This document shows, piece by piece, positions 1 through 41,984 of a stretch of DNA of 41,984 nucleotides. Position 1 is the stretch's first letter. Each line of letters opens with the position of its first letter. The stretch is from Gammaproteobacteria bacterium (GTDB lineage: Bacteria > Pseudomonadota > Gammaproteobacteria > Thiohalospirales > Thiohalospiraceae): assembly GCA_015491735.1 (NCBI GenBank), contig WFVH01000040.1, forward strand, positions 1 through 41,984, written 5' to 3'. Position numbers and translations under genes: made by a program. The notes beneath the pieces were generated by a model. It was given only the letters and a program-made list of their open reading frames with translations, did no database searches and was not told where the DNA came from.

Positions 1-1980
1 ACAGGGGTTGCTGCCGGCCGGATCCCGCGCGTCGATCACCCCGTCACCATCTCCGTCGGGCGGATTGGCGGGATCAGCCCCAATCTCATCTCCATCACTG
101 ATGCCATCGCCATCGCTGTCCGCATTGCCGGGATCGGTCCCCAGCGCCTCTTCCAGCGCATCCGGCAGACCGTCACCGTCACTGTCCGCGCCTTCCTGGC
201 ACGCCACGGCGCCAGCATCCGGAACACAGGGGTTGCCATTGGCCGGATCCTGCTGATCGGCCACGCCGTCGCTGTCCGTGTCCTCTTTCGCGGAGTCCAG
301 CGCATCGACAAGCTCGTCCCCGTCTTCATTCAGCGGGTTGGCCGGGTCACCCCCCACCTCGTCTCCATCACTGATGCCATCGCCATCGCTGTCCGCATTG
401 CCGGGATCGGTGCCCAATGTCGTCTCCAATGCATCGGATAACCCATCATTATCACTATCGAGTGTTTCTGAACAAAGCGTCAGGTCACTGCTATCTCCTT
501 CAACTATCGTTAATAACCGGTAACCGGAAATATCTGAAGGCCGAACTGCGTGCGCTATTTCGGCACCGCCCACAAATCCGGCTTTGGCCACGTAGACACC
601 ATCGGGATCGATACCACCAAAATGGGCCAACGGCGCACCCTGGCTGCCACGCCCCATCCCGCCATTGATATCCCGCACACCGGATACCGGATTATCTTCA
701 CAGTCATACAACCGCACAGTCGCGCCAATGGCGTCACGAACCCCTGTCGACAAACGGACTTGAAGATAGTTTTGATTGTCTCCCCCGTTGCGCCACAGTT
801 CGGATGGTGCGCCACTGCGGTTAATCAGCAGATCCATATCGCCATCGTTGTCATAATCTGCAAACGCCACTCCGGCGGCAGGGCCGGGAGAGTCAATATT
901 GAGATTGTTCCGCACGAAGGCAAAATTGCCATTATTCAAAAACAGCGCACCCCCCACTGTATGGCGGGCGGCGAAAAACAGATCTTCATCACCATCGTTG
1001 TCAACATCGGCACAAGCCACGCTGGCATAACTGCCGTCAAAAGTCTGCCTGAGGCTGAACGTCCCGCTTGCGTTACCACTCTGCTCAAACACGCCGATGG
1101 TTCCCGCATCGGTGCGCACCAGATCGAAGTCACCATCACTGTCGAAATCACAAAAGGCGCCCCCCCCCTTTTGTTCGTTTATGACATCGTCATTGATGGA
1201 AGTATTTCGGGTAAAACTGCCGCCTTGGTTGACAAAGAGATCAGCTTCAGCATCATTGTCAGCCGTACCCGGACGGCGCACATAAAAATCCACATCGCCG
1301 TCAACATCAAAATCCGCAACTGCCAGATACTCACCATTCACTTCCCCTCGATGAATATCTGTATAACCGTTTTCACCCAGCACGCCGTTGTCGTTCAGAT
1401 AGATTCGCATACCGAAGTCATTGTTCTCTATCAGCAGGTCAAGATCGCCATCCGCATCATGATCGATCCACGCCATTCCCTCCGGGTTGCCCGGATCAAA
1501 ATCAGCAACGGCAACAAAACCCGCCGCCTTTCCGGTTGTGTTTCTGTAGAGTATCAGCCGGTTTTCATAAGTCGTGGCGAGATCGGCCATCCCATCGTTG
1601 TCGAAATCACCCCACACAACGGAACGGGCAAGAATGGCGTCACTGACAAAGGTTCGGACCAGAGAAAAATCACCGCTACAGCCACTCTCCCCGCCGTTTT
1701 GTTGATAGAGCCGCACACCCTGATCGGTATTGAGTACTGCATCCAGACACCCGTCACCGTTGAAGTCCGCCCAGGCAACACCCCCCCCTTCCTTGGTTCC
1801 CGGCGCAGCCAGCTGACCCGTCACCTCCGGCTCAAAAGCAGCATGACTGCCACCGGGAAAGGCCGCGGCAATAATGAACGACAACAAAACGGGGTACAGC
1901 AACCCTTTGCCACCACCGCGCAAACAGCCGGTTGTCACAGCCATTCGAAACTTGATTCCGGACAAAAACCTGTTACGCAT
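1..1980 (-). CDS. Secreted FG-GAP/VCBS, ASPIC/UnbV and thrombospondin-3 repeat protein (3' end beyond window)
   Basis: One open minus-strand frame runs from an ATG at 1980 to the window edge without a stop (660 codons, incomplete at the C terminus). A GGAG lies 7 nt before the ATG. Residues 1-47 look like a signal peptide with a long n-region, a hydrophobic stretch at about 27-41 and cleavage after SHA. Residues about 50-400 hold repeated calcium-binding-type motifs such as DFNGDG, DFDNDG, DHDADGD, DVDNDGDEDLFF and DYDNDGDMDLL, typical of FG-GAP/VCBS beta-propellers. About residues 405-475 resemble the ASPIC/UnbV (CRTAC1-like) domain, with IGATVRLYD and an S-Q-G-A-P-x-A-H-F-G segment. From about residue 500 onward come DSDGDG thrombospondin type 3 repeats. 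The family is extracellular, Ca2+-binding and adhesin-like; the ligand is unknown. The motifs appear only in this frame, so the long plus-strand ORF opposite is a shadow. Confidence 0.88.
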   Translation of the reverse strand, partial: MRNRFLSGIKFRMAVTTGCLRGGGKGLLYPVLLSFIIAAAFPGGSHAAFEPEVTGQLAAPGTKEGGGVAWADFNGDGCLDAVLNTDQGVRLYQQNGGESGCSGDFSLVRTFVSDAILARSVVWGDFDNDGMADLATTYENRLILYRNTTGKAAGFVAVADFDPGNPEGMAWIDHDADGDLDLLIENNDFGMRIYLNDNGVLGENGYTDIHRGEVNGEYLAVADFDVDGDVDFYVRRPGTADNDAEADLFVNQGGSFTRNTSINDDVINEQKGGGAFCDFDSDGDFDLVRTDAGTIGVFEQSGNASGTFSLRQTFDGSYASVACADVDNDGDEDLFFAARHTVGGALFLNNGNFAFVRNNLNIDSPGPAAGVAFADYDNDGDMDLLINRSGAPSELWRNGGDNQNYLQVRLSTGVRDAIGATVRLYDCEDNPVSGVRDINGGMGRGSQGAPLAHFGGIDPDGVYVAKAGFVGGAEIAHAVRPSDISGYRLLTIVEGDSSDLTLCSETLDSDNDGLSDALETTLGTDPGNADSDGDGISDGDEVGGDPANPLNEDGDELVDALDSAKEDTDSDGVADQQDPANGNPCVPDAGAVACQEGADSDGDGLPDALEEALGTDPGNADSDGDGISDGDEIGADPANPPDGDGDGVIDARDPAGSNPC
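13..412 (-). repeat. Internal thrombospondin type 3 coding repeats
   Basis: Within the secreted protein gene, the stretches at about 99-138 and 373-412 are nearly identical at DNA level. They encode a T-D-P-G-N-A-D-S-D-G-D-G-I-S-D module, and further D-P-A-N modules follow each copy. The near identity points to recent duplication or gene conversion of the Ca2+-binding repeat. The array continues to the left edge, so its copy number is unknown. Confidence 0.8.
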
Positions 1981-2475
1981 AATGAAACTCCATTGTTGCT
2001 GGTGTGCTCCCAAGCGGCGCGCATGCTCCACCCCCGGCAGGTGTCAACGGCTTCCCGCTCGATTGCCCGCGGTCGGGGCTACCACTTGCTGCGGCGCCTG
2101 CCGCTGGAATGACCGTTGCCCGCATGCCACGCCCTTGATCCAGTAGATACATGAGGAACTTGAGTGCGACATGGGGCTTCTCTGCACCGCGGCCTCCGGT
2201 AACGGGGCAAGCCACCCCTTGATGCGTATCATATTTGTCATGCACGCAACCACCGCTTCTCCTCCTCCGCGACTCACCGGATAGCTATCGAAAAAATCGA
2301 CAACAAAACTGGAATCTGATGTAAAAAAAGTATACATAACCATGAAGAAAGTCAAGGAATTGTCAGACTTTCCCACCAACCGCGTCATGGTTCGGCAGAT
2401 GGCAGGGGATGATAAAATAACAACGGAATTCCGGCTCCCGGAGCGCGGTTTCGCACGCTATTTTGTAGCGACTGC
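1981..2475. other. Non-coding gap between yciO and the FG-GAP gene
   Basis: No ORF here shows a recognisable domain. The ORFs present are short, rich in Ser/Ala/Gly or overlap yciO antisense. The gap probably holds the long 5' leader of the minus-strand FG-GAP gene and the yciO 3' end. A GC-rich part at about 2160-2220 could fold, but I could not match it to a known riboswitch. Confidence 0.5.
2329..2355 (-). promoter_or_regulatory. Candidate sigma70 promoter for the FG-GAP gene
   Basis: On the minus strand a TTGACT (2350-2355) precedes a TATACT (2329-2334) by 15 nt. The spacer is slightly short, but both hexamers match the consensus at 5 of 6 positions. The promoter would give a leader of about 340 nt before the ATG at 1980. 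It is a sequence match only. Confidence 0.35.
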
Positions 2476-3099
2476 TCAGAAGCTGAAAGGGGCGGAGTCT
2501 CCTGCTCCTTGTCTAATCACCTGTGGCGTATTGCCGGTCAGATCCACCACCGTAGTGGGTTCGAAACCACAGAAACCGCCATTAATAACCAGGTCAACCT
2601 CGTGCTCCAGAGTCTCCCTGATTTCGTAGGGATCGGTCAGTGGCAGTTCGTCGTTCGGCAGAATCAGCGTGGTACTCATCAGCGGCTCCCCCAACTCCTT
2701 CAACAGCGCCTGGGCAATGCGGTTGCCGGGCACCCGCAGGCCGATGGTCTTGCGCTTTGGATGCATCAGCCGACGGGGAACTTCGCGAGTGGCTTCGAGG
2801 ATAAAGGTGTAGGCGCCGGGGGTGTGGGCCTTGAGCAAGCGGTAGTTGCTGTTGTCCAGCCGGGCGTAGGTGGCGATCTGCGAGAGGTCGCTGCACACCA
2901 GGGTAAGATGATGGCGTTCATCCAGCTGGCGGATACGGCGGATCCGGGTCACAGCCTGTTTATCCTCCAGATGGCATCCCAGCGCATAACCGGAGTCGGT
3001 CGGATAAACGATGATCCCCCCTTCGCGAACGATCTCGGCACTGTGGGCAACATGCCGCTGTTGCGGATTGTCTGGATGGATATGAAAGAACTGACTCAT
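2476..3099 (-). CDS. yciO: YciO-like Sua5/YrdC/YwlC family protein
   Basis: A 207-residue protein, close to the 206 residues of E. coli YciO. It has the YrdC-fold pattern: GGIIVYPTDSGYALGC near residues 28-43, an R-I-R-R-I-R-Q-L-D-E-R-H segment in place of the usual KxR motif, and a central GLRVPGN. The family binds nucleotides and RNA; TsaC/Sua5 members make threonylcarbamoyl-AMP for tRNA t6A, while the role of YciO is less certain. The ATG at 3099 is the only sensible start. It is a single gene on the minus strand with a 126-nt gap from the next gene upstream. I prefer YciO over TsaC because of length and the overall pattern. Confidence 0.85.
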   Translation of the reverse strand: MSQFFHIHPDNPQQRHVAHSAEIVREGGIIVYPTDSGYALGCHLEDKQAVTRIRRIRQLDERHHLTLVCSDLSQIATYARLDNSNYRLLKAHTPGAYTFILEATREVPRRLMHPKRKTIGLRVPGNRIAQALLKELGEPLMSTTLILPNDELPLTDPYEIRETLEHEVDLVINGGFCGFEPTTVVDLTGNTPQVIRQGAGDSAPFSF

Positions 3100-3225
3100 G
3101 AAGTAACCGTTGACTGGGGAGCGTTCTCTATCTTTCTCGATATTTGCTTAAGGCCGGTATGCGACGGCTCGTTAACGATTGGGTCGCTGGCGGGTAAATG
3201 GTTCAGTATACCCCAGCCGGGTTTG

Positions 3226-3717
3226 TTATTGGGAACCTTGCATGACTATTTGACATGTTTCACACAGGAGATTTTCCCGGAATAAAACAAGCTGTTCACT
3301 GCATACCGGGCATTTCTCCAGTGGCTTGAACTGCTCCTCTCCTATGTCCTGAAACCACCAGTAATAACACGTTCGATAGCGGTTCAACTCCTGCTGGAGC
3401 TGGAATCCTCTTTTATTTGGGGGGGAATTCGGGTTTGAAAGTTCCCTGGCTGCCCATGACTCATATTCCCGTGACTCCAACCACAAGTAGTCGATGCTTC
3501 TGTACAGTCTCCCCCAGAACGCTACTTTCTCCGCCAGTTTTTCGTCGAAGCCAAGCGCGCCAGGCTCGACTTCGCCGCTGCATTTCAGGCAACCAATCGG
3601 ATTGTATTCCCGGTTTCCAACGAGCATGATGGGGTTCTTCCCTTCGCAGCAACACAGCTCCTCTTCAGGCGGCATCGGTGGGCGCCGCAGTTTCAGGTAG
3701 GGATCCCGGCTATTCAT
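3226..3717 (-). CDS. Hypothetical protein with two Cys pairs (possible zinc ribbon)
   Basis: A 163-residue protein I do not recognise. It has two Cys-rich clusters: C-C-C near residues 22-24 with C-L-K-C near 43-46, and C-P-V-C with C-E-T-C near the C terminus (about residues 138-156). These could coordinate one or two zinc ions. The middle is rich in aromatic residues (W, Y) and looks globular and cytosolic; there is no signal peptide. A repeat-like element (3721-3897) begins 3 nt upstream of the ATG, leaving little room for a native ribosome-binding site. The true N terminus or its expression may therefore have been altered. Confidence 0.7.
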   Translation of the reverse strand: MNSRDPYLKLRRPPMPPEEELCCCEGKNPIMLVGNREYNPIGCLKCSGEVEPGALGFDEKLAEKVAFWGRLYRSIDYLWLESREYESWAARELSNPNSPPNKRGFQLQQELNRYRTCYYWWFQDIGEEQFKPLEKCPVCSEQLVLFRENLLCETCQIVMQGSQ

Positions 3718-3720
3718 CGG

Positions 3721-3897
3721 CTAACCCGAACAGATTAACCCGGCAACAAGCGTCGATACGCAGCCCGCGAACGTGCAGACGACCCCTCGCAGGCTGCGCC
3801 GGCAAGGGAATGGCCCTTCCATCCTTCCCGGCGATCCGCGCCGCGATGCGGGCGGATTTCGCAGCCCTGGGTACCGGGTAACCCATGCTCGGGTTAG
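3721..3897. repeat. Possible short element with CTAACCCGA inverted ends (repeat family 2)
   Basis: CTAACCCGA at 3721-3729 is exactly inverted as TCGGGTTAG at 3889-3897. Inside lies a second imperfect inverted pair, TTAACCCGGCAAC (3735-3747) against GTACCGGGTAA (about 3871-3881). The left part resembles the start of the elements at 17390 and 19610 (ACCCGGCAAC, then a CGCAGCC/GCAGCCTGCGG core). Similarity is partial and judged by eye. Confidence 0.4.
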
Positions 3898-3957
3898 AAC
3901 CTGTTTTCCGCCATCTGCGGTGCCTGCCTGCCGGTACTCTTCCCGGAGCCATCCGGC

Positions 3958-5893
<1,936 letters not shown>

Positions 5894-5901
<8 letters not shown>

Positions 5902-6859
5902 CGGGTTCCCCATTTTCTGACTGACTCATGTTTACCGGTTGTCGTTCTTCAGACTTGACTCCTATTATGGCACAGCTTTCCCGCCTGGCGAGGACGCGGG
6001 GAACGGCAGCCAGCTCCCAGTGGGTGATTGCCCAGCGCCAGAAACTGTCCAGTTCACCTTCAAGCAGCTCTGTCGGCGGCTGTTGTCCCAGGAACTGGAG
6101 GGCCTGCCACAGCGCGGGCAGGGGCCGGTTGCAATCCAGCGCCCGGGCACGGGTCTGCTTGCTGAGCTTCTGCCCTTGTGCATTGGTGGCGATGGGCAGG
6201 TGAACATGGGCTGGAGTCGGGTATCCCAGCAGTTTCTGCAGGAGTATCTGCCGTGGGGTGGAGTCCAGCAGATCGCAGCCGCGCACCACCTCGGTGACCC
6301 CCTGTTCAGCGTCATCTACGACGACGGCAAGCTGGTAGGCAAACAGGCCGTCGGCGCGGCGGATGACGAAATCGCCCACCTCCTTCTCCAGATTCTGCCG
6401 GAACCCGCCCTGGATCCGATCCCGAAAAAAAATGGTGCGCCCCTGTGTGGATATCCGCAGCGATCGCGGAGATGCCCCGGCGGGAAGGCCACGGCGGCAG
6501 GTGCCGGGGTAGATAGCCGACCGCCTCTTGCCGGCATTGATAACCTTGCGGCTGCAACCGCAGGGGTACACGTTGTCGTTGAGCTTCTCCACGGCGGCTG
6601 CATAAACGGCGGAGCGGGTGCTTTGATACAGAACCTCCCCATCCCATTGCAAACCGAAGGCTTCCAGGGTAGACAAAATCCCATGGGCAGCCCCCGCTGT
6701 CACCCGGGGAAGATCAAGATCTTCCATCCGCACCAACCAGGATCCCCCGTTGCATTTTGCCTGAAGATAGCTGGCCACGGCGCTGATCAGTGACCCAAAA
6801 TGGAGCAGTCCGGTAGGAGATGGGGCAAAACGGCCAATGTAATCGGTTTCAGGTGTCAC
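5894..6859 (-). CDS. gluQ: Glutamyl-Q tRNA(Asp) synthetase
   Basis: A 321-residue GluRS-like protein without an anticodon-binding domain; it attaches glutamate to queuosine in tRNA(Asp). The HIGH-like region is [14 protein letters not shown] (residues about 11-24). The zinc-site pattern YPCGCSRKV followed by YPGTCRRG is present, and KLSKQ is the KMSK-like loop. The start is a GTG at 6859 with no convincing Shine-Dalgarno sequence, so it is less certain than the rest. The C-terminal tail (about 20 residues) overlaps the acs start. Association with dksA is common in gammaproteobacteria; here a DUF3579 gene and repeat copy A lie between them. Confidence 0.93.
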
Positions 6860-7012
6860 GATAAAAAATACTGGAAATATCTAAATTTGCGGTACCAGTT
6901 GCCGACAATGGTGGAGGCATCCTGTTCCGGTTGTCAATTATAAAAGCAACCGCATGACCGGTGAGATATAGCCGTTTGGGCGCCAAACCGGAAATCAGGA
7001 AGGAGCTACCGG

Positions 7013-7059
7013 AGTTTCAGGAGTGAGCCGAATAGTTACATCTGTTGTAACTATTCGGC
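7013..7059. repeat. Partial repeat-1 end with a perfect 14-bp hairpin
   Basis: The stretch at 7013-7040 matches the right end of the 123-bp repeat (TTTCAGG, GTGAG, CCGAATAGTTAC). GCCGAATAGTTACA at 7027-7040 is exactly inverted at 7046-7059 across a 5-nt loop. The right arm runs into an 18-nt segment shared with copy B (CATAGTATGAAACAAGC). This looks like a remnant half copy in tandem with copy A. Confidence 0.7.
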
Positions 7060-7076
7060 ATAGTATGAAACAAGCC

Positions 7077-7199
7077 GGTAACTGTTCAGATTGCCCCTGA
7101 AATTCGTCAGTTCAAGGCGAAAAATGGGAGTTTACGCGTGTAAATGACCATTTTTCAACGCAGAAATGGCGGATTTCAGGGGCGAGCTGAATAGTTACC
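7077..7199 (+). repeat. Palindromic repeat family 1, copy A (123 bp)
   Basis: The element is an imperfect palindrome along almost its whole length. The ends are GGTAACTGTTCAG and CTGAATAGTTACC. Next inward, CCCCTGAAAT pairs with ATTTCAGGGG, then GAAAAATGG with CCATTTTTC, and TTTAC/GTAAA closes a GCGT loop. Copy B (14036-14158) differs at only 3 of 123 positions. Diverged copies lie at 27636-27757, 36594-36708 and 38697-38804. It lies 31 nt upstream of the DUF3579 start codon. Confidence 0.9.
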
Positions 7200-7230
7200 A
7201 TCTGTTCAATATCAAACGAGAGGCAAGTCT

Positions 7231-7542
7231 ATGCGTAGTGAAGCGGTGGTGATAGAAGGTGTTCGGGAAGACGGGAGCAAGTTACGGCCCAGCGACTGGA
7301 TTGAAAGAATCTCCTCGATGTTGGCAGAGTTTGGTCCGGATCACCGGTTGCACTACTCTCCCTGGGTCCATCCCTGTGTTATTGATGGAGAGAAATGCCT
7401 GGTAATCGAACGGGATTTGCATGAAAAGGATCCTCTCGCATACCAATACATAATGAACTTCGCCGAGCAAAATGGCTTGCGGATTCAGCCGGACCGCCGC
7501 ACCCGTGATGAACCTGTCGAGGAGGATCGCCGCGCCCGTTGA
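7231..7542 (+). CDS. DUF3579 family protein
   Basis: A 103-residue cytosolic protein resembling DUF3579. The family-like features are KLRPSDWIERISSML near residues 17-31, a Y-S-P-W-V-H-P-C-V-I-D-G segment near 44-55 and a C-L-V-I-E-R strand. The function of the family is unknown; it is common in beta- and gammaproteobacteria. The ATG at 7231 has GAGAGG about 8 nt upstream. The C-terminal 15 residues are charged and probably disordered. It is a lone plus-strand gene between gluQ and dksA, with repeat copy A directly upstream. Confidence 0.8.
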   Translation: MRSEAVVIEGVREDGSKLRPSDWIERISSMLAEFGPDHRLHYSPWVHPCVIDGEKCLVIERDLHEKDPLAYQYIMNFAEQNGLRIQPDRRTRDEPVEEDRRAR

Positions 7543-7609
7543 GCAGTTACGAGTATGACAGCGTACGACGCTACTGATTGAAGGCAGGGGAAACAGGCGG
7601 GGCGGGTTA

Positions 7610-8053
7610 TCACCCCCTCATCTGTTTTTCACGGATCTCGTCAAGGGTTTTACAGTCGATACATTGCGTGGCTGTGGGGCGCGCTTCCAGGCGGCGGATG
7701 CCTATCTCCACACCGCAGGACTCGCAATAACCGTAATCCCCTGCATTGAGTTGCTCCAGCGCCTCATCAATCTTTTTGATCAATTTGCGCTCACGGTCCC
7801 GGGTACGCAGCTCCAGGGCAAACTCGGACTCCTGCGAGGCGCGATCGTTGGGATCCGGAAAGTTTGCGGCATCATCCTGCATGTGATGGACTGTACGGTC
7901 GACCTCCTCCATCAACTCTTTCTTCCAGGCAGAGAGGATGTTTCGAAAATGCTCCCTCTGCCCGGTACTCATGTACTCTTCACTCTTTTTCTCCTTGTAT
8001 GGCTCGAACGAGCTGAATCCTTCAGTTACCGCTTTTTTCTTTCTGCCTGCCAT
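7610..8053 (-). CDS. dksA: RNA polymerase-binding transcription factor DksA
   Basis: A 147-residue DksA, which with ppGpp binds the RNA polymerase secondary channel to control stable-RNA and amino-acid promoters. The coiled-coil region spans residues about 35-105, including the acidic tip segment DPNDRASQE. The four-Cys zinc finger is CESCG with CIDC. The extra N-terminal 25 residues (basic, MAGRKKKAV) are usual for gammaproteobacterial DksA. The ATG at 8053 has AGGAG about 10 nt upstream. It is transcribed toward the DUF3579 gene with a 67-nt gap. Confidence 0.97.
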
Positions 8054-8284
8054 CTGAATACTTCTCCTGACATCTATCCTTCTGTCTTTGAACCAGTCTG
8101 CTTTCTACCAGAAAAGGATACGGCAATGCAACCACACGGCTCCACTGCGGCGAATCACCGGATCCTGTTTCCCGCTGTCTCAAGACCATTGACAGATGGG
8201 CTGAATCCTCATTTTCTCCCTTGACGGAGTACTAGAACCGGGTACTCTATTAGGCTTTTGCGAAACAAGCAAGGGCGGGTTTCC

Positions 8285-8593
8285 ATGAGTGAACTGGCGG
8301 CAGCGCTGTTTGACGTTGACGGAACATTGGCAGATACCGAGCGGAACGGCCATCGGATTGCATTCAATCGCGCCTTTGCGGATGCGGGGCTGGATTGGGT
8401 ATGGTCAGAACCGTTATACGGTGAACTGCCTGCAGTAACGGGGGGCAAGGAGCGCATCCATCACTCTCTGGAGAGATTCGATAGCAGGGTCAGCCATTCG
8501 GCCGATGATCTGCCCGCATTCGTTGCCAGCCTTCATGCAGCGAAAAACGGCCACCATACCCGGGGTGGCGATTTTTCAGGTACGGTGCGGTGA
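8285..8593 (+). pseudogene. Truncated HAD-superfamily hydrolase (CbbY-like), N-terminal fragment
   Basis: The 102 codons start with the HAD motif I, ALFDVDGTLADTERNGHRIAF, and continue with a cap-like region containing ELPAVTGGKERI, as in CbbY phosphatases. Family members are about 220-255 residues, so motifs II-IV are missing. The match fades near codon 85 and the ORF then reads through a hairpin (8543-8576) to a stop. This looks like an internal deletion that joined the 5' part of the gene to a terminator. CbbY removes xylulose-1,5-bisphosphate, a Rubisco inhibitor, so an autotrophic ancestry is suggested but not shown. Confidence 0.8.
8543..8576. terminator. Bidirectional Rho-independent terminator-like hairpin
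   Basis: An A5 run, then GCCACC, an 8-nt loop and GGTGGC, then T5. It satisfies the stem-plus-T-tract pattern on both strands. It lies inside the tail of the truncated HAD reading frame. Confidence 0.55.
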
Positions 8594-8722
8594 TCGGCCA
8601 TATAGGTGAGTCCGGACAATCATTTTCCGTTCTCTCAGGGCAGGCAGGAGATGTCCGGTATCTTGATGTGGCATTGATGAGGAGGCTGCTATCCTCTTGA
8701 AAGAGCGCCATCCCTGACTGTC

Positions 8723-9889
8723 ATGGGTGCCACAGACGATCAGACCACTCATCAGGACGACCGCATCCGGGTGCGGCAGGGCGAGATAGCCGTTGGCCGG
8801 CCGCTGCTGTGGGATGTGTACGACGATCGTGGCCAGCTACTGCTGAGCAGAGGTTATGTCCTGGTCAATGAGCGCCAGCGTCAGCGTTTGCTGAGAGAAG
8901 GGCTGCGATCCACCGCCTGGCCATCCGGCGAAAAAACGGGAGCGGAGGCCACCCGGCTACTGGAAGCCAGCGGCAATCCCTTTTTGACGATTGATCAGTT
9001 GACCCTGCGCCTGGAAGGCATTCTGGATGCGATACGCCAGCAGAGTACCACCATTGCCCCACAGCAGCGCATACGCAAGTTGGGCCGGGCCATCCAGGCA
9101 TTGTGTGACTACGATGCCGATGCTTCGCTTGGCGCCGCCCATCTCAAACACGACACATCCTACCCCTTTCGCCACAGCATTCATACGGCCCTTTTGTGCG
9201 AGCTGGTCGCGCGGCGGTTGAACTGGCCACCCCTGACCCGTCTCAGTGTCATCTGCGCGGCGCTGAGCTGCAATGTGGCGATGACCGAACTGCAGGCAGA
9301 GCTGATAGACCACGCCGGGCCACTGAGCGACATGCAGTGGGATGCGATACAGGCACACCCGCTGCAAGGGCATGACATGCTGCTATCCGCGGGGGTCTCC
9401 GACCCGCTTTGGCTGCAGATCGTCATACAACATCATGAGCGCCTCAACGGACGCGGCTATCCCGCAGGAAGCCGTGGAGATGCCGTACTGCCCGAAGCAC
9501 GGCTGCTGGGGTTGGCCGACAGGTATCACGCCATGGTGACCGGCCGCTCATACCGGGCCGGCATGTTGGTGAAAAACGCACTCCGCAGGATTTTTCTGGA
9601 TCTCGGTCAGGAGGTTGGCAGCCGTCTGGCGCAGATGTTTATCAAGGAGCTGGGAATCTATCCACCCGGTTCGATAGTCCGGTTGGCAAATGGCGAAAAA
9701 GCCGTGGTCATCCGGCGAAAAGGGGAGCTGGCCGGGCCGATGCTGGCCTGTATCGCCAATGCCAAAAGCCAGCATTATGCACGCCCGCTGCACAGGGACT
9801 CCAGCGAGCAGGAGCAGTTCTCCATCAGGGATGTGCACCCTTCTCCCGGGGCTTTGCCTTTCAGTCTGAGCCAGTTATGGGGCTACTGA
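8723..9889 (+). CDS. HD-GYP domain protein with a degenerate HD motif
   Basis: A 388-residue cytosolic protein. Residues about 17-65 are an N-terminal module often seen before HD-GYP domains (GEIAVGRPLLWDVYDDRG). Residues about 145-310 form the HD-GYP domain: HS at 151-152, HHERLNGRGYP at 237-247 and ARLLGLADRYHAM near 259-271. The HD pair expected near 182-183 is replaced by S-C (AALSCNVAM instead of the usual HDIGK-type motif). HD-GYP proteins degrade cyclic di-GMP; this one lacks key metal ligands and may be a c-di-GMP or protein-binding regulator rather than an enzyme. It overlaps the convergent CysZ-like gene by 15 nt. Confidence 0.85.
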   Translation: MGATDDQTTHQDDRIRVRQGEIAVGRPLLWDVYDDRGQLLLSRGYVLVNERQRQRLLREGLRSTAWPSGEKTGAEATRLLEASGNPFLTIDQLTLRLEGILDAIRQQSTTIAPQQRIRKLGRAIQALCDYDADASLGAAHLKHDTSYPFRHSIHTALLCELVARRLNWPPLTRLSVICAALSCNVAMTELQAELIDHAGPLSDMQWDAIQAHPLQGHDMLLSAGVSDPLWLQIVIQHHERLNGRGYPAGSRGDAVLPEARLLGLADRYHAMVTGRSYRAGMLVKNALRRIFLDLGQEVGSRLAQMFIKELGIYPPGSIVRLANGEKAVVIRRKGELAGPMLACIANAKSQHYARPLHRDSSEQEQFSIRDVHPSPGALPFSLSQLWGY

Positions 9890-10651
9890 ACTTCGTCCCT
9901 TTATCGGGGGCGGCGAATCGTCATTGGCAAACTGTTCCAGCCAGAGGACGGTGGCGCCTGCAACGGCTGCGGGCATTATCAGGAAATTGATGATCGGTAC
10001 CGTAGTCAGCGCGGTGGTTGCACCGCCGAATCCCAGCACCAGCCAGCGTTGCTCCCGCGCCCGGCGGCGTTGCTGCGGAAACAGCAAGCCATGGTTCCCC
10101 ATTGGATAGTCAAGGTACTCCAGGGCCAGCATCCAGGCGCCAAAGACCAGCCATAGCAAGGGCGCGATGAGATTGATACCCGGAATCACGAACAGAACCA
10201 GCAGGGGAACTGCCCGCAACAGCGCATAACCCATCTTTAACAACTGGGAAAGGAGGATCGCCGGCGTTTCACGAAGCAGTTGCCAGAATCCCGTTCCAGG
10301 CTGCATTTCTTCACCACGCAACTCCCGCTCCACCGCTTCCGCCAGCAAGCCATTAAAAGGGGCGGCGATCAGGTTGGCAAGCAAGGAAAATCCGAAGAAC
10401 AGCACCAGCAACACGGTCACAATGAAAATCACCCACAGCGGCCAGATCAACCAGTCAAGCCACCCTGGCAGCACCGGTAGCAGCACGTTGACCAAACTGT
10501 GGAACCAGGCCGCACTGACCGCAATAAGCAGTGCAAAAACCGCTATATTGATAACCAGTGGCAACGCTACATAACGCCTGATTCCAGGGCGAAGAATCAG
10601 TTTCAACCCCAAGAGAAGGTAGAGGGCACCCTTGAAGAAACCGGTCTGCAT
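9875..10651 (-). CDS. cysZ: CysZ/EI24-family inner-membrane protein
   Basis: A 258-residue polytopic membrane protein (E. coli CysZ is 253). It begins MQTGFFKGALYLLLGLKLI and has long hydrophobic segments at roughly residues 20-45, 55-95, 130-170 and 205-235, with the internal LANLIAAPFNGLLAEAVE typical of the family. CysZ members mediate sulfate uptake for cysteine synthesis. The start at 10651 is preferred to 10696, because the first 15 residues of the longer form do not resemble the family. No cysteine-biosynthesis genes are next to it. Its 3' end overlaps the HD-GYP gene tail to tail. Confidence 0.82.
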   Translation of the reverse strand: MQTGFFKGALYLLLGLKLILRPGIRRYVALPLVINIAVFALLIAVSAAWFHSLVNVLLPVLPGWLDWLIWPLWVIFIVTVLLVLFFGFSLLANLIAAPFNGLLAEAVERELRGEEMQPGTGFWQLLRETPAILLSQLLKMGYALLRAVPLLVLFVIPGINLIAPLLWLVFGAWMLALEYLDYPMGNHGLLFPQQRRRAREQRWLVLGFGGATTALTTVPIINFLIMPAAVAGATVLWLEQFANDDSPPPIKGRSSVAP

Positions 10652-10743
10652 ATTACCGCTGTGCGCCTGCGCCTGTTGAACCGGAAGCCGAATCAAGGTG
10701 CGAGAGATGGGCCAGGGGAGGCGAAACGGGGATTACCGGCCCA

Positions 10744-11259
10744 TCACATCGCATTGCCGACAGTTACCTTGCGAACCTCTCCCAGGCCGTGGATTTCGAC
10801 AGTAGAGTAGCTGTTTGCCGGTATTTTCACCAAAACACAGGGGTGGGTGAGAACAGCGGCAACCATGGCGTCAGCGGGGGGGTGCTCAAGAATGACATTC
10901 AGCCGGGCCTCGCTATGCCCTGTTTCAAAAGCCGGTTCCGCCAGCCGCAAAAGGTAGCCAGCGGTTGGCTGCTGCCCTGAAGAGATATAGAGAACATGCC
11001 AGCGGCTGAAGTCGATTTCAGGAATTTGAACAACCGGCGCCGGTAATATCAGCCCTTGCATGCGCTTCATTACCCGCTCCAGTTGCGGCTGGTTGCCGAT
11101 GTGGATTGCCACCGGTTGCCGCTCTGCTCCGTTGCACTGGATGGCACTGCTTATCACCTGGGCGGCGGGGAGAGGGGTATCCGCAGCATTTGAACCGGGA
11201 AGCGTGCAGCCGGTTATCGACAAAACTGCCAGTGCAAGGATAAGGAGTCTGTCAGCCAT
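10744..11259 (-). CDS. PrcB-domain lipoprotein (possible S8 protease partner)
   Basis: A 171-residue lipoprotein with signal peptide and lipobox LSITGC (Cys at about residue 18). Residues about 85-160 resemble the PrcB C-terminal domain: FSRWHVLYISSGQQPTAGY, then a hydrophobic strand, a proline-containing turn and a THPCVLVKIP strand near the end. In Treponema denticola, PrcB is a lipoprotein needed with the subtilisin-like PrtP to form dentilisin. Here the start overlaps the end of the S8 protease gene by 8 nt, so the two are very likely co-translated. The function is inferred from the domain likeness and this context. Confidence 0.65.
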   Translation of the reverse strand: MADRLLILALAVLSITGCTLPGSNAADTPLPAAQVISSAIQCNGAERQPVAIHIGNQPQLERVMKRMQGLILPAPVVQIPEIDFSRWHVLYISSGQQPTAGYLLRLAEPAFETGHSEARLNVILEHPPADAMVAAVLTHPCVLVKIPANSYSTVEIHGLGEVRKVTVGNAM

Positions 11260-13960
11260 TCGGGTTGCGTGAATATCCGTGTCGCTTGGGTTGTTCTGGA
11301 TGGTTCGCCAGGGGGCGGATTACGATCTCGAAATTGGAACCAAAATCCAGGCCGTCCACGTTGCTGTAGACACTGACCGCTTGTAATCGTTCAATCGTGG
11401 GATATCCCCCACACGCTTCGCCCGGATCACAGATCAGACCATCGTTGTCCAGATCGGTGCCAGCGATAATAAAATAGCTGCCTTCAGGAACACGATCGAA
11501 CCGGTAATCGTAATGCCCGGCGCGGTTATTCACCGCAATGGTATGCGTGGCCTCCAGGGTAAGCGGGTCGACGAGAAGCACATAGGTGTGACCTGTATCC
11601 CCCTCTTCCCGCCTGTCGCCAACCTGAAGTGTAACAGGAACGGTTAGCGAGCCGGCGTTGTCGGTTTCGAGGGTGATGGTTGTCCGATAGATCCTGTCGG
11701 CCAGATCCGCGCGGTTTACGGTGGCGGTAAACGTTCCTTCGCTGCCCTCCAGCGACCGGGGGGTGACATCCAGCCAGTTAACATCGGTGGTGACACCTGT
11801 GATGGAAAATGATCCACCTCCTGCATTGCGGGTGGTGAACTCCAATTGCGTGACAAACGGGCCAAAGTTGAGACTACCGGAGGGGTTGGTGGAGATAATC
11901 GGTGGAAGTTCAACATCGATGTTCTCTACCGCTTTGAGGGCGTCGAGAAGCCCGTACCCGAACTGCTCGTCCCGGCCCGGGGCGCCAAGATCGGTGGTAA
12001 GCCTTCCTTCCCTCAGCAAGGCGGTGAATTTATCGGAATCCAGCCGTGCATCGAGTGCTTTCATTATCGCGGCGACACCACTTACATGGGGGGCTGCCAT
12101 TGAAGTACCCTGGGCAAAGGAGTAAACAGCTTCTCTGGCGCCGTTGCTCCCATCTGTTTTCACCAGCGTACTCAGAATACCGTCAAACCAGCCGTCCCCA
12201 TCACTGTCGACAAGAGTATCTCCTCCCGGTGCAGCGATATCGATGGTCGACCCGAAATTGGAGTAGGGCGCCTTCTCCCGCGCCAGGGTAACGGCGCTTA
12301 CGGACAGGACACTGTCGTAGGCGGCCGGGTAGCTGGGATTTGCGGAGTTACTATTGCCCGCGGCGGCGACGATCAAGATCCCGGCATCTCTTATGGCGTT
12401 GTACTCAGCCTGCTCGGCCATGGTAAAACCCGCCCCCCCCAGGCTGAGGTTGATGATATCCGCGCGCTGCGGTGGCACCGTTTGGGAGTCGTTGCTCAGA
12501 CCGGCTGCATAGCGCACACCCTGGATGATATCGTACGTGGTCCCGCCTCCCCTGCCAAGCACCCGAATGGGCATGATTTTCGTGTTCGTACCCCAGGAAA
12601 TACCGCTGACACCGATTTTGTTGTTCGACTGCGCACCGATGATTCCGGCCACATGGGTACCGTGAAAGGAGCTTCTCTGCATATTGTCACCGTCACCGGG
12701 ATCGTCCGGATTGTCGTCGATACCATCTCCATCGGCAGCAATTGCCGGATTGGATATGAAATCATAACCGGCGGGGGAAAGATTGGCCTTCAGATCGGGA
12801 TGGTTCAACATGACACCGGTATCGACAACCGCGACAATCACCGGGTGTTCGCTGGCCGCCGGCAAGGCGGTGACGCTCCATGCCTGGGGCAGATTGATCA
12901 ACCGGTAGTTCCACTGCCTGGGGTAGTACTCATCATCGGGAATCGCTGTGGCGTAGCGGAGATAGTTGAGATCAGCCGACTCAATATCGGGCCGTTTACG
13001 CAACGCCTCGACCGTGTCGATGGTTTTGCGCTTGAGCCGCGCCAGGCGGCTACCATCGTCGGCAGCGGTCATGCCACCCGGTTTCAGCGGCAGGGATTGG
13101 CCTTCGTCATTCAGTGTAAACAGCATCGTGCGGCCGGTGGCGCCTTTTTTCTTTTTCAGCCCTGTCGCGGCGGCGAAGTAGGTTGCGTCCGATGCCGCTG
13201 CCATCGGTTGCTTGAAACGGACGATAACCTCTCCAGGGATGAAAGGCGCCTTTGTCTGCAGTGCCGTGGTATTCAGTATGGTAGGCCACCCCACGGTCAG
13301 AAGATAGTTTGAAGCGCCTTCCGATGCATGGATGACAATATAATAAAGACCACTTTTGGGTACCCGTACAGTCTCGGTTCCCGCCAAAGCGCTGACGGAT
13401 CGCGCCACGGGTTGGGTTTCAGGCGTAATGTCCGGCGTATCGTAGATTTCGAGATCGATATCGACCGCGCGAGGGTTTTCCCGGTCATGGTCACTGATAA
13501 ACAGCGTGACAGACTGGCCTTCAGCCAGGGCCATCTGGTAGATATCGGTCGCATCTCCTTCTCCCAAAAAGTTTCCGCCGCCGCTCCCCACCCGTGAAAC
13601 GAACCCTCCCAGCAGAACCGGAACCAACAAGGACTGGGCTGTTTCAGGTGTATCATTAGAGGTGTAGGGAGCTTGTGGATCATTGACATCACTATCCACG
13701 GCGGTGCCGATGGCAGAGGTGATGGTACCGGCCAGTGCATGAAAGGTTGGCTGTCTGTTTCCCGAATTACCGTCACAGGCGGAAACTGCCAATATCAAAC
13801 CGGCAACAAGATAGATCGTATTCAGCCGTCGTGCGCCGGTCTGCGGCAAGGCGGAAAAACAGTGCTGAAGCCGCTCTCCAGCAAGTTTTGCCAATGGAGC
13901 AGCCATAGTCTGCAAACCACCTCTTGTCTCCGCCTGTTTTCGAACACCTGAATGCGACAT
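11252..13960 (-). CDS. Subtilisin-family (S8) serine protease, probable lipoprotein
   Basis: Numbering is from a GTG at 13981 (909 residues); the ATG at 13960 gives 902. The catalytic triad is visible: D387 (VVDTGV), H440 (HGTHVAG) and S627 (GTSMAAPHVSG), with the oxyanion region AAAGNSNS. A hydrophobic segment with lipobox ILAVSAC near residue 69 suggests membrane anchoring after secretion. Residues about 110-230 look like a pre-peptidase C-terminal-type domain, and 245-345 like an inhibitor-like propeptide. After the protease, residues about 690-800 form a BACON-like or Ig-like domain, then a beta-rich tail. The N terminus before the signal segment is unusually long (about 50 residues) and the start is uncertain: a downstream ATG at 13906 or a TTG nearer the signal are alternatives. 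Confidence 0.9.
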   Translation of the reverse strand: MSHSGVRKQAETRGGLQTMAAPLAKLAGERLQHCFSALPQTGARRLNTIYLVAGLILAVSACDGNSGNRQPTFHALAGTITSAIGTAVDSDVNDPQAPYTSNDTPETAQSLLVPVLLGGFVSRVGSGGGNFLGEGDATDIYQMALAEGQSVTLFISDHDRENPRAVDIDLEIYDTPDITPETQPVARSVSALAGTETVRVPKSGLYYIVIHASEGASNYLLTVGWPTILNTTALQTKAPFIPGEVIVRFKQPMAAASDATYFAAATGLKKKKGATGRTMLFTLNDEGQSLPLKPGGMTAADDGSRLARLKRKTIDTVEALRKRPDIESADLNYLRYATAIPDDEYYPRQWNYRLINLPQAWSVTALPAASEHPVIVAVVDTGVMLNHPDLKANLSPAGYDFISNPAIAADGDGIDDNPDDPGDGDNMQRSSFHGTHVAGIIGAQSNNKIGVSGISWGTNTKIMPIRVLGRGGGTTYDIIQGVRYAAGLSNDSQTVPPQRADIINLSLGGAGFTMAEQAEYNAIRDAGILIVAAAGNSNSANPSYPAAYDSVLSVSAVTLAREKAPYSNFGSTIDIAAPGGDTLVDSDGDGWFDGILSTLVKTDGSNGAREAVYSFAQGTSMAAPHVSGVAAIMKALDARLDSDKFTALLREGRLTTDLGAPGRDEQFGYGLLDALKAVENIDVELPPIISTNPSGSLNFGPFVTQLEFTTRNAGGGSFSITGVTTDVNWLDVTPRSLEGSEGTFTATVNRADLADRIYRTTITLETDNAGSLTVPVTLQVGDRREEGDTGHTYVLLVDPLTLEATHTIAVNNRAGHYDYRFDRVPEGSYFIIAGTDLDNDGLICDPGEACGGYPTIERLQAVSVYSNVDGLDFGSNFEIVIRPLANHPEQPKRHGYSRNPNG

Positions 13961-14035
13961 GGCCTGTTTCTGGATTAACACATATCAATGTTAGTAAATT
14001 ACAGAGTAGCTATTCATCATAGTATGAAACAAGCT

Positions 14036-14158
14036 GGTAACTGTTCAGATTGCCCCTGAAATTCGTCAGTTCAAGGCGAAAAATGGGAGTTTACGCGTGT
14101 AAATGACCCTTTTTCAACGCAGAAATGGCGAATTTCAGGGGTGAGCTGAATAGTTACC
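14036..14158 (+). repeat. Palindromic repeat family 1, copy B (123 bp)
   Basis: Same length and orientation as copy A, differing at three positions (A to C in the CCATTTTT arm, G to A in GCGGATTTC, C to T in GGGGCGAG). The 5' flank also matches copy A for about 25 nt (CTATTC, then CATAGTATGAAACAAGC). It sits about 55-75 nt upstream of the S8 protease start on the opposite strand, inside its probable promoter region. Confidence 0.9.
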
Positions 14159-14404
14159 ATTCAGAAACAGTTATCGGCTGGCAAAGCGCCAATTATAGCC
14201 AGAGAACAACGACGGCACGCTCGCCGTCTATTTGCCGATGAAACCGCCATCACCAGCATGCCGTGCCTTGATCCGGCAGACAGGAGGAAGCCCGCAGCGG
14301 CGCCCGGGGGGTACAACCGGGCCAATCCACATCAATCCGGAAAAATATTCCACCTGCAGGAACTTTTCCTGCAAGGCCCAGTCATATGAACCAGTACTCC
14401 TTGT

Positions 14405-14484
14405 TATACAAAGTCCCTCCCCAGGTCCGGTTCCCCAAGCCGGACCGCTGTTTATCCCGGCCTTACTCAGGCCGGGTTTTTTTT
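14405..14484 (+). ncRNA. Candidate small RNA
   Basis: A TATACA at 14405-14410, preceded by TGT (extended -10), could start a transcript near 14417. It would contain the GGTCCGG/CCGGACC hairpin and end at the strong terminator at 14484, giving about 70 nt. The -35 region is poor. No match to a known RNA family was recognised. Confidence 0.35.
14456..14484 (+). terminator. Strong Rho-independent terminator
   Basis: CCCGGCCT pairs with AGGCCGGG across a 5-nt loop and is followed by eight T residues. No plus-strand protein gene directly upstream explains it. Confidence 0.85.
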
Positions 14485-14732
14485 GTCGGCCTGGCGGCAC
14501 CAGCCATCTGGATTTCCGCAACCCGGCCACAAGACAGATCGTCTTCAGGACTGCAAGCGTTCCCCGAACAAGACACCACGATGAAAGGCCGCCGTGGACG
14601 CCTGGTACAGTGGTGAAGAAAACCGGTCCGATTTTGCCTGTTCCTTTGGAGAAAGCTGTTTGCCCTATTGACCGGGACAGCTTAATGGACTAACCCTTTG
14701 AATAGTACCCCCTGATGCGCGGAGACAGCCAC

Positions 14733-15719
14733 ATGCAGCGATTCAAAAACATTCTTTGCGTTATAACGGTAAATGCTGAAAACAGCGGCATTCTGGAACG
14801 CGCCACAACCCTGGCGGAAAATAACCAGGCTCTCCTGACAGTGATGGAGGCGATCGAAGAGGTTCCACCCAACACAAAGCTTCTCGAGCAACACCTTCCA
14901 CCCCACAGCCTCAAGGAAAAAATAGTCGAGGAACACCGGATGAGCATAGATGAAAAGGTTGCGCCCTGGAGAAAAAATATTGAGATCCAGACAAGGGCCG
15001 TTATCGGGATACCTTTTCTGGAGATCATTCGTGAAGTCCTTCGCAACAAGCACGACCTGTTGATAAAGCCGGCTGAAGATGGCGGCGTGCTGGATCGGTT
15101 CTTTGGCAGCAACGACATGCATCTGCTGCGCAAATGCCCCTGCCCGGTCTGGATTGTCAAGCCGGATGCGTCCGGAAACTACCAGCGGATAGTAGCGGCG
15201 GTCGATGTCGACGATTTTTATCCGGAAGAGGAGTTGGATGCAAGGCGCCGGCTCAACATTCAGATTCTCCGGATGGCGGCCTCGCTGGCGCTGTCCGAAT
15301 TTGCCGAACTGCACGTCGTAGCGGTATGGGACGCCATTGGAGACCGGTTTATTTCCGGTGTTTTCAATGAGGTTCCCGAGCAAAAAATCACCTCTTACAT
15401 CGAACATGTAAGACGGCAAAACGCCGCCAGCCTGGACAGACTCATGCACGAGGCGATGAGCAGGATGGAGCAGGAAGCCGCCGATTACCTCAAGCCCCGA
15501 ACTCATCTGATCAAAGGAACACCCCGCAAGGCGGTACCCGCTTTCGCCAGGGAGATAGAGGCCGATCTCGTGGTCATGGGAACCGTGGCCCGCACCGGCA
15601 TTTCCGGCCTGTTCATGGGCAACACCGCGGAGACCATTCTCAACCACCTGGACTGTTCGATACTTGCAGTGAAACCGCCCGGTTTCACCACACCGGTCAC
15701 CCTGGAAGAAAGCGGATGA
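14733..15719 (+). CDS. Tandem universal stress protein (UspE-like)
   Basis: A 328-residue cytosolic protein with two UspA domains: about residues 1-145 and 150-325. Each ends in the family's strand-loop pattern: CPCPVWIVKPD in the first, GTVARTGISGLFMGNTAETIL then CSILAVKPP in the second. The second contains the G-x2-G-x9-G-N/S ATP-binding-like motif. I chose the ATG at 14733 because GGAGA lies about 9 nt upstream and MQRFKNILCV is a typical Usp start. The antiporter gene follows 26 nt downstream, so the pair is probably one operon. Pairing of Usp and cation/proton antiporters is common and suggests stress-linked pH or K+ control. Confidence 0.92.
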   Translation: MQRFKNILCVITVNAENSGILERATTLAENNQALLTVMEAIEEVPPNTKLLEQHLPPHSLKEKIVEEHRMSIDEKVAPWRKNIEIQTRAVIGIPFLEIIREVLRNKHDLLIKPAEDGGVLDRFFGSNDMHLLRKCPCPVWIVKPDASGNYQRIVAAVDVDDFYPEEELDARRRLNIQILRMAASLALSEFAELHVVAVWDAIGDRFISGVFNEVPEQKITSYIEHVRRQNAASLDRLMHEAMSRMEQEAADYLKPRTHLIKGTPRKAVPAFAREIEADLVVMGTVARTGISGLFMGNTAETILNHLDCSILAVKPPGFTTPVTLEESG

Positions 15720-15745
15720 AGCCGCAAAAACGGGAGAACTGACGC

Positions 15746-17392
15746 ATGAACCCGGTATTCGACGATGTCTTTACCGAAATGGCGGTGCTGTTTCTGCTGG
15801 CGGCCGCCGTTGGCGCTATCGGAGTACGCCTGCGGCAGCCGCTGATCGTCGCCTTCATCGCGGTGGGTATTCTGGTGGGGCCATCGGTGCTGGGCTGGGT
15901 GTCGGCGAATGACCAGGTCGATCTGCTGGCCAAACTGGGCATCGCGCTTCTGCTGTTCGTGGTGGGGCTCAAGCTGGATCTGCATATCATCCGCACCATG
16001 GGTCCGGTGGCGCTGGCTACCGGGCTGGGGCAGGTGCTGTTCACTTCCGTCATCGGCTACTTCATCGCCATCTCCCTGGGAATGAACCCGGTAACCGCAC
16101 TCTATGTCGCAGTGGCACTGACCTTCTCCAGCACCATCATCATCGTCAAGCTGCTCTCCGACAAACGTGAAGTGGACGCGCTGCACGGACGCATCGCCAT
16201 CGGTTTTCTCATTGTCCAGGACATCGTCGTGGTACTGGTGATGATCGGCCTGACCGCTTTGGGAGAAGCCACCGATACAGCGACACTGGGGCGGGAAGCG
16301 GCAGCGGTATTTGTCAAAGGCAGCCTGTTCATCATCGCCATTGGCCTGCTGATGCGCTATGCGTTGACTCCCCTGCTGCATCAACTGGCCCGATCGCGGG
16401 AGTTGCTGGTGCTGTTCGCCATCGCCTGGGCGGTGGCTCTCGGTGCACTGGGTTCTCATCTGGGTTTCAGCAAAGAGGTGGGCGCCTTTCTTGCCGGGGT
16501 CTCACTCGCCTCCACCCCCTACCGCGAGGCCATTGGCGCCCGCCTGGTGAGTTTGCGGGATTTTCTGCTGCTATTCTTTTTTATCGATCTCGGCGCAGGG
16601 CTGGAGTTGGCGACACTCGGCGCACAAGTTGTACCGGCTATTGTGCTTTCACTGTTTGTTCTCATCGGTAATCCATTGATTGTCATGGTAATTCTTGGCC
16701 TTATGGGCTACCGGAAACGCACCGGATTCCTGGCGGGCCTGACCGTGGCCCAGATTAGCGAATTCTCCCTCATCCTGGGGGCGCTCGGCCTGAGCCTGGG
16801 ACATATCAGCGATGATACCCTCGGACTCATTACCCTGGTCGGGCTGATAACCATCAGCGCCTCCACCTACATGATTCTCTACTCTCATCACCTTTATGAA
16901 TGGATTGCCCCCTGGCTGGGCATCTTCGAACGCAAACAGAGCGTTCAGAAAGAGAAGGAACAGTCCACGGACGAAAACGGCCGGTTCGATGTCATTCTTT
17001 TTGGTTTGGGGCGGTTTGGATCCGGCATTGCGCGAGAGCTGCTGCGGCGTGGCTACCGGGTGCTGGGGGTGGATTTCGATCCCGAACTGGTGCGCCAGCA
17101 AGAAAGGAGCGGTTATGCCACTCGTTATGGTGACGCCGAAGATCCGGAGTTTCTCGCCAGCCTGCCACTGGAGCAAGCTCCCTGGATTCTCAGCAGTGTA
17201 CGGGAGAAAGATATCAATCTTGCGCTGTTACAAGGCTTGCGCACTTTTGACTATAAGGGATGTGCCGTGGTAACGGCGCACAACACCACCGATGCCAGGC
17301 AACTAAAGCAGGCAGGAGCGGCGAGCGTATTCATCCCCTACACCGACGCCGCCACGGAAGCGGTCGACAAGCTGTTTGGTGCAAAAGATTGA
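15746..17392 (+). CDS. Kef-type K+/H+ antiporter (CPA2) with RCK/TrkA-N domain
   Basis: A 548-residue inner-membrane protein. Residues about 1-385 carry the CPA2 exchanger domain with about 12-13 transmembrane segments, including ALTFSSTIIIVKLLSDK and GFLIVQDIVVV in the conserved core and FLAGVSLASTPYRE. Residues about 410-545 form a TrkA-N (RCK) domain with the nucleotide motif ILFGLGRFGSGIARELL. It resembles YbaL/KefB types that exchange K+ for H+ under ligand control. The stop codon TGA (17390-17392) is the first three bases of a 13-bp inverted terminal repeat (17390-17402), so the native C terminus may have been altered at its very end. Confidence 0.92.
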   Translation: MNPVFDDVFTEMAVLFLLAAAVGAIGVRLRQPLIVAFIAVGILVGPSVLGWVSANDQVDLLAKLGIALLLFVVGLKLDLHIIRTMGPVALATGLGQVLFTSVIGYFIAISLGMNPVTALYVAVALTFSSTIIIVKLLSDKREVDALHGRIAIGFLIVQDIVVVLVMIGLTALGEATDTATLGREAAAVFVKGSLFIIAIGLLMRYALTPLLHQLARSRELLVLFAIAWAVALGALGSHLGFSKEVGAFLAGVSLASTPYREAIGARLVSLRDFLLLFFFIDLGAGLELATLGAQVVPAIVLSLFVLIGNPLIVMVILGLMGYRKRTGFLAGLTVAQISEFSLILGALGLSLGHISDDTLGLITLVGLITISASTYMILYSHHLYEWIAPWLGIFERKQSVQKEKEQSTDENGRFDVILFGLGRFGSGIARELLRRGYRVLGVDFDPELVRQQERSGYATRYGDAEDPEFLASLPLEQAPWILSSVREKDINLALLQGLRTFDYKGCAVVTAHNTTDARQLKQAGAASVFIPYTDAATEAVDKLFGAKD

Positions 17393-17603
17393 CCCGGCAA
17401 CCAATGTATCGCTTCCGTAATGCAGCCTGCGGGTGTACACAGGGCCACCCCTTCCTGAAAAAACAACCGGTTGGGGGAAAACAGGCGTGGCGCCTGTCCG
17501 CGCTGCGGCCCCTGGCACGGGGATACAACCCGTTTTGGCGAGCTGCGCCTTGATACCCGTCACGGCTGCCGCCCTGAAGCCGATATATCTGGTTGCCGGG
17601 TCA
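17390..17603. mobile_element. Repeat family 2 element with perfect 13-bp terminal inverted repeats
   Basis: TGACCCGGCAACC at 17390-17402 is exactly inverted as GGTTGCCGGGTCA at 17591-17603, giving a 214-bp element with no ORF of its own. The left end supplies the antiporter stop codon. The right end lies 8 nt from the DUF454 stop codon. A core of about 60 nt (GCTTCCGTAATGCAGCCTGC onward, then an A6 run) is shared with the element at 19610-19750 at roughly 70-75% identity by eye. No transposase is nearby, so it would be non-autonomous. Confidence 0.6.
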
Positions 17604-17611
17604 GTCGTTAT

Positions 17612-18004
17612 TCAGCTTGCCCCATCCTTCTCCAACTTCACCAGTTCGGTGGTTTTGATGCTGGCAATAAAAATGACGTGGAATAGCAGTATCGCCACAA
17701 CAACAAGTTTCAGAAAAAATATTTCGATGAAAAACAGAATCGACGAACCGCCCACGACAACAATCGTGGCGATTGCCAGCAACTTCGTCTTCCTGGGAAG
17801 GCTGCGGGTCTCTTGCCAGTTTTTTATCAACGGGCCAAACAGCCGGAGATTCAGCAACCAGCCATGGAACCGGGGGGATGAGCGCGCAAAACAGGCAGCA
17901 GCCACCAACAGAAAAGGGGTCGTGGGCATAACCGGCAGAACCAGCCCCGCTCCACCCAGCGCAACAAACAGAAAACCCAGCGATATCAAAACGATCCTGG
18001 ACAT
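17612..18004 (-). CDS. DUF454 (YbaN-like) inner-membrane protein
   Basis: A 130-residue protein starting MSRIVLISLGFLFVALGG, with the family signature LPVMPTTPFLLVAAACFARSSPRFHGWLLN at residues about 24-53 and two further hydrophobic segments at about 77-110. DUF454/YbaN proteins are small inner-membrane proteins of unknown function. I chose the ATG at 18004 rather than the longer frame from 18088, because the first 28 residues of the latter are not family-like and not hydrophobic. It stands alone on the minus strand between the antiporter and the efflux operon, with family 2 repeat ends at both sides (17591-17603 and 18296-18308). Confidence 0.82.
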   Translation of the reverse strand: MSRIVLISLGFLFVALGGAGLVLPVMPTTPFLLVAAACFARSSPRFHGWLLNLRLFGPLIKNWQETRSLPRKTKLLAIATIVVVGGSSILFFIEIFFLKLVVVAILLFHVIFIASIKTTELVKLEKDGAS

Positions 18005-18295
18005 CGGCAGAACACCTTTCAGCTCCTGTTCAGCGGAAGCAGCACTGTTTTGGCCCCTTGCCACCGCCACGGGAACAGCAGTCACCACGGAGGATCACCC
18101 TGCTTCGGAAAACTGGCGCCGGAAAACAGGAAACCACCCAACCCGTCACGGCCCATGACCTCAACGGGATACACCCGCAAAAAGGAGCAGCCCTGGGCCG
18201 ATTTGGCATATCGCGCCATCCGGGTAACAGATGTTGATCGAACCTACCCAAACAGCATAGTAAAAAAACTGCAAGTTGGCCACACCCCGCGATCC

Positions 18296-18308
18296 GTTGC
18301 CGGGTCAA
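18296..18308 (-). repeat. Isolated family 2 terminal repeat
   Basis: GTTGCCGGGTCA at 18297-18308 matches the right end of the 17390-17603 element and is followed by a similar TATTCAGCTT. No clear left partner was found, so it may be a remnant end. Confidence 0.4.
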
Positions 18309-18358
18309 GCGTATTCAGCTTTGATTCAGGTTGGGCTGCTAATCTGCGCAAATCTTCT

Positions 18359-18372
18359 ATCAATCGATTGAT
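18359..18372. promoter_or_regulatory. Perfect 14-bp palindrome upstream of the efflux operon
   Basis: ATCAATCGATTGAT is a perfect palindrome ending 13 nt before the tolC-like ATG, overlapping another (TTGATCAA). It is a possible operator. It is not an FNR box, because the half-sites are in the opposite order. AGAGG just downstream is the Shine-Dalgarno sequence. Confidence 0.4.
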
Positions 18373-18385
18373 CAACAGAGGTTGA

Positions 18386-19594
18386 ATGAAAAAGGCATTG
18401 TACTACTGGTTGATTCTCGGGATTGCCTGTGCCGTCCCGCCCGCGCTTGCTGCTCCAACCCTGGGCGAGGTAATCGAGGCCGCGGTGCAACGGCACCCCG
18501 AGCGGAAACTCTCCGTGGCGCGCCAGCAGATTGGCGACGGCTACCGGAGACAGGCCGATGCCTGGCTGGGCGGCGATCCCGCCATTGGCCTGGCCTACTG
18601 GACCGATGAGTTTGGCGGTGAGTACGGCTACCGCGAATCGGAGGCGAGCGTTGCGCTGCCCTTGTGGCTGCCAGGCCAGCGCAAGGTACGGAGGCAATTG
18701 GCCGACACCCTGCAAAGTCAGGCAGTGGCGTTGACGCAGCGGCTGAAATGGCAGGTGGCTGGCGAGGTAATGGAGCAGATCTGGGCGCTGCGGATGGCGG
18801 AGGAAGAGTTCTCTCTGGACAAACAGCACCTGAATTCCGCCATCACATTGGTTAAAGCGGTGGCGCGGCGTGTCGAGGCGGGTGAGCTGCCCCGTAGCAA
18901 ACTACTCATGGCGCAACAGGAGAAATTGAGCCGCGAAATACAGGTGCAAAATGCGCAGACCAATTTGGCGGGCAGGCAGGCGGCCTGGTTAAACTATACC
19001 GGAATGACCGCTCTTCCCGCCCCGTTCGTCATCGAGCCCGCCCCTTTCGAAAAGATAAGCACCCGGCATCCGTTGCTGGAACTGGCTCAACTCGATGTAA
19101 AACGGGCATCTGCGCAGAAGAGAGCTGTGTACATTGCCCGGCGGGAAAACCCGGTCTTTTCGCTGTACGTCAAACGCGATCGGGGCACCCGGCAGGAGTC
19201 CTATAACGACTCGCTGGGTGGGGAAATCACGGTGCCGTTGGGCAGCTCCACCCAGAACGCACCGGCACTGGCTGAAGCCAGTGAACGGCTGGCCCGCAGC
19301 GAAGCTGCCCTGGGGAAGGTCAAAAGGGAGTTGGAGCTGAAACTGATTCACGCACGCCAGGAGCTGGAGCGCGCGAGCAAGGCGCTGGCCCTGGCGGAGC
19401 AGCGGAATCAGCTGGCACAAAAAAGGATGAACATGAGCCAGCGCGCCTTTGAGCTGGGTGAAACCGACCTCTACCTGTTGCTGCGGGCCCGGGAGCAGGC
19501 TATCAATGCCGCCCGGGATCTGAGCCACAGCCAGGTGCAGCGCCAACGCGCCAGCGCACAGTACAACCTAGCCCTTGGAGTAATACCCGAATGA
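18386..19594 (+). CDS. TolC-family outer-membrane efflux channel (CusC/CzcC-like)
   Basis: A 402-residue protein with a signal peptide (hydrophobic to about residue 22, cleavage near ALA-A). It contains the long helical hairpins of the outer membrane efflux protein family: residues about 30-190 and 230-395, with Gln/Glu/Arg-rich coiled segments such as KVKRELELKLIHARQELERA. It would form the outer-membrane trimer of a tripartite metal efflux pump. No lipobox is seen, unlike CusC. It ends at 19594 and overlaps the upstream ATG of the adaptor ORF by ATGA, so the operon is tightly coupled. Confidence 0.9.
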   Translation: MKKALYYWLILGIACAVPPALAAPTLGEVIEAAVQRHPERKLSVARQQIGDGYRRQADAWLGGDPAIGLAYWTDEFGGEYGYRESEASVALPLWLPGQRKVRRQLADTLQSQAVALTQRLKWQVAGEVMEQIWALRMAEEEFSLDKQHLNSAITLVKAVARRVEAGELPRSKLLMAQQEKLSREIQVQNAQTNLAGRQAAWLNYTGMTALPAPFVIEPAPFEKISTRHPLLELAQLDVKRASAQKRAVYIARRENPVFSLYVKRDRGTRQESYNDSLGGEITVPLGSSTQNAPALAEASERLARSEAALGKVKRELELKLIHARQELERASKALALAEQRNQLAQKRMNMSQRAFELGETDLYLLLRAREQAINAARDLSHSQVQRQRASAQYNLALGVIPE

Positions 19595-20841
19595 AACCCT
19601 TTCCGTTATTGACCCGGCCACCGGGCATATGGACCTCCGGTGCTGTGCGCACGCCTGCAGCAAGCTTCGATAACGCCGCCTGCGGGCGTACTCACAACGG
19701 CCCATCCTCGAAAAAACGGCCTGTTGTCCCGAGACCCATGTATCGGGTCACCGAATTGATAATAATCGCTACCCTCCTGCTGCCGGGCCTGTGCGGAGGC
19801 ACGGTAGTGACAGACCCGCTTCCCGTCTCCGCGGAACAGCGGCAGGCGCTGGGCATCAAGACAGCGCCGGTCGAAGCGGTCGAGCAGTCATGGAGCATCC
19901 CCTACCCCGCCCAAGTCGTTGTACCCAATGCTCAGTTACGCGTGGTCAGCGCGCTGCAGTCCGGCCTGCTGGAATCACTACTCGTGGCTGAAGGGCAAAA
20001 GGTAAAAAAGGGACAGGCGCTGGCGATTATTCAGAGTCCACAACTTCTTGAACAGCAGCGCAACTATCTTACCGCGTTGAGCCGGCTGGATCTGGCCAAA
20101 ACCGACTGGAAACGTGATGAACAGCTTTTCCAGGAGGGGATCATTGCCGAACGGCGCTATCTGGAGTCTCTCTCACGCTACCGCCAGGCCAGAACGGAAG
20201 TGGAGCAATACCGCCAGGCGCTGAATCTGGTAGGCATGGGCAAACAGTCACTACAGAAGCTGGCCAGCCAGCGGCGCCTGTCAGGTTCGCTGACGGTACG
20301 AGCGCCACTCGATGGGGTGGTGCTGGAACAACTGGCCACACCGGGGCAACAGCTAAACCCCCTCGATCCCATCTACCGGATTGGCAGACTGGTGCCGTTG
20401 TGGCTCGAAATCCAGGTGCCGCTCAAAGAGCTGGGGAACACTTCGGTAGGCTCGATGATCAGGGTAAACAGCACGCCCCGGCTATTCGGCAAGGTGATCA
20501 CCATTGGCCGGATGGTGCATGGCGTCGATCAAGGCGTCATGGTCCGTGCCGGGATTACTGAGGGGGCGGAGCATCTGCATCCCGGCCAGTTCGTGCAGGT
20601 GGAGTTGGCCCGGACCAGCGACGGACAGAGTTTTCGTATCCCCAGCACCGCCCTGGTCCGCCAGGGAGACAGGGTGTGGATTTTCGCCGAACATCCGGCA
20701 GGGTTTCAGCCAGTTGCCGTAACCGTCATCGCGGAAGAGGCGGACGCCGTTGTGGTCAACGCGGCTCTCAATCCTGATGACCGCATCGTGGTCGCCGGTA
20801 CCGTAGCGCTCAAGGCTATCTGGCTGGAGGGAGACGAATAG
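19591..20841 (+). CDS. RND efflux membrane-fusion protein (CusB/CzcB-like)
   Basis: The adaptor has a barrel-sandwich and lipoyl-like region (GLLESLLVAEGQKVKKGQALAII and, later, GSLTVRAPLDGVVLEQLATPGQQL), an alpha-hairpin between them (about residues 155-215) and beta-barrel segments (LWLEIQVPLKEL). The ATG at 19591 overlaps the tolC-like stop. The hydrophobic signal segment (TELIIIATLLLPGLCGG) only begins near residue 54. The DNA between, 19610-19750, is a family 2 element of 141 bp, a multiple of 3, so the frame stays open. The functional start is either 19591 (416 residues with an odd N terminus) or the ATG at 19738 inside the element (367 residues), which restores a normal signal peptide but has a weak ribosome-binding site. 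Confidence 0.88.
   Translation: MKPFPLLTRPPGIWTSGAVRTPAASFDNAACGRTHNGPSSKKRPVVPRPMYRVTELIIIATLLLPGLCGGTVVTDPLPVSAEQRQALGIKTAPVEAVEQSWSIPYPAQVVVPNAQLRVVSALQSGLLESLLVAEGQKVKKGQALAIIQSPQLLEQQRNYLTALSRLDLAKTDWKRDEQLFQEGIIAERRYLESLSRYRQARTEVEQYRQALNLVGMGKQSLQKLASQRRLSGSLTVRAPLDGVVLEQLATPGQQLNPLDPIYRIGRLVPLWLEIQVPLKELGNTSVGSMIRVNSTPRLFGKVITIGRMVHGVDQGVMVRAGITEGAEHLHPGQFVQVELARTSDGQSFRIPSTALVRQGDRVWIFAEHPAGFQPVAVTVIAEEADAVVVNAALNPDDRIVVAGTVALKAIWLEGDE
19610..19750. mobile_element. Repeat family 2 element inserted in the adaptor gene (141 bp)
   Basis: It starts TGACCCGGCCACC (19610-19622), 11 of 13 bases or better matching the 17390 element, and ends with CGGGTCA (19744-19750), the inverted end. The internal core (GCTTCGATAACGCCGCCTGC, then GGGCGTAC and an A6 run) aligns with the 17390 element. 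Its 141-bp length is a multiple of 3. Removing it would join MKPFPLL to TELIIIATLLLPG, which reads as a normal signal peptide. Confidence 0.5.
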
Positions 20842-23800
20842 TGTTGGCCAGACTGGTTCAGTTCTCCCTCACCCAGCGGCTGCTGATGCTGCTGGCCATT
20901 GCGCTGCTCTCCGGTGGCGGCTGGTTTGCGTTTCAGAATACCCCTATCGACGCTTTTCCCGATGTCTCCACGACCCAGGTAAAGGTGATCATCAAGGCTC
21001 CCGGCATGACGCCGGAAGAGGTGGAGGCGCGAATTACCGCACCGATTGAGGTGGAGCTGCTGGGGATCCCCAATCTCGGCATGCTGCGCTCTGTAGCCAA
21101 GTATGCGCTGACCGATATCACCGTCGATTTTACCGAAGGCACTGATATCTACTGGGCCCGTCAACAGGTAGCGGAACGCCTGAGTGGCATATGGGAGGAT
21201 CTGCCCGCGGATGTATCCGGTGGCATGGCGCCAATGACCACTCCGCTGGGTGAGATGTTCATGTTCACCATCGAAGGGGGAGGACTCTCTCTCACCGAGC
21301 ACCGCGATCTGCTGGACTGGGTGATCCGCCCCGCTCTGCGCACCGTCCCTGGCGTGGCGGATGTCAACGCCCTGGGCGGACTGGCGCGCACCTTCGAGAT
21401 AGTACCGGACAGCGCCCGCATGATGGCACGTGGCATCAGCCTGGAGATGCTGCAAGGCGCGCTGCAGAACAACAACCGCAATGACGGCGCCGGACGTTTG
21501 AATGATGGCGAAGAGGTGCTGCTGGTGAGAACCGAGGGCAGCATCCGCACCCTTGAGGATGTGGCCGCCATCGTGGTGCGCCCCGATCCCGCCCAGCCGG
21601 TGCGGATAGGCGAAGTGGCCGATATACGTGTCGGTTCGCTGACCCGTTATGGCGCCGTCACCCACGATGGAACCGGTGAGGTGGTTCAGGGGCTGGTGCT
21701 GGGCCTGCGTGGCGCCAACGCCCGCGAACTGGTGGCCGGCTTGCACAGCAAGCTCGACGAGCTGAGATCCGGCCTGCCGGAGGGGGTCGAGATCAACGTG
21801 TTCTATGACCGCGGACAACTGGTCGATCAGGCGGTCGGTACTGTGACCAAAGCGCTGGGGGAAGCGATCATCCTGGTGCTGATCCTGCTGTTGCTGTTTC
21901 TGGGTGGCTGGCGCGCCGCACTCACTGTGGCGCTGGTGCTGCCGCTGGCGGCGATGGTGACCTTTATCCTGATGTACTTTTTCGGCATGTCAGCCAACCT
22001 TATGTCGCTCGGCGGGCTGGCCATCGCCATCGGCATACTGGTGGATGCCGCGGTGGTCGTGGTGGAGAATATCGTCAGCCATCTGGCGCGGCAGCGCGAA
22101 CAGGGAAAGGGAGGACTGCCGCGCCTGCATCTGATCTATCGCGCCGTGCGTGAGGTATCGGCGCCGGTCACATCAGGCATCCTGATCATCATTATCGTGT
22201 TCCTGCCACTGCTCACGCTGCAGGGTCTGGAGGGCAAGCTGTTCACCCCGGTCGCCCTGACCATCGTGTTCGCACTTTCCGGTTCGCTGCTGCTGTCACT
22301 GACCGTGGTGCCGGTACTGGCCTCCTTTCTGCTGGGCAAGGTCTCCCACCAGGAACCCTGGCTGGTGCGCAAGATGCAAACGATCTATATTCCGGTACTC
22401 AACTGGTCACTGGACAACAGCCGGATCGTCCTTGGCCTGGCGCTGGCCGCCATGCTGGCAGCCGCCGGCCTCTATACGCTGATCGGCAAGACGTTCATGC
22501 CCGTCATGGACGAGGGGGACATGATCGTGCAGCTGGAGAAACTCCCCTCGATCAGCCTGGAGCAATCCATCGCTATCGACATGCGGTTTCAGAAGGCACT
22601 GATGGAGCGCGTTCCGGAGGTGATCGGCGTGGTGTCACGGGCCGGCAGCGATGAGCTGGGACTCGACCCCATGGGGCTGAACGAAACCGACAGTTTTCTG
22701 ATTCTCAAACCCCGGGAGGAGTGGATAGCTTCTGACAAGGAAGCGCTGGCCGACTCCATCCGCGAGGTGATGGCTGACTTTCCAGGTGTCTCCTTCGCCT
22801 TTACACAACCGATCCAGATGCGGGTCGACGAGATGCTCACCGGTGTGCGGGGCGACCTGGCCATCAAGGTGTTTGGGGACAACCAGCAGGAGCTGAACCG
22901 CGCCACCGACGCCATCGTCGACATCATCCGGCAGATTCCCGGTGCAGACGAGGTCTACAGCCCGCGTAACGAAGGGGCGCAGTACCTGCGCCTGGTAGTG
23001 GATCGCCTCGCCACCGGCCGCATGGGGCTTGATGTGAACACGCTGGAAGATGCGTTGCGCGCCCAGGTGGAAGGGCTGCGCCTCGGGACGGTATATGAAG
23101 GCAGCCGCCGTATTCCACTGCTCCTCAAGGGACCCGCCTCGCTACGCGATTCACCGGCCAGCTTTGCCGGCCAGTCCATCGTACTGGCCGACGGACAGCG
23201 GGTTCAACTGGCGGACATCGTCCACCTGGAGCGAACCGAAGGGCCGGTGTCGGCCAACCGCGAAAACGGGCACCGCATGGCGGTGGTGATCGCGAATGTC
23301 TCCGGCCGCGATCTGGTGGGATTCGTCGATGAGGCCAGACAGCGGGTAATGGAGAAGTACAGTCTGCCCACCGGCTACTATCTGGAGTGGGGCGGACAGT
23401 TCGAGAACCAGCAGCGGGCGGCACAGCGGCTCTCCATCGTGGTACCGGTGGCGCTCGGGCTGATCTTTCTGATTCTGTTCTCCACCTTCCACTCGGTGCG
23501 CCAGGCGGCGCTGGTACTGAGCAACATCCCCTTCGCCATGATCGGCGGCATCGTCGCGCTGTGGCTGACCGGCGAGTACCTCTCGGTGCCCGCCTCGGTG
23601 GGCTTTATCGCCCTGCTGGGCATCGCCGTTCTCAACGGGGTGGTGATGGTAACCTGGTTCAATCAGCTCATCGCCCTGGGGCACCCGCTGGCCGAAGTAG
23701 TCGTCGAAGGGGCCAGACGCCGTCTGCGGCCGGTAATGATGACCGCCAGTATCGCCGCTTTCGGCCTGGTACCGCTGCTGTTCGCTACCGGCCCCGGATC

Positions 23801-23915
23801 CGAGATCCAGCGCCCGCTGGCCATCGTGGTGATTGGCGGGCTGGTCAGCTCCACCCTGCTGACGCTGGTAATACTGCCAATCCTCTACCGCCGGTTCGGC
23901 GTCAAGGGAGCGTGA
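20841..23915 (+). CDS. Heavy-metal efflux RND pump (CusA/CzcA family)
   Basis: A 1024-residue inner-membrane HME-RND transporter. The N-terminal TM1 is followed by the periplasmic PIDAFPDVSTTQVKV typical of heavy-metal RND. The TM4 region has GGLAIAIGILVDAAVVVVEN, and the second half has FIALLGIAVLNGVVMV. The family pumps Cu+, Ag+, Zn2+, Co2+, Cd2+ or Ni2+; this motif set does not settle the metal. PIQMRVDEMLTGVRGDLAIKVFG near residue 650 is well conserved. The start is a GTG at 20841, overlapping the adaptor stop by one base. DUF3240 follows directly, an association typical for HME pumps. Confidence 0.93.
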   Translation: MLARLVQFSLTQRLLMLLAIALLSGGGWFAFQNTPIDAFPDVSTTQVKVIIKAPGMTPEEVEARITAPIEVELLGIPNLGMLRSVAKYALTDITVDFTEGTDIYWARQQVAERLSGIWEDLPADVSGGMAPMTTPLGEMFMFTIEGGGLSLTEHRDLLDWVIRPALRTVPGVADVNALGGLARTFEIVPDSARMMARGISLEMLQGALQNNNRNDGAGRLNDGEEVLLVRTEGSIRTLEDVAAIVVRPDPAQPVRIGEVADIRVGSLTRYGAVTHDGTGEVVQGLVLGLRGANARELVAGLHSKLDELRSGLPEGVEINVFYDRGQLVDQAVGTVTKALGEAIILVLILLLLFLGGWRAALTVALVLPLAAMVTFILMYFFGMSANLMSLGGLAIAIGILVDAAVVVVENIVSHLARQREQGKGGLPRLHLIYRAVREVSAPVTSGILIIIIVFLPLLTLQGLEGKLFTPVALTIVFALSGSLLLSLTVVPVLASFLLGKVSHQEPWLVRKMQTIYIPVLNWSLDNSRIVLGLALAAMLAAAGLYTLIGKTFMPVMDEGDMIVQLEKLPSISLEQSIAIDMRFQKALMERVPEVIGVVSRAGSDELGLDPMGLNETDSFLILKPREEWIASDKEALADSIREVMADFPGVSFAFTQPIQMRVDEMLTGVRGDLAIKVFGDNQQELNRATDAIVDIIRQIPGADEVYSPRNEGAQYLRLVVDRLATGRMGLDVNTLEDALRAQVEGLRLGTVYEGSRRIPLLLKGPASLRDSPASFAGQSIVLADGQRVQLADIVHLERTEGPVSANRENGHRMAVVIANVSGRDLVGFVDEARQRVMEKYSLPTGYYLEWGGQFENQQRAAQRLSIVVPVALGLIFLILFSTFHSVRQAALVLSNIPFAMIGGIVALWLTGEYLSVPASVGFIALLGIAVLNGVVMVTWFNQLIALGHPLAEVVVEGARRRLRPVMMTASIAAFGLVPLLFATGPGSEIQRPLAIVVIGGLVSSTLLTLVILPILYRRFGVKGA

Positions 23916-23916
23916 A

Positions 23917-24225
23917 ATGACTGCACAAGAGACCCTGCTCTCCATTATCGTTTCACCCGCCATCGAAGACGGGTTGATAGACTGGCTGCTGGCCGCTGAG
24001 GATGTTACCGGTTTTACCCGCTTTCCGGTCAGCGGGCACGGCAGCTCGGCTCACTCTTCCATGAGTCCGGCCGAACAGGTGGCTGGCAGCCGGCGCAAGA
24101 CGCTGTTCCAGACCCATTTGCCGCAACCACAGGCACTACGCCTGATCAAAAAGCTGGAACAGGATTTTGGCAACTGCGGCGTACACTATTGGCTGACACC
24201 GCTATTGGCCGGCGGACATCTATGA
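23917..24225 (+). CDS. DUF3240 family protein (HME-RND-associated)
   Basis: A 102-residue soluble protein of the DUF3240 type, with a ferredoxin-like pattern. ETLLSIIVSPAIEDGLIDWLL at residues 4-24 resembles the family start, GFTRFPVSGHG lies in the middle, and the end is a short strand (NCGVHYWLTPL). DUF3240 genes accompany heavy-metal RND pumps and have a PII-like size, but the function is unproven. The start is the ATG at 23917, one base after the pump stop. Its stop overlaps the ATG at 24222 of the cytochrome b561 gene. Confidence 0.82.
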   Translation: MTAQETLLSIIVSPAIEDGLIDWLLAAEDVTGFTRFPVSGHGSSAHSSMSPAEQVAGSRRKTLFQTHLPQPQALRLIKKLEQDFGNCGVHYWLTPLLAGGHL

Positions 24226-24902
24226 GCCCTGATAAAGAGAGATTCGGCATGACTCAAGAGAATACCCTGCCGGTTTGGGATCTTCCGGTACGAATATTCC
24301 ACTGGTCTCTGGTCGCTTCCTTCACGGTTGCTTATCTGACCGCCGAAGAGGAGAATATCTGGCACATATACTCTGGCTATGCGGTGCTTGGCCTTGTTGT
24401 TTTCCGCCTGCTGTGGGGGTTCATCGGCACCAGACATGCACGGTTCAGCGACTTCGTCTGTCCTCCAACGCAGATTCTGGAGTATATACAGGGGTTGATT
24501 TCCAGAAAACCGGAACGCTATACGGGTCACAATCCGGCGGGCGGCTGGATGATTCTCGCCCTGCTGGCAAGCCTGTTTCTGGTAACAATCAGCGGCTTGA
24601 AGCTCTACGCCATTGAGGAGGGCCTCGGCCCGCTGGCCAGTATCGGCGCCAAACTCCGGGTGGTCGGGAACGCCCACGCCAACGGGGATGAAGCGGAGGA
24701 GGAAGAGGATCAGCAAGAGGAGTTTTGGGAAGAGATACATGAACTGTCGACAGATTTGACACTGCTGTTGATTCTCCTGCACGTGGCCGGCGTGGCGGTA
24801 ATGAGCTGGCTTCAAAACGAAAATCTGGTGAAATCCATGTTCACCGGAAGAAAAACCCTCAAGGACTCCCGTCGGAACGAAACCGGTGAAACTCCCCCTT
24901 AA
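24222..24902 (+). CDS. Cytochrome b561-type membrane protein
   Basis: A 226-residue inner-membrane protein of the b561/Ni-hydrogenase b-type family. Conserved His candidates for haem ligation occur in RIFHWSLV, NIWHIYSGY and LLILLHVAGV. Four transmembrane segments are seen, plus a marked acidic insertion (EAEEEEDQQEEFWEE, about residues 160-175) before the last one. It likely passes electrons between quinones and a periplasmic partner. The start at 24222 overlaps the DUF3240 stop (ATGA); an ATG at 24249 with AGAGA upstream is the alternative. It lies in an operon with a PepSY protein and a two-component system, an arrangement seen in other gammaproteobacteria. Confidence 0.85.
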   Translation: MSPDKERFGMTQENTLPVWDLPVRIFHWSLVASFTVAYLTAEEENIWHIYSGYAVLGLVVFRLLWGFIGTRHARFSDFVCPPTQILEYIQGLISRKPERYTGHNPAGGWMILALLASLFLVTISGLKLYAIEEGLGPLASIGAKLRVVGNAHANGDEAEEEEDQQEEFWEEIHELSTDLTLLLILLHVAGVAVMSWLQNENLVKSMFTGRKTLKDSRRNETGETPP

Positions 24903-25194
24903 ATCTGCAATACTTTCAGCCCTGCTGACCATTGGAGCGGTGCTCCCGGCGGTGGCTGACAAGGAGGATGAAATCGACTACCTGGAGGCCCGCCGCCTGA
25001 TGGAGAACGGGATCATCCTGCCATTGCAAACTATCCTGGAGAAAGTGCAGGGACATGTCCTGGAGGTGGAACTGGAGTATGAGCACGGGCTTTACCTCTA
25101 TGAAATCGAGGTGCTCAACGAAGGAGGCATCGTGAGTGAACTGGAGTTCAATGCAACGACAGGAAAACTGATCAAAAGCGGGATCGAGGAATAA
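24886..25194 (+). CDS. PepSY-domain periplasmic protein
   Basis: A 102-residue protein with a signal peptide (residues 1-24, cleavage after AVA) and a PepSY-like domain (YLEARRLMENGIILPLQTILEKV, then LEVELEYEHGLYLYEIEVL). PepSY domains are small periplasmic or extracellular modules, often inhibitory or sensory. The GTG at 24886 lies inside the b561 gene (17-nt overlap), so they are coupled. It precedes the response regulator by 3 nt, which fits a periplasmic sensing role for the kinase. Confidence 0.85.
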   Translation: MKLPLKSAILSALLTIGAVLPAVADKEDEIDYLEARRLMENGIILPLQTILEKVQGHVLEVELEYEHGLYLYEIEVLNEGGIVSELEFNATTGKLIKSGIEE

Positions 25195-25197
25195 CCG

Positions 25198-25857
25198 ATG
25201 CGCCTGTTGCTGGTAGAGGATGACGAACTGTTGGCCGACTCTCTGAGAAACTGTCTGGTTAAACAGGGCTTTGCCGTGGATCTGGCAGACAACGGTGTAG
25301 ATGCCGAGTTCATGGGTAACGAGGAGCCATACGACATTGTGGTGCTGGATCTGGGCCTGCCGGAGCGCTCCGGACTGGAGGTGCTGAAAAACTGGCGGCG
25401 GCGAAAAAATCCGGTGCCGGTCATCGTCCTGACCGCCAGGGACGCCTGGCATGAACGGGTAGAGGGGTTCAAGGCAGGCACCGATGACTATCTGGGCAAA
25501 CCCTTCCATATGGAAGAGCTGAGCGCGCGGATCCACGCCCTGATCCGCCGCAATCACGCCGTAAAAGGGAAGGTGCTGCAGGCGGCTGATGGACTGCGGC
25601 TGGATGAAGAGCAGCAACAGGTTCATCTGCCGGATGGCCGATGCCTGGAGCTGACCGGCACCGAGTTCCGGCTTTTGCGTTACTTTATGCTCAACCCCGG
25701 CAAACCCCTTTCCAAAACCCGTCTGACCGAGCATGTCTACGAACGGGATTTCGATCGGGACAGCAACCTGATTGAAGTCTATGTCAGCCGGCTGAGAGAC
25801 AAACTCGGCAAGGAGCGCATTATCACCCGGCGCGGCCAAGGCTATATCTTCCGGTGA
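25198..25857 (+). CDS. OmpR/PhoB-family response regulator
   Basis: A 219-residue DNA-binding regulator. The receiver domain (about 1-115) has acidic D8-D9, phospho-acceptor D51 in VVLDLGLP, T79 in VLTAR, and K101 in YLGKPF. The winged helix (about 125-218) ends in the typical RGQGYIF. It is the partner of the kinase downstream and belongs to the PhoP/QseB/PmrA-like group. It probably controls the b561/PepSY operon and perhaps the efflux genes, but no binding site was identified with confidence. Confidence 0.94.
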   Translation: MRLLLVEDDELLADSLRNCLVKQGFAVDLADNGVDAEFMGNEEPYDIVVLDLGLPERSGLEVLKNWRRRKNPVPVIVLTARDAWHERVEGFKAGTDDYLGKPFHMEELSARIHALIRRNHAVKGKVLQAADGLRLDEEQQQVHLPDGRCLELTGTEFRLLRYFMLNPGKPLSKTRLTEHVYERDFDRDSNLIEVYVSRLRDKLGKERIITRRGQGYIFR

Positions 25858-25864
25858 AGGAGCA

Positions 25865-27196
25865 GTGAACTCCCTTGAACGCCGTCTTCAACTGGGTCTG
25901 GTATCAAGCCTGCTGCTATTGATGGGGCTGTTCTGGTTGGCGGGCAATCAGTCACTGCGCCAGCTTACCGAAAACTTCATCGCCTCCCGTCTGGAGCATG
26001 ACGCCGAAAGCCTGCTCAGCATCATCACTACCGACCCGGAGCGTCTGTTGAGGCAACAGGCCAATCAGATCTTCAACCAGCCTTTCTCTGGCCACTACTA
26101 CCTGGTGTTGTTTGGCGACGGCCGGAAGATCACCTCGCGTTCATTGTGGGATCATACGCTCGATATTCCCCCTCTTCTTCCCGGAGAGATCCGGCGCCTT
26201 CACCGAACCGGGCCCTCCGGGCAACAACTGCTCGTTCTGGTACAGGGTTTTCGCAAACGGGGAGTAGAGTTCACCCTAGCCGTGACGGAAGATCTGACCC
26301 CCATCGAAGCGGAAAGGGCGCGCTTCACCCGCAATTTCGCCCTGCTGGCCCTGTTGAGCATCGCCCTCCTGATAGCGGTACAGCGGATGGTGGTGCGCCG
26401 TTCGTTCCGGCGGCTGGAACCGGTCAGGAAGGATATGCACCGCCTGGAACGGGGAGAGCTGGAACGGCTGTCCGAAGATGTACCCACGGAAATTCTGCCT
26501 CTGGTGCAAGAGTTCAACCACCTGCAGCAGCTGCTGACCCAGCGCCTGGAGCGCTCCCGCAACGCCTTGGGCAACCTGGCCCATGCCCTCAAGGGACCGC
26601 TCAATCTACTGCAACAGTTCCTGGAGAGACAGGAAAACACGCCTCACTGCCCGCAACTGGAGCAGGCGCGCACCCAGGTGACACGCATCCATCAACTGAT
26701 GGAGCGGGAGCTCAAACGGGCGCGGATGGCGGGGAAAGGTCTGCCAACGCATCGGTTTGACCCTGCCACCAGCCTGCCAGAACTGATTCAGACACTGAAC
26801 AAAATCCATCATGCACGCCACCTGGACATTCAATACCACCTTGCCGGCGATATCTCCCCTTTCGGGGATCATGAGGATATGCTCGAACTGCTGGGAAACC
26901 TGCTGGACAACGCGTGTAAATGGGCGGACTCAAAGGTGGTTTGCGCCATTAGCAAAGATGCCGATGGACGACGGTTCAATATCACCGTTGAAGATGACGG
27001 GCCAGGGCTGCCTGTCGAAGGGATGGCAATACTGGCTAAACGGGGAATTCAGCTCGATGAGACAAAAGAGGGCCATGGTCTCGGACTGGCCATCAGTAAA
27101 GACATCGTAAAGCTCTATGGAGGGAAAATCGGCTTCAGCCAATCGCAAGCGTCAGGCGGGCTGAAGATCACTATTCAGCTACCATCATCAGCATAA
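25865..27196 (+). CDS. PhoQ-like sensor histidine kinase
   Basis: A 443-residue inner-membrane kinase. TM1 is at about residues 10-27, a periplasmic sensor region spans about 28-155, and TM2 is at about 157-173. Then come a HAMP-like linker, the phospho-acceptor H240 in LAHALKGPLNLL (PhoQ-like H-box), the N box LLGNLLDNACKWAD, G1 VEDDGPGL and G2 GHGLGLAIS. It has no other recognisable sensor domain. The GTG at 25865 is supported by AAGGAG just upstream. It ends the efflux-regulatory block; the 265-bp element begins 29 nt after the stop. Confidence 0.93.
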   Translation: MNSLERRLQLGLVSSLLLLMGLFWLAGNQSLRQLTENFIASRLEHDAESLLSIITTDPERLLRQQANQIFNQPFSGHYYLVLFGDGRKITSRSLWDHTLDIPPLLPGEIRRLHRTGPSGQQLLVLVQGFRKRGVEFTLAVTEDLTPIEAERARFTRNFALLALLSIALLIAVQRMVVRRSFRRLEPVRKDMHRLERGELERLSEDVPTEILPLVQEFNHLQQLLTQRLERSRNALGNLAHALKGPLNLLQQFLERQENTPHCPQLEQARTQVTRIHQLMERELKRARMAGKGLPTHRFDPATSLPELIQTLNKIHHARHLDIQYHLAGDISPFGDHEDMLELLGNLLDNACKWADSKVVCAISKDADGRRFNITVEDDGPGLPVEGMAILAKRGIQLDETKEGHGLGLAISKDIVKLYGGKIGFSQSQASGGLKITIQLPSSA

Positions 27197-27225
27197 CTCC
27201 ACGCATTGTCTGTGCTGGCTGCCTA

Positions 27226-27490
27226 GGGGGCGTTCTCAATTAACAAGACCGCTCTGTTGTGCCTGAAAAAGCGCCAGGCAAGGCGTGAGGAGAGATGTTT
27301 GCTTGTTGTAAATGAACGACGAACAACGCAGCATGGCGCTTTTACAGGCGCAACCCGAAGGGCCGGGCCTCTGTTTTTGCCCAGCGGCGTTATCACTCGC
27401 TTATGTGGAACAACCACACCGCGCTCGTTCTGCCTTGCTGGACAAAAACAGAGGCCCGGCAGTGTGGTCTTATTAATTGAGAACGCCCCC
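27226..27490. mobile_element. MITE-like element with 25-bp terminal inverted repeats (265 bp)
   Basis: The left end GGGGGCGTTCTCAATTAA (27226 on) is inverted at 27466-27490 with 24 of 25 bases matching. Inside, CCTGAAAAAGCGCC pairs with GGCGCTTTTACAGG (13/14), and a 23-bp arm (GCCGGGCCTCTGTTTTTG onward, about 27350) pairs with its complement before the right end. No ORF encodes a transposase. It begins 29 nt after the kinase gene. A clear target-site duplication was not seen. Confidence 0.75.
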
Positions 27491-27503
27491 TGTACTCTTT
27501 CAA

Positions 27504-27584
27504 GGTTTCAAGAACTGGCAGGAACAAAGGCAATGGACTCCATTGGCAAAAGCTGCAACGCCGCGCCGGCCTGTTCTTGAAACC
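27504..27584. repeat. Nested hairpin segment
   Basis: GGTTTCAAGAAC (27504-27515) is exactly inverted as GTTCTTGAAACC (27573-27584). In the middle lies a further palindrome, CAATGGACTCCATTG (27531-27545). Its role is unknown. Confidence 0.55.
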
Positions 27585-27635
27585 CCTGACAATTTGGTTT
27601 TAGAGGACAGGCCATCGCGTAAATCATATTCGCGC

Positions 27636-27757
27636 GCAACACCTCAGCAGCCCGGAAAACCCGCCATTTCCGTATTGAAACAGGACCGTTTACATACTGT
27701 AAACCCGCATCTTTCGCCTTGAACCGGCGGATTTCAAGGTCAATCCGAACAGTTACT
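27636..27757 (-). repeat. Palindromic repeat family 1, copy C (diverged)
   Basis: In reverse orientation it matches copy A from GTAACTGTTCGGATTG through GGTTCAAGGCGAAA to GAAATGGCGGG. The central stem GTTTACAGTATGTAAAC keeps the TTTAC/GTAAA arms with a different loop. The right end is degraded. Confidence 0.75.
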
Positions 27758-27791
27758 TTCAAATGAGCACAAGGCGCAATGTGGTCATACG

Positions 27792-29063
27792 CTACGGACG
27801 CACCTGATCAATATTCAATGTCAGCACCTCCCCGACACCGGTCTTGGCAACGACGCTCCCCTCGAGGTCACCCGCTTGAGGCATCGGGGAAGCTCCCTTC
27901 GATACCCGCGCCACAACAGCAACCTCTTCAAGAGAGGACAGCTTCTGGCCCGCCATGCTGGAGTTGTCGTCCAGTGTCACCGTCAATGGCAACTCCTTGA
28001 CCTGGTGGCGAACCGCGGCGATGGGCATACGTGGACCCTTCACAGCACGGGCAAAAATAAACACGGTATCATCCGCAGCCACGCGAGCTTTCAGTTCGGG
28101 AGAGATATCTACCCTCAACTTGACCGTGCCGGCTCCGGCTGGCGCGTTCGTTTCTTCACCGCCTGAGCGTGGTGGCGGAGCCGCATTGCCGGCAACGGGT
28201 GACGAGGCTCCCTCTACTTCAGCAATGCTGGATTGAACCATTTTTGCAACCTCACTATCCGGAGGCAGCTGCGCCAACAACTCCCGCCAGACTGTGGCTG
28301 CCTGGGAAAAATCCCGCTGTTGGGCGGCCACAACACCAATCAGCCACAATACACGTGGGGATTGCGGCTCGATCTCCCTGGCCCGCGTGAGCAATTCCAT
28401 CGGTTTGCCGTCAAACCGGCCTTCATTGGCGAGCGCTAGCGTTTCGGCATACTGGGTCATGATCTCGGGAACCTCACCGGCCAGCTCATACGCCCTTTTG
28501 TAGGCATCGGCCGCCTCGCCGAACTGCCGCACCATTCCCAATGAACGCCCCAGAAGCACCCAGCCATCGATATCATCCGGCGTATCTTGCAACCGCTCCT
28601 GCAAACGCTGAATCATGGTATTCATATCACCAACGGTCTGGCCGGGAGATGCATTCTGATGCGGATCCACCTGAGCCTGAACGGTCGCCGGGGGCTTGTC
28701 CGCCAACTCAGGAGAGCCTATCTGCAGATAGATGAAGACGGCAACAACAGGGAGCAACACGCCCACAACCGGCGCCATCCAGCGGCCGCCAGCAGCAGTA
28801 GCGGCCCTTGTTTCAGGTTCATCCCCGGTATTTTGCAGCAGGTCCCGGCGCAACTCGTTCCGCGCCTGTTCGAACCGCTCTTGCGGCAGCACTCCACTGG
28901 CCAGCTCGGTCTCCAGTTCAGCCATCCGATCCTCGAAGATCACGACATTGAGTTGATCCTGCCTGACACTGGTTTTCGGTGCTTTTCTTCTCCATATGGG
29001 CCACAATACCAGAGCCGTGGCCGCCAATGATATCGTTATTACGGTTATCCAGAACAGGGTCAT
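27792..29063 (-). CDS. ccmI: Cytochrome c biogenesis protein CcmI
   Basis: A 423-residue apocytochrome c chaperone. It has two N-terminal transmembrane helices (about residues 1-22 and 95-112), a leucine-zipper-like cytosolic loop between them, and TPR repeats (about residues 150-290). The C-terminal region (about 320-423) is the periplasmic domain that holds apocytochrome c. It is the last gene of the ccm operon and overlaps ccmH by 4 nt (ATGA type). It is full length for the fused CcmI form. Confidence 0.92.
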   Translation of the reverse strand: MTLFWITVITISLAATALVLWPIWRRKAPKTSVRQDQLNVVIFEDRMAELETELASGVLPQERFEQARNELRRDLLQNTGDEPETRAATAAGGRWMAPVVGVLLPVVAVFIYLQIGSPELADKPPATVQAQVDPHQNASPGQTVGDMNTMIQRLQERLQDTPDDIDGWVLLGRSLGMVRQFGEAADAYKRAYELAGEVPEIMTQYAETLALANEGRFDGKPMELLTRAREIEPQSPRVLWLIGVVAAQQRDFSQAATVWRELLAQLPPDSEVAKMVQSSIAEVEGASSPVAGNAAPPPRSGGEETNAPAGAGTVKLRVDISPELKARVAADDTVFIFARAVKGPRMPIAAVRHQVKELPLTVTLDDNSSMAGQKLSSLEEVAVVARVSKGASPMPQAGDLEGSVVAKTGVGEVLTLNIDQVRP

Positions 29064-29551
29064 CTCTGTTTCCTCTTGCCTGCAGGTTGTTTTTCAAGCA
29101 GGCCTTGCAAACGACTCTGCTCTTCGGTGCTAAGTTCATCACCCGGTAACACGTCGTCACTGCGACGCCGCACAAACATGACAAGGGCCACGGCGCCAAT
29201 AACAAACAGAATGAATGGCCCAACCCACAACATATAGGTGGTGGGCTTCACCGGGGGACGGTACAGAACGAAATCTCCATAGCGCGCAACCATGAAATCA
29301 AGAATCTCGCCATCACTCTTGCCTGCCTTGATCATGCTGTAGAGTTCCCGCCGCAAATCTATTGCCAGCTCCGCATTGGAGTCCGCCAGATTCTGGTTCT
29401 GGCAAACCAGGCAGCGCAGCTCCGCCGACAGCTTCTTGAAACGCTGCTCATCCTGCGGATTGTCGAAAACAAAGGTGTCGATACGCGCAACAGAGACACT
29501 GCCCCAAAACACCAGCAGACACAAAGCCGCCAGAACCGTTAGGTGTTTCAT
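29060..29551 (-). CDS. ccmH: Cytochrome c maturation thiol-disulfide protein CcmH
   Basis: A 163-residue protein with a signal/anchor segment (MKHLTVLAALCLLVFWGSV). The LRCLVCQNQNLADSNAELA motif carries the active CxxC that reduces apocytochrome c for haem ligation. A transmembrane helix follows at about residues 105-125. The start at 29551 is preferred to 29602, because it overlaps the ccmG stop by ATGA and begins a normal signal. The CxxC domain lies on the periplasmic side. Confidence 0.95.
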   Translation of the reverse strand: MKHLTVLAALCLLVFWGSVSVARIDTFVFDNPQDEQRFKKLSAELRCLVCQNQNLADSNAELAIDLRRELYSMIKAGKSDGEILDFMVARYGDFVLYRPPVKPTTYMLWVGPFILFVIGAVALVMFVRRRSDDVLPGDELSTEEQSRLQGLLEKQPAGKRKQR

Positions 29552-30087
29552 CCTTCCTCCGCCCTGATTTGGTTGATCAACGGCAGAATCGTCTCCTGCC
29601 ATGCCTGTTCCGTGAGCGGGCCTATCTGTTTGTAACGGATGACGCCCTTACTGTCCACGACAAAGGTTTCAGGCACCCCGTAGACGCCCCAGTCGATACC
29701 CACGCGCCCCTCTTCATCGAAGGCGCTGGCGGTATAGGGGTCGCCAAGCCGGTTCAGCCAGTTGATGGCGTCCGGGCGTTTGTCCTTATAGTTGAGTCCA
29801 TAAATCGGCACATCTCCCGACCGCGCCAGCTCCATGAGAAACGGATGCTCCTGACGGCAGGCCACACACCAGCTCGCCCAAACATTGAACAGACTGACCT
29901 TGTGCTCCCTCAGCACCGCTGTATCAACCAGTTTCTCCCTGTCATGCAGATCAGGGAGGGAAAACTGCGGCGCCGGTTTGTCGATCAACGGCGAGGGTAC
30001 CTTGCTTGGATCCAGCTTCAGGCCCACTCCAAACAACCCAATCATCAGCAGAAACACAACCAACGGAATAAGATAACGTGCCTTCAC
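29548..30087 (-). CDS. ccmG: Thioredoxin-like CcmG/DsbE
   Basis: A 179-residue membrane-anchored periplasmic thioredoxin. The N-terminal anchor is at residues about 5-22, the active site is WASWCVACRQEHP, and the cis-proline region is YGVPETFVVD. It reduces the CcmH/apocytochrome disulfide. It lies between ccmF (3-nt gap) and ccmH (overlap) in the canonical order. Confidence 0.95.
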   Translation of the reverse strand: MKARYLIPLVVFLLMIGLFGVGLKLDPSKVPSPLIDKPAPQFSLPDLHDREKLVDTAVLREHKVSLFNVWASWCVACRQEHPFLMELARSGDVPIYGLNYKDKRPDAINWLNRLGDPYTASAFDEEGRVGIDWGVYGVPETFVVDSKGVIRYKQIGPLTEQAWQETILPLINQIRAEEG

Positions 30088-30090
30088 TCT

Positions 30091-32073
30091 CTAGGACTCC
30101 TGTACGGCCAGCTTGGCGTCCGCCTTCAGGCCGGCTTTACGTTTTGCCATCAATCGATAGCGCCGATCCGATGCCGCCAGAATACCACCAAAGGCCATGA
30201 ACAGGCTGCCCAGCCAGATCCAGCGGACAAAGGGCTTGTAGTAGATCCGCATGGCCCAGCCACCATCACCCAGCGGTTCCCCCATGGCAATATAGAGGTC
30301 CCGAAACAGCCCGGGATCGATGCCGGCTTCTGTCATCGGCATCTGTTGCACGGTATAGTTCCGCTTCTGCGTATGCAGGGTAGCCACATGTTCACCATTT
30401 TTCGAGACCGTTACGACACCTTCCGTCGCTGTGTAATTGGGCCCGTGATTATCCCGAACTCCGTCGAAGCGAAACAGGTAACCTCCCAGCTCCAGCTCAT
30501 CCCCCGGCGCCATGCGCAAATCCTTTTCCAGGCTGTAGTAGCTGGAGAAGGTGATGCCGATAACCGTAATTGCAACACCCATATGCGCCAGGCTCATGCC
30601 GTAAAAGCTCAGCGGCTGGCTCGTCATCCCTTTCCACAGGCTGGATTTATGGCGGCTGCGATAATAGAGATCCACGAGAATACTGCACACCAGCCAGATG
30701 GATATGGTTGCGCCGACGACCACCATGAAGTCCAGCTGGCCGAACAGCAACCACGGCCACAACACGCCAAGCACGAGACTGGCAAGTAGCGCAAACCGCA
30801 GCATTTTTGCCAATCGCTCAAAGCTGTCCTGTTTCCAGCGACTGAGTGGACCGATTCCCAGCGCTATCACCAGCGGAATCATCAATGGAACGAAAACCGC
30901 GTTGAAATAGGGAGGACCCACCGAAATCTTGCCAAGCTCGAGCGCATCCAGAATCAGGGGATAGATGGTTCCGATAAGGATGGTGGCCGTTGCCACAACC
31001 AGCAGCACATTGTTGCCAAGCAGGAACGTCTCCCGGGAGAGCAGTGCAAAATTTCCAGCGCTTTTCACCTGTGGAGCACGCCAGGCATAAATGAACAAGG
31101 AGACGCCGACGACAATGCCGAGCAGCATAAGCACATATACGCCGCGCGTTGGATCACTTGCAAAAGCATGTACCGATGTCAATACACCCGAGCGCACCAG
31201 GAAGGTGCCAAGCAAACACAACGAGAAGGCAAATATCGCCAGCAACACCGTCCAGCTTTTGAAGGTGCTGCGCTTCTCTGACACCGCCAGGGAGTGCATC
31301 AGCGCTGTTCCAACCAACCAGGGAAGAAAGGAGGCATTTTCCACCGGATCCCAGAACCACCAACCTCCCCAGCCAAGCTCGTAGTAGGCCCACCAGCTGC
31401 CGAGCGCGATTCCAAGCGTCAGGAACAACCAGGCAACGATGGTCCACGGGCGCGACCAACGCGCCCAGGCGGCATCAAGCCGGCCACCGAGCAGCGCCGC
31501 AATCGCAAAAGCAAACGCTACCGAGAAACCAACATACCCCATGTACAGCATCGGTGGATGAACGATCAACCCGAAATCCTGAAGCAGCGGATTGAGATCG
31601 CGGCCATCCATGGGAGCCGGAAAGTACCGATCGAACGGGTTGGAGGTGAAAACGACGAATGACGTAAAGCCAACACCCACCAACCCCATCACGGCGAGCA
31701 CGCGCGCCACCATCTCCGGTGGAAGCCGCTTGCTGAAAAGACCCACGGCGGCAGACCATCCCCCCATGAGCATCACCCACAATAACAACGACCCCTCATG
31801 ACCACCCCATACGGCAGAAATGCGGTACATCAGTGGTAACGCCGAGTTTGAGTTATTGGCCACGTAGGCCACTGAAAAATCATTTACCACAAAGGCATGC
31901 GTCAAGATGCCAAAGGACATGACCAGAAGCAGAAACTGAACCCATGCCGCCGGCCGGGCGAACGCGACCCATCCCGGAATTCCGCGGGCAGCGCCCACCA
32001 GCGGGATGATTCCCTGCGCCAAAGCGATTGTCATGGCCAGGATCAATATAAAATTACCGATTTCTGGGAGCAT
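30091..32073 (-). CDS. ccmF: Haem lyase CcmF
   Basis: A 660-residue inner-membrane protein with about 14-15 transmembrane segments. The WWD domain is present (GWGGWWFWDPVENASFLPWL), preceded by the family's HEGSLLLWV motif. It is a subunit of the CcmFHI system II synthetase that joins haem to apocytochrome c. The start is an ATG at 32073 with a GGGAG nearby, 5 nt after the ccmE stop. It is full length. Confidence 0.96.
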   Translation of the reverse strand: MLPEIGNFILILAMTIALAQGIIPLVGAARGIPGWVAFARPAAWVQFLLLVMSFGILTHAFVVNDFSVAYVANNSNSALPLMYRISAVWGGHEGSLLLWVMLMGGWSAAVGLFSKRLPPEMVARVLAVMGLVGVGFTSFVVFTSNPFDRYFPAPMDGRDLNPLLQDFGLIVHPPMLYMGYVGFSVAFAFAIAALLGGRLDAAWARWSRPWTIVAWLFLTLGIALGSWWAYYELGWGGWWFWDPVENASFLPWLVGTALMHSLAVSEKRSTFKSWTVLLAIFAFSLCLLGTFLVRSGVLTSVHAFASDPTRGVYVLMLLGIVVGVSLFIYAWRAPQVKSAGNFALLSRETFLLGNNVLLVVATATILIGTIYPLILDALELGKISVGPPYFNAVFVPLMIPLVIALGIGPLSRWKQDSFERLAKMLRFALLASLVLGVLWPWLLFGQLDFMVVVGATISIWLVCSILVDLYYRSRHKSSLWKGMTSQPLSFYGMSLAHMGVAITVIGITFSSYYSLEKDLRMAPGDELELGGYLFRFDGVRDNHGPNYTATEGVVTVSKNGEHVATLHTQKRNYTVQQMPMTEAGIDPGLFRDLYIAMGEPLGDGGWAMRIYYKPFVRWIWLGSLFMAFGGILAASDRRYRLMAKRKAGLKADAKLAVQES

Positions 32074-32078
32074 AAAAA

Positions 32079-32534
32079 TTATTCCTTTTCAGCGTTGGCT
32101 GCGGCTGCTTCTTTCGCAGTCTTCAAGGCGTGTTCGACCTCGGGCGGCATATAGTTTTCATCATGTTTGGCCAACACCTCGGTTGCCATAACCGAGCCAT
32201 CCGGCCCCAGTTTCCCCTGGACAACAATACCCTGCCCCTCCCGGAACAGATCCGGTAATATGCCGGTATACTTCACCAATATCTCATTGGCCTCATCGTT
32301 CAGCCTGAATGAAACTTCCAGGCTCTCCGGATCACGCTGCACACTCCCTTCAGACACCATCCCTCCGGCACGGAAAAGCCGGCCCTGCGGCGCTTCACCA
32401 TTGGCAATCATCGTCGGGCTGTAGAAAAGATTGATATTTTCCTCAAGTGCGGTCAGCGCCAGCGCTGCGGAAATAGCCACAAACATGACGATAACAATTG
32501 CCAGGACCAGCCGGTTACGCTGTTTAGGCCTCAT
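32079..32534 (-). CDS. ccmE: Haem chaperone CcmE
   Basis: A 151-residue periplasmic haem chaperone with an N-terminal membrane anchor (residues about 10-28). The [10 protein letters not shown] motif supplies the conserved His that binds haem covalently and the Tyr that follows. A beta-barrel OB fold is suggested by the strand pattern. It overlaps ccmD by 4 nt. Confidence 0.95.
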
Positions 32535-32689
32535 CGTTCTCTCCTCCTCAATCGGCGAGCAATATCGCGCTGCAAACGTTTTTCTCGCAAACGGGGCTGA
32601 ATCCAGCTAATCAACATCAGTACCGCTGCAAGGGAATAAGATGACCATACAAAGAAGGCGTAGCCTCCCATATAAAAAAAATCACTCAC
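32531..32689 (-). CDS. ccmD: Haem exporter small subunit CcmD
   Basis: A 52-residue protein with one transmembrane helix ([21 protein letters not shown]) and a basic C-terminal tail, as in CcmD. It starts with a GTG that overlaps the ccmC stop by 8 nt; longer frames start inside ccmC. It stabilises CcmC-CcmE interaction in E. coli. Confidence 0.88.
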
Positions 32690-33437
32690 TGCCGTTCTCT
32701 CCCAACAACTCCCGGACCCAGAGTTTGTCCTGCTCGCGTTCCAGCATTTCACACCGCGCCCGGCGAAATACATTACTCAGATAATAAAACTTGAATGCCA
32801 CAGCCATTATCAGCAGAGGAATGAGCATGCTGATATGGATGGATGGTTTGTCCAGTTTGGTGACCGTGGCTCCCTGGTGCAGGGTATTCCACCACTCCAC
32901 GGAGTAGTGAATAATCGGAATATTGACCATTCCAACCAAGGCCAGAATCGCTGTAGCCCGCGCTGCTGTTTCCCGATCATCAATAGCCGACTGCAGCGCC
33001 ATGTAGCCCAAATAGAGAAAAAGCAAAATCAGTTCGGAGGTCAACCGGGCATCCCATACCCAGTAGGTACCCCACATGGGTTTCCCCCACAACATCCCGG
33101 TTGCCAGCGCCAGCGCCGTAAACATGGCTCCGATCGGTGCACTGGCGTTGGCAAATGCCGTGGATGCCTTGATACGCCAAATCATGCCGACCGCAGCTGA
33201 AATGGCCATCACCATATAGACAAACATCGACATCCAGGCCGCGGGTACATGCACATACATGATCCGGGTGGTGTCTCCCTGTTGATAGTCCGGAGGTGAA
33301 TTGATCAACCCGTAGTAGAGGCCGATTACGAACAGAAACAAGGCAATCCAGCCGCACCAGTTTGAGGCTGTTCCCGCGAAGCGGTAGAAGTTCTTTGGTG
33401 AGGAGAGCCTGTAAAGCCAGTTTGGAATGATTGACAC
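32682..33437 (-). CDS. ccmC: Haem transporter CcmC
   Basis: A 251-residue inner-membrane protein with six transmembrane segments and the WWD-type motif WGTYWVWDARLTSELILLFLYLGY, which loads haem onto CcmE. The start is a GTG at 33437, 10 nt after the ccmB stop. It is full length. Confidence 0.95.
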   Translation of the reverse strand: MSIIPNWLYRLSSPKNFYRFAGTASNWCGWIALFLFVIGLYYGLINSPPDYQQGDTTRIMYVHVPAAWMSMFVYMVMAISAAVGMIWRIKASTAFANASAPIGAMFTALALATGMLWGKPMWGTYWVWDARLTSELILLFLYLGYMALQSAIDDRETAARATAILALVGMVNIPIIHYSVEWWNTLHQGATVTKLDKPSIHISMLIPLLIMAVAFKFYYLSNVFRRARCEMLEREQDKLWVRELLGENGSE

Positions 33438-33447
33438 TTCTAGATCC

Positions 33448-34131
33448 TCAATTCAAGCTAATACGCAGTGCCGCCGCGGTAGCCAGCGGAGCCAGGGCAG
33501 AAGCCAATGCCAGCAAAGAGCCAAGAAAAGCCAGCTGTCCGGTAATATCCAACCCCGCACCCGCATTCCCGACCGCATTGGCAGCAAAGATAAGCACCGG
33601 AATATACAGCGGCAGTATCAACAGTGACAGCAGAACCCCTCCGCCACGCAAGCCAACGGTCAACGCGACACCGATGGATCCGATGAGGCTAAGGATCGGG
33701 GTTCCCAGCGCCAAGGTGGCCAACAGGGGGAACAGACTCTCGCTGCCGAGATTCAGCAACACCCCCAGCACCGGCGCCAGCACCAGTAACGGCAGTCCGC
33801 TGGTAAGCCAGTGAGCAACGACCTTCGCCAACACCAGCAAGGGTAAGGGATGGGGTGTCAGCAGCAACTGCTCCAGCGAGCCATCGTCGAAATCGGAACG
33901 GAACATGCTGTCCAGCGACAACATCGCCGCCAGCAGCGCGGCTACCCAGATAACACCCGGGGCAATGGTATGCAGCAGTTCAGGTTCAGGATCAAGACCC
34001 AGAGGGAACAGGCTGACGACGATGACAAAAAACAGCAATGGATTCAGCATCTGCGCCCGATGGCGATAGGCCAGCATCAGATCGCGCCGCAGCAGGGAAA
34101 CAAACGCTGTACCCAAACGAGCCTCGTTCAT
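33448..34131 (-). CDS. ccmB: Haem exporter permease CcmB
   Basis: A 227-residue membrane protein with six hydrophobic segments, including LNPLLFFVIVVSLFPLGL and FRSDFDDGSLEQLLLTP. It is the permease of the CcmAB ATPase module that releases holo-CcmE. The start at 34131 overlaps the ccmA stop by ATGA; the longer frame upstream is inside ccmA and not family-like. Confidence 0.95.
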   Translation of the reverse strand: MNEARLGTAFVSLLRRDLMLAYRHRAQMLNPLLFFVIVVSLFPLGLDPEPELLHTIAPGVIWVAALLAAMLSLDSMFRSDFDDGSLEQLLLTPHPLPLLVLAKVVAHWLTSGLPLLVLAPVLGVLLNLGSESLFPLLATLALGTPILSLIGSIGVALTVGLRGGGVLLSLLILPLYIPVLIFAANAVGNAGAGLDITGQLAFLGSLLALASALAPLATAAALRISLN

Positions 34132-34772
34132 GACCCCAACTGTAACCCACGCACCGTACAACCGTCGATATTCACCTCGTGGTGGGTGGTCAGTACAGCC
34201 ATACCACCGCGCTGTGCATGTTCGGACAACAGCTCTTCCACCAATCGGCGGCCTGGCGGATCCAGTGCGGTAAACGGCTCGTCCAGCACCCACAGCGGCG
34301 CATCGAGCATCAGCAGCCTCCCCAACGCCACCCGCCGGCGCTGCCCGGCGGAAAGATTGTGACAAGGCACATCATCACAAACAGCAGGGAGTTGCAATCG
34401 ACCCAGCACCTGTTCCGCACTCGCCCCTTCTCTTGGCCGATCCATGTTCCTGGCCCACTCCAGATTTTCCAATGGTGTCAGTTCCCCCTTGATTCCGGGC
34501 GCATGGCCAACATAAACCAGCTGGGCACAATATTCGGCCAGATTCTTGCGGATATTCTCCCCGCACCATCGAACCTCTCCTTCGCTTGGCAGTGTCAGAC
34601 CACATAAAATACGCAGCATCGTCGTCTTGCCACTGCCATTGTGCCCCTCGACCTGTAATATCTGACCGGCTTCCAACGAAAAGTTCAGATCGGTAAAGAT
34701 ATACCGATCATTGCGGGAAAGCGCCAACCCCCTCCCCTCCACCCGGAAGTTGTTATCCACGCTGTGATTCAC
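34128..34772 (-). CDS. ccmA: Cytochrome c biogenesis ATPase CcmA
   Basis: A 214-residue ABC ATPase. Walker A is GHNGSGKTT, the signature is NLSAGQRRRVALGR, Walker B is WVLDEPFTALD, and the switch His is in LTTHHE. It pairs with CcmB to power haem-CcmE release. As the first gene of the ccm operon it starts 198 nt from the divergent xdhC region, where an FNR-type box (34945-34958) lies. Confidence 0.95.
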   Translation of the reverse strand: MNHSVDNNFRVEGRGLALSRNDRYIFTDLNFSLEAGQILQVEGHNGSGKTTMLRILCGLTLPSEGEVRWCGENIRKNLAEYCAQLVYVGHAPGIKGELTPLENLEWARNMDRPREGASAEQVLGRLQLPAVCDDVPCHNLSAGQRRRVALGRLLMLDAPLWVLDEPFTALDPPGRRLVEELLSEHAQRGGMAVLTTHHEVNIDGCTVRGLQLGS

Positions 34773-34944
34773 CTCGATACGCCTGGCCGGCCTTCATGAA
34801 AACGACCGTGATGAACCGCTGCTGCCTGCCAGCCACGGGGAACCTGCGCCAACGGGCGGAAGCAGCAGGCCACGAGCAGGCCGCACAAGCATTTCATCGA
34901 TGACACCATTATTTCTCATTGACCGGGTTTAAATTGCCGAGCTG

Positions 34945-34958
34945 TTGATTATAATCAA
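34945..34958. promoter_or_regulatory. Perfect FNR/Anr-type box
   Basis: TTGATTATAATCAA matches the FNR consensus TTGAT-N4-ATCAA exactly and is fully palindromic. It lies between ccmA (minus, start 34772) and xdhC (plus, ATG 35016). It is 64 nt (centre) from the xdhC ATG and about 180 nt from the ccmA ATG, so it could regulate either. FNR control of c-type cytochrome maturation is known in other bacteria. Confidence 0.65.
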
Positions 34959-35015
34959 GTTTGCTTCGGAATGGCCAACCAATTTAACACTGACGCAATA
35001 ACCCCGGAAAAAGCA

Positions 35016-35996
35016 ATGAAAAAACCGGAGAGTCCGGACAGCGAAGTCCTGTACTCAGCCCTGGCCTGGCTTGGGGCGGGTAAAGAGGTTACCCTCGTCA
35101 CAGTGGCCCAAACCTGGGGCAGCTCTCCGCGCCCCCTTGGCTCGCTGGCGGCAATTACCCGTTGTGGCCAGATAGCCGGCTCGGTATCCGGTGGATGTGT
35201 GGAGGACGATCTGATAGCGAAAATCCAGAGCAACGGCAAAACAGTCACCACACCCGAAACCGTTAGTTATGGCGTAACCGCCGACCAGGCCGGAAATTTT
35301 GGGTTACCCTGTGGCGGGCGGCTGCTCCTGATACTGGAGAAACTGACCGATGCAGAGGTGATAGAAAACATCCTGATCCGGATTGAAAACCGGCAGCAAA
35401 TCATCAGGCGGCTCTGTCTGAAAACCGGCAAGACAACCCTGCTCCCTGCCCCGCCGGCTGCCCAACGGCTTTGTTACAGTGGATGGAAAATAGAGAAACT
35501 GTTTGGTTCAAAATGGCGGCTGCTGGTTATCGGGGCCAATCAACTTTCCCGATATGTTGCGCAGATCGCCCTCACCCTGGACTATGAAGTGATTGTATGT
35601 GACCCGCGGGAAAAATATCTCTCTTCCTGGCAAACAGCAGGGGTTCAACTGGATTCCCGCATGCCGGACGATGCCGTGGCCACACTTGCTGATGATCAAT
35701 ACAGCATCGTCATAACACTGACTCACGATCCCAAACTGGATGACATGGCGCTCATGACCGCGCTTGACTCCCGGGCATTCTACGTTGGCGCCCTGGGTTC
35801 CCGGCAAACAAATGAGCAACGACGCGAAAGGCTTGCCACCCTTGGCGTATCGAAAGCCGGAATTGCACGGCTTCACGGCCCCGTCGGCCTGCCTATCGGC
35901 AGCCGTTCTCCGGCCGAGATTGCCGTTGCCATCATGGCGGAGCTGGTGGCCTGCCAACAGGGAGTACGGCTGTCAGCCAACGGCAGCCCACCATGA
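35016..35996 (+). CDS. XdhC/CoxI-family protein
   Basis: A 326-residue XdhC-like protein. The N-terminal XdhC/CoxI domain has TWGSSPRPLGSLAAI and SGGCVEDDL (residues about 33-75), and the C-terminal Rossmann-like domain begins RLLVIGANQLSRYVAQIAL (about 168) and contains YVGALGSRQT. XdhC chaperones insert sulfurated molybdenum cofactor into xanthine dehydrogenase-type enzymes. The start at 35016 (MKKPESPDSEV) has GGA just upstream; an ATG at 34971 gives 15 extra residues. The stop overlaps the next gene by ATGA. No molybdoenzyme is in the window. Confidence 0.85.
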   Translation: MKKPESPDSEVLYSALAWLGAGKEVTLVTVAQTWGSSPRPLGSLAAITRCGQIAGSVSGGCVEDDLIAKIQSNGKTVTTPETVSYGVTADQAGNFGLPCGGRLLLILEKLTDAEVIENILIRIENRQQIIRRLCLKTGKTTLLPAPPAAQRLCYSGWKIEKLFGSKWRLLVIGANQLSRYVAQIALTLDYEVIVCDPREKYLSSWQTAGVQLDSRMPDDAVATLADDQYSIVITLTHDPKLDDMALMTALDSRAFYVGALGSRQTNEQRRERLATLGVSKAGIARLHGPVGLPIGSRSPAEIAVAIMAELVACQQGVRLSANGSPP

Positions 35997-36598
35997 TAAC
36001 CGGCATTCTGCTGGCTGCGGGGAGAAGCACCCGGTTTGGAGCCAACAAACTGCTCCACCCCCTTCCCGGTGGAAATGCCATCGGTGTGGTTGCAGCCAGT
36101 AACCTGCTCAACGCCCTTCCCCACTCGATTGCCGTTGTCCGCGCGACGGACAGCTTGCTGGCCAAACAGCTGGCGGCAACCGGCATTGGTATCGTAGCGA
36201 ACGAAAATGCCGACAGCGGGATGGGTTCAAGCCTCGCCTGCGGCATAAATGCAACCACCGCTTCGGATGGATGGGTGATCGCCCTGGCCGACATGCCGTT
36301 TATACAGGCAGCAACGATTCTGGCCATCTCCGCCAACCTGGTCAAAAACAGAACGATCACCATCCCTTGCTACCACGGAAAGAAAGGTCACCCCGTAGGC
36401 TTTGGGAAATACTACCAAAAGCAACTGGGGTTACTTGCCGGTGATGGGGGCGGCCGTGAGATCTTGCGCAAGCACAAGGCGCATATCAACGCAGTGGCGG
36501 TAGATGACCCCGGAATCCTGGTCGATATTGACTCACCAATCGAGCTACGGCGCCATTTGTCACGTAACTATCCAGCGAGTTGTCACCTCTGGGGGTAA
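35993..36598 (+). CDS. MocA-like molybdenum cofactor nucleotidyltransferase
   Basis: A 201-residue NTP-transferase. GILLAAGRSTRFGANKLLHPL is the nucleotide-binding start (residues 4-24), LADMPF is the metal motif, and GHPVGFG lies near residue 129. The family includes MocA (adds cytidine to molybdopterin) and MobA-like enzymes; coupling to xdhC supports the MCD/CoxF-like role. Its stop TAA (36596-36598) lies in the GGTAACT end of repeat copy D, so the last residues (HLWG) may be an altered tail. Confidence 0.8.
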   Translation: MITGILLAAGRSTRFGANKLLHPLPGGNAIGVVAASNLLNALPHSIAVVRATDSLLAKQLAATGIGIVANENADSGMGSSLACGINATTASDGWVIALADMPFIQAATILAISANLVKNRTITIPCYHGKKGHPVGFGKYYQKQLGLLAGDGGGREILRKHKAHINAVAVDDPGILVDIDSPIELRRHLSRNYPASCHLWG

Positions 36599-36708
36599 CT
36601 GCTCGGATTGCCCGCCTGCCGACCGGGCGGGTTGCGCTTGCAATCCGAGTCCACGACCGTTTTTCAACACAGAAACAGCGAATTTCAGGGGCAAACCGGG
36701 CAGTGACC
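36594..36708 (+). repeat. Palindromic repeat family 1, copy D (rearranged)
   Basis: It begins GGTAACTGCTCGGATTGCCC and ends GAATTTCAGGGGCAAACCGG then CAGTGACC. The left interior is replaced by a different hairpin (CTCGGATTGC/GCAATCCGAG with CCCGCC/GGCGGG inside). The right half keeps CGTTTTTCAACACAGAAACAGC. It lies between two convergent genes. Confidence 0.7.
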
Positions 36709-36710
36709 GT

Positions 36711-37013
36711 TTATTCGGCTGTTTTGCTATTGGCCAAGACATACTCGCTCAGTTTTTTCATGGCATCGCCGGAAATATTCGGGAAAGCCGGCATGGTAAA
36801 ACCACCCTTGTTGATGGTTTCCGCAATCGCGGATGGCGTCGCCTTCTCTTTGCCCAGTTCAAAAAAAGTGCCATCTTCTTTTGGTTCATGACACTCCAGG
36901 CATGCAGCCTTGAAAATCGCCTCTCCCGTTGCATCTGCAGGGGGTGAATAATCGCTCTTGCCTGCACAACCAGACAGTACCAACCCTATTACGGGTATAA
37001 AAATCAGTTTCAT
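36711..37013 (-). CDS. Monohaem c-type cytochrome lipoprotein (c5-like)
   Basis: A 100-residue lipoprotein with lipobox LVLSGC (Cys 16). The haem motif CLECH is at about residues 38-42, and the probable axial Met is in TMPAFPNISG. It is similar in size and pattern to class I c5/c555 cytochromes. Haem attachment would need the ccm system encoded nearby. It is transcribed toward the copy D region and follows ftsB by 16 nt. Confidence 0.88.
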   Translation of the reverse strand: MKLIFIPVIGLVLSGCAGKSDYSPPADATGEAIFKAACLECHEPKEDGTFFELGKEKATPSAIAETINKGGFTMPAFPNISGDAMKKLSEYVLANSKTAE

Positions 37014-37029
37014 TGCATTCTCCTTGGAA

Positions 37030-37299
37030 CTATTCGATTACCTGGTAAAAAGTTTCATCTTTTTTTATCATGCCCAGCTCGCTCCGGGCTCGCTCTTCTA
37101 TGGCATCCACGCCCTGTTTGAGGTCATCCACTTCTGCCTCCAGGGCCTGATTGCGCTCTTTCAGCCGCTGGTTCTCCTGCTGCTGCTGTTCAACGGCTGT
37201 TTGCAAACGCCATACCTCTCGAACACTGCTGTCGCCGACCCAAAGGCGGAGCTGCAATACCAGCAGCAACAAGAACAGAATGGCGATAATCATCCTCAT
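37030..37299 (-). CDS. ftsB: Cell division protein FtsB
   Basis: An 89-residue single-pass protein with an N-terminal transmembrane helix (residues about 3-20) and a coiled coil (about 30-65, Gln/Leu/Glu-rich), then the conserved ERARSELGMIKKDETFYQV end. It bridges FtsQ and FtsL in the divisome. It follows eno by 23 nt, the usual order in gammaproteobacteria. Confidence 0.95.
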   Translation of the reverse strand: MRMIIAILFLLLLVLQLRLWVGDSSVREVWRLQTAVEQQQQENQRLKERNQALEAEVDDLKQGVDAIEERARSELGMIKKDETFYQVIE

Positions 37300-37322
37300 T
37301 CGAGCACGATTAAAACGGGGGG

Positions 37323-38804
<1,482 letters not shown>

Positions 38805-38824
38805 AAAAACAAATGCGTCTCGAT

Positions 38825-41355
<2,531 letters not shown>

Positions 41356-41454
41356 TCAATCCCTGCTGTTAACGGTAGTGGTCTGATAGCACCGGATATT
41401 TTAACAAGGGGGTGGAATCTTTGAACAAATACCGCTTGAACCAGGAGGAAATAT

Positions 41455-41666
41455 ATGAGCACTGTATTTGTAGTTCTACATGCTCGAAGCGGCGAGACTG
41501 GAGCGGAGGATGTGAAATTCATAGGTGTGTATTCCGATGCAAGCAATGCAAAATCTGCCGTTTCACGCCTAAAAAAACAAGAGGATTTAGTGATTATCCG
41601 GATGGTTTTGTAATAGATGAATATCTATTGGATAAAGATCATTGGGAGGAAGGTTTTCTGGATTGA
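41455..41666 (+). CDS. Small DUF7336-like protein, readable only with a -1 frameshift
   Basis: A strong AGGAGG lies 6 nt before the ATG at 41455. The 0-frame runs 52 codons to a TAA at 41611-41613: MSTVFVVLHARSGETG, then DVKFIGVYSDASNAKSAV. After an A7 run (41571-41577), the -1 frame continues RGFSDYPDGFVIDEYLLDKD and HWEEGFLD to a TGA at 41664-41666. Joined, the protein has about 70 residues and resembles small DUF7336-like proteins (EDVKxIGVYS, GFxxYPDGFVIDEYxLD, HWxEG). The A AAA AAA slip site is in the right frame for -1 slippage. A frameshift mutation or a homopolymer sequencing error would give the same picture. Confidence 0.6.
41571..41577 (+). other. A7 slippery run (possible -1 frameshift site)
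   Basis: In the 0 frame the codons are CTA AAA AAA CAA, so A-AAA-AAA fits the X-XXY-YYZ heptamer for -1 slippage. The two halves of a family-like protein lie in the frames before and after it. Confidence 0.5.
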
Positions 41667-41818
41667 GTTGTATTAGTTCAGATGTAGTAGTTCAGACCAG
41701 ATCTGACCCGCCGAGCCGCGCTTTCAGTTCCGGCATGTGGATCTCGAACTGTTTCAATACCACACTTCATTCTTCTTCATGAAGAGATCCCCCTCCATGC
41801 TTCGGGTGGATGGGTCTG

Positions 41819-41984
41819 TCACTCCTTCTCGATGGGAATACTCTCCACCACATCGATAACATAGATCCGGCCAGCAACAGGCTGGCCGGTCTGGGCATTT
41901 TTGCAGATCAGGGATATCGCTTCGGCGGCGTGCTCGTCCTCGCATATCAGCTCCAGCTTGACTTCGCTGACGAAGCCCTCTCCC
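41819..41984 (-). CDS. PII-like nitrogen regulator, 3' end (5' part beyond window)
   Basis: The last 54 codons are open to the window edge. They read GFVSEVKLELICEDEHAAEAI, then LICKNAQTGQPVAGRIYVID and VVESIPIEKE, the C-terminal pattern of PII/GlnK-like trimeric proteins (a strand with an acidic turn, a helix with TG, and GRIYV). Such genes often sit beside transporters, including inorganic-carbon uptake (DabA/B or SbtA-type) in autotrophs. The partner is outside the window, so the role is unknown. Confidence 0.7.
   Translation of the reverse strand, partial: GEGFVSEVKLELICEDEHAAEAISLICKNAQTGQPVAGRIYVIDVVESIPIEKE

Follow-up and report, generated by a model that had tools for sequence, protein, structure and literature searches.

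The efflux adaptor gene of an uncultured gammaproteobacterium carries a copy of a dispersed palindromic repeat, inserted in frame into the codons of its signal peptide, and about 19 exported proteins of the same genome carry this repeat in frame at or inside their signal peptides. We consider it very probable (roughly 0.87) that the element is a MITE-like selfish repeat, resembling the Rickettsia palindromic elements (RPE), whose insertion into the adaptor survived by virtue of a permissive n-region and a signal-like repeat end. The window, i.e., the whole stretch of 41,984 nucleotides that was analysed, is contig C40 of a 2.43-Mb metagenome-assembled genome in 101 contigs; its nearest named relatives that have this adaptor are metagenome-assembled Gammaproteobacteria/Chromatiales. 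The efflux operon and its surroundings contain the following features.

17388..17605, + strand: full-length copy of the repeat family, lying between the antiporter and DUF454 genes and forming a near-perfect hairpin of 218 nt (termini 17386-17402 and 17591-17607; fold z -6.6)
18295..18311, + strand: solitary right end of another repeat copy, about 75 bp upstream of the OEP gene (terminus match)
18386..19594, + strand: gene of an outer-membrane efflux protein (OEP), overlapping the adaptor start as ATGA (open reading frame, Pfam)
19591..20841, + strand: HlyD_D23/CusB-type efflux adaptor of 416 aa, open throughout, with the insert after MKPFPLL (Pfam PF16576, E 4e-31)
19610..19750, + strand: diverged palindromic-repeat copy of 141 bp, TGACCCGG...CGGGTCA (sequence, genome-wide matches, orthologue gap)
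19738..19740, + strand: internal in-frame ATG within the adaptor element, a candidate alternative start giving MYRVTELIIIATLLLPGLCGG (sequence)
19764..19797, + strand: what is left of the native signal peptide's hydrophobic core, IIATLLLPGLC (alignment to orthologues)
20841..23915, + strand: large membrane-pump open reading frame of 1024 aa, putatively of RND type by position and sequence

Three repeat copies surround this operon (17388-17605, 18141-18311 and the adaptor copy). The first sits at the 3' end of a Na/H-exchanger/TrkA_N antiporter gene, whose TGA stop codon (17390-17392) lies inside the left end of the repeat; the second, near the OEP gene, is either a decayed copy or a solitary right end. 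Other terminus-like matches in the window were found at 3732-3748, 13800-13825 and 14521-14555.

In the adaptor, TGACCCGG (19610-19617) and CGGGTCA (19744-19750) enclose exactly 141 bp, confirming the initial annotation, which had described a segment of 47 codons that keeps the frame. Its proposal that the segment shares a core with the element at 17390 also holds, with 71% ungapped identity over 63 nt and 74% over 66 columns (E 1e-4). In silico deletion of exactly these 141 bp left MKPFPLSELIIIATLLLPG, not the MKPFPLL-TEL sequence that had been expected. The element does supply the new ATG at 19738 pointed out there, in frame as codon 50 of the adaptor; a strong Shine-Dalgarno motif is absent from the sequence before it (CCCGAGACCC-ATG). 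Possible products would be a 416-aa precursor with a leader of about 66 residues or a 367-aa protein from the internal start, and LTRPPGIWTSGAVR is the stretch predicted to occur in adaptor peptides if translation reads through the repeat.

A clear adaptor orthologue (best E 1e-161 or better) was present in five same-genus genomes, including the source genome itself. The other four (G006, G004, G005, and G001) showed no trace of the segment and encode short, plain signal peptides such as MKLFPLFIATILLSLSGGA, the N termini reading MKLFPLFIATILLSLSGGAVTAKP / MKLFPLFIATILLSLSGGAV in G006, MRVSLILIAFLLGSATAALAAEK in G004 and G005, and MRHFLISTALLLGSMSAAA / MRHFLISTALLLGSMSAAAV in G001. These are the uninterrupted N termini that the initial annotation had named as the proof of an insertion in the signal peptide, and among the same-genus orthologues no relative was found with the same 141 bp conserved at the protein level. 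DNA alignments to G006 and G004 contained a single clean gap of about 150 bp, with the end of the preceding gene, the start codon and the first codons conserved. Compared with its orthologues, the adaptor has a net gain of about 150-153 bp (50-51 codons), extending to about 19763, which makes the actual insert a little longer than the 141-bp core. Downstream of the insert, the pairwise dN of 0.12 and dS of 0.90 to G006 indicate that the adaptor is under purifying constraint, which by itself neither dates the insert nor proves present function. That the stretch is instead a native N-terminal extension of the adaptor would suit an open frame beginning at a conserved, operon-coupled ATG, but the four orthologues without it, the DNA aligning on both sides of one gap and the presence of the same sequence at many unrelated loci leave this reading next to no probability.

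Within its own genome the adaptor segment matched many places by BLASTN (best other E 5.5e-14). The copy itself is unique, the next best having about 75-78% identity over part of its length, and its right end has diverged (PMYRVTE instead of YLVAGL). The termini of the family are ATTAACCCGGCAACC...GGTTGCCGGGTTAAT, the shared ends as read from the copies being ATTAACCCGGC(A/C)AC...GT(T/G)GCCGGGTTAAT, and most copies measure 60-300 bp. Allowing up to 2 mismatches, the terminus pattern GGTTGCCGGGTYARTNR matched 216 times in the genome and its reversed control 10 times. Our census, based on pattern searches and on 567 kb of stretches around matches, yielded 66 candidate paired copies, mostly of 59-330 bp and some of them chance pairs, with at least three internal subfamilies. 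A stricter terminus pattern matched 7-117 times per genome within the genus (8 genomes) and 0-4 times per genome elsewhere (29 genomes); the repeat is restricted to the genus.

Searching between matching ends in the 567 kb of stretches around matches revealed neither a transposase nor an autonomous partner. A target-site duplication amounts at most to a 2-bp AT (55% of bases agree), inseparable from the palindromic end, and the empty site of ZnuA closes without a duplication. A short, non-autonomous palindromic repeat would have multiplied within the genus, presumably transposed by an enzyme acting in trans. A second, unrelated dispersed inverted repeat (GCTGAATAGTTAC / GTAACTATTCAGC, motifs TTTCAGGGG and CGTTGAAAAATGG) often adjoins copies of the family, as seen in the flanks L002, L011, L017, L018, and L125, e.g., near G000:C57:11110.

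Copies are palindromic, and three folded copies formed near-perfect hairpins with z values of -6.6, -10.9, and -20.4. Such strong hairpins might be expected of a functional regulatory or RNA element (an attenuator or RNase III site) in the leaders of export genes, the in-frame reading being secondary. However, no Rfam family was found over 15000-24000, hairpin strength was indistinguishable in fused and other copies (P 0.88), most copies lie outside export leaders, many of them intergenic, and the hairpin of the adaptor copy is partly decayed (z -2.2). We regard a regulatory role as unlikely.

All 263 terminus matches in the 567 kb were read outward in three frames. In the frame encoding V-A-G-L, 17 run straight into an exported protein with no start codon between, except for the DUF2782 fusion (C95), which has an ATG directly after the repeat. 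These 17 comprise MlaC; ZnuA; TamA; a PBP-like phosphate-type (PstS-like, C22) binding protein; a YkuD L,D-transpeptidase; an AhpC-TSA/TlpA protein (C98); DUF2782; a DUF4398 lipoprotein; TPR, NHL, and CXXCH-cytochrome proteins; a beta-helix lipoprotein; FlgO-like and LptE-like lipoproteins; and three with no or a sub-threshold domain match. By Pfam, most of the fused genes encode exported proteins. Adding a second MlaC (C80) and the window adaptor to these recognisable right ends gives the count of 19; the census favours insertions close to gene starts, as a long downstream frame was required. Two terminus matches were rejected, C67:8454 as a fusion (a chance terminus-like match without repeat body) and C79 (L158) as an interior insertion (a chance match in a binding-protein-like gene).

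While the V-A-G-L frame was used by 17 of 17 fusions, the C-R-V-N frame was used by none. Genes downstream in the latter frame (HtpG-like, PyrD-like, CrcB-like, and others, judged by eye) keep their own ATG and were therefore not accepted as fusions. If the two stop-poor frames were equal, the probability of finding all 17 in one of them would by our own calculation be about 8e-6, and a single frame is what selection would be expected to impose. Comparing the four terminal codons with the consensus, fused copies had 12 synonymous and 4 other changes and the remaining copies 119 and 167 (Fisher P 0.017, approximate, as chance matches are part of the comparison set and the window copy was left out), which supports selection on the terminal codons in fused copies. 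In the majority of fusions, the 12-mer of highest hydrophobicity includes sequence from the repeat end. An automated hydrophobicity count (24 versus 0) adds no independent evidence, as the residues V-A-G-L are hydrophobic in themselves, and only five of these cases rest on sequence beyond the repeat.

These data bear on the possibility that the repeats lie only in 5' untranslated regions beside exported genes, with the true starts downstream and the open frame an accident of stop-poor sequence. The many intergenic copies, the C-R-V-N-frame copies preceding genes with their own ATG and the DUF2782 fusion with its immediate ATG would fit, and this fusion and some others could be plain 5' insertions. 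As a general explanation it is improbable, since most fusions lack a start codon between the repeat and the hydrophobic core, a single frame is used throughout, and the repeat splits the signal of ZnuA, MlaC, and the adaptor, with the native start and one part of the signal before it and the remainder after it.

Same-genus orthologues, examined for eight genes (with a joint query of seven proteins), had mostly ordinary signals. Empty sites were seen at the DNA level for the adaptor, ZnuA, and the L,D-transpeptidase and at the protein level for MlaC and the DUF3301 protein. In ZnuA the insertion is clean and lies within the hydrophobic core: G004 reads SMLQFIFRLISL-FAVSVSMIQAA (SMLQFIFRLISLFAVSVSMIQAAQPP), while the protein here reads SMLQFIFRLISL-[44 codons]-IVVSISIAQAA, that is, SMLQFIFRLISL[LLTRQ...YVVAGL]IVVSISIAQAAQPP. 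The L,D-transpeptidase has NMEKVLIWLGGIWLGLISTGCYALSF in the orthologue and SKMGN[LLTRQ...SLVAGL]MPVWLAGIWLGILSGNCLALSF here, and MlaC has VRRCILFLGLMLLLWGVAA in the orthologue and MRRYP[LTRQ...LVAGLV]MALMLLFLPAAMASA here. For DUF2782, G007 (L262) has an in-frame repeat body, G002 (L261) a remnant of the repeat body and G004 (L259) a short repeat-end remnant, while G005 is clean; its signal peptide thus appears to have been struck in more than one lineage, with a shared or an independent origin both possible. In G001, another species of the genus, an SBP_bac_3 protein (L273:1418-3085, G001:C298) begins with the repeat-derived MRARFLSLRAIFVVTGLILIF, the repeat forming its predicted signal peptide; its gene is an open frame of 1337 aa, of which 556 aa were examined.

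The fusions in G001 and G007 also argue against an assembly artefact, in which the repeat would have joined unrelated contigs or reads of a metagenome-assembled genome. In its favour, assemblies commonly go wrong at many-copy repeats, and the ends of several contigs lie close to copies. The adaptor copy, however, is unique, its length could be spanned by a single read pair, and the sequences on either side of it are parts of one orthologous gene, so that we judge such an error very improbable.

Coding insertions were also found outside signals. The interior of the DUF3301 protein holds an in-frame copy of about 50 residues (L305:556-1152, G000:C69:20297-20428) that is missing from G006 and G003. 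In G003 (L278:1474-1848, C157) the repeat is joined in frame to the C-terminal portion of a BrnT-type toxin domain, perhaps a disrupted brnT gene. Signal peptides are therefore the main, but not the sole, tolerated coding site.

Under the preferred reading of a selfish repeat inserted in frame, the adaptor gene would be intact, with a single frame running from the native start and n-region through the repeat into the native hydrophobic core; alternatively, translation might restart at the ATG supplied by the repeat. Adaptor expression or topology may be changed, and the fused proteins are probably still competent for export. Signal-peptide n-regions are permissive. Two features might then account for tolerance: the n-region would accept almost any insert, and the outward-facing terminal repeat would encode a basic residue followed by a hydrophobic stretch (e.g., MLVVLKPIYLVAGLI and QQTGTRRLNTTYIVAGLI), much as a signal peptide begins. 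Since the element is palindromic, both ends would encode the same signal-like stretch in either orientation. The right end of the adaptor copy has diverged, so for the adaptor the permissive n-region carries most of this argument and the hydrophobic end applies weakly.

A more far-reaching version, possible but doubtful, is that the repeat acts as a mobile signal-peptide donor. Its terminal repeat would have been kept or shaped so that either orientation supplies a start codon together with a basic n-region and a hydrophobic stretch (MLVVLKPIYLVAGLIV and related sequences), insertions would replace or rebuild export signals, and the PstS-like C22, the TlpA protein C98 and the SBP_bac_3 protein of G001 would depend on the repeat for secretion. 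MLVVLKPIYLVAGLIV and TRRLNTTYIVAGLI are predicted candidates for stand-alone signals.

In-frame coding repeats are known from Rickettsia (RPE) and from enterobacteria (PMC2759123, PMC2229807). RPEs (Ogata et al., 2000; PMC2229807, PMC10969869) are selfish palindromes of about 100-150 bp, in many families, each with an open frame and lying in frame within conserved protein genes of one genus. The repeat described here likewise has an open frame and is inserted in frame into conserved protein genes; it is likened to an RPE in its working and not classed as one, the host genus being gammaproteobacterial. RPEs are reported from conserved genes, metabolic ones included, while the coding insertions found here lie almost all at the signal peptides of exported proteins and use one terminal-repeat frame. 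For YPAL/RU-2 of Yersinia and RU-1/ERIC, the translated MITE sequence has a hydrophobic cluster (Delihas, 2007, PMC2759123), and the predicted signal of Yersinia YPO1552 is partly MITE-derived (PMC2759123, PMC2229807). That case concerns one putative exported protein and small hypothetical ORFs, whereas here about 19 genes are involved, most in conserved Pfam families, and the orthologues of the genes examined have an uninterrupted signal. Like bacterial MITEs (RUP, Correia/NEMIS, QMITE1/2), the repeat is short, multi-copy and mostly intergenic, with terminal inverted repeats and no transposase gene; unlike them, it showed no partner insertion sequence and no clear target-site duplication. QMITE insertions have been described at gene ends and in hypothetical ORFs.

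In the literature covered, which excluded subscription journals, we found no report of a repeat family recurring in signal peptides of conserved exported proteins. The novelty is this recurrence, in-frame coding MITEs and one Yersinia signal-peptide precedent being already known. As a rule, selfish DNA either stays out of genes or inactivates them. In this genome, about 19 exported proteins have acquired copies of a single repeat family in their coding sequence, among them proteins of expected importance to the cell (TamA, ZnuA, MlaC). In genomes of this kind, start codons will be misplaced by automatic gene calling. The insertions serve as naturally occurring, replicated tests of the load of additional sequence that a Sec signal tolerates, and they suggest that signal peptides have been exploited as a tolerant landing zone for a selfish repeat, which may offer a route for rewriting export signals.
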